Program-made: the position numbers and the translations under genes | DNA from: a virus | Length of the DNA stretch: 64,000 nt | Virus record (IMG/VR): IMGVR_UViG_3300006923_001878 | Coordinates: 1-64,000 of that record | Reading direction: 5' to 3' (one strand) | Notes under the pieces: model-generated | Told to the model about the DNA's origin: nothing | The model's input: only the letters and a program-made list of their open reading frames with translations | Databases searched by the model: none | Part shown: positions 1-64,000 of the stretch, one piece after another | How the letters are laid out: the number at the start of each line of letters is the position of its first letter | Numbering within the stretch: the first letter of the stretch is position 1

Positions 1-164
1 AACCTGTTTCAAGTTCCGCACCGTTTTATAAAAATGGATTGCCAAACTCACTTAAATATTCTGAGAATATATTGTATCTTCCTCTCGGGGAAAATGAGAC
101 AGAGGAGAGAATAGCTAAGATTGCTGAAGTAGTAAATACCTGGCTAGAGGTGATGAATGTATAA
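1..164 (+). CDS. DegT/DnrJ/EryC1-type aminotransferase, C-terminal fragment
   Basis: The gene begins before the window; codons are read from base 3 and the stop is TAA at 162-164. The 53 visible residues contain a YLPLGENE stretch followed by an amphipathic helix (RIAKIAEVVNTW). This resembles the end of PLP-dependent sugar aminotransferases of the DegT/DnrJ/EryC1/StrS family, where a 'LPL' strand precedes a final helix. Such enzymes transaminate keto-sugar nucleotides. The catalytic lysine lies outside the window and cannot be checked. A sugar-type cupin 400 bases downstream agrees with a nucleotide-sugar cluster. The stop overlaps the next start by 8 bases. The assignment rests on a short tail and is moderate at best. 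Confidence 0.5.
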   Translation, partial: PVSSSAPFYKNGLPNSLKYSENILYLPLGENETEERIAKIAEVVNTWLEVMNV

Positions 165-546
165 ATTAATTAAATCAACAGAGTTAGAAACTTATAAAAA
201 TTCAATTTATTATAAAACATTGAAAACTTACCTTACCAATCAAAAACTTTTGAGTCATAATATAATACATACTAGTAAGCCAACTACTATGATTTTTTAT
301 GGAAATAAAAATAAAGACGTAAAGTCAATACCTGTAAAGGTAACTGGTGAGTCAAGGATGAAAGATCTCCCACGAGATAAATTTTTCATTGTGAATATAC
401 TCGATAGTGAGAGAAAAAGAATGCGGTTGATGATTCTTAATAGAATAGCTAACAAAGAAAGTGAATTCTCTGATGAAGAAATGCATAAGATATCTGAAAA
501 CTTGATTTACAGATATGTAGAAGTTAAAGAATTTATAGAAGAATAA
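157..546 (+). CDS. Hypothetical protein (129 aa)
   Basis: I do not recognise this 129-residue protein. It is rich in lysine, asparagine and isoleucine, has no membrane segment or signal peptide, and has no clear catalytic motif. The N-terminal half is basic and tyrosine-rich. The C-terminal 40 residues are acidic and probably helical. The ATG at 157 lies inside the final codons of the aminotransferase fragment, and the next gene starts 17 bases after the stop, so it is probably co-transcribed with the sugar genes. It may be an accessory protein of that cluster, but nothing in the sequence shows it. Confidence 0.6.
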   Translation: MYKLIKSTELETYKNSIYYKTLKTYLTNQKLLSHNIIHTSKPTTMIFYGNKNKDVKSIPVKVTGESRMKDLPRDKFFIVNILDSERKRMRLMILNRIANKESEFSDEEMHKISENLIYRYVEVKEFIEE

Positions 547-562
547 ACAATAAGGACAAAAA

Positions 563-916
563 ATGAAAACCGAAATAAAATTTGTCTCGAAAGGTTGGGG
601 TTTTGAAAAGTGGATTGTAAATAAAGAAGAATATTGTGGTAAGCTTTTATTCTTCGCAAAAGGAAAGAAGTGTTCGTGGCACTTTCACAAATTAAAAGAC
701 GAAGTTTTTTATATCCAATCTGGGAAAGTAACTGTTCATTTTTCTAGCGGAGATGATCTTACCAAGTCAGAAAATCTTCTCCTTCGCAAAGGAGATAACT
801 TTCACGTACCAATTGGAATGCGACACCGGATAGAAGCTCACGAAGATTCCGAAGTGTTTGAGTTTTCAACCCAGCATTTCGATACAGATAGCCATAGAAT
901 AGAAAAAGGAGATTAA
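563..916 (+). CDS. Cupin-fold protein, sugar isomerase/epimerase-like
   Basis: This is a single-domain cupin of 117 residues. Cupin motif 1 supplies His40, His42 and Glu47 (WHFHKLKDEVFY), and motif 2 supplies His88 (PIGMRHRIEA), giving a full set of metal ligands. The N-terminal GWGFEKW and the ending FSTQHFDTDSHR resemble the C-terminal cupin of type II phosphomannose isomerase/GDP-mannose pyrophosphorylase and related stand-alone cupins. The likely role is sugar-phosphate or nucleotide-sugar isomerisation in the cytoplasm, but substrate cannot be deduced. A Shine-Dalgarno-like AAGGAC lies upstream. Sugar genes of this type in phages may serve glycan synthesis or modification of host or virion; that part is inference. 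Confidence 0.75.
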   Translation: MKTEIKFVSKGWGFEKWIVNKEEYCGKLLFFAKGKKCSWHFHKLKDEVFYIQSGKVTVHFSSGDDLTKSENLLLRKGDNFHVPIGMRHRIEAHEDSEVFEFSTQHFDTDSHRIEKGD

Positions 917-917
917 A

Positions 918-1145
918 ATGGATACTAAAATGGAATTTAAGGAAATGAAGCTATCGACTCAAGCACTAGGTGCCTTGATGATGGCACTACAAAAGTCCCT
1001 ACTTGAGCAATCGGACATTACCCCCGTCCTACAAGGCTTTAGCTTTGTCGATACAGAAGAGGGTCTCTGGATTAAGAACCCGCCTCTAGTCAAGTTTGAC
1101 TGGCTCAAGGTCGATGAGAATGGAGACGAAGTACAGGATGCCTAA
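918..1145 (+). CDS. Small hypothetical protein (75 aa)
   Basis: The product is 75 residues. It contains a helix with LSTQALGALMMALQ and LLEQSDITPVL, then a short region with NPP. It resembles small proteins that recur in T4-like marine phages, but I know no function for them. There is no membrane segment. A good AAAAGGAG site precedes the ATG at 918. The gene starts one base after the cupin stop, and its last codons overlap the start of the zinc-ribbon gene by 8 bases, which suggests translational coupling. Confidence 0.7.
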   Translation: MDTKMEFKEMKLSTQALGALMMALQKSLLEQSDITPVLQGFSFVDTEEGLWIKNPPLVKFDWLKVDENGDEVQDA

Positions 1146-1368
1146 GTATTCTTACGAATGTGAAGAGTGCTCCCATACGTGGGAAGAGAGGTGCAGGATG
1201 GGAAAGTCTCCTAAGGGCTGCCCATCCTGCACCTCTCTTTTTTTTACAAAACTTCCACCTACGATGACATATGTAAAAAGTAAGAGAGTCGATGTTGTCA
1301 ACCTGATTGATAAGTCAACCGAAGAGCTCAAAGCACAAAAAGACAATTTTAAAAGGAGAGAGTTATAA
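1138..1368 (+). CDS. FmdB-like zinc-ribbon protein
   Basis: The protein has 76 residues from the ATG at 1138; a longer in-frame start at 1096 is less likely because MPKYSYEC is the typical beginning of FmdB-type zinc ribbons. Cys8, Cys11, Cys28 and Cys31 form the two CxxC knuckles of a zinc ribbon, followed by a basic tail. Members of this family are small putative regulators of unknown activity. The gene overlaps the preceding one by 8 bases and its stop shares one base with the next ATG (TAATG). Bases 1184-1245 within it form a perfect terminator-like hairpin, described separately. Confidence 0.75.
   Translation: MPKYSYECEECSHTWEERCRMGKSPKGCPSCTSLFFTKLPPTMTYVKSKRVDVVNLIDKSTEELKAQKDNFKRREL
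1184..1245 (+). terminator. Intrinsic-terminator-like hairpin inside a coding sequence
   Basis: Bases 1184-1202 and 1221-1239 are a perfect 19-bp inverted repeat (core GAGGTGCAGGATGGG) separated by 18 bases. A run of nine T follows the right arm (1237-1245). It has the form of a Rho-independent terminator for the plus strand, but it lies wholly within the zinc-ribbon gene, between and after its two cysteine knuckles. The GC-rich stem stands out in this AT-rich genome. Actively translating ribosomes would cover the stem, so termination could depend on translation. Confidence 0.65.
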
Positions 1369-1703
1369 TGACATTTTTAATAGTAATGTTAGTTTTGACA
1401 ACAGTGTTTCTCATACTTTCACTTGCAATAAACATCGCAGCATTTTGGTATCTTAAGCAGTTGCTTAAATCTTATCGAAATATGGGTAATGCTATTCTTA
1501 AGATGAGAGACGTGATGCATGAATTCGCAGAACACATTAGTTCCATGTATAAGAAAGAATTATATCGAGGAGATCCAACTATTCGAGGAATAGTTGCCCA
1601 TGCTAAAGAGGTGGTCGAAGAAATCAATCTTTTCGCTGGTTCAATAGTAATAGAGGAAAACGAGGAGAGACCCAATGGCGGCAACGACACCGAAGAAGAC
1701 TAA
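1368..1703 (+). CDS. Single-pass membrane protein (111 aa)
   Basis: One long hydrophobic segment spans about residues 3-30. A coiled, charged cytoplasmic or periplasmic region follows, with a YRGDPTIRGIVAHAKE stretch. Small proteins with an N-terminal membrane anchor followed by 'YGD.T...L..H' occur in many T4-like phages, often close to gene 55, and I believe this is one of them; their role is unknown. A strong AAAAGGAGAGAG site lies upstream. The 3' end overlaps the sigma-factor gene by 29 bases, so the two are probably expressed together. Confidence 0.7.
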   Translation: MTFLIVMLVLTTVFLILSLAINIAAFWYLKQLLKSYRNMGNAILKMRDVMHEFAEHISSMYKKELYRGDPTIRGIVAHAKEVVEEINLFAGSIVIEENEERPNGGNDTEED

Positions 1704-2379
1704 GACCAAAAAGAACATGTATTTTACAATGGTGCATGAACAAGCAATTCTGGACTATGTGAAGTCTGAAGATAAAGACGAAAAGGAGCGGCTCTATATT
1801 TCACTCTTAGAGCCCGCCTTTACAGAGATGATTGATAAGATTGTCTATACTTTTAAGTTTAATTCCCTCCCGAATATTGATGTATTAAAACACGACTGCC
1901 TCTTGCAAGTTGTAAATGTGTTGTGCAAGTATGATAAAGATAGAGGCTCCAAAGCCTTTGCATATTTCTCAGTCATCGTAAAAAATTGGTTTATCCAACA
2001 GACTAAGAAAAATAAGAAACGAATGATTATAGAGCAAGACTCTGATGATAAAATCAGAGAAGCTTATCATAGCCAACTCATAGTCCATAATCCCTATCAT
2101 AAAACAAGAGAACAGCAAGAGTTCATTGACGGCTTAGGTAAACAAATTGTTAACTGGAAAGAAATGCCAAATCTTGGAGTTAATGAATTAAAAGTTATTC
2201 ATGCTATCGAACACCTCTTTGCAAATATAAATGAAATAGAATTTTTTAGTAAGAAAGCTATTTATCTATACCTGAGAGAGTTAACTGGGCTTACTACAAA
2301 AGAGATAGTTGCCGAGTTGACAAAGTTGCGAAAAAGCTATAAAGTCTTTAAAAAAGGGTGGGAACGGTCAGCAGTATGA
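1675..2379 (+). CDS. Late-transcription sigma factor, T4 gp55-like
   Basis: This 234-residue protein resembles the divergent sigma-70 relatives of the T4 gp55 group. Residues about 75-125 hold a region-2-like segment (LQVVNVLCKYDKDRG, AFAYFSVIVKNWFI, then basic KKNKKR), which in this family binds core polymerase and the -10 element. The C-terminal third ends in a helix-turn-helix-like part (YLYLRELTGLTTKEIV). T4 gp55 is 185 residues, so this one has extra N- and C-terminal sequence. In T4 it works with gp33 and the gp45 clamp to recognise TATAAATA late promoters. A GAGGAGAG site precedes the ATG. It should direct transcription of the head and tail genes in this window. Confidence 0.75.
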   Translation: MAATTPKKTKTKKNMYFTMVHEQAILDYVKSEDKDEKERLYISLLEPAFTEMIDKIVYTFKFNSLPNIDVLKHDCLLQVVNVLCKYDKDRGSKAFAYFSVIVKNWFIQQTKKNKKRMIIEQDSDDKIREAYHSQLIVHNPYHKTREQQEFIDGLGKQIVNWKEMPNLGVNELKVIHAIEHLFANINEIEFFSKKAIYLYLRELTGLTTKEIVAELTKLRKSYKVFKKGWERSAV

Positions 2380-2693
2380 GTAACATGGCAAAACTAGTAG
2401 AAGAAGTAATCGATAATATCAGAGAAGATCGAAATCTCGGAAGAGAGTTGATTGAGGAAATTAGAGAGAAGGTAGATAAAAAATCAGTTCGTTCTGAAGA
2501 TGTAGGCCAGACTCTCGGAAAATATCTAGATGTTATGCAGAAATCTAATGAACAACTAGTTAAGTTAACAACCTCTTTATCAAAAAAGATTGATCCCGAA
2601 GATCTTTCTTTATCAAAAGAAGATATGCGCAGTATTTATGATGAAATAAAGAAAGAGGAGAAAGATAAAGAAGAGGCTAAGAGTGAGGATTAA
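2376..2693 (+). CDS. Acidic helical hypothetical protein (105 aa)
   Basis: I chose the ATG at 2376, which overlaps the sigma-factor stop as ATGA; an in-frame GTG at 2358 would add six residues. The product is strongly charged and predicted all-helical, with an acidic, lysine/glutamate-rich tail (about residues 85-105). There is no membrane segment or cysteine. Tight coupling to the gp55-like gene raises the possibility of a transcription partner such as a gp33-like co-activator, but no motif proves this; a small structural or chaperone protein is equally possible. Confidence 0.65.
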   Translation: MSNMAKLVEEVIDNIREDRNLGRELIEEIREKVDKKSVRSEDVGQTLGKYLDVMQKSNEQLVKLTTSLSKKIDPEDLSLSKEDMRSIYDEIKKEEKDKEEAKSED

Positions 2694-2696
2694 CAT

Positions 2697-3314
2697 TTGT
2701 CATTTAAGAAGAAAAATAAATTATTTGGTTTAATATCTGGGCATGACGGTGCATATGCAGATATTACAGAATTTCTTATTAAAGAAAGCTTTGTAAAAGA
2801 CAAAGATCTCGGAATTACCAAGAAAGTTGGTGTAGTAGTTGACATATCTAGTCCTAATTCCGATGGCGCTGTAGATCCTTTCATATCGATCGCGGTTGAG
2901 CAAATACGAAAACAATCAAACAAGAAGAGAAAAATCTCTACTAGAACAGTGTATGTTCATGTTTTTGATCACTCAACTAAAGAAATTGGTAATTATGAAT
3001 CAGTAGAAATCGACAAACACTTCTGTTTAGCGATCGAATACTTTGGAAAGAAAGCAATTGATGTTGGAAGCCTTGTTCTTGTTGATTTACAAGGCGGAAG
3101 TTCTGTAACTATTTCTGATGTCTATCCAAATACAATGAAATATCAAGCATCTTTAGCTAAAACTAAAAAGAATCCAAAGCAACTTGCAACTTCTGGTATC
3201 TCAATCTCGGATCTCATGGCAGTAAATAAGACTGGTGAGCCTATCACATCTGTTTTTGTGGTTCTAGGAAATGTTAAAACTGAGAATGACCCGAAACCGG
3301 AGCCTAAGAAATGA
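2697..3314 (+). CDS. Probable virion/baseplate protein (205 aa)
   Basis: The gene uses a TTG start at 2697 with GAGG about eight bases upstream, overlapping no other gene; no ATG fits near it. The 205-residue product is beta-rich, with alternating hydrophobic residues and glycines, and a proline/lysine tail (about 190-205). I recognise no domain with confidence. It overlaps by four bases a spike-like protein that carries an HTH-type histidine motif and precedes large structural genes and gp25/gp6, so a baseplate or hub component is the most reasonable reading. Confidence 0.55.
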   Translation: MSFKKKNKLFGLISGHDGAYADITEFLIKESFVKDKDLGITKKVGVVVDISSPNSDGAVDPFISIAVEQIRKQSNKKRKISTRTVYVHVFDHSTKEIGNYESVEIDKHFCLAIEYFGKKAIDVGSLVLVDLQGGSSVTISDVYPNTMKYQASLAKTKKNPKQLATSGISISDLMAVNKTGEPITSVFVVLGNVKTENDPKPEPKK

Positions 3315-4183
3315 TTAAATTATCACCTAGAAGATTAAATCTAGGCTTTCAAGACGCTGTTGACAATATCAGAGATGAACTTGAAGCTTCTTCAAACTAT
3401 AAAGGCTCTGGTCTTGAAGGTAGTATTTCTACTTATGAAAGTCCAAAGTTAATCAGGCTAGAAAACCAAATACTATACGAACATGTAGACAACCCAGCAG
3501 GGCTTTTGTTAGGAAATGACAAGTTTTACAGAGATAAGAAAGGTAGTCCGGCTCCTGTAACGACTCTTTTTGCAGTAAGTGAGGCATCTGAAGGCGATGT
3601 AGACCTCCGAGATAAGGAATCTCTCCAATTCTCAGCTAGACTTGATGTATCGAGCATGACAGATATAAAAACACCAACTTTACTTGGAGATTTTAATGCT
3701 AGATCAGCTATAGAAGCATCTGCCGATGTCCTTAATCTCAAGGGCACAGAGTTCGTCCAGATTAAAGCAGGCGGTCGCAGGTATAATTCCAGGGGCGCAC
3801 GGGTCGATTCTAGGGCTGAAATCCATCTCTTCACCGAGGGAGCAGGAGAGGTTCAATCTCTACCTATGGGGGATAGCTTAGTGTCCGTTCTTGAAGATAT
3901 TATTGAAAGAGTAAGTGAACTTACTGCTACTGTCCAAAAATTACACAGCGAAAGCTTAACATTTAAGACAACCTTGGCAGCACACACTCATATCGCTCCA
4001 CTTATCGGGCCAACAACACCTAGCATAGAGCTAATGACAGCAACAATTGCTGGAGCTGTTAATGATGCAACATCAGTTGCAAACATCATTGGTAACGTTG
4101 CAAATAATATGTTTGTTCCCCAAAAATATCTGAAGCCATACTCACCGAAGAATATCCTCAGCAAAAATGTGAAGATTAACTAA
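3311..4183 (+). CDS. Baseplate hub/spike-associated structural protein
   Basis: The product has 290 residues. A central part has short beta repeats (LNLKGTEFVQIKAGG, AEIHLFTEGAGEV) like those in gp5/VgrG-type spike proteins. It is followed by a helical stretch (SVLEDIIERVSELTATV) and an AHTHI histidine motif at about residue 225. The end has Pro/Tyr-rich KYLKPYSPKNILS. This order of strand, coiled helix, H-T-H and tail recurs in structural proteins of marine T4-like phages near the baseplate genes. A membrane-puncturing or hub role is inferred from context. The start overlaps the preceding stop (ATGA). Confidence 0.5.
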   Translation: MIKLSPRRLNLGFQDAVDNIRDELEASSNYKGSGLEGSISTYESPKLIRLENQILYEHVDNPAGLLLGNDKFYRDKKGSPAPVTTLFAVSEASEGDVDLRDKESLQFSARLDVSSMTDIKTPTLLGDFNARSAIEASADVLNLKGTEFVQIKAGGRRYNSRGARVDSRAEIHLFTEGAGEVQSLPMGDSLVSVLEDIIERVSELTATVQKLHSESLTFKTTLAAHTHIAPLIGPTTPSIELMTATIAGAVNDATSVANIIGNVANNMFVPQKYLKPYSPKNILSKNVKIN

Positions 4184-4184
4184 T

Positions 4185-7100
4185 ATGCCTAAACCAACTA
4201 TACCAACAGTAACATTTGAAGAAATAAGAGAAATCACTAATAAAAGTGCCTTCTTCAAAGATGAACCATATAAAAGTGGCAAAGATGGCTTAATTCTTAT
4301 AAGTGATCCTTTAAAAGAGAGAGATAAACTCGAAGCTCTTACCTTAGTTACAAACTGCCTTAATAGTATTTGGAACTTTAAGCATGTAGAGTTATTTACA
4401 AATATTGAATACAAAAGCGGTAGTGATAAAGACGTAGTAATGACGCCAGCGTTAGAGACTACAATAAGAAAGATTCAACTTGGAGAATACGAGACTCCTT
4501 TCTCGCAAGCATTGTCTAAATTTTATAAAATAACAGATGATAATTTAGGTATAATAGATAAAAGAACCTATAATTCAATAGTTTCACACTCTCTATATAA
4601 GTGGTTTAGAGAGACTTACTTAACCGGGACGAACCTAGGTGACTACCTATCAGAAGGAAAGGCTTCTGACTTGTCTGCTATCAGTTGGGAAAAGACTGAA
4701 ATGGCTTTGGGTGAATCAAGAATCTTTATCGAAAAAAAAGAAGAGCAACCAAAAATTCTTGTTGTATTCAAACAAGCAAAATCTGTTGACGATATAAAAG
4801 AGAATATAAAAATATACACAGATTGGGCTAGTGACCTTGTAAGAGGTTTTGTTTTTAGAGATACTAAAGACATTAAACCAGAAGTCTTTTACAGAACATC
4901 ACTTAGAGAAGGCACAGATATAACTAAAATCTGTGTCTCATATAACTTTGTTGATGTTTTATTATCTAAGCAAGATGATAGCAGTCAATCGATTGAGGAA
5001 GAAGAGCTTATTAAATTAATTACGAGTTCCAAGGTTTCTATGTATAAAACTTCCTTTAAAGGGGAACTAGGCGTAGACTCAATTAAGACAATTAGTGAAA
5101 AAACCCTAAGACTCTCAGAAAAACTAAAGAGTGAGGTTTCTAACGAGTTTAAGACTGTAGACTTGTTCCTAAAAGAGAAAGAAGACTTAGCAGAAGAACT
5201 AAACAACTATGGAATGGCAGATAAAGAAGAAGCCGTTGCTATAATAGAGAGCGAAGAATACCCATTAAGTATCCCAAATTGGGGAGATGCCCTGGTAAGT
5301 TTATATACAAGAATCTTTGAGATCTATGTTAAGGAAAAGAAAAGAAATCTAAAATTCCTAAACTTCAATAACAAATTGCATGAAGAAGCTATTGAATTTT
5401 ATTACGATAAGAATAGAAACTTGACAGGTATTCTAGCAGAGCCTATTTCTGGTTCAAAAATTAGCTCCAAGAAACCAGAAAAACAATCTATAACAATACC
5501 TTTTGATGCAACAAACCCAAAATATCAGATTAAAGTTCCAGATTCTAAAAAAGAAAAAAAAGTAATACTTGTTACTGATATTGCACTCAAGAGTGAAGAC
5601 TCTAAGAACGATATATTGGTTGTTAATGAGGGAGAGATCTTTCCAAAGCTTAGAGATAACCTATCTTATGTTCTTAAGAGTGAGGAACAGATTAGTTTTA
5701 TAAGCAATTATAGTTATCACTTCCCGCTTGTGCCACTAAAATCTATACATAATCTGTTTATGATTAACCAGTCTTTTCTAAAAGAAGATAAACTTGGTTG
5801 GGATACTTTTCTAAGTAAATATCACTACCCATTATTAAACATCCACCCATCAGGAAAGAAAAAAGAAAAAAAAGCAGACCCTTTTGATCTAGATGGAGCA
5901 CCAGATTCTAATAAAATAGGGAAGAAAGACTTCGATAAGTCATATGCATATAAGGTTGCATTGGTTCCCGCACTAGTTTCTAAGTATAATTGTTATGATG
6001 ATCTACTTGAGATTATTGACGGAGGGGATCTTCATAGTATCCTTAACTTCTTTTTCGTTAAGTTTCCATGGCAAGAACTCTTGATGAGAGCTATCATCGA
6101 ACATAGAGATCGTCTAGAGTCTCTTGGGATATCATCTGGCGTGATGGATTGCATTGAGGGAATAGATTTAAATAAGATATTAGCAGCCTATAGAAATCTT
6201 CTAGCTCTCTGGGACAATAAAGAGAATATTTTAGTTGGCTTGGTTCCTACTTCGCCAACGATTCCGTTCTTAGAATATGTTCAACTAATTGACTTTACTG
6301 CTGAAATGCGCCAGCGTCTTGTTGAAGTAATCGCAGAAGCTCTTCTCACTGCTCTTGAATCCCTTATTGGTTTTGGTGTAAGAGATCTATTGAATATGTG
6401 TGACTTAGATCTAGAAGAAATCAATGCCTTGGCTCGTTCAAGAGATAAAAGTGAATCCTTTTCAAAGAATCCGAACCCCAATGGTGGAGGCGCTGGTGAT
6501 CCTGGGTATGAAAATAAGGTGAATCACTTTAGTTGTTCTCTTATGGAGATGCTAAAGGATTCTAATACTGATTTTAGTATCATTTTTGGTGAGTTGAAAA
6601 CCAGAGCCTTGATTTCAGGTGAAACTGACATATGCGATTTTAAAAAGTATTTAGATTTAGTATCGAAAACCCTAGACGCTACTGAATTACGAAAATTACT
6701 ATCAGGTTCTGCAAATGCAGACACAGTAGATATAGCAATTTCTTTAACGAAAGGAATATTGGCTGGTCCAACTGCTTATAGAACTGGTTCACAGAGGTTC
6801 TTTAAGTATATTGGAAGCTTAGTTAGTACTAAGAAGTGTATTGTAGATGAAGCTAACAGTTTGAATTTTGAAGTTGGAGTCTGCCCGGAAGACAAACTTC
6901 TTAAGAACAAAAAGCGTATCGAAGGAATGATCAAGAATAAGAATCTTGGGGACGATTACTTAGCTGATATCACAAATGATGCACTAGATGGACTCGCTCT
7001 GCTTTGTAGGCAGTTTAATAACTTAACTGGCGATGTTTTCGAGATATCAGCAAAACTTCCATCTATCATAAATGAATTCGGTAAGAACACTCTCCAAAAA

Positions 7101-7811
7101 TCAGTAGACTTTCCCATTTCTAGCTTTAAAGGGCTTAATACCATTCTGAGAGAACAAACCAACCAAGGCTTTAGCTCTAATCCCGATACTCCTGGCGGCC
7201 TTTATGCTATACTCAATAAGATCTATAACCATGATATTGTTAGTGTAACGAAAGTACCCAAGACAGATGTTTTCTATCCTCTGATAGATTTAGATAAAAA
7301 ATATCAGAGTATTAGTGAAGATATATCTATATCTTCAAGCGGGACTATTGTTTTTGGGAAAACGCTCACTGTTGATAAAGATGGTGTTTTAAGGCACAAC
7401 AAAGAAGATACTGAGGTTGAATTGGCACCTGTTATAGTAAATAATGAAGAATATGGCGTTTGTGAGTTTATCATCGAATCAACCTCAAGTGCTCTTAAGT
7501 TGAATAAGGAAGGTGTTCCAAAGTATAATGATTATGTAGACCGTCAAGTAAAAACGACAAATCTTAAAATGTCATCTTTATCATTAGAAGAAGATGTTTT
7601 AGATATTCTAGGTGATGAGGTACGATTGTCTGAATTGCTAGATAAACTATTTGATCCAAAAAAACATGAAAAAGATTCAGATTATCACAAGAAATTTAAA
7701 AATGTGGTTCAAGACTCAGGTAAAGACCCGTCAAGAGAAATTGGAAATTTAATGCTTTATAAAAAAATATTAGAGGAAAGTAAGATTTGTGAAAAAAAGG
7801 TGGAGAAATAA
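4185..7811 (+). CDS. Large virion structural protein (1,208 aa), function unknown
   Basis: This 1,208-residue protein has no domain I can name. It is lysine- and glutamate-rich, with many predicted helices. Residues about 645-760 are the most hydrophobic and resemble long amphipathic helices (LLALWDNKENILVGLVP, LVEVIAEALLTALESLIGFG). A glycine/asparagine linker lies at about residues 763-775. There is no signal peptide. The gene follows the spike-like gene by one base and runs directly into the next large gene (ATG immediately after its stop). Its place just before gp25 and gp6 suggests a baseplate or tail-associated protein. A tape measure is unlikely, since a better candidate lies at 57-58.6 kb. 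Confidence 0.6.
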   Translation: MPKPTIPTVTFEEIREITNKSAFFKDEPYKSGKDGLILISDPLKERDKLEALTLVTNCLNSIWNFKHVELFTNIEYKSGSDKDVVMTPALETTIRKIQLGEYETPFSQALSKFYKITDDNLGIIDKRTYNSIVSHSLYKWFRETYLTGTNLGDYLSEGKASDLSAISWEKTEMALGESRIFIEKKEEQPKILVVFKQAKSVDDIKENIKIYTDWASDLVRGFVFRDTKDIKPEVFYRTSLREGTDITKICVSYNFVDVLLSKQDDSSQSIEEEELIKLITSSKVSMYKTSFKGELGVDSIKTISEKTLRLSEKLKSEVSNEFKTVDLFLKEKEDLAEELNNYGMADKEEAVAIIESEEYPLSIPNWGDALVSLYTRIFEIYVKEKKRNLKFLNFNNKLHEEAIEFYYDKNRNLTGILAEPISGSKISSKKPEKQSITIPFDATNPKYQIKVPDSKKEKKVILVTDIALKSEDSKNDILVVNEGEIFPKLRDNLSYVLKSEEQISFISNYSYHFPLVPLKSIHNLFMINQSFLKEDKLGWDTFLSKYHYPLLNIHPSGKKKEKKADPFDLDGAPDSNKIGKKDFDKSYAYKVALVPALVSKYNCYDDLLEIIDGGDLHSILNFFFVKFPWQELLMRAIIEHRDRLESLGISSGVMDCIEGIDLNKILAAYRNLLALWDNKENILVGLVPTSPTIPFLEYVQLIDFTAEMRQRLVEVIAEALLTALESLIGFGVRDLLNMCDLDLEEINALARSRDKSESFSKNPNPNGGGAGDPGYENKVNHFSCSLMEMLKDSNTDFSIIFGELKTRALISGETDICDFKKYLDLVSKTLDATELRKLLSGSANADTVDIAISLTKGILAGPTAYRTGSQRFFKYIGSLVSTKKCIVDEANSLNFEVGVCPEDKLLKNKKRIEGMIKNKNLGDDYLADITNDALDGLALLCRQFNNLTGDVFEISAKLPSIINEFGKNTLQKSVDFPISSFKGLNTILREQTNQGFSSNPDTPGGLYAILNKIYNHDIVSVTKVPKTDVFYPLIDLDKKYQSISEDISISSSGTIVFGKTLTVDKDGVLRHNKEDTEVELAPVIVNNEEYGVCEFIIESTSSALKLNKEGVPKYNDYVDRQVKTTNLKMSSLSLEEDVLDILGDEVRLSELLDKLFDPKKHEKDSDYHKKFKNVVQDSGKDPSREIGNLMLYKKILEESKICEKKVEK

Positions 7812-9383
7812 ATGTTAGGATATGACGCAGTAAACGCAGCCCTACAATCTTTAGGAGTAAGAGAACACATATCCTCTTATTTGTCTTTGTATTTCCTGTT
7901 TTCTTTTCCTTCATTCAGCATGATTGAAAAAGAATCTCAGGCAATCAACAAGATTACTGATTATTACATAAAAAAATTCAAAGAAGAATTTAAACCAAAC
8001 TTAAACCTTTTATACTTGGCTGCAATCTTTGATATAGATCCAAAGTATGATTTCGCTAAATATGGGGAAGATGAGAAAGCTTCTTGTAAAATACTAAAAG
8101 AAGGAGAAGGCTACTTAAACCAGATCTTTCAAGAAGTATTAAACGGCTTAATTTCTAAATCAATTATTGGTAAAGAAGGTTTGCCTTCCTACCAGAGTTA
8201 TTTGGAAAGCCTCACCCTAATGAATATCCCAACATCTAAGTTCATCACCTATGAACAAGAGTTGACCTATACAACCTCTGCCCCTGGCAAACCGTTTGTA
8301 AATGGTCACTTTTTCAAGTGGGCAAACCCGGTGCCAGCCTTAAGTCATGTGTCAACAATTCTTGAAGGATACCCAGATACTTTCAATTCGATACAAAGAC
8401 CGGGTATTAATTTTAATCTTGAAAAATTCAACTTTTTCAATAGTGCATCTTTACCTTCTACGTCTGATCTTTCTTTCTTAGAGTCAAATCAGAAGTTCTT
8501 TTTTGAGTTTTATTTCTTTGGAGATCGTAACTTAAGGAAGGAACGATATCTTTCTTTTGAAGAAGTTTTTATGATGAAAGAGTGGGACAGAAAATTTGTG
8601 GTGACGGGCATGGGAGTGAGGCTTATGACTTTTATCTCCCCTGAAGAATTTAGTGGCACTCCATATAACACTTGGTTCAAAAACAATTTTTCAATTTGGA
8701 ATATAAATTCTTTTAATGTTTCTTACGAGAAAACAGATTTAGGATACAAGTCAAAGAAAAAGACACAAAGAGATCACATTATAGAAAAAGGAACTTTCTC
8801 TGAAATACTCAAGCAAAAACCCAAGACAGCTATAAATATCATTTCAGAAGAAGAAGGATTAATTTACGATAAGGCAATGGTTGTAAATTATGATACATCT
8901 GGTTCTCTCGATAAAGAGGGAAAAGCAACCATACCAACAATTCATACGCGATTCCCAGCAATTTTGGTGAATAAGGAAGAGTTTGGCATAGATAGTTTAT
9001 TTAATAAAGCGTTTGAGGAAATAGACAAGCTTTCACTTGACAAAATAAACAAATTCCCAGTAGGCGCACCTGGGCAAATGCTAAAAAGCAATATTGATAA
9101 TGTGGTAGCCGGGAAGATTGCGGAGACACTTTACAATGATCTTCTTAAGAAAGCAGAAGGATTAACTAGTTTGATTATATCAGATGATAAGACTAAGAAG
9201 TATTTTACAAAAATAATTCCAATCGAAACATTACTTACACTCGGGCCTATTTACTATAGCAGTCTCGCTGAGGAGACTGGTATACGCGAGGAGCTTAAGA
9301 ACTTAGATGGTTTTGTGTATAAGGATTACTTAAAGAGTATTAACGATTTATTAGAAAACCTATCTAAATTTGATGAATATTAA
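7812..9383 (+). CDS. Probable virion structural protein (523 aa)
   Basis: The ATG at 7812 directly follows the preceding stop. The product is 523 residues, aromatic-rich, with no recognisable domain. The first 40 residues are hydrophobic and Phe/Ser-rich (SLYFLFSFPSF), but charge placement does not look like a signal peptide. The middle (about 130-250) is rich in Phe, Asn and Pro, as in beta-rich structural proteins. It sits between the 1,208-residue protein and gp25, so it is likely part of the same baseplate assembly. I cannot assign a T4 equivalent. Confidence 0.55.
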   Translation: MLGYDAVNAALQSLGVREHISSYLSLYFLFSFPSFSMIEKESQAINKITDYYIKKFKEEFKPNLNLLYLAAIFDIDPKYDFAKYGEDEKASCKILKEGEGYLNQIFQEVLNGLISKSIIGKEGLPSYQSYLESLTLMNIPTSKFITYEQELTYTTSAPGKPFVNGHFFKWANPVPALSHVSTILEGYPDTFNSIQRPGINFNLEKFNFFNSASLPSTSDLSFLESNQKFFFEFYFFGDRNLRKERYLSFEEVFMMKEWDRKFVVTGMGVRLMTFISPEEFSGTPYNTWFKNNFSIWNINSFNVSYEKTDLGYKSKKKTQRDHIIEKGTFSEILKQKPKTAINIISEEEGLIYDKAMVVNYDTSGSLDKEGKATIPTIHTRFPAILVNKEEFGIDSLFNKAFEEIDKLSLDKINKFPVGAPGQMLKSNIDNVVAGKIAETLYNDLLKKAEGLTSLIISDDKTKKYFTKIIPIETLLTLGPIYYSSLAEETGIREELKNLDGFVYKDYLKSINDLLENLSKFDEY

Positions 9384-9385
9384 TT

Positions 9386-9775
9386 ATGGCACAAGGAATA
9401 TCACTAGACTTACCAATAAGGACTGACAAAATCGATGGACACTATGTGCTCACCAAATCCCTAGAAGATACAGTCCGTAATAATTTCAAAAACCTAATCT
9501 TAACCGTAAGAGGCGAACGTATAATGGATCCTGAATTTGGTGTCGGGGTTCATCAGTTGTTGTTTGAAAACTCATCTACTTCGCTATTGGATGCTCTGGA
9601 AGGTGCAATTATTTCGCAGACAGCCAGATACTTGCCATTCGTTCAGATTATAAACGTAGAAATAAATAATTTATCGGATGATAATAAGCTTGAGTTACGG
9701 ATTAATTATCTAATTAAACCGTTGAGTGTTAACGATGTATTAGCTATTAATATTTCTAAAGGAACAATTAGATAA
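9386..9775 (+). CDS. 25: Baseplate wedge protein gp25 (GPW/gp25 family)
   Basis: The 129-residue product matches the gp25/GPW family in length (T4 gp25 is 132) and pattern. It has a core with LILTVRGERIMDPEFG followed by HQLLFENSS, then a helix and the paired strands of the C-terminal half. In T4, gp25 joins gp6, gp7 and gp53 in the inner wedge and contacts the sheath initiator. The family is often labelled 'lysozyme', but that is historical; no catalytic residues are seen. The stop overlaps the gp6 start by one base (TAATG), matching the gp25-gp6 pairing of many myophages. Confidence 0.88.
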   Translation: MAQGISLDLPIRTDKIDGHYVLTKSLEDTVRNNFKNLILTVRGERIMDPEFGVGVHQLLFENSSTSLLDALEGAIISQTARYLPFVQIINVEINNLSDDNKLELRINYLIKPLSVNDVLAINISKGTIR

Positions 9776-11568
9776 TGCCAAAACAAAAACCACCAGTATC
9801 ATATACGAACAGAGACTTCTCTTCAATTAAGAAGGATTTGATTAACTATGCCAAAGTATATTATCCAGAGACATACAAAGACTTTAACGACGCCTCTTTC
9901 GGCTCGTTGTTGTTTGATTTAGTGTCTTATGTTGGCGACTCAATGTCGTTTTATATCGATTATCAAATGAACGAATCGATGATGGATACTGTGTTAGACC
10001 CAGACACGGCCATTAAGGTCGCTAAAAGAAGAGGTTATAAATTAAGTGGCTCTCCATCCTCAACCGGAACTGCTGCTTTTTATGTAACCGTGCCCGCGAC
10101 TTCCGATGGAACCCAGCCAGAAACTGACCTTATCCCAATTCTAAAGAAAGGCTCGACACTTTCCTCAACCTCTGGAGCGAGCTTCATATTAAGTGAGGAT
10201 GTAGATTTTTCAAAAGCATCAACTTTAATCACAGTTGCAGAGGTAGCTAACGACGGGTCGGTATCATCTTATGCTATGAAGGCTTACGGAGAAATCCTAT
10301 CAGGTGAGTTAAAGAGTGAATTCTTTACGGTTGGTTCTTATGAAAAATTTAGGAAACTTACTCTTGATGATGATAATGTTACTGAGATTTTACTAGTGAC
10401 TGATTCTGAAGGTAGGCAATATTACGAAGTTGATTACTTGGCGCAAGATACGGTAATGAAGCCAATAAGAAATCTTGGAACTGATTTTGAACAAGCACCT
10501 TTCATAATTAAAGAGATGCAGGTGCCAAGAAGGTTTACTGTTGATTATGATTTAGAAGGTGTGGCAACAATCCAGTTTGGACATGGTTCTGAACAAGAAC
10601 TGATTGATAAAACATTTCCAGACCCAAGAGATGCAGTCCTTCAATTACACGGCAGGGATTATATATCAGATACTTCTTTTGACCCAAACCTAGTTAGCAA
10701 AACTGAAAAGTTTGGAATATCTCCAACAGATACTACTCTCTTGGTTGAGTATCGTAAGAACACCGAAGCTGTTTTAAATATAGCTGTTGGGGGTATCGAC
10801 TTAGTATCTAATGCTATTATTGAATTCCGACAAAGTAATACTTACTCGAAACAACAAGCACTTTCGTTAATATCAGAATTTGAGGTTGAGAATGAAGAAA
10901 GAATTGTTGGTCAAGTATCTTTATTGAATGTTGATGAAATAAGAGAACTAGCTCTTGCAGCAAACGCAGCGCAAAATAGAGCTGTGACAAAGAATGACTA
11001 TGTTTCTGTTATCTATAGAATGCCTGCTAAGTATGGCAATTTAAAAAGAGCCAATGTTTTACAAGATAAAGACTCTTTCAAGCGTAACTTAAATATATAT
11101 GTGTTGGCAGAAGATGAAAATGGAAAGTTAGTAAAAGCGAGCACGACCCTTAAAAGAAATCTTAAGGCTTGGATCTCAAACTACAAGATGATGAATGATA
11201 CAATTGATATCTTGGATGGAAATATTGTTAATATTGGACTTGAGTTTGAAGTAATTTCTAGTATCGGGGAGAACAAGACTAGGGTCTTAAATGATTGCCT
11301 ACGTGCTCTTAAGGAAAATTTAGGTAGTAAACTAAATATGGGAGAGCCTCTCATCCTTGGTAGGTTATATAAAATCCTAAATGATGTTGATGGGGTAGAA
11401 GATACCAAGTCTGTTAATATAGTAAAGAAGACAGGTTCTTCTTATAGCAACGTAGTTTATGAGGTTAAAGAGAGACTTAAGTCTTCTGGAAGAATTTTAA
11501 CAGTTGCAGAGAATGCTGTTCTAGAAATAAAATATTTCGACACAGATGTAACCGGGGTGGTAATGTAA
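9775..11568 (+). CDS. 6: Baseplate wedge protein gp6 (baseplate J family)
   Basis: The 597-residue product begins with SYTNRDFSSIKKDLINY and a FGSLLFDLVSYVGDSMSFYID segment, the hallmark N-terminus of T4 gp6-like wedge proteins (T4 gp6 has 660 residues). The middle holds the baseplate J-like beta domain. Around residues 390-420 is the conserved AANAAQNRAVTKNDYVS motif shared by gp6-like and baseplate J proteins. In T4, two gp6 copies per wedge form the ring that couples hub to wedge and triggers sheath contraction. It follows gp25 with a one-base overlap. Confidence 0.88.
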   Translation: MPKQKPPVSYTNRDFSSIKKDLINYAKVYYPETYKDFNDASFGSLLFDLVSYVGDSMSFYIDYQMNESMMDTVLDPDTAIKVAKRRGYKLSGSPSSTGTAAFYVTVPATSDGTQPETDLIPILKKGSTLSSTSGASFILSEDVDFSKASTLITVAEVANDGSVSSYAMKAYGEILSGELKSEFFTVGSYEKFRKLTLDDDNVTEILLVTDSEGRQYYEVDYLAQDTVMKPIRNLGTDFEQAPFIIKEMQVPRRFTVDYDLEGVATIQFGHGSEQELIDKTFPDPRDAVLQLHGRDYISDTSFDPNLVSKTEKFGISPTDTTLLVEYRKNTEAVLNIAVGGIDLVSNAIIEFRQSNTYSKQQALSLISEFEVENEERIVGQVSLLNVDEIRELALAANAAQNRAVTKNDYVSVIYRMPAKYGNLKRANVLQDKDSFKRNLNIYVLAEDENGKLVKASTTLKRNLKAWISNYKMMNDTIDILDGNIVNIGLEFEVISSIGENKTRVLNDCLRALKENLGSKLNMGEPLILGRLYKILNDVDGVEDTKSVNIVKKTGSSYSNVVYEVKERLKSSGRILTVAENAVLEIKYFDTDVTGVVM

Positions 11569-13010
11569 TGGGCGTAAAGAGATTTTATTCTACAAAAGAT
11601 AATACAATTACAAATGCTTTTAAGGCAGGCTTGACTATACGAGGAACTGGCTCTAATATGGGCGAATCAGATATTCTTGAGGTATACTCAATCTATGGAC
11701 AAGCATCTTCGGCTTCCTCTGAGAAGTCAAGAATTTTAATTGATTTTCCTATTTTAACAACTATCGCTCAAAGTAGGGATTCTGGAGAACTACCTACTAG
11801 TGGAACTGATAATCTATCTTTCTACTTGAGGCTCTATAATGCAGAACACTCTCAAACACTCCCAAAACAATTTACACTTGTGGTTGCGCAAGCATCAAGT
11901 TCCTGGAATGAGGGAACTGGTCTTGATATGGATGAGTTTTCTGACAGTGGCTACTCCAACTGGATATACCGCAGTAGCTCGGCACCATGGGTTGACGAAG
12001 GTGGTGATATATTATCGGGTTCGGCAGACACCACAGGTTCACAGCTCTTTGAACTAGGAACCGAAGACTTGCTTATCAATGTAACACCTATTGTTGAAGA
12101 CTGGCTAAGTGGTGATAGTTCTTCAAATGGATTTGCTGTTTTCTTGACATCCTCGCAGGAAACTGCTACCGAGTCTTATTATACAAAGAAATTTTTTGCT
12201 AGGAATAGTGAATTTCATATGAAAAGACCTTGTCTAGAAGCAAGGTGGAATTCTTCAAGGGGAGATGATTCCGAGACTTTTTATAAGAGTAGCTCGTTAG
12301 CACCGGCAGCAGATAATCTAAACACTTTATATCTTTACAACAAGATTAGAGGACAATTAGTTGATATTCCATCTGTTGCTCAGGGTGAGATCCTTGTGTC
12401 AGTTCACGAAACTGTTGGGACCCCTGCTCTGCCCTTGCCTGTTGGTGGGGGTGTGGTAGCTGGTGCTGACACTAATGTGACCGGCTCATGGGCTTCTACG
12501 GGCATTTATGAGGCTACTTTTGCGATGAGCCACTCAATCTCTAGCTTCGTGCCTGTATGGAAAACTAATACGGAAGAGTTTCACACCGGCTCAAGTATAA
12601 CTGTAAACTCATTTGATTCACAAGACTACTACCCTGATAGAGAATATATATTTAAAATTAAGAATCTTAAAAAATCTTACAGTGAAGACGAAAAGATGAG
12701 ATTAAGACTCTTTGTAAGACATAAAAATTGGTGCCCTACTAATTATACAGTATCTAACACAACAGCTTCTAATGAAATACTTGAAGATGTATTTTGGAAA
12801 GTTGAACGTGTTGTTGATAAGTTTGATATCATTGACTATGGAACTGGTAGTACTCAACACACTCTACTTTCATATGATAGTGAAGGGAACTACTTTGATT
12901 TTGACACAAGCATTCTTGAAAAAGGTTATCAATATGCATTTAAATTTATATATAACATTGCAGGTGAGTATCATGAAGCAAAGAATGAGTTTAGATTTAG
13001 GGTTGAGTGA
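11568..13010 (+). CDS. Virion structural protein with DNRLRE-like region (480 aa)
   Basis: The 480-residue product starts at an ATG overlapping the gp6 stop by one base. Its first 230 residues resemble DNRLRE-type beta-sandwich modules: a LSFYLRLYNAEHS strand, a WNEG motif before an Asp-rich loop, then a DLLINVTPIVEDWLSG helix-strand and NGFAVFLTS. Such modules occur in secreted and phage structural proteins. The rest is beta-rich with Tyr/Asp loops. Position straight after gp6 suggests a wedge-peripheral or fibre-attachment protein (in T4, gp7 and gp8 follow gp6). The exact role is unproven. Confidence 0.6.
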   Translation: MGVKRFYSTKDNTITNAFKAGLTIRGTGSNMGESDILEVYSIYGQASSASSEKSRILIDFPILTTIAQSRDSGELPTSGTDNLSFYLRLYNAEHSQTLPKQFTLVVAQASSSWNEGTGLDMDEFSDSGYSNWIYRSSSAPWVDEGGDILSGSADTTGSQLFELGTEDLLINVTPIVEDWLSGDSSSNGFAVFLTSSQETATESYYTKKFFARNSEFHMKRPCLEARWNSSRGDDSETFYKSSSLAPAADNLNTLYLYNKIRGQLVDIPSVAQGEILVSVHETVGTPALPLPVGGGVVAGADTNVTGSWASTGIYEATFAMSHSISSFVPVWKTNTEEFHTGSSITVNSFDSQDYYPDREYIFKIKNLKKSYSEDEKMRLRLFVRHKNWCPTNYTVSNTTASNEILEDVFWKVERVVDKFDIIDYGTGSTQHTLLSYDSEGNYFDFDTSILEKGYQYAFKFIYNIAGEYHEAKNEFRFRVE

Positions 13011-13012
13011 TA

Positions 13013-16000
13013 ATGAGCATTAAAAATCTGTTTAAAAAACAAAATGAAAATAGTAGTCTAAAAAGTCTTCTAAAGAAGAACATCGATGGCTTTTCAGATG
13101 ATGTTGAATCTCAAGCACTTATTGAGGAAACAGCAATTGCTTCAAAAATTTATATTCCAGATGTTGACTATTCTACTGCCTCAAATTTTTCAAAATTCGG
13201 CTCTTCTGAGCTTTATTATGATGCTGCAATCAAAAGAATTTACACACAATATCCTTATGATGGGTCGGCTGCTGAGAAGAAGGCTTATGATAATAGCTTA
13301 ACTCCACTTGAAAAACACATTGTAGATAATGAATACCCAAGATATCTAGGACATGCAGTGTTTGGAGAGACTTGGGGAGAAACCGCAGTTAGTGATGTGG
13401 GTTTTTATTCTTCATCTAATCCTGAATATATTTCATGTTTCAGCCACGCAAGGACACAGACTCTTGATACCTCTTCAAACCAAGCTGGAAGCTTCCAGCT
13501 TGATTGGGACGTAGGCGCAACTATTGAGTTCTGGATGAAAAAGAATAGTTTCGAAGGAGTCTATAATTCAGCAGAAACAATTTTTGATATTAGAAATACT
13601 TTAGGCACCGCAAAATTTATGATGTGGGCTAGTGTAGCTACGGATCCTGTTATTTATTTAGATTATAAACTTAGTACAGATTCATTTGCATCAATTGCTA
13701 CTTCTGAATTCCAAATGCCTTTTAACACTGGGCTTACTACTATTGCAGATGGTGAGTGGCATCATTATGCTTTTGTCCTAAATAAAAACTCAGGTGATTA
13801 TCAGGTTGAGCTCTATGTGGATGGAGTCTACAATAGTACACAAACACAAACACCGACTACAACCACAATAAATTTAACAGGTTCTGCTATTGCAACCATT
13901 GGTTCCCTAGGCGGTGCCTATGCGACAGGGGTTGTTTCTGCTGGTTATGGAAAACTATCAGGTTCCTTAGACGAATTTAGATTTTGGCAAACAGATAGAA
14001 CTGCAAAAGATATCTCTAAAAATTACTTTACGAAAGTTCATGGTGGCGGAAATACTGATTCTTCAAAAATAAACTCTAATAGGCCACTAGCCCTTACCGC
14101 TTACTTTAGATTTAATGAACCAAGCATAGGTATTACCGCAGTTGACGATATTGTACTAGATTACTCTGGTCGCCTTGTGAATGGTACGTGGCACGGACAT
14201 AATACAAGTTCCCGAGCCACAGGCTCTGCTATTTCTGATACTGGTGATTTAATCATTTACAGTGGTAGTAGCGATGTCCAGACATATATTGAAAACAAGA
14301 GAGCTTCTGGGCGGTTCTATGATGCTTCAAACAACGCATCTTTAGCAAACTCTATTCCTGCTTGGATTCTAGATGAAGATAGAGAAAATGGAAATGAACT
14401 AAGTAATTTATTGCAGATTATTGGTTCATATCTTGATACTGTATATTTGCAAATTGAAAATATCAATAAGACTAAGGACTTAGAATATAAGTCTTCTACG
14501 GTTAAGAGCTTTCCTCACAATAATAAGATACTAAACTCTTTAGGGTTTGAGACGCCAGAATTGTTTGTAGACAATAGTGTTCTTGAAGTGATTGCAGCTC
14601 AAGATAATAAAAGATTATTTGAAAATAGATTGGAAGAAGTTAAAGGGTTGATCTATAAAAATATCCATAACAATCTAAATTATATCTACAAATCAAAAGG
14701 AACTGAGAAAGCTTTTAGGAACCTTGTTAGGTGCTATGGTGTTGACGACTCCCTATTCAATATTGCGATCCATGCTAATAACCACGAGCAAGAAGTTGTT
14801 AGTGCATACGAGTATATCCATAATAAATTTTCAACAATAGACTTCACTAATTTTTCAAGTGGTGATAATAAAAGTGCAGTTATCTATTCATACGGGTCAG
14901 CAAGCAGTGATGTTTCTGGTTATATCTCTGGTAGTGCCTTCGAGTACATGGGGAATACTCTCGAAGTATCTGCTTTGTTTCCAAAATACCCAAAGTCTTC
15001 TGAAGAGTCGTTATATCCACCAACTTCTTTTATGTCTCAGTCACTATTTGGAATAGTTGAGGCGGCAGCAGACTCTACAGATTTAACTTATCAAACTACC
15101 GATAACGCAAATATAAGCGTATTTGCTGTTAATCGAGACAATATAACCAAATTTGTATTAACTTCTTCACTTGGATTTTATTTAGAATCTGATCCTATTA
15201 GCAATGTTTACGAAGATACTACCTGGAATATCTCATATCGAATTAATGCTGAACAAGATGAGTTTGCAGATAATGCAACAGCATCAGCAAACTCAACAAT
15301 TAGTTTTAATGGATACAACTATAACGCTGGTATTTTACAAGATTCTTTTGAGATTACTGGCTCTACAACCAGAGCAATCCATACAGCATTCAATGCTGCA
15401 CCTAAACGTATCTGGGCTGGTGCGAAGCGCACCAACGTAACTGGGGCTATCGCCAATAATTCAAACTATAGGTTGATAAATCTTAATTATTGGTCAGATG
15501 GAATTGATAATGATGAGCTGAAAGCACACGCTTTAGATCTTGAAAATATGGGTAGAAGAAGTCCGGGCGAGAATACATTCTCATTCCAAACCGGACTATC
15601 AGCTAGTTATATTCCTAAAATTGATACTTTAAGTTTAAGTTGGAACTTTGACAGTGTGACAGGTTCTGATTCGTCAGGTGAATTTGTCCTACAAGACGTA
15701 TCTTCGGGCTCTCTTGCAAGAAATACTGCGTATGAGACTGCGTATGGTAAACTTGCCAAAACAAAACACACGGGTTACGGATATGGATTCGAAGTAAGCT
15801 CTGAAATAAAAAAGGTTGAGTTCTTAGAGACCTCAAGAAGGAACACTCCTGAAGAAATTAGTTCTGAGGAGTTGATCTCTATCTTGGAAACAGACGATGA
15901 CGTTCTTGAGAAGTCAACTAGGCCAACTAGTTTTTACTTTTCGTTTGAAGCTAATATGTTTAGGATCATCTCTAAGCGCATGCTTCAATATTTTGCTAGC

Positions 16001-19000
16001 ATTGAAGATTTTAATAATCTTATTGGTGAACCAACAAATAGGTATGCAATAAGATACAAAAAACTTGAGAAATTAAAAGAAATTTTCTATGAAAGAGTTG
16101 AGAATACTCCTGATATTGAGAAGTTTGTTTCACTTTATAAATGGTTGGACTCTTCACTCGACGCGATTGTTAAAAACCTCATCCCGGCATCTGCCGATAC
16201 TAACGATGAAGTAGCTACAATCATCGAGAGTCACGTATTAGAGAGGAGTTCTCATGAGGGAAGCCTTGGATTAAAAGGAGTTTATAATTACAAGAAGAAA
16301 GAAATAAATGATAATATGAACGCAGGAGCTTTTGTTGATAGCAAGATCAAAAAACAAGCTGGTAAATATCCTATCTCGACAGACTATTCTAATACTGAAG
16401 CTTATACACCGCCTGTCTATGGGAAAGGGGATGAGGAACTCGGTGGAACGAAATTCTCTGACACACTACACCCAGAAACAAGAGCAGAAAAAGTTACCAC
16501 AATTGCTGGTGGTATTCAGAGAGTTCCTGCTCATCTAAAGAAGCGATTTAATATCCCAAGAAAAGATCAAGCATTATTGGACTCTACTCTCAACTCATAT
16601 AGTGAAAATCGTTATGATTCTTCAAATTCTAATAACGTCTGGAGTAATCTTAGAGAAGAAAAAGATCCTTCGGTAAATACCAGAGTCCAGATTCACGATG
16701 CAATAAACCGCTCTTATGCACTCCAGGCTAGAAGCGCTAACAACTTTGAAATGGAAGATCCTGAATTTGTTTCTGGAATTAATAGAAATAAAAATATTTT
16801 CAAAGGGTATTTTAGACCATTTATCAAAAGAACTAGTACAGCAGAGATTGCCGATAATTACTTTAGTTTAGGGTTTGACGATATTCAGAGTTACTTATCG
16901 TCATCAACATTGACATTTAAGAATATTGAAAAACTTGATATCTTTTTCAACATAAATGGTGTTCTAGATGCAACAGATGTTGAATCATACGCTGTCTTAC
17001 CATTCACTGCATATAGTAGTTCTGTTGAAAAAGGCTACCAGAAAGATCTAACCGAATTATCGCACCCAATTACTATTATCGGGCACCACGATGATACAGA
17101 GTATTTAAACGGCTCTCCTGGGTTGCAATCTCCTTTTAACAAGGCTCATGTTGGTGGGTTTAACCATCGAAGCCAGCCTGTTAACCGAGGGAGTGACGAC
17201 GCTAGCTCTAGAGCAGAACAGTTTAAGATTCTTAGCAATGCTACTGGTTTTGGCCTATACCCACCGTGGCAGGCAGCAGAACTAGCTTTCGCTCGGCCAA
17301 TATTTAATCTGAATTTTCCTACAGCTATTTTTTCGAAAGAAGAATATGTTCGAAGGGTTGTCAATACAAGAAATATTAGCTATAACTCAAGTTCTCTTAT
17401 TCTTGGAAACTACAGAAAGAATTATGAGGTAGTGTCTGCTGGTTCCAGGGCAACTCACAACCTTGCCTTTATAGACCAAAATGGCTTTACACAAACAACC
17501 AGCAGTTCTCCTGTAATCTCTGGTGATATTGAATATGCGAATCCTACAAGGACTGTGGAAAATGGTACTTCAACAAAGTCATTTTTCGTAACAAAGTTTA
17601 GTTCACCGGGTGGAGCAGAGACTGAAGGTGCATTCTTAGATATTCATTCAGGACAGTATAGTGTTTATAACAATCTTAACTATAGAAATCTTGGAGTAAG
17701 AAAGTCATTAAACAATATATTCTTAGCTAGCCCTTCTGCTTTAGGAGGACTAGTCGAGGGCTCAACAACAACAGGTTCATACCACAAGGTTAATCGTAAT
17801 AACGCTACTAGGGTAAAAGAAGTAACGAGAGCAACACCTGTCTATTCGCCAACTTATGATGAATCAGATAAAATAAGTAACAATTTTCATGTTCAAAGTT
17901 CAATCCCTAGAACTGATTATGGTTACAAGTGGATTCACGACAGTCTAAATACAGCTTCCTCGACGCAAGCCTACCTAGGCCACGTCAAACCATCTGGTAT
18001 TTCAGGTGGCGTGACCCTGACTAACTTTCATACAGGAAGTTCTTACTTTACAAATAATGCTATCTTAACTCGTTCTTTTGGCTACCCTTCTTGGAAACAA
18101 GTAAGAGTTGGTCAGACAAATTCTGCTAGCCTGCAAAGAAGAGCAAATATCTATGAAAACAGAGTAGTCAGTAAAGTCTTTAGGGAGAGGGATGAATATA
18201 CGATCAAAACAGTTACACATCCTCCGGTAACAAGTAAGTTTAAACCTATTTATCATAAAGCTGTTATGGACGGTGAAGAAGTAGAATTTGAATATGCATA
18301 CGCAAGTTCTTATAACTTCTTTGGTGATAATTATGACGAGTCCACTGGCAAGAATGTTAACTTTCTTGGTAAGAATAATGCAATAAACTTAAAAAAGAAT
18401 ACCCTTTTAGAAAAGATTGCACAGAATGAGTCTATTAGGACAAAAGCTATAACCTATAAAGAGGTCGTCTGGCCTAAAGAATCAAGAACTTATCTCAAAA
18501 CGTCAAGAGAAAGGGCAGATTATCTTCATCCATGGAGAGACGACGAAACCGACAGGATTACTCAGTCTGAAACTGTTTTTGGCCTAAATGTTTATAATCC
18601 AGACTTGTTTTCAACTTGGCCGCTAGACACGACTGCAACTGGTTTTAATGGAGAATTAATGCAGGGCGATAGTGATGATTATTATTTGTCTGCCAGTATT
18701 ACTAGCATGCCTGTTGGTGGGTTAACATATTTTGTTATTGGTGCTCGCTATACTAGGCTTCAAGGAATCACCACTCCTAAATGTACAGTACATGGTTCTG
18801 GAAGTCCTTTCTATGACTCTTATGAAGATTTTAATGAGGATATAAGAAGGATTGGTAAAGATTACTCTATTATTCCTGAATATAATTTTACAAATAAAGC
18901 TTCAGAGTATTTTGAAAGTGGCGGCTCTGATATACTTGAAGAAACAAACCAATTATTCCTATCCGGCACGCTAGGCGAAACAAGCTCACTGTTTATAGAA

Positions 19001-20911
19001 AACTTTGTAAACAGCGATCAGCTTAGTTCACACGTAGACATTGAAAGACTAATTGGAAAGCCAACAAGGTTTAAGCTTAGTTTTAGTGGAATCAAAAAAG
19101 TTCTTCCGTATAAAGGGTTCTATCCCCAAGAAAGAACCTTACAATTAGCAAGAATTTTTGAAACGTCCCACAAAATCCTGAATGTATTTCAACCTAGCGC
19201 AACCGGAACGGAAGCTACGTTCAGAACTGCACTTGCTCCTTTTTACTCACCAGGAATTTGTTATAACTCAATTAAAGCCGGGATTGCTGTAGATTATCCG
19301 ATTTTGAACCCTGATAGCCTCACTGCCTTTAGCAGATTAACAGATCTGACAAACTCTCCATTCCGAACAGCTCAAAAAGCTCTTCCCTTTGAAGCGATCT
19401 TAGATCCTATTAAGGGCTTGCTTTCATCTACCTCTTCGTTACTCGTCAGTGACGCTGACAGTGATATACAAGTTGATTCAACAGCTTCCTTTTCGTCAGG
19501 CTCCGATGCTCTTTATAAGAAGGCAGCAAACAATTGGTATGGTTCAGTACCTGACTTGTTCTTAAGAGGTGGAGGCTTAACATCACTTGAATCTGCAAAG
19601 GAAGAAGATTGGGTTTTTGATAATGTATCAAGTTCTTCTGGAATAACCAAATATGTTGGTTATATTAAACTTAATAAAACAACAGGCTTCGCTAACTATC
19701 GGGGAGGAAACGCATTCGGGCCATCGGCATCTACCGGCGTTAATCTTCACCATGTGCCCCCTTATTGGAGAGGTGATGAGGAGTTCGACAATACCAGTGC
19801 TAGTATTGGTTATGCAAGAATTGAGTTCGATCCTGCCCCAATTGAAATAAACGATCCTGATAGATTTTACAATGGAAAGTTCACTCTTGATGATATTATA
19901 AAATACTCTACAATTACTTACGGAAATAAATCCCAAGACGATATTCCTGCTGACAACTATATGACACTTTCTGCGAGTGTTAACATGTTTAACAAGCAAG
20001 ATTCGAGATGGAAGATTCAGACAAAGTGGGAGTGCCCAAACCTTAACTTTGCAGAAGCGACTGGATACACAACAGGGTCAGTTACCTCTGATGAGGTTAT
20101 GATTGGTATGTGGCATCAGTATGGTACGATCCCAGAAGATAGAGAAGGCCTGCTTCTTGAAGCGGCTCCTTCCGAGGCTACCGATAGTTCTTACCAGATT
20201 GCTGCTGGAACCTCTTCCTTAATGGAAGCCTGTGGTTTTAAAAATGTTTCAAAGAGAATTGGAGAAATTGCGGATAGAAAAGATCTATCAGAATACATTG
20301 CTGTGATTCCTTATTATACTAATGAGAGAGGCAAGGATGTATTCTTAACACTCGACCTAAGAGAATTTGAGGCTTCTTACACTAACTTAAAAGCTGGAAC
20401 AAACAATTCTAGCCTTGACGACATGTTGTTCAAGATGAGTGATGTAATGTTGCCACCAAGATTTAATTTCTTAAAGAAGAGAAAGGAAAAAAGAGGTCCC
20501 CTTTCTAAAGAGGAGTATAACCCAATATTGGCACCATTCGCTCTTTACTTATTCGAGTTTACTCACAGTTATAGTCAACTTGACTTATCACATTGGTGGC
20601 AAGGGATCCTGCCAGAGTCTGGCAAGATTGCAACGAAGGAAGATATTTCAATCGATCATGATATAAAAGCTGGCGAAATATTAAGCCCACGCACACTAGC
20701 CGCTAATGGACTAACTAGCCTTCCTGAGAACTTGAGGTTTAAGATAATAAAGCTTAAAAAGAAAGCAGTCTCAGATTTCAATTATTTGAAAACAGGCAAA
20801 GATAGTGAGGAATATTCCTATAACTGGCCTTATGATTTCTTCTCACTAGTGGAAATGGGTAAACTAAGCATAGAACTTGAATACGGAGACGATGATGACG
20901 TTTCAGAATAA
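13013..20911 (+). CDS. Giant LamG-domain virion protein (about 2,632 aa)
   Basis: I use the ATG at 13013; an in-frame GTG at 13007 overlaps the previous stop and would add two residues. Residues about 160-340 form a LamG/concanavalin-like domain, with GATIEFWMKK, DGEWHHYAFVL, VELYVDG and a closing GSLDEFRFW strand. The remaining 2,200 residues are Ser/Asn/Tyr-rich and beta-rich, with a helical block at about 990-1100. No transmembrane segment is seen. It lies in the baseplate module right after gp6 and is the largest gene here. It probably replaces several T4 wedge or fibre proteins (gp7-gp10 region) or forms a large host-contacting fibre; LamG folds often bind glycans. Confidence 0.75.
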   Translation: MSIKNLFKKQNENSSLKSLLKKNIDGFSDDVESQALIEETAIASKIYIPDVDYSTASNFSKFGSSELYYDAAIKRIYTQYPYDGSAAEKKAYDNSLTPLEKHIVDNEYPRYLGHAVFGETWGETAVSDVGFYSSSNPEYISCFSHARTQTLDTSSNQAGSFQLDWDVGATIEFWMKKNSFEGVYNSAETIFDIRNTLGTAKFMMWASVATDPVIYLDYKLSTDSFASIATSEFQMPFNTGLTTIADGEWHHYAFVLNKNSGDYQVELYVDGVYNSTQTQTPTTTTINLTGSAIATIGSLGGAYATGVVSAGYGKLSGSLDEFRFWQTDRTAKDISKNYFTKVHGGGNTDSSKINSNRPLALTAYFRFNEPSIGITAVDDIVLDYSGRLVNGTWHGHNTSSRATGSAISDTGDLIIYSGSSDVQTYIENKRASGRFYDASNNASLANSIPAWILDEDRENGNELSNLLQIIGSYLDTVYLQIENINKTKDLEYKSSTVKSFPHNNKILNSLGFETPELFVDNSVLEVIAAQDNKRLFENRLEEVKGLIYKNIHNNLNYIYKSKGTEKAFRNLVRCYGVDDSLFNIAIHANNHEQEVVSAYEYIHNKFSTIDFTNFSSGDNKSAVIYSYGSASSDVSGYISGSAFEYMGNTLEVSALFPKYPKSSEESLYPPTSFMSQSLFGIVEAAADSTDLTYQTTDNANISVFAVNRDNITKFVLTSSLGFYLESDPISNVYEDTTWNISYRINAEQDEFADNATASANSTISFNGYNYNAGILQDSFEITGSTTRAIHTAFNAAPKRIWAGAKRTNVTGAIANNSNYRLINLNYWSDGIDNDELKAHALDLENMGRRSPGENTFSFQTGLSASYIPKIDTLSLSWNFDSVTGSDSSGEFVLQDVSSGSLARNTAYETAYGKLAKTKHTGYGYGFEVSSEIKKVEFLETSRRNTPEEISSEELISILETDDDVLEKSTRPTSFYFSFEANMFRIISKRMLQYFASIEDFNNLIGEPTNRYAIRYKKLEKLKEIFYERVENTPDIEKFVSLYKWLDSSLDAIVKNLIPASADTNDEVATIIESHVLERSSHEGSLGLKGVYNYKKKEINDNMNAGAFVDSKIKKQAGKYPISTDYSNTEAYTPPVYGKGDEELGGTKFSDTLHPETRAEKVTTIAGGIQRVPAHLKKRFNIPRKDQALLDSTLNSYSENRYDSSNSNNVWSNLREEKDPSVNTRVQIHDAINRSYALQARSANNFEMEDPEFVSGINRNKNIFKGYFRPFIKRTSTAEIADNYFSLGFDDIQSYLSSSTLTFKNIEKLDIFFNINGVLDATDVESYAVLPFTAYSSSVEKGYQKDLTELSHPITIIGHHDDTEYLNGSPGLQSPFNKAHVGGFNHRSQPVNRGSDDASSRAEQFKILSNATGFGLYPPWQAAELAFARPIFNLNFPTAIFSKEEYVRRVVNTRNISYNSSSLILGNYRKNYEVVSAGSRATHNLAFIDQNGFTQTTSSSPVISGDIEYANPTRTVENGTSTKSFFVTKFSSPGGAETEGAFLDIHSGQYSVYNNLNYRNLGVRKSLNNIFLASPSALGGLVEGSTTTGSYHKVNRNNATRVKEVTRATPVYSPTYDESDKISNNFHVQSSIPRTDYGYKWIHDSLNTASSTQAYLGHVKPSGISGGVTLTNFHTGSSYFTNNAILTRSFGYPSWKQVRVGQTNSASLQRRANIYENRVVSKVFRERDEYTIKTVTHPPVTSKFKPIYHKAVMDGEEVEFEYAYASSYNFFGDNYDESTGKNVNFLGKNNAINLKKNTLLEKIAQNESIRTKAITYKEVVWPKESRTYLKTSRERADYLHPWRDDETDRITQSETVFGLNVYNPDLFSTWPLDTTATGFNGELMQGDSDDYYLSASITSMPVGGLTYFVIGARYTRLQGITTPKCTVHGSGSPFYDSYEDFNEDIRRIGKDYSIIPEYNFTNKASEYFESGGSDILEETNQLFLSGTLGETSSLFIENFVNSDQLSSHVDIERLIGKPTRFKLSFSGIKKVLPYKGFYPQERTLQLARIFETSHKILNVFQPSATGTEATFRTALAPFYSPGICYNSIKAGIAVDYPILNPDSLTAFSRLTDLTNSPFRTAQKALPFEAILDPIKGLLSSTSSLLVSDADSDIQVDSTASFSSGSDALYKKAANNWYGSVPDLFLRGGGLTSLESAKEEDWVFDNVSSSSGITKYVGYIKLNKTTGFANYRGGNAFGPSASTGVNLHHVPPYWRGDEEFDNTSASIGYARIEFDPAPIEINDPDRFYNGKFTLDDIIKYSTITYGNKSQDDIPADNYMTLSASVNMFNKQDSRWKIQTKWECPNLNFAEATGYTTGSVTSDEVMIGMWHQYGTIPEDREGLLLEAAPSEATDSSYQIAAGTSSLMEACGFKNVSKRIGEIADRKDLSEYIAVIPYYTNERGKDVFLTLDLREFEASYTNLKAGTNNSSLDDMLFKMSDVMLPPRFNFLKKRKEKRGPLSKEEYNPILAPFALYLFEFTHSYSQLDLSHWWQGILPESGKIATKEDISIDHDIKAGEILSPRTLAANGLTSLPENLRFKIIKLKKKAVSDFNYLKTGKDSEEYSYNWPYDFFSLVEMGKLSIELEYGDDDDVSE
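13481..13502. repeat. 22-nt perfect palindrome in coding sequence
   Basis: A perfect 22-base palindrome centred on AAGCTT (core AGCTGGAAGCTTCCAGCT) lies inside the giant LamG gene, near the start of its LamG domain. There is no T run. It may be chance, or a short mRNA structure. Confidence 0.5.
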
Positions 20912-21695
20912 GAAAGAAGATGTTATTGAACTAAGAATAACAAAGACTGGTAGGGAGAAACTTTCAAAAGGGATATTCCAGCCAGACTCCTATGCTTTTT
21001 TTGATAGTGATATTATTTATGATGATGGAAGTTCTACGGAGCAAAATAATATCGAAGAAAGAATCAAGTCAGATCTTAAACTTAGAACCCTATCTTCAAA
21101 CAAAACCTCTGAGCCTGCAAAGGTGAATACTGCTGACTACAAATTTTATAGTGAGATCGGAACAGTTGACCTCGTAACGAGTAGCGTCCCTGCTTGGAAG
21201 ATAAAAGCACTAGAAGGTGAATTTGACCTATCTAATTTTAATCATTACCCAAACACAATTAAAACACTTCCGACTTCTGAGACTGTTGCTAATATTGAAA
21301 GGATTCCACAATTAAACATTGAAATGGTATATAATCTTTATAATGAAATAGTTGAAGTAGATCCTGGTGATGGAAAGACGGTCTCCCCTACTAACAAATT
21401 AGTTTCCTATTTTGGAAAAGAGTCAGAAGATATCTTAATAGACGTGGACGAACTGAACTCGGTGTACTTGGGCGAAGATGCTGAATATGAAATTGAGGTT
21501 TATAAGATAAACTATAATAACGATACTGGTTCTTTGGTTCTTTTAGAACCTGATGGAGATATCTATGACCCAAAGAGTGCTAGTCATTATATAAAAATAT
21601 CTCTTGATGATCAAATACATAAGACAGAGAAAGATAAGACAAAGAATATTTATGGGGAATCACTAATCCAAGATATTGATAAGTGTGAGGACTAA
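20895..21695 (+). CDS. Virion structural protein (266 aa), related to the 24.8-kb protein
   Basis: I chose the ATG at 20895 because GGAG at 20885-20888 lies six bases upstream; ATG 20892 and TTG 20877 are alternatives in frame. The gene overlaps the end of the giant protein. The N-terminus carries ELRITKTGREKLSKGIFQP then a FFDSDIIYDDG stretch, the same plan as the start of the protein at 24759 (VLTDAGRKRLAAG, FALGDDEINY). Several T4-like marine phage structural proteins share this module. The function is unknown; baseplate or fibre association is inferred from context. Confidence 0.6.
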   Translation: MTFQNKKEDVIELRITKTGREKLSKGIFQPDSYAFFDSDIIYDDGSSTEQNNIEERIKSDLKLRTLSSNKTSEPAKVNTADYKFYSEIGTVDLVTSSVPAWKIKALEGEFDLSNFNHYPNTIKTLPTSETVANIERIPQLNIEMVYNLYNEIVEVDPGDGKTVSPTNKLVSYFGKESEDILIDVDELNSVYLGEDAEYEIEVYKINYNNDTGSLVLLEPDGDIYDPKSASHYIKISLDDQIHKTEKDKTKNIYGESLIQDIDKCED

Positions 21696-21697
21696 TA

Positions 21698-23023
21698 ATG
21701 ACTATAGAAATTAGCGCAAAATCAGGAAGAGTAGGGGACTTATTCGTATTAGAGCAGGAATACTTTACAGAACTATATACTTCGATCACCCCGGCAAGAG
21801 AGTTAAATATTATATGTGGTTTCAATCTTGCAGTTTTTGCTAAGGACAAGTCTTTGTACCCAGAGGTTGTTGAGATTGACAGTTTTTGGGAAGAGAACAA
21901 AGGCTCATATATCAAGGACTTCTATGTTGAATTATACAATAAAAGAGGGTCTATAATAGCAAACATGTCACCACTGTATGAGAAAGATGGGCATGTTTTC
22001 TATTCTAGTCAAATAAGGCTTACAGATATTAAACTAAAAAAAGATATAACTTGCAAAGCTAAGATTACTTTTATAGATCCTACTGTAAATTATGTAAAGA
22101 GTCTATTGACAGCAAACCCGAGCCGACAAGAGATCGAACTTTATAGAAACTTACATAATAAACAGAAGATCTTGAATTTAAATTCCAAGTTCAGACTTTC
22201 AGAGGTTGAACATACTTATCAAGCAATAAAGTCGATTACTCACAAAGAAGTTTTACACTCAGTTATTGGAGAGACAATTGAGATTAGTAATACATCGATG
22301 CTAGAACGTATTAGTTATGAAGAAGAGAAGTTTGGGGATTCAATGGAGTCTGTAATCTTATCCCCAAAAGCTTTTTTATTCGGAAATCGAAGAGTTGATA
22401 ACCTTTTAGACAATCATAATTTACAGAAAGAAGTGATCATCAGAGAGTTTCTTAATAGCGAAGTAATTCAATATAGCCTTGGGACCTATTCAACTGATGT
22501 TTCTGGTTTAACTCTAGGTAAAACGAAAGAGATTGTTGAGGATGGCAACTCTGGCAGATCGTCAATAACCCGCTCCGCTTTACCCTCAGCTATGAATAGC
22601 GGTGCTCAAAGAGAGTTTGGTTCATCGGTCAAGACTACTAGCTTACCAATGCATAATATTCAGCTCTACGATGCTGTTACAAAATCTGTTACGAGTATTG
22701 AAGAATCTGTCTTGAATATGAGTAAAGAAGATACTGCCCCCATCCAGGTAAAGTTTTATAAAGAAACAGATTCTTTGCTTTCTGATATGAATACGTTTTC
22801 AACGATATGGAATAATTCTAAGGAACTATATATTATATATTACATTACAGAAGTCAAGTCTTCTGGGGAAATTGTCTGGGAGATTTTGACAAAGGAAGAT
22901 TTGTTAGGCTCTAATGAACCTTTTCTATGCAAGATATTAAAATATAATAGTCAAAAGTATGGAGTGCTTCCACTAAAAGGTTTAAATTATACAACAACAA
23001 ATGAGTTTTTTATTATAAGATGA
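21698..23023 (+). CDS. Probable virion structural protein (441 aa)
   Basis: The 441-residue product has no domain I can identify. The first 170 residues look like beta-strands (ELNIICGFNLAVFAKD, DFYVELYNKRGSII), then comes a helical linker (about 145-200) and a Ser/Gly/Thr-rich part around 285-320 (GNSGRSSITRSALPSAM). It lies among structural genes, two bases after the preceding stop, and overlaps the next start as ATGA. A baseplate-peripheral or fibre-connector role is plausible but not shown. Confidence 0.55.
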   Translation: MTIEISAKSGRVGDLFVLEQEYFTELYTSITPARELNIICGFNLAVFAKDKSLYPEVVEIDSFWEENKGSYIKDFYVELYNKRGSIIANMSPLYEKDGHVFYSSQIRLTDIKLKKDITCKAKITFIDPTVNYVKSLLTANPSRQEIELYRNLHNKQKILNLNSKFRLSEVEHTYQAIKSITHKEVLHSVIGETIEISNTSMLERISYEEEKFGDSMESVILSPKAFLFGNRRVDNLLDNHNLQKEVIIREFLNSEVIQYSLGTYSTDVSGLTLGKTKEIVEDGNSGRSSITRSALPSAMNSGAQREFGSSVKTTSLPMHNIQLYDAVTKSVTSIEESVLNMSKEDTAPIQVKFYKETDSLLSDMNTFSTIWNNSKELYIIYYITEVKSSGEIVWEILTKEDLLGSNEPFLCKILKYNSQKYGVLPLKGLNYTTTNEFFIIR

Positions 23024-24741
23024 TTGATTTTACAAACACAAATAGTGCATCTGGGATTGGTGAGTCCCTTACTTCAAAGACTTCTGAATTAGTTGAATCT
23101 ATTTCTGATTCTCAAAAGAATATTATAGAAAGAAAAGCTAAAAAACTAAGGCAAATAGATAAAGATATAATCGAAGAAGAATCTGCGCAATTGTTTGGCC
23201 TTGGCGACTTTCTGAAGAAAATAGAAACATCTTCTCAGGCAGAAAACACTAAGAACGTAATCATAGCGCAGTCAGGAGGACCACAAGAAATAGAAAATCT
23301 TCCAGTCGCTAAGAAGGTTATAGATAACATTACCCCTAAAGTAATCACACCAGAAGTATTTACCCCCGAAATAAACGCTTTCGATCCTTCTCAAACAACT
23401 AAAACAGTTACAAACGTTAAAATTGTAACTAAAAAATCTATAGATGATGAAATTACTAAAACTAAAGCTGCCGAAGTTAAAGAAACAGTAATCACTACAG
23501 AAAACATAGAAGAGACCGCAAAGGTAGAATTAAAAAAGAAAATTAAAGAACTTGATATCTCACAAACACTTGGAGAGCTTGCAGATAAAGCAAGATTATT
23601 GTTTGTTAGCAAACCCTTAATCAAACCTAGTGTTAAGCCAATTACCGCTAATGATATAAAATATGTAATGTATCGTTATGATATTTTAACTACAAACAAA
23701 TTTAAAGATCTAGAAGCATACTCTGGAAGACTTGTTGTTGATAAGAAACTAGAAAAATATCTTGATGAGTCTTCTATTCTTTTTAACACAGAAAAAGTTT
23801 TAGAAAACAAAACCATGGCTTTCGTAGTTAACTTAAAAGTCCCACTGAGTGAAAAGTTAGAGATAGAAGACGCAAAACTAATTCTAAAGACCCATATATT
23901 CCCGTTCGGACCAGATAATCCAGGCACAGAGGCAGATTTCTTAAACGAAAAACCGGAACCAGAGACTTTTGGAGAAGTGAGCGATTCTATTATTTTTGAT
24001 TTCTCCACAGTCGAGAAACCAGAAGCACCTGATATCGAGATAGTTTCTTATCGAGGAAATAGTTCAAAGCTTATATTTAATTTTTGGCCAAGATATGTTA
24101 TTGAGAATTATAATTTTACTAACTACTACCTTAAAGAATACATTATTGAACGCTCAATAGACACTACTAATTGGGAATTCGTAGGAAAAACCGAGTCTAA
24201 TGAAGACACATACGTCGAAACCAACACTATTATAAATACTAAGGTATATTACAGGTTCTCATCTAAAGATACTGTTGAACAAGTCAGTAAGAAATCGCCT
24301 ATATATGAGGTAGTATTTCGGGAGTTCCACGGAACTCTTTTCTTAGAAGTAGAAATTCATAAAGAAGAGACTATAATCCCTTCTAGATTAAAGATGAAAT
24401 CACGGATTAAGATTGAACCATCTTCGATACAGAAGGAATTAATAGAAGACCCTAAAGGACTTTCCGTTGTGAGAAAGTATGAGGTTGGGAAAAAAAGTAA
24501 AGGCTCTCTTTGGTATGACAAGCCTAATATCAAAATAAGAGTAACTTCTAAGAAGACGAGAAGAAAGTTTGATTTGAATATAAACTTCAATCTTATTGAA
24601 AAAGATTCAATAGATAAAAAACTTCCTGTAAAAGAGATATTAAAAGAAGCTGTCTATGAAACAGATTTGTTAGATAAAAAACTTCCTGTAAAAGAAACTA
24701 CAAAAGAAGTAATAAAAGTTTTAGAAACACTAGTTATATAG
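23020..24741 (+). CDS. Virion protein with fibronectin-III-like domain (573 aa)
   Basis: Three parts can be seen in this 573-residue protein. Residues 1-200 are helical and low in aromatics, with Thr/Lys/Val-rich repeats (KTVTNVKIVTKKS). Residues about 335-435 look like a fibronectin type III or Ig-like sandwich: YIIERSIDTTNWEFVGKT, a Thr/Asp loop, then VYYRFSSKDT. The tail carries a twice-repeated DKKLPVKE segment, encoded by a 25-base direct repeat. FN3-like modules are common in tail proteins and fibres. The start overlaps the previous stop (ATGA). Confidence 0.6.
   Translation: MIDFTNTNSASGIGESLTSKTSELVESISDSQKNIIERKAKKLRQIDKDIIEEESAQLFGLGDFLKKIETSSQAENTKNVIIAQSGGPQEIENLPVAKKVIDNITPKVITPEVFTPEINAFDPSQTTKTVTNVKIVTKKSIDDEITKTKAAEVKETVITTENIEETAKVELKKKIKELDISQTLGELADKARLLFVSKPLIKPSVKPITANDIKYVMYRYDILTTNKFKDLEAYSGRLVVDKKLEKYLDESSILFNTEKVLENKTMAFVVNLKVPLSEKLEIEDAKLILKTHIFPFGPDNPGTEADFLNEKPEPETFGEVSDSIIFDFSTVEKPEAPDIEIVSYRGNSSKLIFNFWPRYVIENYNFTNYYLKEYIIERSIDTTNWEFVGKTESNEDTYVETNTIINTKVYYRFSSKDTVEQVSKKSPIYEVVFREFHGTLFLEVEIHKEETIIPSRLKMKSRIKIEPSSIQKELIEDPKGLSVVRKYEVGKKSKGSLWYDKPNIKIRVTSKKTRRKFDLNINFNLIEKDSIDKKLPVKEILKEAVYETDLLDKKLPVKETTKEVIKVLETLVI
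24611..24695. repeat. 25-nt direct repeat, 60-bp period
   Basis: Bases 24611-24635 and 24671-24695 are identical over 25 positions and exactly 60 bases apart, keeping frame. They encode two copies of LDKKLPVKE-like sequence at the C-terminus of the preceding protein, so the tail was probably extended by an in-frame duplication that has since diverged between the copies. Confidence 0.7.
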
Positions 24742-24758
24742 ATTAATGGAGAAATATA

Positions 24759-25694
24759 ATGGCATTTTTAGGTAACGATGGAGACATAATTTTAGACGCA
24801 GTTTTAACTGACGCTGGACGAAAACGATTGGCGGCTGGTGATGGAACTTTCCGAATTTCAAAGTTTGCGCTAGGTGATGATGAGATTAATTATGCTCTGT
24901 ATGATTCAACAAATGCAAATGGCAGTGCTTATTATGATCTTGATCTGCTTAAAACCCCAGTTTTTGAGGCGATAACTCACTCTGGAGCTGGTTTATCAAG
25001 CAAGCTATTGACGATTCCAAACTCTGAGCTATTGTTCTTACCATTATTAAAACTAAATGTGAAAAGAGCTCCTTTGTCATCACTTAATAACTACATCCTT
25101 GTTGTAAATGATACTTTGGCAGAGGCTCTTACTGGTGGAGCTACTTTACCAAACTATAGAACAATCTTTAGTGGACAAACAGGCTATATTGATGGCAGAA
25201 GCTCTGCAAAGGCTGCGGAAACTTTAACGGCACGAGTTGACCAGGGGCTTGACAACCAAGAAGCTGGTGGTGCCGGAACCGCAATGCTTGAATCTCTTGA
25301 AGAGTCAAGATACTTAGTGTCTATGGACAACAGGTTTTGTGAGCTAACATCAGTCGGTGAAAACCCAGAAGCCGCAGAAATAGTATATGTCTCAGCAGAT
25401 AAAACAAGCACATACTACATCTCAAGTGCGGCAAACCCTGAGTATTTTGCTCCTGCTCCAAGCAAGGAAAATACAAACATTGCAGGACCAGTTGGAAGAC
25501 AGTTCCAATTCAGTATCAAGGGTTCTCCATCAATCCTGAACAATACAGAATATCTTTTTAATACATACGGAAGAAGTGTTGTGGATTATAATGGAACAGG
25601 AGAGACTGTTAACGTTATCGATACAAATATCAAGATTCAAGGCGGAACACAGGGATCTACAATCAATATCCCAGTCCAACTCGTATCACAATAA
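24759..25694 (+). CDS. Virion structural protein (311 aa), GR..L..G family
   Basis: The N-terminus has DGDIILDAVLTDAGRKRLAAG followed at once by a FALGDDEINY motif, a signature I associate with a recurring structural protein of marine T4-like phages. The rest is a beta-rich Ser/Asn/Gly protein without named domains. A good GGAG site precedes the ATG. It is a likely paralogue of the protein at 20895 over the first 45 residues. It may be a baseplate-attached or fibre-base protein, judged only by the genes around it. Confidence 0.65.
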   Translation: MAFLGNDGDIILDAVLTDAGRKRLAAGDGTFRISKFALGDDEINYALYDSTNANGSAYYDLDLLKTPVFEAITHSGAGLSSKLLTIPNSELLFLPLLKLNVKRAPLSSLNNYILVVNDTLAEALTGGATLPNYRTIFSGQTGYIDGRSSAKAAETLTARVDQGLDNQEAGGAGTAMLESLEESRYLVSMDNRFCELTSVGENPEAAEIVYVSADKTSTYYISSAANPEYFAPAPSKENTNIAGPVGRQFQFSIKGSPSILNNTEYLFNTYGRSVVDYNGTGETVNVIDTNIKIQGGTQGSTINIPVQLVSQ

Positions 25695-25703
25695 GGAATA
25701 AAA

Positions 25704-26774
25704 ATGGCAGCAAGTATTTATAAAACAATCAAACCAGCAGATAAAACAAGTCAGAAAACTGTATTGCACGAATCAATCCCTATTACTGGATCGTTAGTAT
25801 CTGGCACATATGGAACATGGCCAGACGATACAAACGTCAAATTTTATAGTCATGGATATTTCCAATCAGTTTATGATTATCCATATCTTAGTTCTTCAGC
25901 AAACCACATGTTTGATCTTAGTTTTGGTCTTGCACCCACGTATGCAACACAACCATCGGCAAGTGGTGAAGAAGGCACAATAAAAAATGCAATCTGGAAT
26001 CAAATGTCCCAGGTTACATATGGCTATGACCCAACAGGTTCTATCATTCCTATCAATCGCTCTGGCTCACTAACTCCCTCTGGTGTCGGTCTTGCAGGAC
26101 CTATCATGGAAGATATTGTTGTTATCAATTTTAGTAGGCTTCTTGCTAAAGATGAAATTAAGAAAGAATCGTTTAGCATGGTTCTTGGGACTGGGAATTA
26201 TGCAACACCGTTTGACGCAGAAGGAGTAACTCTTTCAGACCTAGGAGCTTCAACTGCTTACAAAAACAACTCTCCACTTGGAGAATATTCGATTCTATAC
26301 TCAGGTTCCACTGCTACTAGTATGGGAGCACAAGGGCTTTTATTTTACCAAGCAGGATTTGCTGTAGTTGCGGGTGCAGCAGTATTTTCGAATGCCGACG
26401 CTTTTGCTTCTTCAAGCATTCTAGGCACTCAAACATATGAAAACTCTATTGTTTCTCAAAGTTGCGATGATCTTAGTTCTGGGCTAAGGCGAAGAATCCA
26501 AAATATCTCGTTTAACAATACGACAGAACTGAACTCATCTATTTATTTCTGCAAAGTAGACCATGGTGATTTCAACTATTCATCTAATCCTACTTATGTT
26601 TCTGGTTCGAAGATTCGGGTCAAAGAAACAATTGGTGACTCTCCGATGACTTATATTACGACAGTTGGATTGTATTCAGAAGATAATGAACTACTTGCAG
26701 TTGCAAAGCTTTCGGAACCAATCAAAAATTCAGCGACAGATGCTTCAACTTTCAGAGTAAGACTTGACTACTAA
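25704..26774 (+). CDS. Virion structural protein (356 aa), shares C-terminal module with next gene
   Basis: The 356-residue product has a Ser/Thr/Gly/Tyr-rich body typical of fibre-like or baseplate-decorating proteins. The last 85 residues contain FNYSSNPTYV, then TTVGLYSEDNELLAVAKLS and a closing FRVRLDY strand. The same order closes the next protein (LNYSNNPSYL, DRIGVYDKDGDMIMVASLA, FKLKMDM), so both probably share a C-terminal domain. An AAGGAA site lies upstream. No catalytic motif is visible. The shared end may be an attachment or trimerisation module; that is inference. Confidence 0.65.
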   Translation: MAASIYKTIKPADKTSQKTVLHESIPITGSLVSGTYGTWPDDTNVKFYSHGYFQSVYDYPYLSSSANHMFDLSFGLAPTYATQPSASGEEGTIKNAIWNQMSQVTYGYDPTGSIIPINRSGSLTPSGVGLAGPIMEDIVVINFSRLLAKDEIKKESFSMVLGTGNYATPFDAEGVTLSDLGASTAYKNNSPLGEYSILYSGSTATSMGAQGLLFYQAGFAVVAGAAVFSNADAFASSSILGTQTYENSIVSQSCDDLSSGLRRRIQNISFNNTTELNSSIYFCKVDHGDFNYSSNPTYVSGSKIRVKETIGDSPMTYITTVGLYSEDNELLAVAKLSEPIKNSATDASTFRVRLDY

Positions 26775-26786
26775 GGTTCTAAACCT

Positions 26787-28709
26787 ATGTTTAAAATAAA
26801 ACAAAATGAGGTATTTAACAACATCTTGAAAACATACCCAAAATATGTTTTCAAGATGTTCAATAACAAATGTGTTTTAAATGATTCGAATGATGAGGGA
26901 ATTCATTCTAGCGACGAGGGCAAGCTTTATTTAAATGACTTGAACCTAAAAGCTCCAGTAAGTAATAATTCTCTTTATTACGATAAGACAGGATCGTGTA
27001 TTGTTTCAGGAGGTATTCCTGATTTACTTTCATCAGATGGAACCTCTATAAACGATGGCAATTTGGCAATCTCAATGTGGGTCTATGTAGAGACTGGCTC
27101 AATTCCTGGAAACCCAACCTTAGTACAAATAGGAACTCAGTCACTTTCTGTTGAAGATGGTCGTGATGTTCTATACTTCAACGGAACAAGTTCGATAAAT
27201 CCATTCTCTTTGGTTTATAGCATTGGAACACCCTCAGGAGAGAAAAGATACCGAACAGAGAAGAATATACTTCCTCTTGAAGAATGGACCCATGTTGCTG
27301 TAACCAAAGTTCAGTTTGATAAGGCGTATTTTTATGTAAATGGTGAAAGACTCACTACTATCAAAGAAGTTGACACAGCAACAGCCGGTGGGGTGTTTAC
27401 AAAGTTAACTGCCTCTATAGGTAATAATGCAAATGACGGAAGTGTATTTCCTGGCTATATAGATGAAGTGAGTTTATTTTCAAAGAAGCTAAGATCATCA
27501 GACGCCTCTTATCTCTATAACGAAGGCCAACCAAGAGACTATCTAAATCTTAATAGCACCCTATCCCCAAAGATAGTTTCTCACTGGACCATGGGGGACG
27601 GGGACACCGCTCCTACCGTTTCTGATAAAATATCCACAAACGATCTTATAATGTCAGGGTTTTCTACAAACTATGGAATCTCAAACAAGGTTCCTTTAGG
27701 CTCACAAGTCTCTATCAGCGATGGGAATCTAAAACAAAATAAAAAGAATCCAGATGGATTTACGTTTAGACGAGAGTATATTCATAAAACAGATAGTGCT
27801 GGGTATAATTCATACGATGAGACATACACTTCAACAAAAACGATGTTTAAGATGTTAACTCTTAAAAACGCAATGGACCGCTATCTTGTTATGTCTGATG
27901 CTTTTAAGTTTGAGAACTTTCTTTTAAGCGGTGGATTACCAACGAATACAAATACAGACACTAGCACTGGCTTAGTGACTAGAATGATCCATCCATCTGG
28001 TAGTATTAACATTCTTAGCATTCCAAAGATGTTTTATGAAAACAGAATTAAGCCCGGAAGTGTGAGTCTTAATTTTTATACATCAGGAAGTCTTATTGCG
28101 ACTGCGCAGGACTTATATAAGAACGGAGCAATGGTCAGCACCCTGGGCATGGACTCAGGTTCGGTCGTCGGAACCGTCCTTTACAGCGAGGGATATATCC
28201 TTTTGACGGGCTCCACAGTCCTAGACGCCTCTCACTCCGAGCCATATATGAAGCCTCTTAGAACGGAAGACAGCGCTGGATATGATAATCCGAAATGGAT
28301 CCACTTTGGCTCTTACGAGTCCGCAACAGGAAGCAACCTACCTTCGTCTTCATATAAGATGGAATTCAAAGGTGAGAACTCTATAAATACATTGATGTTC
28401 TTTGCTCATGCAAGAAAGAATGAATTAAATTATAGTAACAACCCCTCATACCTAGAAGCTGGCAATGGTGGTAAATGGATAATAAGTACTGGTTCTAAGT
28501 TGTATCTAGAAAACGAAAGTCTACCAATTAAGAATACAATTTCCAGTTCAGTCTCACATCATTCAGAGTCTTTTCAACAGCAAGTTTTTATTGATAGAAT
28601 TGGAGTTTATGATAAAGATGGTGATATGATTATGGTCGCTTCCCTTGCCAACCCACTTAAAAAAAGGACAGATTTAAGCTATACTTTTAAACTCAAAATG
28701 GATATGTAA
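26787..28709 (+). CDS. LamG-domain virion/fibre protein (640 aa)
   Basis: Residues about 88-235 form a LamG/concanavalin-like sandwich: NLAISMWVYVETG, LEEWTHVAVTKVQF, AYFYVNGERL and YIDEVSLFSKKL. The C-terminal 100 residues match the closing module of the preceding protein. Between them is a beta-rich Ser/Gly region; its DNA at about 28,140-28,260 is visibly richer in GC than the surroundings. LamG domains in phage proteins often bind glycans, so a receptor-binding or fibre role is likely. The mRNA can form a 17-bp hairpin over codons 12-25. The start is weakly served, with AAGG 11 bases upstream. Confidence 0.68.
   Translation: MFKIKQNEVFNNILKTYPKYVFKMFNNKCVLNDSNDEGIHSSDEGKLYLNDLNLKAPVSNNSLYYDKTGSCIVSGGIPDLLSSDGTSINDGNLAISMWVYVETGSIPGNPTLVQIGTQSLSVEDGRDVLYFNGTSSINPFSLVYSIGTPSGEKRYRTEKNILPLEEWTHVAVTKVQFDKAYFYVNGERLTTIKEVDTATAGGVFTKLTASIGNNANDGSVFPGYIDEVSLFSKKLRSSDASYLYNEGQPRDYLNLNSTLSPKIVSHWTMGDGDTAPTVSDKISTNDLIMSGFSTNYGISNKVPLGSQVSISDGNLKQNKKNPDGFTFRREYIHKTDSAGYNSYDETYTSTKTMFKMLTLKNAMDRYLVMSDAFKFENFLLSGGLPTNTNTDTSTGLVTRMIHPSGSINILSIPKMFYENRIKPGSVSLNFYTSGSLIATAQDLYKNGAMVSTLGMDSGSVVGTVLYSEGYILLTGSTVLDASHSEPYMKPLRTEDSAGYDNPKWIHFGSYESATGSNLPSSSYKMEFKGENSINTLMFFAHARKNELNYSNNPSYLEAGNGGKWIISTGSKLYLENESLPIKNTISSSVSHHSESFQQQVFIDRIGVYDKDGDMIMVASLANPLKKRTDLSYTFKLKMDM
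26820..26860 (+). repeat. 17-bp perfect hairpin near the start of a LamG gene
   Basis: Bases 26820-26836 and 26844-26860 are perfect inverted repeats (arm AACATCTTGAAAACATA) with a seven-base loop. The structure lies 33 bases after the ATG of the LamG protein gene and has no T run behind it, so it is not a classical terminator. It could slow ribosomes, act as a processing site or protect mRNA. Confidence 0.6.
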
Positions 28710-28710
28710 A

Positions 28711-29262
28711 ATGATTTTAGGTTTAGATTTAAGTACAACTTGTTCTGGAATTACCATCTTAGATGCCTCTGGCAAGATTATACTTTGTGATGCTATGATG
28801 TTATCGAAGTATAAAGATTTCTATGCAAAAGTATCATACGTTCAAGATTACTTAGCAAAAGTAAGGGTAGAGTACCCTGAGATAACACATATCTACATTG
28901 AGAAGTCCTTACAAATGTTTGCCCCTGGAAGATCCTCAGCAAGAACGATTGACCTTTTATCAAGATTTAATGCCACTATAACGTGGATATGTTATATCAT
29001 ATTTCAAATTAAACCAGAACATCTAGCAGCGGGCTCTGCTAGAAAAAGTGCAGGAATTACAATTAAGAGAGGCATGAAAGCCAAGAAGATTGTTATCGCC
29101 CACCTCATTGACACAGAGCCAGATTTCGAGGTAGAATATACCATCCACGGAAACCCACGACCAAGAGAGTTTGATCGTGCGGATAGCCTTGTAATCGCAA
29201 AAGCAGGATTGGTAAATGTCAACGAAGAAAAAGAAAAAAATCCTAGTGGAAGTTCTAGGTGA
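28711..29262 (+). CDS. RuvC-like Holliday-junction resolvase
   Basis: The 183-residue protein has the RuvC/RNase H fold signature: Asp6 in GLDLSTTCSG, Glu64 in IYIEKSL, and Asp155/Asp158 in FDRADSLVIA, which together give the expected four acidic metal ligands. RuvC family members cut four-way junctions; in phages the role is to resolve branched DNA from recombination-dependent replication before packaging. T4 uses the unrelated gp49 for this. The tail past residue 170 is lysine/serine-rich and overlaps the primase gene by 47 bases. It follows the fibre gene by one base. Confidence 0.85.
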   Translation: MILGLDLSTTCSGITILDASGKIILCDAMMLSKYKDFYAKVSYVQDYLAKVRVEYPEITHIYIEKSLQMFAPGRSSARTIDLLSRFNATITWICYIIFQIKPEHLAAGSARKSAGITIKRGMKAKKIVIAHLIDTEPDFEVEYTIHGNPRPREFDRADSLVIAKAGLVNVNEEKEKNPSGSSR

Positions 29263-30175
29263 GTCTCAAAAGGTAGGGAATGAATATTTGTTTTATTGCC
29301 CTTACTGCTCCCACGAAAAAAAGAAATTATCTATAAATTTGAATAAAAATAAATATAAGTGCTGGATTTGTGAAAAGTCCGGCTCTTCTATTTCCTATTT
29401 GATTAAAAGATTTGGCTCAACAACTCAATATATGGAATGGTCAAGCTTTGACGATAGCATTGATATGTCTATTGACAAGACTTTGATTGAAGATATATAT
29501 AAATTAGGAAAAGAAAAGAAAACTAAGACCAAAGTAAGCCTCCCAAAAGAGTTTATATCACTTACAGGAAAAAAACTAGCACCAACCGCAAGTAGAGCAA
29601 TGGCTTATTTGCGCGGACGTAATTTAAATAAGAATGATATTCTAGCTTGGAAGATAGGATATTGTTCTAGTGGAGAATATGCAGGCAGGATTGTTATTCC
29701 ATCTTTCGATCTAGACGGTGATTTGTCTTACTTTATAGCTAGGAGTTATACAAGCGAAGCCTTTCCCCCATATAACAACTCAAACGCTAGCAAAGATATT
29801 GTATTCAATGAACTATTTCAAAACATCGAGAAAGAAATAATTCTAGTTGAAGGAGTTTTCGATGCAATAATTGCAGGAGAGACTGCTATTCCGCTATTAG
29901 GCTCAAGCCTTAGAAGCAATACTGAGTTATTCAATCGAATTTTAGAGTATTCCCCGAAGGTATATTTTGGTTTAGATCCTGACGCCATTAAAAAAGAAGA
30001 CAAGATTATTAAAATGTTTCTTGAATATGGGCTTGAAGTTTATAAAATTAATGTAGAACCGTATCAGGATGTTGGTTCAATGACAAAATCAGTATTTAAG
30101 AGAAGAAAAGACAAGGCGGAAAGAGTCACTATGGACTCTTTCCTTGAATATAGTTTTGATCACATGGAGATATAA
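29216..30175 (+). CDS. DNA primase (zinc ribbon plus TOPRIM)
   Basis: The 319-residue protein has a DnaG-type layout. Cys28, Cys31, Cys49 and Cys52 (CPYC and CWIC) form the zinc ribbon. A basic region follows (about 95-150). Then comes a TOPRIM domain with Glu212 in ILVEGVFDA and the GLDPDA motif at 252-257. The protein is shorter than bacterial DnaG and lacks a clear helicase-binding domain. It would make RNA primers for lagging-strand synthesis, the job of gp61 in T4. The ATG at 29216 lies inside the resolvase gene, and the stop overlaps the next start by one base. Confidence 0.85.
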   Translation: MSTKKKKKILVEVLGESQKVGNEYLFYCPYCSHEKKKLSINLNKNKYKCWICEKSGSSISYLIKRFGSTTQYMEWSSFDDSIDMSIDKTLIEDIYKLGKEKKTKTKVSLPKEFISLTGKKLAPTASRAMAYLRGRNLNKNDILAWKIGYCSSGEYAGRIVIPSFDLDGDLSYFIARSYTSEAFPPYNNSNASKDIVFNELFQNIEKEIILVEGVFDAIIAGETAIPLLGSSLRSNTELFNRILEYSPKVYFGLDPDAIKKEDKIIKMFLEYGLEVYKINVEPYQDVGSMTKSVFKRRKDKAERVTMDSFLEYSFDHMEI

Positions 30176-30495
30176 TGAATAGAAAGTTTAAAGTAAAGTT
30201 TTACGTTCCAGGAGTTGAAGGTCAAGGAGACATTTTCTCAGCAGAGATGGAGTTACCTTCCGGGCCTAGGATTTTCAACTCTCTTTCGGAAGAAAAGAAG
30301 CGAAAAGAATGTAAGTTTATTATAGATTATATTAGCAAGCAAATTTTAACAGAAAAAAAGGTATATCAAATACTTAGTTCGATGGAGACTAGCGATTTTG
30401 ACAGGGTCTTATCCGAGCAGAATGTTAATAACATCATTCAAAGATGTGTAAACGGTGAATTTAAAGAAATAACAACAGAACAAGAGGATAAATAA
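30175..30495 (+). CDS. Hypothetical protein (106 aa)
   Basis: I do not recognise this 106-residue protein. The first 40 residues look like beta strands (FKVKFYVPGVEGQGDIFSAE), the rest helical and charged, with no cysteine or membrane segment. It is coupled to the primase gene by a TAATG overlap and to the DUF3310 gene in the same way. It is probably an accessory protein of DNA metabolism, by association only. Confidence 0.65.
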   Translation: MNRKFKVKFYVPGVEGQGDIFSAEMELPSGPRIFNSLSEEKKRKECKFIIDYISKQILTEKKVYQILSSMETSDFDRVLSEQNVNNIIQRCVNGEFKEITTEQEDK

Positions 30496-30740
30496 TGATA
30501 TTTGAAGAACATGACGATGGATCGGAGCAGAAAGAAGCTGTAGACCATCCTTCACATTATAACGCTGGCAAGTTTGAAGTAATTGATGTAATTGAAGATT
30601 GGCAGCTAGGCTTTAATCTCGGTAACACAGTCAAGTATTTAGCAAGAGCAAAACACAAAGGGAAGGAAAAAGAGGATCTTAAAAAGGCCCTCTGGTATTT
30701 GACCAGAGAATTAGAAGAGTTAGAAAGAAGGAAGGTATAA
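30495..30740 (+). CDS. DUF3310-family protein
   Basis: The 81-residue product contains the DUF3310 pattern: VDHPSHYNAGKFEVIDVIEDW, then LGNTVKYLARAKHKG and KDLKKALWYL-type helices ending in a charged tail. DUF3310 is widespread in phages; T7 gp1.7, which contains such a region, acts as a nucleotide kinase, but stand-alone short members are not well defined. A role in nucleotide metabolism is possible. Both ends overlap their neighbours by one base, so it belongs to the replication operon. Confidence 0.82.
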   Translation: MIFEEHDDGSEQKEAVDHPSHYNAGKFEVIDVIEDWQLGFNLGNTVKYLARAKHKGKEKEDLKKALWYLTRELEELERRKV

Positions 30741-33700
30741 TGACCCGTATTGCACATATAGCAGACACACACATCCATAACTTTAGATATCATAAAGAAT
30801 ACAAGAAAGTATTTGAAATGATCTATACGAGTTTACGAAAAGAACAACCTGATTTGATCGTTCATTGTGGAGATATCGCACACACCAAAACACAGATCTC
30901 ACCAGAGTATATTGATACTTGTAAGGATTTCCTTGAGGGACTAGCAAACATTGCTCCCTTGGTTGTTATCTTAGGGAACCATGATGGCAATCTAAAGAAT
31001 CTGAGTAGGCAAGATGCAATTTCACCTATCATTAGTTCCTTGAAGACTAAAAATCCTGTATATTTCTCAAGAGATACACAGACTTATAAATTTGATGATG
31101 TCGCAATTCATGCCATCTCAGTTTTCGATGATGCTCCGTGGCCAGAACCTAGTGATAAACATATTAATATCGCTCTCTACCATGGATGTATGTCCGAAGC
31201 TAAGACTGACCTTGGTTTTGCTTTAAGTTCAGAAATGAATGCTGATGAAATCTTTAAGGCATATGATTACACTCTTCTTGGAGATATTCATAAGAAGCAG
31301 TTCTTAGGAGAGCGTATTGCTTATTGTGGCTCAACTATCCAGCAAAATTTTGGAGAAGTTAAGAATAAAGGCTATTTATTATGGGACATAGATTCAGCGA
31401 CGGACTTTACTTGTGATTATCGCACGTTTGAAAACCCAAAAGCATTTGAAACTATTATCGTTGAAAAAGATTTTGACGTAAGCCAGATATCGATTTCAAA
31501 TAACAGCAGAGTAAGGTTAAAAATTAAAAAAGACCTTACTATAAAAGAGGTTGAGGAAATTAAGATTGAGCTTAGAAATAAGTTTGATGTTGAATCAATT
31601 ATTGATATTAAGGAATACTTTGGTAATAATATCACAGAAGATGGTGAGATCGAGGATCTATCATCCCTGGATGTTCAAAGGGAGCACCTTGAATCTTATT
31701 TAGAGCCAGGACTTGACAAGGAAGTCAAAAAGGCTGTATTTGAGTTCGCAAAAAGGTTTCATAAAGAAGCTGATTATCAAAAAGTCTTTACGGGTTCAAC
31801 ATGGAATTTAAATTCATTAGATTGGTCTAACCTCTTTTCTTATGGAGAAGACAATGAGATTGATTTTAAATCTTACGAAGGTATCGTGGGCATATTTGGA
31901 AAGAATTATACTGGTAAGTCTAGTATTGTTGATAGTTTACTTTATACGATTTTTAATTCTAATTCGAAAGGCATTAGGAAGACATACGATGTTATCAATA
32001 ATGCAAAGACCTCATGTTCTGGGGAAGTTTCAATTGAGGCTGGTGGCCAAAATATTAAGATACTCCGAAAGACAGAAAAGAAAGATCGCAAAGATAAATC
32101 AGGAAATATTCTCAACGAAACAAAATCGACTCTAACTGTTACTCGTGACGGAAAGACTCTTAATGAACTCTCTAAGAGAGACACTGATAAACTTCTATCT
32201 AGAATGTTTGGCACGAAAGATGATTTTCTATTAACAACGTTATCTTCTCAGTCAGATCCGTTCAATTTCATTAGTCAAGGGAACACGGTGCGTCGTGAGA
32301 TTCTATCAAGATTCCTGGGTCTTGATGCTTTCGAGCCTGTTCATAAGTTAGCAAAGAAAGAGCTTAACCTAGCTAAGAAGCAAGTTAATAAATATAACCT
32401 TGAAGATTTGAATACTTCTATTAAAAGCCTTAAGGATGAATCCTTAAGGAAAGAAGCTCTTTTCCTTTCTAAGAAAAATGAAAATGATAAGAGAGCAAAG
32501 GATATTGAAGAATTATCTCACGATATTATAAAGATTAATGCAGGCATGAAGCCAGTCCCGAAGCTCCTTAACAGAAAAGAATTAAATCGACAACTCCGAG
32601 TTGCTAAGGAGTATCAAAAAAATCTTGAAAATGCTGTTAAAAAGTATCGTATTTACATAGATAGCTGGAAGGATGAGATAGCAGATTCGAAAACCACAAT
32701 GGACTCAATCGACGTAATCAATCTCAATAATGTTCTTTTAGAACATGAGACAAGTGAGCTTGAATTAAAAGCAGCTAGAGTAAAACTAGACAAAGCCCTA
32801 GTTGACCAAGCAAATATTGTTAAAGATAAAACGATTTTATGTGGTGTTCCTTGTGACAAAAAACTACATTCTAGTTGTAAATTTGTAAAAAATGCTTCTA
32901 ATAATGTAGCTAAAACTTCAGAGGTTGAAGAGAGCATAATTCGCCTTGAAGCTTTGATTTCAGAGATTGAAGAAAAGAAACAGAAACTAGACTCGCAAGA
33001 GGGTGCAAAATCTTCTTTAGAGTTGAGAAAGTCTCTTTTTTCCTGTATTAATGACACTAATGCTCGCATCCGAACAGAGCATCTTGTCATTGAAAGCAAG
33101 GAGAAGGATATTAAAGCTTCGGCATTAGAACAGGAAAGAATTAAGGAGCAGCTTGCAGAGTTGACAGCAAACGAGGAGAGTATTCTCTTCAATGAAGAGA
33201 TTTCTAGCAAAGTAGAGGCTCTTGAAAAGACTTTGAAAATACTGAAGATGACGCAGACTGATAACGAGATAATTTCTATTTCTAGAGAACTTGCAAGAAT
33301 TGAGGTTAGGATCGAAACCGAAGAGGCTAACCTTGAAACTTATGAAAAGCTCAGTCAAGAATCAAAAGCCCTGGAAATATATTCAGCAGCTACTCACAGC
33401 ACTGGCATTCCATTATTGCTAATCAAGAAGCATCTCTCTCTAATCAATCAGAGAATCAACGAAGCTCTATCTACTATTGTAGACTTTACTTGTAATTTTG
33501 TAATTGATGGTCCTAATCTAGAAATTAAGATTAAACACCCTGGGCAAGTAGAGCGAAGTATCGAATCTGGCTCCGGTGCGGAAAAGACTCTGGCCTCAAT
33601 GGCAATTAGGATAGCTCTAACATCCCTAACTAAGATTGCTAAACCAAATATGCTTATCCTTGATGAACCAGCAGTTGCTTTAGATAAGGATAATATGTTG

Positions 33701-33841
33701 AAGTTTTCTGATCTTTTAACGATGCTCAAGGACTATTTCAAGATAATCTTACTAATTACTCATGTAGACGAATTAAAAGATGTTGTTGACACTGTAATAA
33801 ATGTGAACAAAAATTCGGAGGGATTCGCTACTTTAACTTAG
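30740..33841 (+). CDS. Fused Mre11-Rad50 recombination nuclease/ATPase (gp47-gp46)
   Basis: One uninterrupted reading frame of 1,033 residues holds both subunits of the SbcCD/Mre11-Rad50 complex. Residues 1-350 are the Mre11/gp47 phosphoesterase: DTHIH (Asp9, His11), CGDIAHT (Asp45), GNHD (80-82), YHG (His148) and GDIH (182-184). Residues 370-1033 are the Rad50/gp46 ATPase: Walker A GKNYTGKSS (about 387), a coiled coil, a hook with Cys701, Cys705 and Cys713, a second coil, the SGSGAEKTLAS signature, and Walker B MLILDEPAVALD (about 971). T4 makes gp47 (339 residues) and gp46 (560) separately. The complex resects ends for recombination-dependent replication. Confidence 0.9.
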   Translation: MTRIAHIADTHIHNFRYHKEYKKVFEMIYTSLRKEQPDLIVHCGDIAHTKTQISPEYIDTCKDFLEGLANIAPLVVILGNHDGNLKNLSRQDAISPIISSLKTKNPVYFSRDTQTYKFDDVAIHAISVFDDAPWPEPSDKHINIALYHGCMSEAKTDLGFALSSEMNADEIFKAYDYTLLGDIHKKQFLGERIAYCGSTIQQNFGEVKNKGYLLWDIDSATDFTCDYRTFENPKAFETIIVEKDFDVSQISISNNSRVRLKIKKDLTIKEVEEIKIELRNKFDVESIIDIKEYFGNNITEDGEIEDLSSLDVQREHLESYLEPGLDKEVKKAVFEFAKRFHKEADYQKVFTGSTWNLNSLDWSNLFSYGEDNEIDFKSYEGIVGIFGKNYTGKSSIVDSLLYTIFNSNSKGIRKTYDVINNAKTSCSGEVSIEAGGQNIKILRKTEKKDRKDKSGNILNETKSTLTVTRDGKTLNELSKRDTDKLLSRMFGTKDDFLLTTLSSQSDPFNFISQGNTVRREILSRFLGLDAFEPVHKLAKKELNLAKKQVNKYNLEDLNTSIKSLKDESLRKEALFLSKKNENDKRAKDIEELSHDIIKINAGMKPVPKLLNRKELNRQLRVAKEYQKNLENAVKKYRIYIDSWKDEIADSKTTMDSIDVINLNNVLLEHETSELELKAARVKLDKALVDQANIVKDKTILCGVPCDKKLHSSCKFVKNASNNVAKTSEVEESIIRLEALISEIEEKKQKLDSQEGAKSSLELRKSLFSCINDTNARIRTEHLVIESKEKDIKASALEQERIKEQLAELTANEESILFNEEISSKVEALEKTLKILKMTQTDNEIISISRELARIEVRIETEEANLETYEKLSQESKALEIYSAATHSTGIPLLLIKKHLSLINQRINEALSTIVDFTCNFVIDGPNLEIKIKHPGQVERSIESGSGAEKTLASMAIRIALTSLTKIAKPNMLILDEPAVALDKDNMLKFSDLLTMLKDYFKIILLITHVDELKDVVDTVINVNKNSEGFATLT

Positions 33842-33851
33842 GAGTAAGAAA

Positions 33852-34187
33852 ATGGAAATACCATATATACTTATATTAATTTTTCTCACATGTGGAAATC
33901 TTGTCGGAGGAGCTTTATCTTGGAGGCTTACAAAAGTATTAAATGCTTATGATGAAGAAAGAAACTATTCTGATTATAAAGAAGCTTGGGTTTTATTAGC
34001 AATCCAAGTAGGAGTAGCTCTTTTGGCAGCCGTCCTCGCGGGGCTTGTTTCCCTTGAAGTGGTGGGTATTGGTTATATGGTAGCCGGCGGTTCAGCCTTT
34101 GTCGGCGGCTTAATGGCCCCATTCTGGTTCAAAGCAGCCAGAGATGCCGGCAAGAGAGTTATTTCGAAAAAGGCAGAGTCTCTCTAA
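33852..34187 (+). CDS. Three-span membrane protein, possible holin
   Basis: The 111-residue protein has hydrophobic segments at about residues 4-25, 45-67 and 70-92 (ILILIFLTCGNLVGGALS, WVLLAIQVGVALLAAVLAG, and a Gly/Ala-rich third span). A basic C-terminal tail follows. Small proteins with two or three spans and a basic tail are often holins, but this is not diagnostic. It begins 10 bases after the fused nuclease and overlaps the next gene by one base, so it heads a three-gene membrane cassette. An AGGAG site precedes the ATG. Confidence 0.6.
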   Translation: MEIPYILILIFLTCGNLVGGALSWRLTKVLNAYDEERNYSDYKEAWVLLAIQVGVALLAAVLAGLVSLEVVGIGYMVAGGSAFVGGLMAPFWFKAARDAGKRVISKKAESL

Positions 34188-34588
34188 TGTGGCTTATAAA
34201 ATTAAAATATTGGGCTAAGAAGTTAGCAATATTGGGCAAGAATTACTGGTGGGTTTTCCCATTGGTAGTTCTTGCCTTTTTTTTATCCAAATATAAACCT
34301 TATAGTTTGGCTGGTTTGTATACGAAAAAGAAAGACATTGCAAAGAAAGAACTGGAGGAACTTGAAAGTATTCACGCCGAGGAGGTAAAAGAAATACTTG
34401 AGGTTGAAAAACACACCAGTGAACAGATCTCTTTAGTAGAAAAAAAGCTTGTAGAGAAGAAAGAAACCTTGAAACGTGAGCATAAGAAACGTATCAAAGA
34501 GATTGTCAAAGAATCCAAAGATGAGCCCGATGAGATGGCAAAAAAGATTGCTGATGAATTTGGATTTACTGTTACGGAGATAGAATGA
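34187..34588 (+). CDS. Membrane-anchored coiled-coil protein, possible inner-membrane spanin
   Basis: The 133-residue protein has a basic N-terminus (KLKYWAKKL), one transmembrane span at about residues 22-40 (WWVFPLVVLAFFLS) and a long charged coiled coil from about 50 to 115, ending at residue 133. An N-terminal anchor plus a long helical periplasmic part is the plan of an i-spanin (Rz-like) protein, though many unrelated proteins share it. The start codon follows the previous stop with overlap, and the next start overlaps its stop by four bases. Confidence 0.55.
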   Translation: MWLIKLKYWAKKLAILGKNYWWVFPLVVLAFFLSKYKPYSLAGLYTKKKDIAKKELEELESIHAEEVKEILEVEKHTSEQISLVEKKLVEKKETLKREHKKRIKEIVKESKDEPDEMAKKIADEFGFTVTEIE

Positions 34589-35025
34589 GAAAAGTTCTTG
34601 TTGTAATTATTATTTGTAGTTTCATCACCACACCTGTTTTCGGTCAAGGAAAGGTTGGGAGTATTCAAAAAGGACAAACAGCACCATACTCAGGCCTTCT
34701 ATATGACTTCGAGGCAAACGCCGAACTTTTAGACAGGGCTCGAAGCCACAGAAAACTTGTTGAGATGGAGAGAGAAGTTGCCGTAGAAAAAGCAACGCTT
34801 ACCTGTAAAAAAGACTTAGCTATTTGTGGTATAAGACTCAAGAAGCTAGAAGAGAAATATAAGTTTCGAATTTCATCTAAAGATAAAGAAATCGCAATGC
34901 TTGAATCAAAACTCCAAAGTGAATGGAAGGCCACAACCTATGTCGCTGGTGGAGTATTAATTGGAGCTGGATTAACTCTTCTGGTATTTTACTTAACAAT
35001 AAAGGTTGATAATGAAAAAAATTGA
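34585..35025 (+). CDS. Secreted/membrane protein with signal peptide and C-terminal anchor
   Basis: The 146-residue protein starts with a likely signal peptide (MRKVLVVIIICSFITTPVFG, cleavage near residue 20). Next is a GQTAPYSGLL motif of a type I associate with phage lysis-module and spanin-like proteins. A helical region follows with a cysteine pair at about 73 and 80, then a C-terminal transmembrane span (about 118-139) and a short charged end. It may be a spanin-type protein, acting with the two preceding membrane proteins. No lipobox is evident, and no endolysin gene was seen in this window. Confidence 0.55.
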   Translation: MRKVLVVIIICSFITTPVFGQGKVGSIQKGQTAPYSGLLYDFEANAELLDRARSHRKLVEMEREVAVEKATLTCKKDLAICGIRLKKLEEKYKFRISSKDKEIAMLESKLQSEWKATTYVAGGVLIGAGLTLLVFYLTIKVDNEKN

Positions 35026-35356
35026 TTTAGATAGGATTGCAGCTCTTGAGCTGGCAATCAAAGAAAAGTATGGAGATCTTGCAACTAGAAATCCCGCTTC
35101 TTTCTGGAATGAAGAAAAGGAAGCTAATTACTTAGAAGAGAGTAAATTAGAAGAGGAATCTTCTAATCAAAAACCAAAGATAAAAATAGGTGAATTTTTT
35201 GTAACAAAAAAACTATTTAATAAGAGTAAGATCAAAAGTTGTCCATCATGTGAGAAACTTTTGATGAAAACTAGAGACGATTTATATTTAAATAAATATG
35301 GCATGTGTGAAGTTTGTTTTTATTTACATGTCGATGGGAGAGAGATAAATGGGTAA
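35012..35356 (+). CDS. Zinc-ribbon protein (114 aa) before the packaging genes
   Basis: I take the ATG at 35012; an in-frame TTG at 35006 is also possible. The gene overlaps the end of the membrane-protein gene by 14 bases. The first 60 residues are helical and acidic. The C-terminal part has a zinc ribbon with CPSC and, about 23 residues later, CEVC, flanked by basic and aromatic residues. DNA or RNA binding is possible. It lies two genes upstream of the large terminase, where a small terminase might be expected, but no small-terminase feature is seen. Confidence 0.6.
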   Translation: MKKIDLDRIAALELAIKEKYGDLATRNPASFWNEEKEANYLEESKLEEESSNQKPKIKIGEFFVTKKLFNKSKIKSCPSCEKLLMKTRDDLYLNKYGMCEVCFYLHVDGREING

Positions 35357-35912
35357 GTCAACATATGAAATCATACAAGCCATTAAGCAAGCGGAAGCAA
35401 ATGCTTATGATGGAGCCAAAAATGAGAAGGGTGAAGACCTAAAAGTCGGACTTAAAAGAGAAAAGGGTGATGTAATCTTAGATACCAGGATTATGGATGC
35501 TTTCGGTTTAAAGATTGTTGGTAATCTCTTAATGCTTAATTATAGTACAGAAGCTAAGATTAAAGAAATTCATCAAATGGGGCTTGCTAAGTATAAGACA
35601 GAGACAGAGAGCACCCTCAAATCTATTGTTTCCTATCTTAAGAAGGAATACAAGAAGATAACTGGCGATGCTTTGACTTTAACTAAGCATGGTGAAGTTG
35701 ATATTCGAATTGACCCAATTTCAAAAATAAGAAACAGTATCAAAGCTAACTGTTCCTATAAGATTGGTGGCATCAAAGAAGTGGAACAAAGTAAGGGTGC
35801 AAAGAGTTGGGAGGATGCTGTAAAGGATATGTATTCAACACTGAAGAAAGAATCCTTTGACAAATCCATGGCTAAAGACCAAGGCAATAAATTATTTAGA
35901 AACCTTGGATAA
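35349..35912 (+). CDS. Conserved T4-like phage protein (187 aa), packaging region
   Basis: The product starts MGKSTYEIIQAIKQAEANAYDG and continues with an LKREKGD strand and a basic helical core. The second half has the DALTLTKHGEVDIRI and SYKIGG motifs. I have the impression that this layout recurs in marine T4-like phages next to the large terminase, possibly as a virion component, but its role is not known to me. A small terminase subunit is a conceivable alternative from position alone. The start overlaps the previous gene by eight bases and the terminase starts three bases after its stop. Confidence 0.6.
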   Translation: MGKSTYEIIQAIKQAEANAYDGAKNEKGEDLKVGLKREKGDVILDTRIMDAFGLKIVGNLLMLNYSTEAKIKEIHQMGLAKYKTETESTLKSIVSYLKKEYKKITGDALTLTKHGEVDIRIDPISKIRNSIKANCSYKIGGIKEVEQSKGAKSWEDAVKDMYSTLKKESFDKSMAKDQGNKLFRNLG

Positions 35913-35915
35913 CAA

Positions 35916-37505
35916 ATGAGTTACAGACTTACAAAAGCCCAGAAAAAAGCAGAGCTTCTTAAGTGTGGTAAAGACCCTAAATATTTTATTACAAATTTTG
36001 TTAGAGCACCACACCCTCTTCTTGGTTTAATTCCATTAGCATTGTATGATTTTCAAAACGATGTTGTTGATGATTTAACAGACCATCGTTTCAATATCGT
36101 ATTAAAATCAAGACAGCTTGGAATCTCAACTGTCACATCAGCATATGTTTTGTGGATTATGCTTTTTCATGAAGAAAAAGCAATTATGACAGTTGCTACT
36201 AAGCTTGGTGTCGCAGCAAATATTTTAAGAAAAGTTGTCAAGATGTATGACTCTATTCCTGATTTTTTTAAAGACGAAGTAGTCGTTAAAAGGAATGAGC
36301 ATAGGTTTGAACTAGGAAACGGTTCTTTCATTTACGCATCTGCCACTGGACCTGATGCAGGACGTTCCGAAGCCTTGTCTCTTCTGATTATTGATGAAGC
36401 TGCTGTTGTAGACGGCTTAGATGAGATGTGGGAGTCTTTAGGGCCCACCTTGACACGAGGAGGTAGTTGTATTGCTATCGCTACCCCAAAGGGCGCACAG
36501 GGGTGGTTCTATGAAAAATGGATTGAAGCTGAGGATGGTGCGAATCTATTCAACCCAATTAAGCTTCCATGGTATGTCCACCCGGAACAGACAAAGGAAT
36601 GGTACGAGCACGAAACCAAGAACATGAGTTCGAAGCAAAGAGCTCAAGAGTATGAGTGTGATTTTTCCTTATCTGGTGACACATTTATCGATCCAGTTTA
36701 TCGTGAAAGAATTGAAAAAAAACAAGTAATGACACCTAAGAAGAAGATTGGTCCTGGGGGCAACTATTGGATCTGGGATGAACCCGAAGACGGGGAGACA
36801 TATTTGATCTCTTCAGACGTTGCTCGTGGAGATGGTGGGGACAACTCAACAGCAGTAATCGTAAAACTTAGCAATATGGTTCAAGTTGCAGAATTTACTG
36901 GACAAGTTGCACAAGAAGAACTGCCTCGTTTACTGTTTGATATTGGTGTTGATTATAACAATGCTTTATTAATTGTAGAAAATAATACTTTTGGTTGGGC
37001 GGTTTGTAAAGAATTAGAAGCTATGAACTATCCAAACCTTTATTATCAAGATAGGAGCACTTACCAGTATGTTAATCCAATCAAAGCAAAACGCTCGTCT
37101 GGTTGTATAATAGGGTTTTCGCAAAAAGGCGAGATTATTCGAAACTTGTCTTTAGGTAAATTAGAAGAGATGGTTAGAAATAATCACATTACGATTAGGT
37201 CAGAAAGAGTTACGAAAGAAATGCAGGCTTTCATTTGGAAGAATGGTAAGGCACAGGCAGCTAAGGGTAGGAAAGACGATCTTATGATGTCTCTTGCTAT
37301 GATCTGCTGGGTTAAAGAAAATGGTGCGCTCACTACATCTACTCTAAAAAACAAAAAAACTGCTGCGATGAGAGCTGTCCTTGCTGTAAACAGAACCTTT
37401 AACACTGCAATTCCTGGCATGGTAGGATACAAAGCAAGAAATTCTAATCGACAACATACCGAAGCTCAAAGAATTGCAGCAAAATATAAATGGGTACTTA
37501 AATAA
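35916..37505 (+). CDS. 17: Terminase large subunit, gp17-like
   Basis: The 529-residue protein is a packaging motor and headful nuclease. The ATPase part has the divergent Walker A KSRQLGIST (64-72) typical of gp17 proteins, Walker B LLIIDEA (156-162), and a coupling motif in IAIATPKGAQG (187-196). The RNase H-type nuclease has Asp301 in SSDVARGDGG, Glu355 in LLIVENN and a late KDDLMMSLAM motif. T4 gp17 has 610 residues. No intron or homing endonuclease interrupts it, although this gene is a frequent target. Its stop overlaps the portal start by one base. Confidence 0.93.
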   Translation: MSYRLTKAQKKAELLKCGKDPKYFITNFVRAPHPLLGLIPLALYDFQNDVVDDLTDHRFNIVLKSRQLGISTVTSAYVLWIMLFHEEKAIMTVATKLGVAANILRKVVKMYDSIPDFFKDEVVVKRNEHRFELGNGSFIYASATGPDAGRSEALSLLIIDEAAVVDGLDEMWESLGPTLTRGGSCIAIATPKGAQGWFYEKWIEAEDGANLFNPIKLPWYVHPEQTKEWYEHETKNMSSKQRAQEYECDFSLSGDTFIDPVYRERIEKKQVMTPKKKIGPGGNYWIWDEPEDGETYLISSDVARGDGGDNSTAVIVKLSNMVQVAEFTGQVAQEELPRLLFDIGVDYNNALLIVENNTFGWAVCKELEAMNYPNLYYQDRSTYQYVNPIKAKRSSGCIIGFSQKGEIIRNLSLGKLEEMVRNNHITIRSERVTKEMQAFIWKNGKAQAAKGRKDDLMMSLAMICWVKENGALTTSTLKNKKTAAMRAVLAVNRTFNTAIPGMVGYKARNSNRQHTEAQRIAAKYKWVLK

Positions 37506-39451
37506 TGGCTGATCAAAGACAAAATCCGAAAAATGAAGTGTCACCACTTTTTAAAAAGTTAACTAAAATGTTTTCCGGGCCGCTTGTAAACTACAAGTCC
37601 CAAATCCCAAGAAACAATAAAAAGAGAAAGCTTGATAAACATGGAAGTGATTTTCGTTCTCTTGAAGGTTATAAATTTAAAAGGCGAGCATACAACGCTT
37701 TTGATAACTTAAATACAAAACATATGAACCAGATTGGTAGAGCGGAGCGTTACTCTGACTTTGACCAAATGGAGTTTTATCCCTTACTACACTCAGCGAT
37801 GGATATCTATGCTGATGAAATGACGACTCATAACGAGTTGGTCAAACTTCTCAAGATTGATTGCCCAAACGACGAGATTAAAGACGTATTGGATGTTCTT
37901 TTTTACAACGTTCTAAATATTAATGACAACCTATTCGAATGGTGTCGAACTATGTGCAAGAATGGAGATTTCTTCATGTATTTAGATGTCAATGATGACA
38001 TGGGTGTTAAAAACGTAATCGGGCTTCCACCAGAAGAAATCGAAAGACTTGAGGGCGAAGACCAGACCAATGCTAATTATGTTCAGTTTCAATGGAATGC
38101 CGGTGGGTTAACTTTTGAAAACTGGCAAATTGCTCACTTTCGTATCCTAGGAAATGATCGCTATGCTCCTTACGGAACCTCAGTTCTTGAAGGAGCAAGA
38201 CGTATCTGGCGTCAGTTAACTATGATGGAAGATGCGATGATGGCGTATCGTATCGTTAGGGCACCAGAAAGGCGTGTGTTCAAGATTAACGTGTCTGGTA
38301 TCCCTGATGAAGACGTTGAACAGTTCGTTCAGAGTATTATCACAAATACTAAACGACACCAAGTTGTAGATCCTGATAGTGGCCGTGTTGACTTACGTTA
38401 TAATCCCCTGGGAGTTGAAGAAGATATCTATCTACCATTCGTTGAAGGCAGTGAGCACTCAATCGATGTCCTACCTTCTGGTCAGAACACTGCACATATT
38501 GAAGATGTTGAGTATCTTAAGAATATGCTTCTATCTGCAATCAAGATTCCCAAGGCCTATCTTTCAATGGGTGACGATGGGGGAGAGGACGGTTCAACTT
38601 TATCCCAGAAAGATATTAGGTTTGCAAGAACGATCCAAAGATTACAAAGAAATGTAGTTGCACAACTTGAAAAAATTGCAATCGTTCATTTATTTACTCT
38701 TGGATATAGAGGTGAGGATGTAATCTCATTTACTCTATCTCTAAATAATCCTTCAAAACTATCGCAACTTCAAGAGCTTGAGCACTGGAGAACCAAATTA
38801 GAAGTAGGATCCTCAGCCAAGGAAAGTTTCTTTTCTGAAGCATGGGTTGCTCGTAATATCTTTAATCTTTCTGACGATGAGTTTGAAAGAAACCACTACG
38901 AGAAATTCTCAGATAAGAAGTTTGAGATGCAGATCGCTGCAATCGAAAAAGAACCAAACTTTGCAGGCGGTGGTCACGGCACAAGTCTTGGTGGAGCAGG
39001 CGCAGGTGGGGAAATTGGCGACGAATTCGCTACAGGAACTACATTAAGCCCAGAAGCAGAAGAAACAGAAATGATGGGATCCGAAGAGATGGGTGGGGAC
39101 GCCGCTCCCGCTGCTGAGGAAGAAAAGAGTCCTTTACTGGCAGCTCCTGGTGAAGAAGCTCCAGCGAAAAGAGTTCCTGATGGATATACTACTACTTTAA
39201 GATCTAAAGGTAAGAATTATAAACCAGCTATTTCAGATCGAAGAAAAAGTTCAGGCCCTCGTGAAAAGAATTATAGAGCTATGAGTGGTACGAAAACCTC
39301 TCTTCCAAGAGCAACAACTACAAAAAACTTTAGTAGAGTTCAGTATGGATTAATGGAGAGTAAAGATACTATTTATAGTAAGCTTTTGAAGCTAGAACAG
39401 CGTCAAGAGGATATTCTGGAGAATCATAAAGATGAAGATACGACACAATAA
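37505..39451 (+). CDS. 20: Portal protein, gp20-like
   Basis: The 648-residue protein matches the T4 gp20 group (T4: 524). It has the YSDFDQMEFYPLLHSAMDIYADEM stretch in several parts (for example MEFYPLLHSAMDIYADEM), an AYRIVRAPERRVFKI segment, and the ILKNMLLSAIKIPKAYL-type C-terminal core. After about residue 480 a Gly/Glu/Ala-rich extension, absent from T4, runs to the end. Twelve copies form the portal vertex through which DNA is packaged. The stop overlaps the next gene by 20 bases. Confidence 0.9.
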   Translation: MADQRQNPKNEVSPLFKKLTKMFSGPLVNYKSQIPRNNKKRKLDKHGSDFRSLEGYKFKRRAYNAFDNLNTKHMNQIGRAERYSDFDQMEFYPLLHSAMDIYADEMTTHNELVKLLKIDCPNDEIKDVLDVLFYNVLNINDNLFEWCRTMCKNGDFFMYLDVNDDMGVKNVIGLPPEEIERLEGEDQTNANYVQFQWNAGGLTFENWQIAHFRILGNDRYAPYGTSVLEGARRIWRQLTMMEDAMMAYRIVRAPERRVFKINVSGIPDEDVEQFVQSIITNTKRHQVVDPDSGRVDLRYNPLGVEEDIYLPFVEGSEHSIDVLPSGQNTAHIEDVEYLKNMLLSAIKIPKAYLSMGDDGGEDGSTLSQKDIRFARTIQRLQRNVVAQLEKIAIVHLFTLGYRGEDVISFTLSLNNPSKLSQLQELEHWRTKLEVGSSAKESFFSEAWVARNIFNLSDDEFERNHYEKFSDKKFEMQIAAIEKEPNFAGGGHGTSLGGAGAGGEIGDEFATGTTLSPEAEETEMMGSEEMGGDAAPAAEEEKSPLLAAPGEEAPAKRVPDGYTTTLRSKGKNYKPAISDRRKSSGPREKNYRAMSGTKTSLPRATTTKNFSRVQYGLMESKDTIYSKLLKLEQRQEDILENHKDEDTTQ

Positions 39452-40250
39452 GAAAAGAAATACCGCTTTTCTTTACGAAGCTTTAATCAGAGAAATGGTC
39501 AAAGCTTCTATCAAGAACGATAAAAAACGAGCTAAGTTAATAAAAGATATTATTTTAGAATACTTTAATACAAACAGTATACTCGGTAAAGAGTTGCTAG
39601 CTTATAAGGCGATTAATGAAGCCAAAGGGATGCACCCTATCGATGCAGAAAAAGTCATCCACGAGTGTAAGAGAGTTTTTGCCAATCTTGATCGTAAAGA
39701 ATCATTTAATGTAAACAGCAATCTTATCTCTAAAATCAATAAAGAGCTAGGCGCTAATGTTTATTCTAATCATGTTCCTAACTATAAATTTATTGCGTCG
39801 TTGAATCACATATTCAACGACTCAGCTTCAATCAGTTCAAAAGTATTGATGGAGCGAAGAATCTTGAAAAAGATGACTGGCGTAGTTGAAAAGAAAGAAA
39901 CAAAGCAGAAAGCAGTAGATGAACTTGTAATTAAGTCTTACACAAAATCATATAATAAGAAATACAAGGCAATGCTTCCAGAGCAGAAAGAAATGGTAAA
40001 GTTTTTTATTAATGAGAGACTAGATACTATTGAGTTTAAAGTTTTTCTAAATGAACAACTGGACAAGATTAAAAAGACCGTTCGTGATGGTTTGAAACTA
40101 GAAGAAGTGAAAGCTGATTCTAATATGCTTGAGAACTCTATGAAGGTATTGAATATCTTAGAGAGCTTCCGTGGGAAGCAAGAATATACAAAAGAAGACT
40201 TTTCAACAATAATGCATATGCAAGATCTAGCAAAGGAAATTACTAGCTAA
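39432..40250 (+). CDS. Conserved head-module protein (272 aa)
   Basis: The protein is basic and almost entirely helical. Its start, MKIRHNKKRNTAFLYEALIREM, followed by a helix with ILGKELLAYKAIN, is a pattern I associate with a conserved protein after the portal gene in marine T4-like phages. The T4 counterpart region holds gp67/gp68 prohead-core proteins, which this may replace, but similarity is not evident. It overlaps the portal gene by 20 bases and its stop overlaps the next start by one base. Confidence 0.6.
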   Translation: MKIRHNKKRNTAFLYEALIREMVKASIKNDKKRAKLIKDIILEYFNTNSILGKELLAYKAINEAKGMHPIDAEKVIHECKRVFANLDRKESFNVNSNLISKINKELGANVYSNHVPNYKFIASLNHIFNDSASISSKVLMERRILKKMTGVVEKKETKQKAVDELVIKSYTKSYNKKYKAMLPEQKEMVKFFINERLDTIEFKVFLNEQLDKIKKTVRDGLKLEEVKADSNMLENSMKVLNILESFRGKQEYTKEDFSTIMHMQDLAKEITS

Positions 40251-40828
40251 TGGCAATACAAGTAACCATAAACAAGAACGTAGTAGATGCCCTCGGAGGC
40301 CCAACTGAATCCGAGGCTCCTGATATTGTTGTTGATATTAAAGGTGCTTTTCTAAAGATTAAGCTCAATGCGAGAAAAACCCTAGACGGCAATATCATAA
40401 TTTATGATCATAAGCACCTAGACATCATCATTATTCCTTTTAAGAATAAGATCCTTACCTTACCGAAGAAGAATAGAAGCACCGATTCATTCTATGTTCA
40501 GAAAAGATATTTTGATTTTTTAAAGAACAAAGGTGTTATTGTATATGACTCGGTGAGAGGCGGTTCTGTATATGGCTCTCTTGAGGCGTTCTATCCAGTA
40601 AACAAACAAGTAGATGCTCTACAGGTTGTGTTGTTGGTAACAAAAAGATTTTTAGAACAGGACAAGAATAAATATCAGACTTTTGATGAGTATCAAGAAG
40701 ACGTTGACAACATGTTCTTAGAGCCAGAAGATGACGATTCGACAGAACTAGGTGAGGTTCCACACTCAGAAGAAAAAGGAACGATTGATCCAAACTTCAA
40801 GCCTTACGGCATCTTATATAGGATATGA
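40250..40828 (+). CDS. Hypothetical head-module protein (192 aa)
   Basis: The product is 192 residues. The first half is beta-rich (FLKIKLNARKTLDGNIIIYD, LDIIIIPF) and the second half acidic, ending in a Asp/Glu-rich tail (about 145-175). I recognise no domain. It is tied to the gene before it by a TAATG overlap and is followed closely by the next small gene. By position it belongs to the prohead-assembly group, possibly as a core or accessory protein. Confidence 0.6.
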   Translation: MAIQVTINKNVVDALGGPTESEAPDIVVDIKGAFLKIKLNARKTLDGNIIIYDHKHLDIIIIPFKNKILTLPKKNRSTDSFYVQKRYFDFLKNKGVIVYDSVRGGSVYGSLEAFYPVNKQVDALQVVLLVTKRFLEQDKNKYQTFDEYQEDVDNMFLEPEDDDSTELGEVPHSEEKGTIDPNFKPYGILYRI

Positions 40829-40831
40829 ATA

Positions 40832-41017
40832 ATGATAGGATTCAGTAATAAAAAAGGTTTGGATTCTCCACCAAGCATGTGGGACGCTAATGCTAGTGCA
40901 AATGTAAAAATTGCTTCATTTCTTGTTAAAAACGATAGGCTTGAGGTTTTATATCGTGATGTTCTGACAGAACATCGTTTCATCTTTCAAGGCTACAAAG
41001 AGACAACCTTATACTAA
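40832..41017 (+). CDS. Small hypothetical protein (61 aa)
   Basis: The 61-residue product is short, with a SPPSMWDANASANVKIASFLV stretch and a strand-rich second half. No motif is recognised. It begins three bases after the preceding stop in the head operon and ends just before a 21-base dyad. Codon usage is like that of its neighbours, which supports it as a real gene. Confidence 0.55.
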   Translation: MIGFSNKKGLDSPPSMWDANASANVKIASFLVKNDRLEVLYRDVLTEHRFIFQGYKETTLY

Positions 41018-41038
41018 ACTACTGATCCGATCAGTAGT
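41018..41038. promoter_or_regulatory. 21-nt dyad in an intergenic gap
   Basis: Bases 41018-41027 and 41029-41038 are perfect inverted repeats (arm ACTACTGATC) around a single C. It fills the short gap before the membrane-protein gene at 41044. No T run follows, so a protein-binding operator or an mRNA hairpin is more likely than a terminator. Confidence 0.45.
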
Positions 41039-41043
41039 AAGAT

Positions 41044-41331
41044 ATGTTTATGATTGAATTTATATTATTTACCTTTGGCCTAACACAAATATTATTATAC
41101 GGCTCTATTTTTGATAGAATTCGTCCTGATTGGAATCTGTTTAAGTGTCCTCTTTGTATGGGATTTCATACCGGATGGTTCGGATATTTATTTTTATACA
41201 CTATTAGTATATTCCCTATATTGTCATTACCACATTTATTTGTCTATGCTTTCATAAGTGCTGGTATTAATTATGTATTGGATAGAGTGTTTGACGATGA
41301 TGGAATAAAAATAGATTTAAGCAAACAATAA
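41044..41331 (+). CDS. DUF1360-like membrane protein (95 aa)
   Basis: The protein has hydrophobic segments at about residues 3-20, 44-62 and 63-80. Between the first two lies FKCPLCMGFHTGWFGYLF, with the CPxCxGFxxG motif of DUF1360-like membrane proteins seen in Gram-positive bacteria and phages. Function is unknown. The ATG at 41044 has weak ribosome binding; ATG 41050 is possible. It sits inside the head operon just before the protease group, where an integral membrane protein is unexpected. Confidence 0.65.
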   Translation: MFMIEFILFTFGLTQILLYGSIFDRIRPDWNLFKCPLCMGFHTGWFGYLFLYTISIFPILSLPHLFVYAFISAGINYVLDRVFDDDGIKIDLSKQ

Positions 41332-41340
41332 ACTATTTAT
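41331..41340. promoter_or_regulatory. AACTATTTAT intergenic motif, copy 1
   Basis: The 10-base motif AACTATTTAT begins at the last base of the membrane-protein stop codon and runs directly into the AAGGAAG ribosome-binding site of the small gene at 41352. The opposite strand reads TATAAATAGTT across 41331-41341, which contains the T4 late-promoter core. Three more exact copies lie before other late genes. Confidence 0.45.
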
Positions 41341-41351
41341 AAGGAAGAACA

Positions 41352-41477
41352 ATGAATAATCATGTAGAGATAAAATGGTTCCTTCAACCACCAAGGCTTT
41401 GTAAAAAAGGTTGTTATATCGTGCGGGTAACGCCCGCTGGAGAAGTGAATGTCCAAAATCAAACTAAAAGTCTCTGA
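41352..41477 (+). CDS. Possible small protein (41 aa)
   Basis: An ATG with a good AAGGAAG site at 41341-41347 opens a 41-residue frame (MNNHVEIKWFLQ... ending TKSL). It has two cysteines (C17, C21). It overlaps the start of the next gene by 29 bases and fills the otherwise empty 118-base gap. The ribosome site and spacing support translation; whether the product has a role or is a leader peptide that couples translation to the following gene is unclear. Confidence 0.4.
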   Translation: MNNHVEIKWFLQPPRLCKKGCYIVRVTPAGEVNVQNQTKSL

Positions 41478-41661
41478 CCTAAGAAGGTTGATCAAAGAAG
41501 AGACAGAGAACCTTCATGCGGAAATCCGCAATAACAAAGAAGCCTTACTTGAGTCGCTTGGCGAATTTGAACAAATCGAAACCCAAGAACTTCTTAGCGA
41601 GGCTATCAAGATCATGAGCAACGAGCAGGTTGCTATCTTACTAGGGATGTCAGATGAGTAA
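41449..41661 (+). CDS. Small helical head-module protein (70 aa)
   Basis: The 70-residue product is helical and acidic, starting SKIKLKVSDLRRLIKEE. That N-terminal pattern of a basic strand then 'DLRRLIKEE' recurs, to my knowledge, in small proteins and scaffold-region proteins of marine phages, but no activity is known. A GGAG site at 41438-41443 lies upstream. The end overlaps the protease gene by eight bases, as expected for a prohead-assembly partner. Confidence 0.6.
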   Translation: MSKIKLKVSDLRRLIKEETENLHAEIRNNKEALLESLGEFEQIETQELLSEAIKIMSNEQVAILLGMSDE

Positions 41662-42259
41662 TAAATATGTTCTTACAGAGTATCGAGTGTTCGATAATAG
41701 CCACCCAGAACTATTAACCGAAGCTGAAAAGCTTGAAATGGCTAATGGTTCCGTTATGTATCTCACTGGTGTTATGCAGAGAGCAGACGCTGAGAATGGA
41801 AATGGAAGAGTCTACCCGATGGAGATTCTTGAGCGTGAAGTTGAGAACTATAAGAAACTCGTAAAAGAGCATCGCTCATATGGTGAATTAGATCACCCTG
41901 ATAGTCCTATTGTAGAACTACAAAAAGCTTCTCACTTCGTAACTCACATTGAGATGAAAGGTAAAGAAGTCATTGGCAAGATTAAGTTGATGGATACCGA
42001 TACAGGCAGGAACGCTCAAGGTATTGTAAGAAGTGGCGGAATGCTTTCGATTTCATCACGAGGACTTGGCTCTACAACTCAGAAGAATGGTAAGACTTAT
42101 GTTCAAGATGATTACCAATTAGTATGTTTTGATCTTGTCTCAGAGCCTTCAACGGCTGGTGCTTACATGCTTAAGGAAGGAAAAGTTCCTTCAATAGATA
42201 ATAAAGGGGACCGAATCAATAGAGCCCTAAACAACGTATTGCGTTCATGGAATAAATAA
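41654..42259 (+). CDS. 21: Prohead core protease, gp21-like
   Basis: The 201-residue protein matches the T4 gp21 protease group (T4: 212). It has GNGRVYP (49-55), YGELDHP with His81, SISSRGLGS with Ser134/Ser135, and FDLVSEPSTAGAYM with Asp160. In T4 the protease cuts the scaffold, core and capsid N-termini during maturation and then degrades itself; His and Ser of these motifs are the catalytic candidates here. It lies just upstream of the scaffold and capsid genes, in T4 order. The C-terminal tail is short and basic. Confidence 0.9.
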   Translation: MSNKYVLTEYRVFDNSHPELLTEAEKLEMANGSVMYLTGVMQRADAENGNGRVYPMEILEREVENYKKLVKEHRSYGELDHPDSPIVELQKASHFVTHIEMKGKEVIGKIKLMDTDTGRNAQGIVRSGGMLSISSRGLGSTTQKNGKTYVQDDYQLVCFDLVSEPSTAGAYMLKEGKVPSIDNKGDRINRALNNVLRSWNK

Positions 42260-42756
42260 TGACCAGTAAGAGAGCTAAAATGAAGATGATGATGAAGCCG
42301 ATTATCAAGGAATTGATTGCAGAGCTTCTATTTGAAGAAGGTGTCCTATCTTCTATTATTAGAGAAGTCGCTATTGCTTCTGGTCCAGTTCTCACAGAAT
42401 CAAGAAGCGCTCCTCAACGAAGAGCCAAGGAGCTTCCAGAAGGTGCACAGGCTAGAGAATCTAGAGAAGCCAGTGAGGCTATGATTCGTAAGATTAGAAA
42501 CGAAGGCTCAAGAGAAGTAACTTCCTCAAGAGCACGAGACCAGTTTGAAAAATCAGGTATGGGAAGTTTCTTTGAGGGCACTGCACCTCTCAAAACAAAG
42601 GGTGTTGTCAATGAAGGACGAAGTGGCGGCGGTGGCTTAACTGCTCCAAGCCCACTCGCAGGCATAGACCCTGATGACGAAGGTGTCAACATCGATGCGC
42701 TTGACAAACTACTCGGAAATAAATGGGGTGAAATCGCTAAAAGGTTGGAGGACTAA
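42259..42756 (+). CDS. Hypothetical prohead-region protein (165 aa)
   Basis: The product begins with basic, Met-rich helix MKMMMKPIIKELIAELL, then an Arg/Glu/Ser-rich low-complexity middle, a Gly-rich stretch (about 118-128) and a short acidic end. No domain is recognised. The low complexity and basic N-terminus fit a small core or internal head protein that the protease might cut, but no cleavage site is demonstrated. It overlaps the protease stop by one base and ends directly before bS21. Confidence 0.55.
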   Translation: MTSKRAKMKMMMKPIIKELIAELLFEEGVLSSIIREVAIASGPVLTESRSAPQRRAKELPEGAQARESREASEAMIRKIRNEGSREVTSSRARDQFEKSGMGSFFEGTAPLKTKGVVNEGRSGGGGLTAPSPLAGIDPDDEGVNIDALDKLLGNKWGEIAKRLED

Positions 42757-42999
42757 TTGAGTAACGAAAGAAAAACACATAAAAAAGCACCTGTTAACGT
42801 TGAGGTTATCAATCATGGACGTGACAGTTTTAAGGTGATCCGAAGATTTATGAAGAAAGTCAAGAATGAAGGACTGATGCAAGAGCTAAGAGATCGTAGA
42901 TATTATGAAAAACCATCAGAAAAAAGACGTAAGCGCAAATTAAGAAGGATTAAAGTTCTTAAAAAATTAAGAAAGGAGACAGAAAAAAATGCCGGATAG
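42757..42999 (+). CDS. rpsU: Phage-encoded ribosomal protein bS21
   Basis: The 80-residue product is recognisable as bS21. Residues 11-22 have VNVEVINHGRD, residues 24-36 have SFKVIRRFMKKVK, then GLMQELRDRRYYEKPSEKRR (39-58) and a lysine/arginine helix to the end. E. coli bS21 has 71 residues, with the same FDVALRRFKR and EVRRREFYEKPTTERKR segments. It sits in the small subunit near the mRNA 3' end/anti-Shine-Dalgarno region and affects initiation. The start is a TTG at 42757 directly after the previous stop, with a GGAGG site upstream. Its position in the late head operon, before the scaffold, is notable. Confidence 0.88.
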   Translation: MSNERKTHKKAPVNVEVINHGRDSFKVIRRFMKKVKNEGLMQELRDRRYYEKPSEKRRKRKLRRIKVLKKLRKETEKNAG

Positions 43000-43402
43000 C
43001 AATATACAAGTAAGAGTTGGTCTTGGAAATGTTGGTTCTTACCAAGTTAGTGGAGTTCCGTTTGCTTCAAGCTCAATCGCCTGTGCGATAAATTCTTCAG
43101 CACCAACACAAGTTTCATTTCCAAATGTAACTAAAGAAATTATAATTAAAAACACCAGTGGAGTAAGTGTAGATTTGCGTGTCGGGTTTAGTGAAAATGG
43201 AGTATTTGACGCTCTTGGCGAGAAGTATTTCTTTACTCTTGCAAATGGAGAATCTTACAGCTCTTCAGTAAGATGCACAAGTGTATTCTTATTATCAGAC
43301 AGTGGAACTATCCCAGCATCAGCTAGTGTAATAGCCGCTTTAACCGGAATCCCTGCGAGTAGACTACCTGAAAACTGGTCAGGCTCAGTTGGAATTGGAT
43401 AG
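42989..43402 (+). CDS. Beta-rich small virion protein (137 aa), possible head decoration
   Basis: The 137-residue product is beta-rich and Ser/Val/Gly-rich, beginning with IQVRVGLGNVGSYQVSGVPF. A NVTKEIIIKNTSG stretch and a FTLANGESYSSSVR segment suggest an Ig-like or jelly-roll sandwich. There is no cysteine cluster or signal peptide. The gene overlaps bS21 by 11 bases and precedes the scaffold and capsid genes, so a capsid decoration or head-fibre protein is the best guess, on context alone. Confidence 0.5.
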   Translation: MPDSNIQVRVGLGNVGSYQVSGVPFASSSIACAINSSAPTQVSFPNVTKEIIIKNTSGVSVDLRVGFSENGVFDALGEKYFFTLANGESYSSSVRCTSVFLLSDSGTIPASASVIAALTGIPASRLPENWSGSVGIG

Positions 43403-43426
43403 TTCTGTGGAATTAAAGATTTTGTT

Positions 43427-43443
43427 AACTATTTATAATAGTT
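43427..43443. promoter_or_regulatory. AACTATTTAT motif, copy 2, within a 17-nt palindrome
   Basis: The motif AACTATTTAT (43427-43436) lies in the gap before the scaffold gene. Here it is part of a 17-base palindrome, AACTATT-TAT-AATAGTT, so both strands can present it. An AAGGAG site follows 20 bases before the scaffold ATG at 43463. It may be the late promoter of the scaffold-capsid pair. Confidence 0.5.
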
Positions 43444-43462
43444 ATTTAAGGAGAAAATATTA

Positions 43463-44734
43463 ATGTCTTCAATGTTAGGCCAAGCGATAATAGATGTAGA
43501 AGAACTAAAAAGAATTGCCAAAGAAAAGGCAGAGCAAGATATTATCGAGCAATATTCTTCTAAAGTAAAAAATGTTATGGAGGAGCTTCTTCAGAAGAGT
43601 CTTCTTAACGAAGATGAAACCCCTTTCGAGGATGAAGACCTAGGCGGCATGGACGATATGGGCGGCATGGACGATATGGGTGGCATGGACGATATGGGTG
43701 GAGAAGCTGGTGGTGATGCTGGCGGGCCTATCGAGTTTGGCGACGGTGGCGACGGTGAAGTCGGTGGAAAAGAAATTGGTGCTAGTGATGATGGTGATAG
43801 CACGCCTTCACTTCCACTTGCTGCTCTTGACGGCGAAACAATCGGAAGCACAACTTTTCCTAGCGAAGATGAGATGATTGAGATTGACTTAGATAACATT
43901 GGAGAAGAAGAGTTCGGAACCTCCGAGAATGAATTTGGTCAAAAAAGCCCATGGGGACATGATAATGATGACTCTGGTGAAGGCGAGAACGGCGGAAGCT
44001 TCCTGAATGAAAGCGCTGATGGCGTAACCGAAGACAGGATATTTGATCCAAACAAAGAAGAAGACAAAGAAGAAGACAAAGAAGAAGTCCAAGAAGAAGG
44101 CGTTGAAGTAGATTACCAAAATGTAAAAACTCCACATGCTCCCTTCGGCTCCAACAATGAAGAAGACGAGATTAACTTAATGCTCTCACAACTATGTGAT
44201 GAAGCAGAAGAGTTGGAAAGCAAGAACAAAACAATCAAAAAAGAAAGTCGTGCTAAGAGTCAAAAGCTCGCAGAAACTATGAAAACTAACGATAATCTTA
44301 GGAAAGATATTAAAAAACTAGTTGAAGCTATGAAAATGGTAAACAAGGAACTAGTTACTATAACGAACAATTATGAAAAAAGCAATAAAACTGTAAAGTC
44401 ACTTAAAGCTAATTTCAATATGTTACAATCAGAGAGCAAGAAATTGTTCTTTAAAAACCAAGTTCTAGAAGATAGGACCTTGAATGCAAGACAGCGAAAG
44501 CAGATTGTCGAGGCTATTGAAAGAGCGAAGTCAGGTGAAGAAGCGAAAATCGTTTACGAAACGCTTCAAAGCACAGTGGAAGGAAGACGAGTACGCTCCG
44601 AACCGAAATCACTTAGCGAGGCCATGGATAAGAGAGCTTCACCATTGTTGTCAATTAAATCTAGACAACGACCTCTAGAGCCGCCAAAGACAAACCATCG
44701 TATTACTCGATGGAAAGAATTAGCGGGTATCTAA
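43463..44734 (+). CDS. 22: Prohead scaffold protein, gp22-like
   Basis: The 423-residue protein has the plan of a T4-type scaffold (T4 gp22: 269). It opens with a helix (residues 10-45), then a long acidic, Gly-rich low-complexity region (50-230) with three GGMDDM repeats. A coiled coil follows (235-345) and a basic C-terminal end. Acidic low complexity followed by coiled coils is typical of proteins that build the prohead core and are degraded by gp21. It lies between the protease and capsid genes as in T4, with a good AAGGAG site before the ATG. Confidence 0.8.
   Translation: MSSMLGQAIIDVEELKRIAKEKAEQDIIEQYSSKVKNVMEELLQKSLLNEDETPFEDEDLGGMDDMGGMDDMGGMDDMGGEAGGDAGGPIEFGDGGDGEVGGKEIGASDDGDSTPSLPLAALDGETIGSTTFPSEDEMIEIDLDNIGEEEFGTSENEFGQKSPWGHDNDDSGEGENGGSFLNESADGVTEDRIFDPNKEEDKEEDKEEVQEEGVEVDYQNVKTPHAPFGSNNEEDEINLMLSQLCDEAEELESKNKTIKKESRAKSQKLAETMKTNDNLRKDIKKLVEAMKMVNKELVTITNNYEKSNKTVKSLKANFNMLQSESKKLFFKNQVLEDRTLNARQRKQIVEAIERAKSGEEAKIVYETLQSTVEGRRVRSEPKSLSEAMDKRASPLLSIKSRQRPLEPPKTNHRITRWKELAGI
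43643..43696 (+). repeat. Three 18-nt tandem repeats in the scaffold gene
   Basis: Three consecutive 18-base units encode GGMDDM at residues 61-66, 67-72 and 73-78. The first two are identical; the third differs at one synonymous base (GGC to GGT). The near identity suggests recent slippage-type expansion, so repeat number may differ among relatives. Confidence 0.85.
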
Positions 44735-44763
44735 CTAACCAACTTTAAGGAGTTAAATTTATT

Positions 44764-46599
44764 ATGAGTACAATCGTAGAAGCATTAACTCGTGATGTTG
44801 TACATACAGACCGTAAGGCAGAAGGCGCAGCTCTCATCAAGAAATGGGAGAAAGTCGGCTTGCTAGAAGGTCTTTCAACAGAGCGAAGCAAAATTAACAT
44901 GTCGGTTCTATTAGAGAACCAAGCTAAGGAACTTCTTCGTGAAGCTTCCTCAATGAGTGCCGGTGACGTAGAAGGTTTCGCATCAGTTGCGTTCCCAATC
45001 GTCCGTAGGGTATTCGGTGGTCTTATTGCAAACGAGCTAGTCTCGGTTCAACCAATGAGTCTTCCATCTGGTCTTATCTTCTTCCTAGACTTTGTCTACA
45101 GTGGTAACACACCTGAGAAACTACACAACGGCGCAGTTGCCGGTGCATCACTATTCGGTGGTGGCGTAGTTGGTAAGGGAATCACTGGTGGTGTTGACCT
45201 TTCAGGTGATAACGCTGAGACTTCTTTTTATGGCCTTAACAACGGCTTTTCAACTGCTACAGGTAGTATTAATGCGGGTGAAGCAGACACTAACGTCCAG
45301 AATGTCGCTCTCCTTGGAACAGAGACTCTTGTTAGCGATCTATCAGCTCTTGACAAGAAAGTTCTTCGTTATGATCCTGATGTTCTAGGTTCAACACCAA
45401 GCGATATTATCGCTGCTGTAGTTGTTACCCTATCTACTGCTGAGATGGCTCAGATTGATGGTAGCAACTTAGTTACTATCGACCTAGTATCTTCAAGTAC
45501 AACATCCGACGTTCGTGTTCCTGTTGACGGAGCTCTTGGAGCTACTGAGACTAAGGTTATTCGTAGATTAACTCACAAGGGTGCCTGGGATGCTACAGCA
45601 ACTACACTTTCAGATGAAGATACGAAGATTACTTTTTATCTACAATCCACTACTGCTGGTGGATTGGTTGCTGCTAATGTTGCTGGCAACCCTGGCTTAG
45701 GCAATACACTTAAGTTCTCACGTAAGGATTCGTGGGGTCAGGGTAACTCAGTAGGTTCAGTTCTAGCCGAACTTCTAGTCCAAGAAGGGGCGGGTTCTAG
45801 TTCGGTAGCTGGTGATGAAAAAGATGGTCACAACCGTACCATCTCAGAAATCGACATTAAGCTTGACTCTATCTCGGTAGACGTTAAGACTAAGAAGTTG
45901 AAGGCTAAGTGGACTCCTGAGCTTGCTCAAGACATCAACGCTTACCACAACATCGATGCTGAAGTTGAGCTAACTGGTATTCTTTCAGAGCACGTTGCTC
46001 TTGAAATCGACCAAGAAATCCTTAACGAGCTCGTTTCCGGTGGAACTGGCGGAACTCTTTACTGGAGTCGTCACGCTGGTAACTTCTTGAACCGTGAAAC
46101 TGGTGCATCTGTTGTATCAGCTACTGCACCACCTGACTTCACAGGTAACGTGTCAGAATGGTACGAGACTCTTATTGAGACAATCAATGATGTGTCTGCA
46201 CGTATCCACAGAAAGACACTTCGCGGTGGAGCTAACTTCCTAGTAACCTCACCTGAAATTGCTAACATTCTTGAGTTCACTAGTGGATTCAGAGCAACTG
46301 TAAACATGGAAGACCTCAAGGGTGGCTCCGTTGGTGCAGAGAAGGTTGGTTCACTTTCACGCAAGTGGGATGTGTATGTTGACCCTTACTTCTACCGTAA
46401 CGTAATTCTGGTAGGACGTAAAGGCAAGTCATTCCTAGAGTCTGGCTTTGTATACGCACCTTACGTGCCACTACAGACTACACCTACTATCTTCGGAACA
46501 GAGGACTTCGTACCACGCAAGGGTATGATGACTCGTTACGCCAAGAAGATGGTTCGTCCTGACATGTATGGCCTTGTTGTAGTGCAAGACTTAGTATAA
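44764..46599 (+). CDS. 23: Major capsid protein, gp23-like
   Basis: The 611-residue product resembles T4 gp23 (521). It has an N-terminal arm (IVEALTRDVVHTDRKAEGA), the LLENQAKELLREASSMSAG and VAFPIVRRVFGGLIANELVSVQPM segments, the FLDFVYSG strand, and the C-terminal YVPLQTTPTIFG and KGMMTRYAKKMVRPDMYG. These outline the HK97 fold of T4-type capsids. An extra region at about residues 155-275 probably forms an insertion domain. The N-terminus may be cleaved by gp21. A strong AAGGAG site precedes the ATG. A terminator follows the gene. Confidence 0.93.
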   Translation: MSTIVEALTRDVVHTDRKAEGAALIKKWEKVGLLEGLSTERSKINMSVLLENQAKELLREASSMSAGDVEGFASVAFPIVRRVFGGLIANELVSVQPMSLPSGLIFFLDFVYSGNTPEKLHNGAVAGASLFGGGVVGKGITGGVDLSGDNAETSFYGLNNGFSTATGSINAGEADTNVQNVALLGTETLVSDLSALDKKVLRYDPDVLGSTPSDIIAAVVVTLSTAEMAQIDGSNLVTIDLVSSSTTSDVRVPVDGALGATETKVIRRLTHKGAWDATATTLSDEDTKITFYLQSTTAGGLVAANVAGNPGLGNTLKFSRKDSWGQGNSVGSVLAELLVQEGAGSSSVAGDEKDGHNRTISEIDIKLDSISVDVKTKKLKAKWTPELAQDINAYHNIDAEVELTGILSEHVALEIDQEILNELVSGGTGGTLYWSRHAGNFLNRETGASVVSATAPPDFTGNVSEWYETLIETINDVSARIHRKTLRGGANFLVTSPEIANILEFTSGFRATVNMEDLKGGSVGAEKVGSLSRKWDVYVDPYFYRNVILVGRKGKSFLESGFVYAPYVPLQTTPTIFGTEDFVPRKGMMTRYAKKMVRPDMYGLVVVQDLV

Positions 46600-46615
46600 T
46601 CTAAGATAAACTAAC

Positions 46616-46651
46616 AGAAAAGCCCCTTGGAGAAATCCAAGGGGCTTTTCT
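46616..46651 (+). terminator. Rho-independent terminator after the capsid gene
   Basis: A perfect 15-bp stem (46616-46630 with 46637-46651, arm AGAAAAGCCCCTTGG) with a six-base loop lies 16 bases after the capsid stop. A modest T-rich tail (TTTTCTTGT) closes it. It separates the very highly expressed capsid gene from the unknown gene downstream. Confidence 0.9.
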
Positions 46652-46670
46652 TGTATTAGGGCTCCTAGCA

Positions 46671-46680
46671 AACTATTTAT
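46671..46680. promoter_or_regulatory. AACTATTTAT motif, copy 3
   Basis: The motif lies 18 bases before the ATG at 46698, just after the capsid terminator. A downstream gene needs its own transcription start here, so this copy is the one best supported as a promoter element. GAGG (46687-46691) lies between the motif and the start codon. Confidence 0.55.
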
Positions 46681-46697
46681 ATCACTAGAGGACTTCA

Positions 46698-49049
46698 ATG
46701 CTAAAATTAACAATCAATAACAAAAAAAAACTAATAAGTGAAATTAAGGGTAACAACCAAAAACTAGAACAAGTTGTTTCTAGAATGGATAAAGGATACC
46801 TTGAAGACTATCTTGTAGATATTTTTGGTGATAAAAACAGGTTTGCTGTCCGGTCAGAAGTTAGTCTTGGCCTAACACACCCTGTATGGAAAAATATACT
46901 TTCATCGTTTGAGATTGATAAAAAAGGAATTTCTAGGTGGTGGTATTATAATGAATATACTAAAAATACGGAAACTAAAAGTAAAAAACTTGGTAAGCAC
47001 TTAACAGATCTTGTTAGGGTGTCTAAGCCTCTGCTGGCAATTCGTGAAAAGAGAGACGAGGACTTTTTCAAGTTGTCGGACTTGAGATTTAATCTGAGGA
47101 AAGTTGCGCAAGATCTTAGGGATGAGGCCATTAATACTTTAAGGTATCCTGGGTCAAGGGCAACCTTGGAGCGGGATGCTGGTGTTCCTTTTAATGCAAG
47201 AGCGGAAGGTGCCATTATACAATTTTTTGAAATCAATAGAGAAGAATTATACGAAGTTTTTGCTTTCTTTGACAAAATCGCTTTTGGTGCGTTTAAAGAT
47301 AATTATGAAGTTTATGCAGAAACAAAAGCTCAAGAAGAGAAAGCTCTTACTCTTATCGGGTTCGTTATTGAAGAGTTTGATTACATTATCGATAATCCAC
47401 AATTATATAATGCATCAATTATGAAACAAAAACTAGGCGCATTAGAGAAGGAAATAGTTAAGAGAAGAGAATGGCTTGCAAGAAATGAAAAACATGAAGA
47501 GGAAGAGATATCGGCTATAAAAAAGTTTAAAAACTTTGGTGGCGAAAATCGGCTATTAAAAAAGTATCAAACAATGTTAGATTGGTGGAATAAAAACTCA
47601 GAAGAAGCACTTAGAGATCTCAATGGTGAATCAACTAAAGACCCTGGGTTTGTCTATATCTTTTCAAAACATCCAATTGATGTCCTGAGAATGGGCGATC
47701 ATGATGGTATTACATCATGCCACTCCCCATCACAAGGATATTTTAAATGCGCAGTAGCTGATGCGAAAGGTGGCGGTGCTGTCGTATATTTAATCAACTC
47801 AGACCAATATGATGTGCTTAACAGGGTTAATAGCAATTGGGAGAGGAGCAAAGAAGAAATCTTCTTTGATAAAGATCGCCCAGATAACCAAAACATGGAA
47901 GACGAAATCTCGAAAGGTAAGCTTGTTCCAAGTGCAAGATTCAGAATCCGAAGAATTGTTCATTATGAAAATGGAAGACCTGCAAGAGATTTTGGCGTGC
48001 CAGAGCTTCGAATTTATTCAAATAAGTTTACAGAGATAGGCGAAACTGTTCGGGCGAAGTTTCTAAAAGAAATAACAATAATTCTTAGAGATTTACAGAA
48101 AGAAGTCTTTCAGGCAGGTTTACCAGATGAAGAAGATCTAAAACTAGCTGGTGGTGATTATCAAGATACACCTCCTTCCAAACTATTCAAAAACTTCTTT
48201 GGATTAGAGTATGTGTCATCATATGTTCTTGATAATCATCCACTTGAGAATAAGGCAAATAGCACAAAACACTTATTTGCTCACTTTAAGAAAATATACG
48301 CCATTAATGAGGAATCCGAAGCTCATTCTAACCATACAACTTATAATTTTTATTCAAGCTTTGCCGAACACCCAGAGGATCGGGTATATCCAAACGAAAC
48401 GGGGATGCCTTGGCGGGTGCAGTATTTTGAAGGAGGAAACAATGGAGATTCTCTTCAATTTGACATTGAAGACCCATTTCCAGGACTTGGAACTAAAGTT
48501 GGCTTTCTGATGCCACTCAACAAACACCAATCCAATAGATTTATTATGAGCTCCTATGTTGATCAGGAATTCCGAGGCTTTGTTATTGAACAATTTGTTA
48601 AATCTATATCATCTAAACCTTCTTATCTTAGAGCTAGGTGTTATAACCTAGAAGAAAACAATATTTTTGCTATTGATTTTGATGGAGATAAACAAGTCTT
48701 TAGTTTTCGTGGTATTGAGTTTTCATTTTCAGATTCTAAAGAAGACATATTAAGCAAATTGATAGAACATAGAGATAGCGAAATCAAGGCTTACGACAAG
48801 GTTAGTCAAAAATCGAAAAGAATTCTGGCCAAAAAGAATATAAACCCGACAAGCATAGTCAATAAAAATTTCGCATCAATCATTGCAACTTTCGAAAGCA
48901 CCGACGAGTATTATCTTAAAAGTTTCTTCACTTCACTCGTTCAGAACTATAGAAACTTTAAGAAACAAGAAGCAATTCTTAGAGACGTTATTTTTGCTAT
49001 CCAAAAACTTAATCCAGACTTTAGATTTGAATATAAATATTTAGAATGA
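46698..49049 (+). CDS. Unknown 783-aa protein with SKHP...SCH motif
   Basis: I cannot assign a function. The first 310 residues are helical and charged, with long coiled stretches. Residues about 319-360 hold a motif of the form FSKHPIDVLRMG....ITSCH (Cys341, His342), followed by GGGAVVYLI and later PSARFRIRRI. I recall phage proteins of unknown role with SRHP-DI-MS---W-SC and a following 'AYLI' strand, so a distant relationship is possible. The C-terminal 300 residues are mixed alpha/beta. The gene lies alone between the capsid terminator and the neck gene, which is unusual for head-assembly order, and no T4 counterpart is known to me. Confidence 0.6.
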   Translation: MLKLTINNKKKLISEIKGNNQKLEQVVSRMDKGYLEDYLVDIFGDKNRFAVRSEVSLGLTHPVWKNILSSFEIDKKGISRWWYYNEYTKNTETKSKKLGKHLTDLVRVSKPLLAIREKRDEDFFKLSDLRFNLRKVAQDLRDEAINTLRYPGSRATLERDAGVPFNARAEGAIIQFFEINREELYEVFAFFDKIAFGAFKDNYEVYAETKAQEEKALTLIGFVIEEFDYIIDNPQLYNASIMKQKLGALEKEIVKRREWLARNEKHEEEEISAIKKFKNFGGENRLLKKYQTMLDWWNKNSEEALRDLNGESTKDPGFVYIFSKHPIDVLRMGDHDGITSCHSPSQGYFKCAVADAKGGGAVVYLINSDQYDVLNRVNSNWERSKEEIFFDKDRPDNQNMEDEISKGKLVPSARFRIRRIVHYENGRPARDFGVPELRIYSNKFTEIGETVRAKFLKEITIILRDLQKEVFQAGLPDEEDLKLAGGDYQDTPPSKLFKNFFGLEYVSSYVLDNHPLENKANSTKHLFAHFKKIYAINEESEAHSNHTTYNFYSSFAEHPEDRVYPNETGMPWRVQYFEGGNNGDSLQFDIEDPFPGLGTKVGFLMPLNKHQSNRFIMSSYVDQEFRGFVIEQFVKSISSKPSYLRARCYNLEENNIFAIDFDGDKQVFSFRGIEFSFSDSKEDILSKLIEHRDSEIKAYDKVSQKSKRILAKKNINPTSIVNKNFASIIATFESTDEYYLKSFFTSLVQNYRNFKKQEAILRDVIFAIQKLNPDFRFEYKYLE
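49032..49039 (+). promoter_or_regulatory. T4-late-promoter-like TATAAATA
   Basis: The exact octamer TATAAATA (the T4 late -10 core) lies on the plus strand at the end of the preceding coding sequence, 35 bases before the neck-protein ATG. A gp55-like factor is encoded in the window, so it is a plausible late promoter for the tail module. It is a short AT-rich match and could be coincidence. Confidence 0.4.
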
Positions 49050-49074
49050 TCTAGTTATAAAAGAGGGACCATAG

Positions 49075-50322
49075 ATGTCACAACCAATATTAACTCCAGC
49101 GAGTACAACAAGTACCACAATTTTATCAGCTTCAGCAACGCCTGCGGAGGCTGCTGCTTATGCTTTTAAAGCAGACGCTTATGCAGCAAATCAATATTTT
49201 TTATCAGGAGCGGCGGATCAGGTATCTTATACATATAAGAGATTGGGTGGCGATGTTCTTGATATCGAAATTGTTAATGATATGGTCTTCGAAGCATATG
49301 AAGAAGCAGTTGTGGAATATAGTTATCTTGTTAATATTCATCAAGCAAAAAATGCACTCCCGAGTCTTCTTGGAGACACTACAGGAAGTTTTGATCATAC
49401 AGGACAATTAATATCAGGCGATTCCCTTGAAAACATTAATGTCGAGTTAAAGTATCCAAGGTTTGAAATGCCACATCCAAAAAGAGTCGGAATTGGACTT
49501 GGACGAGAAGGCGGGTTCGGTGGCGACGCTCAAATTCACACAGGTTCTTTTACTCCGGTGGTAAGACAGCAAGAATACGATCTACAGGCTTTAGTGTCTG
49601 ATAGCCATCCAACTCTTGATATTGGAAATAAAAGAATTGTTATTCAAACAGTATATTATAAGACTCCAAGAACTATGTGGAGGTTCTTTTCATATTATGG
49701 TGGCTTGAATGTTGTTGGAAACCTTATGGACTATGGACAATACTCAGACCGCTCTACATATGAGATTGTTCCAACTTGGCAAAATAAGTTGCAGGCCATG
49801 CAGTTTGAAGACTCTTTATATACAAGAACTTCACACTACTCTTATGATGTGATTAATAATAGGTTGAGAATATTTCCAACTCCAGAAGCTTCATTGTATC
49901 CAGATAAGATTTATTTTAGATTTTATGTCCCAGCAGATGCTTGGGTTGAAGAGGCTGATCGCCAAACTGGCACTTCTGGTATCAACAATATGAATACACT
50001 TCCTTTTGCTAACGTACCATATACAAGCATCAACTCAATTGGCAAGCAGTGGATTCGTAGATATGGCTTTTCTGTGGCTAAAAGGATGCTTGGACGGGTG
50101 CGCTCCAAATTGGACAGCCTCCCCTTCTCAGGGCAAGATGTGACCCTGGATGGGAAAGACCTCATTTCAGAGGCAACAGAGGAACAAGAAAAGCTCAGAG
50201 AAGAGCTTAAAACTGTTCTTGACGAGCTTACTTATAATCAAGTGGCAGAGAATCAAGCAAAGATGGTCGAGGATTCCAGGAAGGCTATACGCGGAACACC
50301 TCTTAAGATTTACGTGGGATAA
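49075..50322 (+). CDS. Neck protein, gp13-like position (415 aa)
   Basis: The 415-residue product has a low-complexity Thr/Ala start, then a strand-rich body. The C-terminus, with GKQWIRRYGFSVAKRMLGRVR, SLPFSGQDVTLDGKDLI and a closing EEQEKLREELKTVLDEL helix, is the part I associate with neck or head-completion proteins of marine T4-like phages. T4 gp13 (309) and gp14 form the neck between portal and tail. Position before gp14/gp15-like genes and the sheath supports this role. A GAGGG site precedes the ATG. Confidence 0.6.
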   Translation: MSQPILTPASTTSTTILSASATPAEAAAYAFKADAYAANQYFLSGAADQVSYTYKRLGGDVLDIEIVNDMVFEAYEEAVVEYSYLVNIHQAKNALPSLLGDTTGSFDHTGQLISGDSLENINVELKYPRFEMPHPKRVGIGLGREGGFGGDAQIHTGSFTPVVRQQEYDLQALVSDSHPTLDIGNKRIVIQTVYYKTPRTMWRFFSYYGGLNVVGNLMDYGQYSDRSTYEIVPTWQNKLQAMQFEDSLYTRTSHYSYDVINNRLRIFPTPEASLYPDKIYFRFYVPADAWVEEADRQTGTSGINNMNTLPFANVPYTSINSIGKQWIRRYGFSVAKRMLGRVRSKLDSLPFSGQDVTLDGKDLISEATEEQEKLREELKTVLDELTYNQVAENQAKMVEDSRKAIRGTPLKIYVG

Positions 50323-50327
50323 AAGTT

Positions 50328-50528
50328 ATGTTTGAAAAGTGGAAACTATTTCTCGAAGCAAAATGCAAGACTCCTGGCGCAATCTATCACTTTAATATTA
50401 ATAATAAAAGTGTTGGAGTTGAGGTAGAGTTGCCCTCTGAAATCGATCTTGATGAAGAGAAGGCTAAAGAACTTGAAAATGAAATACATGATGCACTAGA
50501 GAACATATTAGCGAGGTTTTTTGAATAA
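50328..50528 (+). CDS. Small hypothetical protein (66 aa), neck region
   Basis: The 66-residue product starts with FEKWKLFLEAK, has one short beta pair, and ends with an acidic helix (EKAKELENEIHDALENILARF). No motif is recognised. It begins six bases after the neck-gene stop and overlaps the next start by one base, so it is a genuine member of the neck/tail operon. Its role is unknown. Confidence 0.6.
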   Translation: MFEKWKLFLEAKCKTPGAIYHFNINNKSVGVEVELPSEIDLDEEKAKELENEIHDALENILARFFE

Positions 50529-51013
50529 TGGCAGACGAATGGACACAACCAGCAGCACCTCCTTCACCTCTTTTTACTGGAAAGAAAGAAAAGGATTTTG
50601 TTAAACAAGTAGCTGACGAAGTTATAGAAAGAGTTATTGGGCAAGCAATTATGTATTACCCAATAAGTATTGAAGATACCAACTTTCATCCCCTATATGG
50701 TGAAGCGATCGAAAAAACATTCCTTCCACCAGTCAGAGTGTATGCATTGGTTGAGTTAACAGAATATGTAACAGAAACAACAGATTTGGGTGTTGACCAT
50801 AGGTCTTCCATTGTTGTTAACTTTCATAAGCGACGCTTAACTGAGGATCAAAATCTGTATGTCAGAGAAGGTGATTTCGTGCTCTATGACGATATCTATT
50901 ATGAAATTGTAATGATCGGGGAACCAAGAAGGCTATTTGGTCAGATGGACTCCCGAATTGAAATCTCAGCAACCTGTATTAGAGCTAGAGATGGGAAGTT
51001 TAACGCGAAATGA
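50528..51013 (+). CDS. Neck / head-completion protein (161 aa), gp14-like position
   Basis: The 161-residue product has a proline-rich start and a body with FHPLYGEAIEKTFLPPVRVY, VVNFHKRRLTEDQNLYVREGDFVLYDD, and EPRRLFGQMDSRIEISATCIRAR. This is a beta-rich fold I associate with neck or tail-connector proteins of myophages. It is shorter than T4 gp14 (256 residues). Together with gp13- and gp15-like products it would join the filled head to the tail. Its end overlaps the tail-terminator start as ATGA. Confidence 0.55.
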   Translation: MADEWTQPAAPPSPLFTGKKEKDFVKQVADEVIERVIGQAIMYYPISIEDTNFHPLYGEAIEKTFLPPVRVYALVELTEYVTETTDLGVDHRSSIVVNFHKRRLTEDQNLYVREGDFVLYDDIYYEIVMIGEPRRLFGQMDSRIEISATCIRARDGKFNAK

Positions 51014-51801
51014 AAACACTAGTTTATGTGCCATCAACAATAGAAACAGTAGATTACGCTCTGTATGACTGGTTAGAAGGTCTCAATATCAAAACGAGAA
51101 CTAATAGTGGAGTCAGAGTGGTTCCGTTGGTATGGCTTTCCTCAGAAAGAGTCTTTCAGGTTAAGAATGATAAAGATTTACGAGAAGTAGATTCAAATTC
51201 AATTATCTTGCCAATTATAACAATTGAAAGAACATCTATGTCTAAAACTCCTGCCGGTGAGAGAGCTTTTCCTGGAAACGTGTTTCCGGTTAATGACCAT
51301 CGCAAAGGGGCTGTAACTATATATAAGAAAATAGTTCAAGATAAGACTGCCAACTTTGCGAATGCAGATTCAAAACGAGTATATGGGCAAAACAACTTCC
51401 CTTTTGACAACAAGAAGGTGGTTAATAAGGCTATCTCCATCCCATATCCAGTCTTTATGAATATGAACTATACGATTAAGATTAGAACAGATTACTTACA
51501 ACAGATGAATGAAGCAACAACTCCGTTTTATAGATATACAAGTGGTATCAATCAGTTTATTGTAAAACGTGATGGACATCGATATGAGGCCTTTCTTGAT
51601 GATGACTTTCCGATTGAAAGTAATGCCTCTGGTTTAGGTGAGGAAGAAAAGAAGTTTGAAGCAACAATATCGATTAAGGTTTTAGGTTATTTAAGCTCAG
51701 ACGATACTAATCAAGAATCCCCAGAAGTCGTAGTAAGAGAAAATGCAGTTCAAGTAAGAATGCAAAGAGAACGGAGCGTCCTAGACAGCGAATCTTTTTA
51801 G
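51010..51801 (+). CDS. 15: Tail completion / sheath stabiliser, gp15-like
   Basis: The 263-residue product agrees in length with T4 gp15 (272). It has DYALYDWLEGL near the start, a VVPLVWLSSERVFQ strand, an IILPIITIERTSM strand, and the closing EKKFEATISIKVLGYL. In T4 gp15 forms the hexameric terminator that caps tube and sheath and docks on the neck. The C-terminus is charged. The position directly before the sheath gene fits. The gene is followed by a 77-base gap with a further copy of the intergenic motif. Confidence 0.72.
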   Translation: MKTLVYVPSTIETVDYALYDWLEGLNIKTRTNSGVRVVPLVWLSSERVFQVKNDKDLREVDSNSIILPIITIERTSMSKTPAGERAFPGNVFPVNDHRKGAVTIYKKIVQDKTANFANADSKRVYGQNNFPFDNKKVVNKAISIPYPVFMNMNYTIKIRTDYLQQMNEATTPFYRYTSGINQFIVKRDGHRYEAFLDDDFPIESNASGLGEEEKKFEATISIKVLGYLSSDDTNQESPEVVVRENAVQVRMQRERSVLDSESF

Positions 51802-51827
51802 ATGTTATCGAAATTGAGTCTTTATCA

Positions 51828-51837
51828 AACTATTTAT
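51828..51837. promoter_or_regulatory. AACTATTTAT motif, copy 4
   Basis: The motif lies 42 bases before the sheath ATG in a 77-base intergenic gap that is otherwise without features. An AGGAG site follows (51863-51867). Sheath protein is needed in very large amounts, so a dedicated late start site is expected here. Confidence 0.5.
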
Positions 51838-51878
51838 TGTAGTGATTGCACACGAGATCTATTTAGGAGCAATTTATA

Positions 51879-54848
51879 ATGGCAGAATCAGCAAAGAATT
51901 TTCATTTCAGATCCCCTGGGATTAAGACACAAGAAATCGACCAATCGGAGATCCCAAACGCTGCGGAAGCACTTGGACCCGTAATTATTGGACGTGCAAA
52001 ACGCGGACCAGCGTTTAAACCTGTTAAAGTCAACTCCTTTGATGAGTTTGTTAAGATCTTTGGCGAGCCTGTTGCTGGTGGAACTTCAAATGATGTTTGG
52101 AGAGACGGCAATCTTACCTCCCCAATGTATGGAGTCTATGGCGCACAGTCTTGGTTAAAGAATGGTGAAGCTCTTACCTATGTTAGAGTTCTTGGTGATG
52201 CAAGTCCACAAGCAACTTCAGCCGGAAAGGCTGGTTGGACTGCTGGAGCTATTGGGACAGCGAAAGAGGCTGGTGGAGCTTACGGACTGTTTGTATTCCC
52301 ATCTTCAAGTGCTGGCAACGTAGCTACTGCTCATTTGACAGGTGCTCTTGCTGCTGTCTTTTACATGGCCACAGGCTCAGGTGCTCCACAACTATCTGGT
52401 AACATCTATGCTGCACCAGGGCCAGTCGGTGCTACAACAGCAAGCAACTCTATCCTAATCGAAAGTAATAATTCAGGAGATTTTGTAATTCAATTTACAG
52501 GCTCTAACTTACCATCAAGTAAGACAACTTTTTCGATGACAAAGACGAAAGGCAACTTCATCAGAAAGGTATTTAATACCAACCCAACTCTTCTTGGAAG
52601 AAACAGTGAAACAGATGGTCAAGTTAACTATTTCCTAGGTGAAACCTACGAAGATACTTACAAGAGCGCAGTTTCAACAGGCTCTTATTTTACTGGTAGC
52701 GGTACTATCAGTTCTACTAAGTATGTCGGTGTTATCTTAGGCCTAATGAGTGGAAGTTCGGTAGCAAACCACTCTATTAATCAAAACAGAGCACTACAAA
52801 GCTCAACTCTTCCAAAATCAGGTTGGTTCTTTACTCAGCATTTGTCACAAGATACTGGTAGTTTTGATCCATCTAGCACAACTTTCTTTACAGATGGTAC
52901 TGTAAAGAAGTTATTCAGATTCGTAGGTTTAGATACTGGCGAAGATCTTCAGAATAACTTCAAAGTATCTATCGCTAACATTAAGCCATCATCTAATGAA
53001 GATGTAGAGCCTTATGGAACTTTCGATGTTGAAGTTCGTAGAATTCACGACACTGATGAAAATATTTCCATGGTTGAAAGATACGTTGGGTGCACTCTGG
53101 ACGTAAGCGCAGAATCTTACATTCTTAATGTAATCGGTGATAAGTACACAGAATACGACGATACAAAAGCTCGACTTATCGAGAAAGGCTCCTACCCAAA
53201 TAAGTCTAAATACATTAGAGTTGAAATCAACTCAGAGTTTGAGAGTGGTTTCGAGCCATCATATGTTCCTTTCGGAATTACAGGTCCTACAAAGTATAAA
53301 AACATTGACATCGATTCCGATAGTGCATTACGCGATGCAACTACTGCTTGGGTTACTGGTGGAACTAGCGCAGTATATGGAGCTTCGGCAGATGCAATAG
53401 TCACAGGCTCGGGTGCTGACATTCCTAACTTAAAGATTATGTTCCCAGAAGTTCCTGTTAGAACATCAACCTCGACACTTACTAATATTAGACAAGGATA
53501 TTGGGGTGCATACTTAACTCCTGATGGAACAGACGCTTTTAACAATTCAGTAAAAGACCACATTAGGTGCAAGCCAACTAATGTTGCTAACCATGATGAA
53601 GATACTTCAACAGTTTATCAATGGGTTATCTCACTTGACAACGTTAAGTATGATACAGCACCTGCTGCTAGTGCAAAAGGAGTTGGGACACTTGTTTACA
53701 GCAACTCTGCTAGGTATGATGGTTATTCGCTAACAGCAACAGCATCATTGCCAACTAACTACCCTGATAGTAGCGATGCCCTGCTTTCTTACAAAGCACC
53801 ACTCGCTCTTGGAGTTGGTAATCTTACTTCAGTATTCTATGGTGGAACTAACGGCTTTGATATTACAGAGTCCGACCCTCTGAGAAATTCAAAGATTGCA
53901 ACATCACCAACTTTAACAACAGATCCAGTTTATTACTCTTACAGAAGAGCGATTGACACGGTAAAGCATCCAGAAATTGCAGAGTATCACTTGATTGCAA
54001 TCCCTGGAATGAATAACGAGAGTCTAAACAAAACTTTGGTAAACAACTCTGCTGAGAGATCTGATGCTCTTGCTGTCATCGACATTGAAGAGAGTTACTT
54101 GCCTCCTCATGAGAGACTTTATGATTCTAGTGATAGAAATGCTGCTCAAATGGGTGATATTCAAACAGCTCTTGAAACATTTAAGAGTTGGAAGATGAAC
54201 TCAAGTTATGGCGCTGCTTATTACCCATGGGTTCAGATTAGAGACTCAATTAGTGAGAAATCTGTATGGGTCCCACCTTCTGTTGCTGCCCTAGGAGCTC
54301 TGGCTTACACTGACAAGGTTGGTGGTCAATGGCAAGCTCCTGCTGGTTTCAACCGAGCAGGCCTCTCAAGTGGCGAAGCTGGTCTTCCAGTAAGCAACGT
54401 AGCTCTTAAACTCTTTAGTTCTGATAGAGATGACCTATATGACATCAATATCAACCCAATCGCTTCATTCCCAAACCAGGGTGTTGTAATTTGGGGTCAA
54501 AAGACTTTGCAGGTTAAGAGAAGTGGACTTGATAGAGTTAACGTCAGAAGACTAATGTTGCACCTTAAGAGAGGAATCTCACTTATCGGTGACACAGTTT
54601 TGTTTGAGCCAAACCTTGATGACACTTGGAAGAACTTCAAGAGACAAGCAGAGCCATTTTTGGCAGAAATTAAGGCGAAATTCGGCTTGGTAGATTATAA
54701 GCTTGTTCTCGATGAAACAACAACAACACCTGATCTAGTCGATCAGAACATAATGTATGTTCAAATTTGGGTTAAACCAGCGAAATCAATTGAATTTATT
54801 GCAGTTGACTTCTATTTAACTACATCAGGCGCTACATTTAATGGATAA
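51879..54848 (+). CDS. 18: Tail sheath protein, gp18-like
   Basis: The 989-residue product has the gp18 signature: FRSPGIKTQEIDQSEIP at the N-terminus, GPVIIGRAKRGPA, and the C-terminal RRLMLHLKRGISLI, FLAEIKAKFG and a closing YVQIWVKPAKSIEFIAVDF in the sheath-core region. T4 gp18 has 659 residues; here a large central part (about 100-640) is expanded, probably as outer protruding domains, rich in Ser/Thr/Gly. Sheath subunits contract to drive the tube through the outer membrane. The good AGGAG site suits its high output. Confidence 0.93.
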   Translation: MAESAKNFHFRSPGIKTQEIDQSEIPNAAEALGPVIIGRAKRGPAFKPVKVNSFDEFVKIFGEPVAGGTSNDVWRDGNLTSPMYGVYGAQSWLKNGEALTYVRVLGDASPQATSAGKAGWTAGAIGTAKEAGGAYGLFVFPSSSAGNVATAHLTGALAAVFYMATGSGAPQLSGNIYAAPGPVGATTASNSILIESNNSGDFVIQFTGSNLPSSKTTFSMTKTKGNFIRKVFNTNPTLLGRNSETDGQVNYFLGETYEDTYKSAVSTGSYFTGSGTISSTKYVGVILGLMSGSSVANHSINQNRALQSSTLPKSGWFFTQHLSQDTGSFDPSSTTFFTDGTVKKLFRFVGLDTGEDLQNNFKVSIANIKPSSNEDVEPYGTFDVEVRRIHDTDENISMVERYVGCTLDVSAESYILNVIGDKYTEYDDTKARLIEKGSYPNKSKYIRVEINSEFESGFEPSYVPFGITGPTKYKNIDIDSDSALRDATTAWVTGGTSAVYGASADAIVTGSGADIPNLKIMFPEVPVRTSTSTLTNIRQGYWGAYLTPDGTDAFNNSVKDHIRCKPTNVANHDEDTSTVYQWVISLDNVKYDTAPAASAKGVGTLVYSNSARYDGYSLTATASLPTNYPDSSDALLSYKAPLALGVGNLTSVFYGGTNGFDITESDPLRNSKIATSPTLTTDPVYYSYRRAIDTVKHPEIAEYHLIAIPGMNNESLNKTLVNNSAERSDALAVIDIEESYLPPHERLYDSSDRNAAQMGDIQTALETFKSWKMNSSYGAAYYPWVQIRDSISEKSVWVPPSVAALGALAYTDKVGGQWQAPAGFNRAGLSSGEAGLPVSNVALKLFSSDRDDLYDININPIASFPNQGVVIWGQKTLQVKRSGLDRVNVRRLMLHLKRGISLIGDTVLFEPNLDDTWKNFKRQAEPFLAEIKAKFGLVDYKLVLDETTTTPDLVDQNIMYVQIWVKPAKSIEFIAVDFYLTTSGATFNG

Positions 54849-54860
54849 GGAGAATAGATA

Positions 54861-55382
54861 ATGGCAACACCAATTTGGTCCCCAACCGCAGAGCCGATAA
54901 GAAAATTTAAGTTCTTATTAAATATCGCTGGTATTCCAACGTATATGATTAAGACTTCCGACAGGCCACAGCAGACTATTGGGCAGCAAGAACACAAGTT
55001 CTTAGCTCAGACTTATAAGTTCCCTGGACAAGTTACCTGGAATGACATTGGAGTTACAATGGTTGATCTTGTTGATGTTGAAGCTGCTAAGGTATTATAC
55101 AAAGCAGTCAAAGCATCTGGTTATGTTGCTCCAAGTGATTACGATATGAGTGATAGCTCAAGTTCAAACTATTACAGAAGAACTCCTTCAAAGAGAAACG
55201 CTGTAAACTCACTTGGTAATGTAACTATCGAGATGCTAGATTCAGACGGTAAGGTTGTTGAAGAATGGAAGCTTCATAATGTCTGGATTAAAGACGTTAA
55301 TAACGATGGAGTTGGATATGAAGATGAAGGCCTTATCAATTTAACACTGCAACTAGCTTATGATTGGGCTATTCTTACATAA
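54861..55382 (+). CDS. 19: Tail tube protein, gp19-like
   Basis: The 173-residue product matches T4 gp19 (163). It starts with a short arm (PIWSPTAEPIRKFKFLL), then IPTYMIKTSDRPQQTIGQQEHKF in the tube-fold loop, a SPGQVTW-like VTW strand, and ends with GLINLTLQLAYDWAI. These are typical gp19 elements. Subunits stack as hexamer rings around the tape measure. The gene lies directly downstream of the sheath gene, in T4 order. A second related protein follows. Confidence 0.9.
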   Translation: MATPIWSPTAEPIRKFKFLLNIAGIPTYMIKTSDRPQQTIGQQEHKFLAQTYKFPGQVTWNDIGVTMVDLVDVEAAKVLYKAVKASGYVAPSDYDMSDSSSSNYYRRTPSKRNAVNSLGNVTIEMLDSDGKVVEEWKLHNVWIKDVNNDGVGYEDEGLINLTLQLAYDWAILT

Positions 55383-55406
55383 ACTATTTTACAGGCTATT
55401 TAGAGT

Positions 55407-56009
55407 ATGGCATTTAAGTTAAATTTAGATTTACCCGGAGAGCTTGCTCGGTTTGCTTCTAATAAGCGGATCAAGCAGGCTCCTCTATTTCAAAAAGACA
55501 TGTTCTTTGATGCTCAACAGGCACATCGATTCTTTTTGAATATGCATGGTATTAAAGCAGCATACATTTCAAATGTTGAAAGACCTTCCTATTCAATAGG
55601 AACAGAACAATATGTCTACCTAAACCATAAATTAAATTACCCAGGCCTAATTGAGTGGAGCCCTATTTCACTTACAATTAGAGAAATCTATACACCAGAA
55701 GCTTTTGGCTCTGTTTTGAGTAATCTAATGGCTAAATTAACTCATATTTCTTATGAGACACCAACAGATCTTAGTCCAGATTTTGCAAAAAATATCTCAA
55801 AACAGAATTTAACTCTTGCTATGGAAAATACTATAATAGAATCTCTTGATCATAATGGAATAACCCATGAAGCCTGGAAGCTTCACGGTGCCATGATAAC
55901 ATCTCTGAAGCCTTCACGACTATCCTATGAAGAGGACTCTCTTACGGGCATTGATGTTACGATTGCTTATGATTGGGCCGACTATGCCTTCAAGGGCGTC
56001 TTTTTATAG
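55407..56009 (+). CDS. Second tail-tube-like protein (tube paralogue)
   Basis: The 200-residue product shares the gp19 plan: YISNVERPSYSIGTEQYVYL, LNYPGLIEWSPISL, and a closing DSLTGIDVTIAYDWADY like LINLTLQLAYDWAIL in the tube protein. It has an extra N-terminal arm and differs in many core residues. In T4, gp48 and gp54 are gp19-like and start the tube at the baseplate, so this may be a tube initiator. A variant of the intergenic motif (AACTATTTT at 55382) lies in the gap before it. Confidence 0.7.
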   Translation: MAFKLNLDLPGELARFASNKRIKQAPLFQKDMFFDAQQAHRFFLNMHGIKAAYISNVERPSYSIGTEQYVYLNHKLNYPGLIEWSPISLTIREIYTPEAFGSVLSNLMAKLTHISYETPTDLSPDFAKNISKQNLTLAMENTIIESLDHNGITHEAWKLHGAMITSLKPSRLSYEEDSLTGIDVTIAYDWADYAFKGVFL

Positions 56010-56017
56010 AGGATTAA

Positions 56018-56836
56018 ATGAGAGATAACGAGAACAGGCTTCAAGCCAACCAAAGTATGCCAACTCCGAGCATGCCTACATATACAGTACCAACAGATTT
56101 CGCAAAACTACCATCAGAGGGCAGGTTTTACCCACAAGAACACCCTTTGTATGGAAAAAAAGATGTTGAAATCAAGTTCATGACCACAAAAGAAGAAGAT
56201 ATTATTTCGAATGAGTCATATATTAAAAAAGGCATCACAGTTGAAAGATTATTGGGTAGTTTGCTGGTTGATAAGCGTATTGACCCAAAAACACTGCTCG
56301 CCGGGGATCAGAATGCAATTCTTGTTAATGCTAGAAAGAATGCTTACGGTCCAAACTATGAACTAAACGTATCTTGCGAAGTATGTGAGACCAAAAATGA
56401 TATTGTTATAGATCTTAACAGTGATGACTTCGTAATCAAGTCAGATCCAGAGCTTGCAGTTACTAATTCGGGAACTTTCTTTGTAGAATTACCAGTAAGT
56501 AAATTAAAACTTGAACTAAGACTGCTGACAGGTGAAGATGAAGCCGAAATCGAGAAATCTTTGAAACAAAAGGCTGACGCTGGATTAGAACTAGAACCCT
56601 TATCCGCTCGACTGATGAAAATGATTGTATCAATTAACGGAAATGCATCCTTCCCGGTAAAAGCAGGTCTGGTCTCGCAAGGCTTGCTTTTGAGAGACTC
56701 AGATGCGGTAAAGGATGCACATTTTAAAGCGAATCCCGCTTATCGAGTAAGTATGGATGTTCCTTGTAAAATGTGTGGAACGCATATTAAGGGGGTTGTG
56801 CCCTTAACGGCTAACTTTTTTTGGCCTAACGGATAA
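56018..56836 (+). CDS. 26: Tail/baseplate assembly protein, gp26-like, zero frame
   Basis: The 272-residue product has a FAKLPSEGRFYP motif and the MTTKEEDIISN segment of T4 gp26-type base plate proteins, plus two cysteine pairs (CEVCET at about 127 and CKMCGT at about 251) that could bind zinc. In T4, gp26 is a hub component. The gene lies between tube genes and the tape measure, the place of G/GT tail chaperones in other phages. It ends at TAA 56834-56836, seven codons after the slippery run of T at 56816-56822, where a second frame opens (next entry). The product would then be made in short and long forms. Confidence 0.75.
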   Translation: MRDNENRLQANQSMPTPSMPTYTVPTDFAKLPSEGRFYPQEHPLYGKKDVEIKFMTTKEEDIISNESYIKKGITVERLLGSLLVDKRIDPKTLLAGDQNAILVNARKNAYGPNYELNVSCEVCETKNDIVIDLNSDDFVIKSDPELAVTNSGTFFVELPVSKLKLELRLLTGEDEAEIEKSLKQKADAGLELEPLSARLMKMIVSINGNASFPVKAGLVSQGLLLRDSDAVKDAHFKANPAYRVSMDVPCKMCGTHIKGVVPLTANFFWPNG

Positions 56837-56969
56837 ATACGTTACAGAAATCTATGATGCTATTTTCGAGTTCACAATAAGAACTTCGTGGACATTCTTT
56901 CAATTGTATTCAATACCTATTAAGCTAAGGGATTATTATATCAATAAGCTTTATAATGAAAAGAAATAA
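56808..56969 (+). CDS. gp51-like extension reached by apparent frameshift (+1/-2)
   Basis: The frame is open from 56808 (after a stop at 56805-56807) to TAA at 56967-56969 and encodes DKYVTEIYDAIFEFTIRTSW and IKLRDYYINKLYNEKK. Aromatic and charged residues look like true coding; other phage chaperone extensions and gp51-type ends have a similar 'Y..LF...W.....LPI..R..YI..L' pattern. The frame contains no ATG or GTG, and only one TTG, so it cannot be started conventionally near its beginning. It is frame +1 relative to gp26. T7 (56816-56822) overlaps both frames, so slippage by +1 (or -2) joins ...LTANFF to GLTDKYV. The alternative is a one-base homopolymer error. Confidence 0.65.
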   Translation, partial: RLTFFGLTDKYVTEIYDAIFEFTIRTSWTFFQLYSIPIKLRDYYINKLYNEKK

Positions 56970-56996
56970 GATACTAGTTATAGATGAGGTATTCTA

Positions 56997-58625
56997 ATGT
57001 CAACAAAAGAAAATCAAGTTGCAGCATTCTGGAAAGCAGTTAGAAATGATAACACAAAAGCGGCAAGACGTGTTCTTGATGCGATGCCGAGCGGAACTGA
57101 AACAAACAAACTCAGGAAATATCTATCAAGTATAAAAGCAAGTGGCAACAAGAGTTTTAAACAGAATGTAAAAGATGAATTTAACCTCAATGGATTTTCA
57201 TCTTTCGGTGAAACTATTCGCACCTTGACACAGAAATCATATAATCTTTCAAAAGTAGTAGAAACAAATCGCATTGAGTTGCAGAAATCCTTCGGGAAAA
57301 ACTCAGCATTTACCAGAGAGTTTATTGTAAATCTTGAGAAGAAAGGTAGAAATCTTGCGGACCTGGGATCCTCTTTCGATGAGCTTACCGAAGTTTCCAC
57401 TGCTTTCGCAGAAGGCTATGTTAAAACTGCGACAAAGCCTATGTCCAAGACTATAGATCATTATAGTGAATTTGCGATGGTCAATAAAAGATTTGGTTTT
57501 GGTGTTAAAGAGACTGTAGAGTTTGTGAACAAGCTGACTACTGGGGCAAATTTAGCAGGAAACAAGATTCGTGACCTAGGTTCAAGAATGTTTCAAGCTC
57601 ATAGGGAGACTGGCGTTCCTTACGGAACCCTTATGCGGGATCTTACAAGCAACTTTTATGATTTATCTGATCAAGTTACTAAGGTTTCAACGAGTAGTGT
57701 TTCAAAAGAGTTTATGAAGTTCTCTGCTGTTGCCAGAAGGACTGGTGAAAGTGTCTCAACTCTTATTGGAATGACGAAACAATTTGATACTATTGGCACT
57801 GGTATGGCTGCCGGTGGTAAAATGAACAGGTTGCTACAACACTTTGGAAGCTCATTTGACACAGCCAAAGCCATGTTGATGAACCGCTCAGATCGTATGA
57901 AATATATTATCTCAAGAGTAGCTAAAGCCGGTGATCGATTTAGACAAGGCTCAGAGCACCAAAGAAGAGCTATGATGGTAGCTTTTAGAGATACTGGCTT
58001 ACCAGAAGGCCTTATCAGACAAGCCCTCGCTGTAAAAAGTGCATCAGGAATTCAAGCCCTGATGGAAAGGACTATGAAAACTAGTGGCGGTAACAGTGCC
58101 AAAGGTGCTATGAGAGATCGAGCAGGTGAAATGACATCAAGGGCTCAAAGAGAGAGGGCTAGATATGATGGTCTGTTAAAAGCAGCAGTTTCTCTTGAGA
58201 GAATCACTTCGAAAGTTGAAAGAGGAATCACTCTTACTTTCAGGAAAGTGATCCCAACCTTACTCGGTAAGTTATTCGATAACAAAATTGGAAAAAGTTT
58301 AGGAAATATTAGCTCAGGATTTGAAGAAAAAGTTAACGAAATACTTGAAAAAGGCCTCCGAGCAAAATTAGGAGGCCTTAACGGCCCGGTTACAATTAAT
58401 TGGGCAGAAGAATCAAGAGTTGGTGAGATCCAGGCGAATACACTTAAGATCAGAACCGTCGAAAACCAAGCTTCTCAAGAGCGCAGCCGAATAAAAGAAA
58501 GACGAGATGCCGAATCTCACTCACATCTTAGTTATTTACCTATAATAGCAAGGCACTTGGAAAGAATAGCATCTAGGAGCGGACAACCAGTTGCGCCTGT
58601 TAGGCCTAAAAGAATAGGAGAATAA
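56997..58625 (+). CDS. Tape measure protein, gp29-like position
   Basis: The 542-residue product is almost all helical, with few aromatics and many Lys/Arg/Ser. It begins with AFWKAVRNDNTKAARRVL and has helix patterns such as FSAVARRTGESVSTLIGMTK and GTGMAAGGKMNRLLQHFG, as in myophage tape measures. T4 gp29 has 590 residues. At about 0.15 nm per residue, 542 residues would set a tail near 80 nm (inference). The location directly after the frameshifted chaperone is the standard place for a tape measure. There is no lysozyme or peptidase domain in the chain. Confidence 0.7.
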   Translation: MSTKENQVAAFWKAVRNDNTKAARRVLDAMPSGTETNKLRKYLSSIKASGNKSFKQNVKDEFNLNGFSSFGETIRTLTQKSYNLSKVVETNRIELQKSFGKNSAFTREFIVNLEKKGRNLADLGSSFDELTEVSTAFAEGYVKTATKPMSKTIDHYSEFAMVNKRFGFGVKETVEFVNKLTTGANLAGNKIRDLGSRMFQAHRETGVPYGTLMRDLTSNFYDLSDQVTKVSTSSVSKEFMKFSAVARRTGESVSTLIGMTKQFDTIGTGMAAGGKMNRLLQHFGSSFDTAKAMLMNRSDRMKYIISRVAKAGDRFRQGSEHQRRAMMVAFRDTGLPEGLIRQALAVKSASGIQALMERTMKTSGGNSAKGAMRDRAGEMTSRAQRERARYDGLLKAAVSLERITSKVERGITLTFRKVIPTLLGKLFDNKIGKSLGNISSGFEEKVNEILEKGLRAKLGGLNGPVTINWAEESRVGEIQANTLKIRTVENQASQERSRIKERRDAESHSHLSYLPIIARHLERIASRSGQPVAPVRPKRIGE

Positions 58626-58631
58626 CAAATA

Positions 58632-59399
58632 ATGTCAAGTTTCGAACTATCAGGTCATATACAAAAAGCAATAGCAGCAGCTAATGCAAGCCCAACAGAA
58701 GCATCTTTAAGAACTAAGTATCCATTTGCAAATGTTATTATACAATTTGCTACAAGAAAAGAGGCTGCTCCTGTTATACTGCCAGCTTATGTTAAGACTG
58801 TGGATAATAGTTTTACTCCTGGTTTCTCAAACGTTGAGGTCTATGGACGTATGGATCCAATCCCAGTTTACTCAGGAACTACAAGAACTGTGACTCTAAC
58901 ACTTGGGTTGCCAGTTTTTAGTGAGACTCACGGTCTTTACCTGCTTGAACAAATGAATACTATAGCAAAAGGCCTTTATCCGACTTATGAAAACTCTCAA
59001 GGGAGTCTAATTATTAATAGCCCTCCTCTTTGGAGATTAAAGTTTGCAAACCTAATTTGCAACCCAGTAAACAATAAACTTGGCCTACTTGGATATGTAA
59101 ATGGTGGCCTTAATATGTCCCATGCTATTGAACAGAAAGGAGTTTTCGTTTCATCTGAGGATGGACAAGGTCTTTTGATTCCTAAATCTTGGGAACTTAG
59201 TTTAAGTTACAATGTATTACACGAAAAAACTCCTGGGTTTGTAAAAGGAAAGTTTAAGGGTGGAGACAGTTTTCCACATAGCACAGGCTTTGAAGAAGTA
59301 TTGGTCGACACAGTAACCGATGCGCTACCTGAAACTAGCGCAAAGAATACTGCAAGATTTTTAAACTCTCCAGAAAGCATGAAAATTTTGGAGAATTAA
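58632..59399 (+). CDS. Baseplate/tail-tube junction protein (255 aa)
   Basis: The 255-residue product contains VEVYGRMDPIPVYSGTTRTV, then LYLLEQMNTIAKGLYP, a pattern I associate with structural proteins that lie between the tape measure and the LysM/gp53 protein in marine and Vibrio-type myophages. It has PPLWRLKFANLICNPVNN and a closing beta part. It is probably a hub or tube-initiation protein (gp48/gp54-like in function), but sequence similarity to those is not visible. Good spacing with AGGAGAAT before the ATG. Confidence 0.6.
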   Translation: MSSFELSGHIQKAIAAANASPTEASLRTKYPFANVIIQFATRKEAAPVILPAYVKTVDNSFTPGFSNVEVYGRMDPIPVYSGTTRTVTLTLGLPVFSETHGLYLLEQMNTIAKGLYPTYENSQGSLIINSPPLWRLKFANLICNPVNNKLGLLGYVNGGLNMSHAIEQKGVFVSSEDGQGLLIPKSWELSLSYNVLHEKTPGFVKGKFKGGDSFPHSTGFEEVLVDTVTDALPETSAKNTARFLNSPESMKILEN

Positions 59400-59744
59400 A
59401 TGCCAACATCAAGATACGAAAAATCAGAAGACACTGTTATCACGGATTTAAGATACAAGCAGAAATTCAACTCAAGATGGATGCCTAATGGAATTTCTGT
59501 TTTAGAAAACCCAGAACTTCATTACCCAACTGATATTGAAAAACAAGATCTAACGATTGCCAGTATCAGGTGGAAACTTGGAGATCGTCTATATAAGTTA
59601 GCTCATACTTATTATGGAGACTCTTCATACTGGTGGATTATAGCTTTCTATAACAAAAAACCAACAGAACAATCAATCGAGATTGGCGATCTAATTGAAG
59701 TCCCAACGTCCCTTACCGACATCCTCTCAATTTATGGTGTATAA
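59400..59744 (+). CDS. 53: Baseplate wedge protein, gp53-like (LysM-type)
   Basis: The 114-residue product has a LysM-like core: WKLGDRLYKLAHTYYGDSSYWWII, AFYNK, then IEIGDLIEVP. This is the gp53/LysM-type baseplate wedge signature. T4 gp53 has 196 residues, so the protein is the core with a short N-terminal arm. It directly follows the previous gene and overlaps the hub gene start by one base. In T4 it joins gp6 and gp25 in the inner wedge. Confidence 0.82.
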   Translation: MPTSRYEKSEDTVITDLRYKQKFNSRWMPNGISVLENPELHYPTDIEKQDLTIASIRWKLGDRLYKLAHTYYGDSSYWWIIAFYNKKPTEQSIEIGDLIEVPTSLTDILSIYGV

Positions 59745-62284
59745 TGAAACACGTTTATTTTCCGATAAATAACCTGAATTCTCAGGGATGGATTACTGAT
59801 TTTATCACAAGTAAGATTAGTAGAAGCCCAAGAGATCAGTTGGCTAACGCTTTCTATGGAAATGTAGATCATAAATCTAAGATCTTTAGTATACATCCTA
59901 AATTTCATGACGAGATTCAGAGTAGGTGTCTAACTCCAAAGACTAGGAAGGACTCTGTCGAATATGCTAAATATCTAAAGTTTATGTCTAATATTAGACC
60001 AGAGCAAGTTGCGGCTTTATACCCAAAACTACAATTAAGTTATATCTACCAGAAAGATAAGAAATCACCAAAGGTTAAAATCCCATTCCCATTCAGACTT
60101 ACAACTGATGTTGACTCCATACTAGAAAACGCATTTAGTCGTGGTGATGGTTCTGGTATTCAAAGTATGACAACCAAAAGAGAATTCAAATATCTTGGAG
60201 ATGTTATGAATGTAGAGGTAGACTTGTCTTTCTACTTTCAAAGTATGTCTACTTTTACGAAAGAGATTGAGCACAAGAAGTTACCATCTGGTGTGAAGTT
60301 CAGCTTCATTAAATTAATTTCTGCTTTAAAACCTAACGAAAAAATTGAACTTGAATATGGTTGGGGCGCTAGTCATGGAGTTGAAAACGCTCTGATCCCG
60401 ACAGCAATGATTGAAGCAATTAATAAATATGAAACAAAGAAGTTTTTATTGCACTATATTAATCACGACCTATCTTTTGAGAAGGATGGTTCGATTAGTC
60501 TAAGAGGAACCTACTATTGGAGTGGAGAAGCTGGGCTATATGCACAAGCAGAGCTTACCGATATTGATAAAAAGAAAATTGATGGTATGGATAATATTGA
60601 AGTCTCTAAGAAGCAAAAGAAGATATTGAAAAAGGCTGCTGCTTATAAATCTAGTATAAAAATAATAGAAGAGTATCTTAAAAACACAAAACCAATAAAG
60701 AGAAATAATAACCCTGTCACTCTTACCGAGGATGATTTTTATGATGAACTTCTAGATGAGCTTGATGGGCCAAGAATATCCTCTGGTTTTCTAGAAAGAC
60801 AAAATAGATTATCCAAATCAGATAAAAGCCTCAAGGCTCTTAAAAAAGTAAGACGAAAAAAAGACAGACTAAATAAGAAGTTAAACTCTCTTAACCGAGA
60901 AATAAGACAAGGGTTGTCAGGATTTATTATTGACAACCTTATACTTGAGCATAAAATGTTTCATGTTAATTTTAAAACAAGCAAATCTAATGCTGTCGTA
61001 GACAATATCTATACAGCCGAGGCCGATATCAGCAAGATTATGTATGTTGATGGCAAGAAAGAAATTTTTAAGATAAAAACTATTCAAGATCAAGTCCGAG
61101 TTGAGAAGATCCAAAAAGCATACACTCTTATGTATGATAAGATTTTTAATATCAACTCGAAAGGGAAGTATTTTGGTGACGCCACCTTTTTCAGCTTTAG
61201 ATCTTTAGCTGAAGTAGTGTATTCATTATTAAACAAGGAACAAGCCGCACCACTACCTCTTATGTGTCTTGGTAATGTTACTGCTAGAAGCTCAGATGAT
61301 TTGTATACTATCAATATTGGAGATGTTCTTATAGAAACAAAGACATTTCAGGATTGGTTTTACACAAATTTCATAAGAACTGATCTTGCTAATATTTCAT
61401 TTATTGATTTTATGAACGAGGCAATGGAAGACTTAATTCCTACTGTTTTAAATGAGAATTTAGTGCTCGATAATAGCCAGACAAGAATTGGTGTCATCAA
61501 GAAGACGTTCTTAACATATGAAGGCAATGTCGGAGATCCTTTATTTGCTCAACTATATGAAAGAGCAGATAGGTTCGCTTTAGAACAATTTTTAGAAAAA
61601 ACAAGTGATAGAGGGTTAAAAATAGGAACTCCTATGGTGATATTCCATGAGGTAAAGACAACTAGCACGTCTCTTAATTCTGGATATTTTAGCAAGATTA
61701 TTGGAAACAAAACAGAAAGCTTTAACGAGATAAGAGATTCTAAACTAGGAATTCCTCATATTAAAATCGGAGCAGATGATGGCTTGTTGATAAATGTTAG
61801 TTTTGCAGGTGTTGGTCAGCCAGGGATAAGAACATCATATTGGCTTGCTGCAAATAAAGACAGCACTGAGAGTATCATGACCGAGCATTACACAGCTACC
61901 TTGTCTCTTATCGGAAACAACATATTCTTTAAAGGAGGCTACTTTGCTATTCCATCAAACCCACTTGGGGGCAGAGGTGCTTTTGACCCTGGTATTGTTG
62001 GATATTACTCTATGATCTCAGTAACTGATTCTATTGATTCAAACGGTAATTATACAACTCAAGTATCTGGTCCCTGGATGGATAATCCAGAAGCCAGGAA
62101 AAGAACTTCAGATAAAGCAAAGTTCAAGGAAAAAATCGACACTAATAAAATCGATGATCACACAAAACACTTTTCTTCCATTACATATATAAAAGATTAT
62201 CTAGATAGCAATATTGAATTAGGAGATAATGTTGGTTTAAATGATAATAAAGCAATTAAGAAGCTAAAAAAACTAGGGTTTTAA
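59744..62284 (+). CDS. Large baseplate hub-like protein (846 aa)
   Basis: The 846-residue product has an N-terminal beta-helical part (1-260), a lysine-rich helical linker with long KKVRRKKDRLNKKLN-type stretches (about 275-385), and a C-terminal beta domain from about 400. The last part has ADDGLLINVSFAGVGQ and SYWLAANKDSTES, then YYSMISVTDSID and VSGPWMDNP, a sequence style of tail-hub proteins. It lies after gp53 and before another structural gene, so it may take the gp27/gp5 hub place. No lysozyme domain is seen. Function is inferred from position. Confidence 0.55.
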   Translation: MKHVYFPINNLNSQGWITDFITSKISRSPRDQLANAFYGNVDHKSKIFSIHPKFHDEIQSRCLTPKTRKDSVEYAKYLKFMSNIRPEQVAALYPKLQLSYIYQKDKKSPKVKIPFPFRLTTDVDSILENAFSRGDGSGIQSMTTKREFKYLGDVMNVEVDLSFYFQSMSTFTKEIEHKKLPSGVKFSFIKLISALKPNEKIELEYGWGASHGVENALIPTAMIEAINKYETKKFLLHYINHDLSFEKDGSISLRGTYYWSGEAGLYAQAELTDIDKKKIDGMDNIEVSKKQKKILKKAAAYKSSIKIIEEYLKNTKPIKRNNNPVTLTEDDFYDELLDELDGPRISSGFLERQNRLSKSDKSLKALKKVRRKKDRLNKKLNSLNREIRQGLSGFIIDNLILEHKMFHVNFKTSKSNAVVDNIYTAEADISKIMYVDGKKEIFKIKTIQDQVRVEKIQKAYTLMYDKIFNINSKGKYFGDATFFSFRSLAEVVYSLLNKEQAAPLPLMCLGNVTARSSDDLYTINIGDVLIETKTFQDWFYTNFIRTDLANISFIDFMNEAMEDLIPTVLNENLVLDNSQTRIGVIKKTFLTYEGNVGDPLFAQLYERADRFALEQFLEKTSDRGLKIGTPMVIFHEVKTTSTSLNSGYFSKIIGNKTESFNEIRDSKLGIPHIKIGADDGLLINVSFAGVGQPGIRTSYWLAANKDSTESIMTEHYTATLSLIGNNIFFKGGYFAIPSNPLGGRGAFDPGIVGYYSMISVTDSIDSNGNYTTQVSGPWMDNPEARKRTSDKAKFKEKIDTNKIDDHTKHFSSITYIKDYLDSNIELGDNVGLNDNKAIKKLKKLGF

Positions 62285-62287
62285 ACA

Positions 62288-63427
62288 ATGATATCAAAAG
62301 CAAACAATAAATCCGGGCCTAAAGAGTTCTATAAAAATAGAGTTAAGTTTGAAGAGTCTGTTGATAAGACACAGCAAATAGATTTATGGAAAGAAATCCC
62401 GCTATATGGAAAAATAAATACTATTGGGACATCTGTTGTGGTAAGGGAAAATAAATTATCTTTATTCTCGGCAGATAGTCAAAATGTTCATGGATTACTA
62501 GATTTTGCAGCAGATGCTTTTTTAGCTTTGAAGGCTGAGTATGATTCTTTTTCTAATCGAGGTCTTTTAAATCAAAATTCATTATTTGGAGTAAAACTCA
62601 TCCCAAAATTAGGATGGGTTAGCGCTAAAACAAGATATTCAAGTTACATAACAGAATACTACAATATAATGATGCAGAAATATCTGGCAAAGAACGCTTT
62701 TAGTGACAACCTTGTAGACTATCCCTCTTTCGTTTCAGGGGTTGAATCTTATATCTTAGATAACAATAACCCTTTTACTAGGCATGGATTTCACGAATCT
62801 AACTTTAATCATAGCCTTACATCTGGCTTGTCAATTGAGTTCGAAACGGTAGCAGATGTAACAGATGCTATTAGGGAAGAATGGTTCACTGATCCAAACT
62901 TTAATTTCTTTAAGAATCTTTGTGTAAGACATGGGTTCAAAGTTAACAGAGGCTTGCCTTGGAGAATCACTTTTGATATAAGGTCAAAACTATCTACTCC
63001 TTATATTGTTTCGAGGAACAAAAATATACCACAGGAGTTTACCTCAGCGATAGAGTATGTATTTAAGACTTATTACCAAGATTTATTAACCAGTGACATT
63101 TTTAAAGAATTCAAATTCTTGCTAGGAAGAACGTATGATATATTCAGATATCAATTCCCTCTGTATGGTGAGAATAAGAAAAGAATCAATAATCAAGATG
63201 TGTTTACAGACCTTGACTACTTTGAACTTTATGGTAGAATAAGAAACCAAGAAAGAAAAGAAGAAATTAGTAAGAAAGAAATAAGTTCTATATATAAAAA
63301 CTCTAAACTAGAAAGTAAAGATTATATAGCTAAGAAAGTTCTAGAATATATAGAGCTAAAAACAGGCACAATTGGATACAGACGGAAGACAGCGAATTTG
63401 ATCAACTTGCAGAGAAAGTTGATCTAG
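62288..63427 (+). CDS. Structural protein (379 aa), baseplate region
   Basis: The 379-residue product has a conserved-looking centre (LLDFAADAFLALKAEYDSF, GLPWRITFDI, TLYGEN-like YGENKKR) and a basic, lysine-rich C-terminal tail. I associate this general layout with proteins at the end of the baseplate module in marine T4-like phages, without known function. It starts four bases after the hub gene. After it comes a 31-base gap with a GAGGTG site for the last gene. Confidence 0.55.
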   Translation: MISKANNKSGPKEFYKNRVKFEESVDKTQQIDLWKEIPLYGKINTIGTSVVVRENKLSLFSADSQNVHGLLDFAADAFLALKAEYDSFSNRGLLNQNSLFGVKLIPKLGWVSAKTRYSSYITEYYNIMMQKYLAKNAFSDNLVDYPSFVSGVESYILDNNNPFTRHGFHESNFNHSLTSGLSIEFETVADVTDAIREEWFTDPNFNFFKNLCVRHGFKVNRGLPWRITFDIRSKLSTPYIVSRNKNIPQEFTSAIEYVFKTYYQDLLTSDIFKEFKFLLGRTYDIFRYQFPLYGENKKRINNQDVFTDLDYFELYGRIRNQERKEEISKKEISSIYKNSKLESKDYIAKKVLEYIELKTGTIGYRRKTANLINLQRKLI

Positions 63428-63458
63428 GATAGACTTATTCTCACAAATAGAGGTGAAA

Positions 63459-64000
63459 ATGAGCTTTCAAGTTTTAGAAACAAGTAAAAAATGTGCAACG
63501 ATATATAAAGATGATAAATTACATACAAGAATCTTTCCAAAAAACCTAGATGCTACTTGGTCTCCACACTGTGAGATGCCATTAGACGTGTTATATGCAA
63601 AACACTATGTGGCAGGGCTCTCAATCGAAGAAGTCACGCCAGAGAACCTCCTAGGCCCCTTGAAGAAGGCATCTGATAAGATGCAGGCCTGTGCGAAAGC
63701 ATTGGTAAGCTCAAAAGTAAACTTAACAGATAATTGTCTTCATGAAGTCATACCTTTTAGAATTTTAAAAGAGTTTTATGACCTTAAAAATCAAGTTGTC
63801 GATCATGTTATTGAGTCAAGGGAGCAACCAAAGAATTATCAATTCCTGGTAGACTTAGATCTCTTACTGCAAGAAATGGCTAAACAAGAGTTAAATCTTA
63901 AAAGAGTTCGAACTCTTATGTTGCCAACTAGATCAGACAAGATCAAAGCAACAAAGCTCGTTAAGGGACCCAACAAGGTCTTGTATAAAATGAATGCTTC
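63459..64000 (+). CDS. N-terminal part of a gene cut by the window edge (180 codons seen)
   Basis: The ATG at 63459 has a GAGGTG site four bases upstream. The 180 visible residues are helical with several basic parts (ENLLGPLKKASDKM, LTDNCLHEVIPFRILKEFYD) and end at LVKGPNKVLYKMNAS. The end, a basic stretch then 'YKMN-S', faintly recalls the segment before the RTGRL motif of certain phage family A polymerases, but that motif would lie outside the window. The gene is otherwise unrecognised, and no function is claimed. Confidence 0.6.
   Translation, partial: MSFQVLETSKKCATIYKDDKLHTRIFPKNLDATWSPHCEMPLDVLYAKHYVAGLSIEEVTPENLLGPLKKASDKMQACAKALVSSKVNLTDNCLHEVIPFRILKEFYDLKNQVVDHVIESREQPKNYQFLVDLDLLLQEMAKQELNLKRVRTLMLPTRSDKIKATKLVKGPNKVLYKMNA

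Follow-up and report, generated by a model that had tools for sequence, protein, structure and literature searches.

The window, as the whole stretch of 64,000 nucleotides analysed here is called, carries near its left end a hairpin with the shape of a transcription terminator, placed inside an intact zinc-ribbon gene and upstream of a late sigma factor gene. Its position raises the question of whether the hairpin is a regulatory switch for the genes behind it or a by-product of the way in which the DNA of this phage has changed. The explanation moderately favoured here is that of a lineage-specific hairpin made by template switching, whose terminator shape and any regulatory effect came as by-products; its mechanism, its direction and the termination itself are ones that we infer.

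The phage is a virus of bacteria and probably marine, to judge from the nearest phage records. It is also represented by a second IMG/VR record (G001, 176 kb, equivalent to L170-L178), which is identical over 801 bp at the hairpin and, across the 99 kb common to both, differs from the window's record by 13 SNPs without any indel. An assembly or amplification artefact is therefore extremely unlikely: inverted chimeras do arise in amplified DNA, but the hairpin is the same in two records that differ elsewhere, and the open frame and the zinc cysteines are intact. Relatives were confirmed by two scans, one for the sigma factor (143) and one for the small upstream ORF (364), with 80 retained from each, and the loci yielded 95 distinct zinc-ribbon genes, comprising that of the window and 94 from relatives. 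No close relative was found, the next zinc ribbon beyond the same phage being only 28% identical. Family B DNA polymerase (DNA_pol_B, gp43) was absent from all six phages of the group searched, and a bacterial-type Pol III alpha (DnaE) and a PolA-like polymerase were present in the gp55-bearing phages (G001:C1:152963-153766), so these phages are not close kin of T4. A defect of a T4-type DNA polymerase was also considered, but these phages have no DNA_pol_B in which to look for one.

The host gene belongs to a cassette whose order recurs in many IMG/VR phage contigs, with the arrangement around the membrane protein gene being the same in L004 and L006 (Table 1). The sequence-only reading had called the encoded zinc ribbon intact and had placed a membrane protein and a gp55-like late sigma factor downstream of it, and both descriptions are borne out. 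The frame is uninterrupted, the ligands C8, C11, C28 and C31 are all kept, and the protein matches Pfam Zn_ribbon_8 (E 5e-8; 33.2 bits, just below the gathering threshold of 34.4), while the sigma match ('late sigma transcription factor') spans residues 48-122 of that protein. Upstream of the cassette, a cupin gene (window 563-916; PHROG 7851 'cysteine dioxygenase', E 2e-55) has its closest counterparts in marine cyanophages, where they adjoin phosphoheptose isomerase.

Table 1. Hairpin parts, cassette genes and further perfect inverted repeats; positions are those of the window unless a contig is named.
Feature	Position	Strand or record	Remarks
Conserved small upstream ORF of the cassette	918..1145	+	QALGA.MMALQ; overlaps zinc-ribbon start
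FmdB-type zinc-ribbon gene, 76 aa, hosts the hairpin	1138..1368	+	Start overlaps upstream ORF end by 8 nt
Arm 1	1184..1202	+	AAGAGAGGTGCAGGATGGG; codes EERCRMG; putative recipient arm; family profile z -3.1
Loop, 18 nt	1203..1220	+	Holds weak 5-bp inner helix; K23 here also off-profile
Arm 2	1221..1239	+	CCCATCCTGCACCTCTCTT; codes CPSCTSL, including second zinc-ligand pair; putative donor arm; z -0.2
T run of eight	1238..1245	+	Two T pair within stem, six directly after
Small membrane protein gene	1368..1703	+	Putative membrane protein, from N-terminal hydrophobic stretch
gp55-like late sigma factor gene, cassette end	1675..2379	+	PHROG 234, E 4e-7
Second in-gene perfect inverted repeat, 17 bp, 7-nt loop	26820..26860	+	No T tract
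Intergenic 16-bp perfect hairpin, GAAA loop	46616..46651	+	Ordinary terminator-like; precedes gene at 46698
Inverted repeat, 23 bp	L170:18213-18279	G001	Longest example
Inverted repeat, 18 bp, in a frame	L170:12222-12271	G001	
Inverted repeat, 16 bp, in a frame	L177:10214-10284	G001	

The perfect, terminator-like 19-bp stem reported from sequence alone is upheld, with all 19 of 19 positions complementary (100%), and so is the T tract behind it, although the count of nine is not: the run holds eight T, six of them past the stem. Folded as RNA, the hairpin reaches a minimum free energy of -45.8 kcal/mol; dinucleotide shuffles average -20.4 (sd 3.1), which gives z -8.1, and none of them (0/200) was as stable. 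The predicted fold extends the base by three G-U pairs to 22 continuous pairs. In a genome-wide ranking of terminator-like sites the hairpin is the strongest, at -44 kcal/mol compared with -29.6 for the next. Markov-2 versions of a genome of the same size are expected to hold about 0.3 perfect stems of at least 13 bp at most. With the protein fixed, all 19 pairs formed in none of 200,000 synonymous recodings (nine being typical), and the longest stem among 1,500 synonymous recodings of the zinc-ribbon gene was 12. The 19-bp stem is not a product of chance. Local G+C is 46% at 918-1250, the 95th percentile of a genome with a mean of 38%, and declines to 36% over the latter half of that gene's zinc-ribbon frame.

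The G+C-rich stem with a U tract immediately behind it is the form of an intrinsic terminator; its place is not, as it sits 46-107 nt inside an intact gene and not at the end or in the leader of a transcription unit. Six T following a given position have a frequency of 0.0005 on the sense strand of the phage genome, which by arithmetic rises to about 0.03 over both strands and the 14 inverted repeats described below. In E. coli reporters, a translating ribosome suppresses intrinsic terminators (PMC5021804), and in Pseudomonas aeruginosa, 3' ends within genes are reported to shift in the presence of azithromycin (PMC8297930). Together with the terminator form, these reports suggest that the putative terminator would likely cause some polarity on the sigma and membrane protein genes if no ribosome translates the zinc-ribbon frame. 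Slippage of the polymerase or the ribosome on the T8 run with the hairpin as stimulator was also considered, but a programmed product is unlikely as the two other frames stop shortly past 1245, at 1267 and about 1284.

A stronger claim is that the hairpin is a selected, translation-sensing attenuator of recent origin, perhaps derived from a template-switch hairpin. Ribosomes close behind RNA polymerase in the overlapping upstream ORF and the zinc-ribbon frame would cover arm 1 and allow transcription into the sigma gene, whereas lagging translation would let the hairpin and its U tract stop it. This proposal agrees with the hairpin being the strongest structure of its kind in the genome, with the rarity of six T directly after a stem, with the coupling of terminators in coding sequence to translation in the E. 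coli reporters, and with L34 and F35, the residues that help to form the T run and that depart from the family profile, so that stem and T run both look derived. Against it stand the absence of the stem from all 94 relatives, the making of similar perfect in-gene repeats without T tracts by the same genome, and the cost of the near-invariant His19, and we regard it as rather unlikely.

Comparison with the relatives was one of the checks that the sequence-only reading had set for its attenuation proposal, and the stem fails it, which supplies one half of the outcome named there as refuting. Across the zinc-ribbon genes of the 94 relatives, perfect stems do not exceed 12 bp, the usual length being 5-9, and positions homologous to the arms pair at 31%, compared with 26% in shifted controls. 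The 12-bp maximum occurs in L149 and L152; these hairpins share their gene offset (46-75) with that of the window and have an unrelated sequence and no T tract, and are probably coincidental. A search for a hairpin with a T-rich tract in the 1.8 kb around each related gene gave weak structures only, the best alternative cassette terminator being that of L032 (-17 to -20 kcal/mol), and a terminator moved elsewhere in the relatives' cassette was rejected on this ground. A conserved RNA element was likewise rejected, with no Rfam match in the window and no conserved pairing in the relatives. The hairpin is thus specific to the lineage of this phage alone as far as these sequences reach, and a conserved attenuator is not supported, since no relative has the stem or the pairing. 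The proposed tie between sigma expression and translation is physically sensible; its comparative support is lacking, with the stem in 0/94 relatives. The minimum-free-energy fold of 1120-1400, the only segment folded for this purpose, contained no long helix that would compete as an anti-terminator.

The hairpin might instead lower the membrane protein and sigma mRNA regardless of translation, as a constitutive partial terminator or as a processing site of the RNase III type. Its 22 continuous pairs are long enough for double-strand cleavage by RNase III, and the U tract is present; such a site would, however, cleave or terminate the message of its own gene in mid-frame, and it is not conserved, which leaves this explanation improbable.

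The genome as a whole sets the hairpin in a different context. The 176 kb of G001 contain 14 perfect inverted repeats that are 14 bp or longer and have a gap of at most 40, compared with 3, 0, 1, 0, 0, 0 and 1 in seven relatives of 147-193 kb each (about 1.2 Mb together) and an expectation of 0 under a second-order Markov model. About 0.7 would be expected at the relatives' rate (Poisson P about 8e-14 for 14), and of repeats of at least 16 bp there are seven in G001 and none in the seven relatives. Only short gaps show the excess, with 14 repeats at gaps of at most 40, two at 41-100, one at 101-300 and three at 301-2000. About ten of the 14 lie within open frames, some of which have no homologues and are maybe not genes. 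A T tract is missing from most of the 14, and the hairpin of 1184-1239 is the only one whose stem is followed by six T without interruption. At the 26820 repeat, conservation of the protein already gives 10 of 17 pairs in the homologue of the relative G002, which is what a quasipalindrome later made perfect would lead one to expect. This excess, rather than the hairpin itself, is the more unusual finding.

The same repeats bear on the suggestion that the hairpin is a decayed mobile element or a shared regulatory element inserted into the zinc-ribbon gene. A perfect hairpin does resemble those of small repeats; the protein, however, aligns with its relatives without gaps across the region, which argues against an insertion, and the inverted repeats of the genome are mutually unrelated in sequence. 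In a scan of 2.9 million viral contigs, the same phage alone had the 17-mer of the arm in hairpin form, the sole other match being a single arm in the unrelated L168, and blastn of the hairpin against phage records gave no match. This alternative, also raised by the sequence-only reading, is very improbable.

Which arm changed was assessed with a profile of the 95 zinc ribbons, close kin being left out. Arm 1 is the least family-like of all (rank 0 of 94), while arm 2 is ordinary (rank 29) and the first 15 residues of the protein lie above the family average (z +1.3). Of the 95 zinc ribbons, 92 have His at position 19, where that of the window has Cys, and position 23, in the loop, is Glu or Asp in 89 of 95 and Lys in that of the window. 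With arm 1 departing from the profile and arm 2 conforming to it, the most economical account is that the reverse complement of arm 2 replaced the earlier sequence of arm 1. Judged indirectly, by a profile in place of a parent sequence, one arm would then be derived and the other ancestral, as in a template switch. The loop is off-profile as well (z -2.9), so the event, or later drift, would have extended past the stem. At three other in-gene repeats the same test did not tell the arms apart: at 3471 the whole region is divergent, at 26820 both arms are ordinary, and at 10214 the profile held 15 rows only.

Template switching has been reported to make perfect hairpins in a single event (PMC8794818) and to homogenise the arms of inverted repeats in protein genes, with several adjacent amino-acid changes (PMC8604942). 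In the favoured explanation, DNA synthesis would have switched template between nearby inverted sequences, copying the reverse complement over a short range, and arm 2, with its conserved second Cys-x-x-Cys, would have been copied into arm 1. Arm 2 would be the donor, as its cysteines cannot change; the frame and the four zinc cysteines would have been retained while the residues around the near-invariant His19 were replaced, and the hairpin would belong to the roughly 14 perfect inverted repeats of short range made in this phage. Its perfect reverse-complement arms at a short distance agree with this mechanism. Several points speak against it: the ancestral sequence and the single event are not seen among the relatives, because no close one exists; the profile does not separate the arms at three other in-gene repeats; K23 departs from the profile despite lying beyond the copied arm; rare codons (TCC, ACC) lie in arm 2; and the six T after the stem are left unexplained by the mechanism. 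That the terminator so built was then taken up as a translation-sensing switch of the late sigma factor is a further step, which we consider doubtful.

Other features of the genome may concern expression near gene starts. An intergenic 15-bp perfect hairpin (L177:16133-16190, equal to L179:18928-18985) carries AGGAGG in its 3' arm just before an ATG, and a TTGACA-17-TATGAT promoter-like sequence has its -10 element overlapping the hairpin. Transcripts reading through would mask the ribosome site, while those from the local promoter would leave out the 5' arm, an arrangement as described for T4 gene e (PMC3014915). The motif AACTATTTATA occurs on the sense strand at window 41331, 43427 and 46671, a short distance ahead of gene starts, with a similar copy at L177:5890; it is related to the reverse complement of the T4 late TATAAATA and is a candidate promoter of the gp55-like sigma. 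The copy before the gene at 46698 stands after a terminator-like hairpin, and a perfect 17-bp near-palindrome (ATCCAAGGAGAATCACA..; L177:5851-5886) lies directly 5' of an ACTATTTATA motif. Elsewhere, a block of about 69 nt coding HREDGPAIEYANGSKFW-like units is repeated in L170:1-1500, with direct repeats of up to 96 bp, and L170:17500-17710 holds a tRNA-like 3' end (GGTTCGACTCCCGCGCC...TTGTGCCA) with no ARAGORN call, possibly a tmRNA or tRNA-like gene.

Long perfect hairpins are hard to build by point mutation, and this phage offers a natural case with many in one lineage, several of them within genes and one with the full shape of a terminator. A terminator-like element can thus arise without selection for regulation, which calls for caution in reading function from shape. 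If a template switch did build a switch here, a coding sequence acquired a regulatory element through a single mutational step, and the lineage has a raised rate of such events; the phage makes the uptake of such by-products as switches testable.

Among known systems, the protein shares with the FmdB family (Zn_ribbon_8, PF09723) the N-terminal MPxYxYxC..C...C..C, and differs from FmdB-type phage relatives in lacking their common His and Glu/Asp between the knuckles. With intrinsic (Rho-independent) terminators the hairpin shares a stable stem that leads straight into a U tract, six of whose eight T lie past the stem; unlike them it lies inside an intact gene, its stem of 19-22 bp exceeds those of the clean intergenic examples in the phage, and its activity is putative. 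Translation-coupled attenuators such as the pyrL and trp leaders likewise have a translated frame over a hairpin upstream of a regulatory gene, whereas here there is no leader-peptide logic, no competing anti-terminator helix was found in the folded segment and the hairpin is not conserved. Template-switch (quasipalindrome) mutations (PMC8794818, PMC8604942) share with it perfect arms at a short distance, one of which is sacrificed, and in their in-gene cases neighbouring amino-acid changes cluster and the frame is kept, as in the zinc-ribbon gene; the hairpin differs from them in having no parent sequence, in its T tract and in belonging to a genome-wide excess within one phage lineage.
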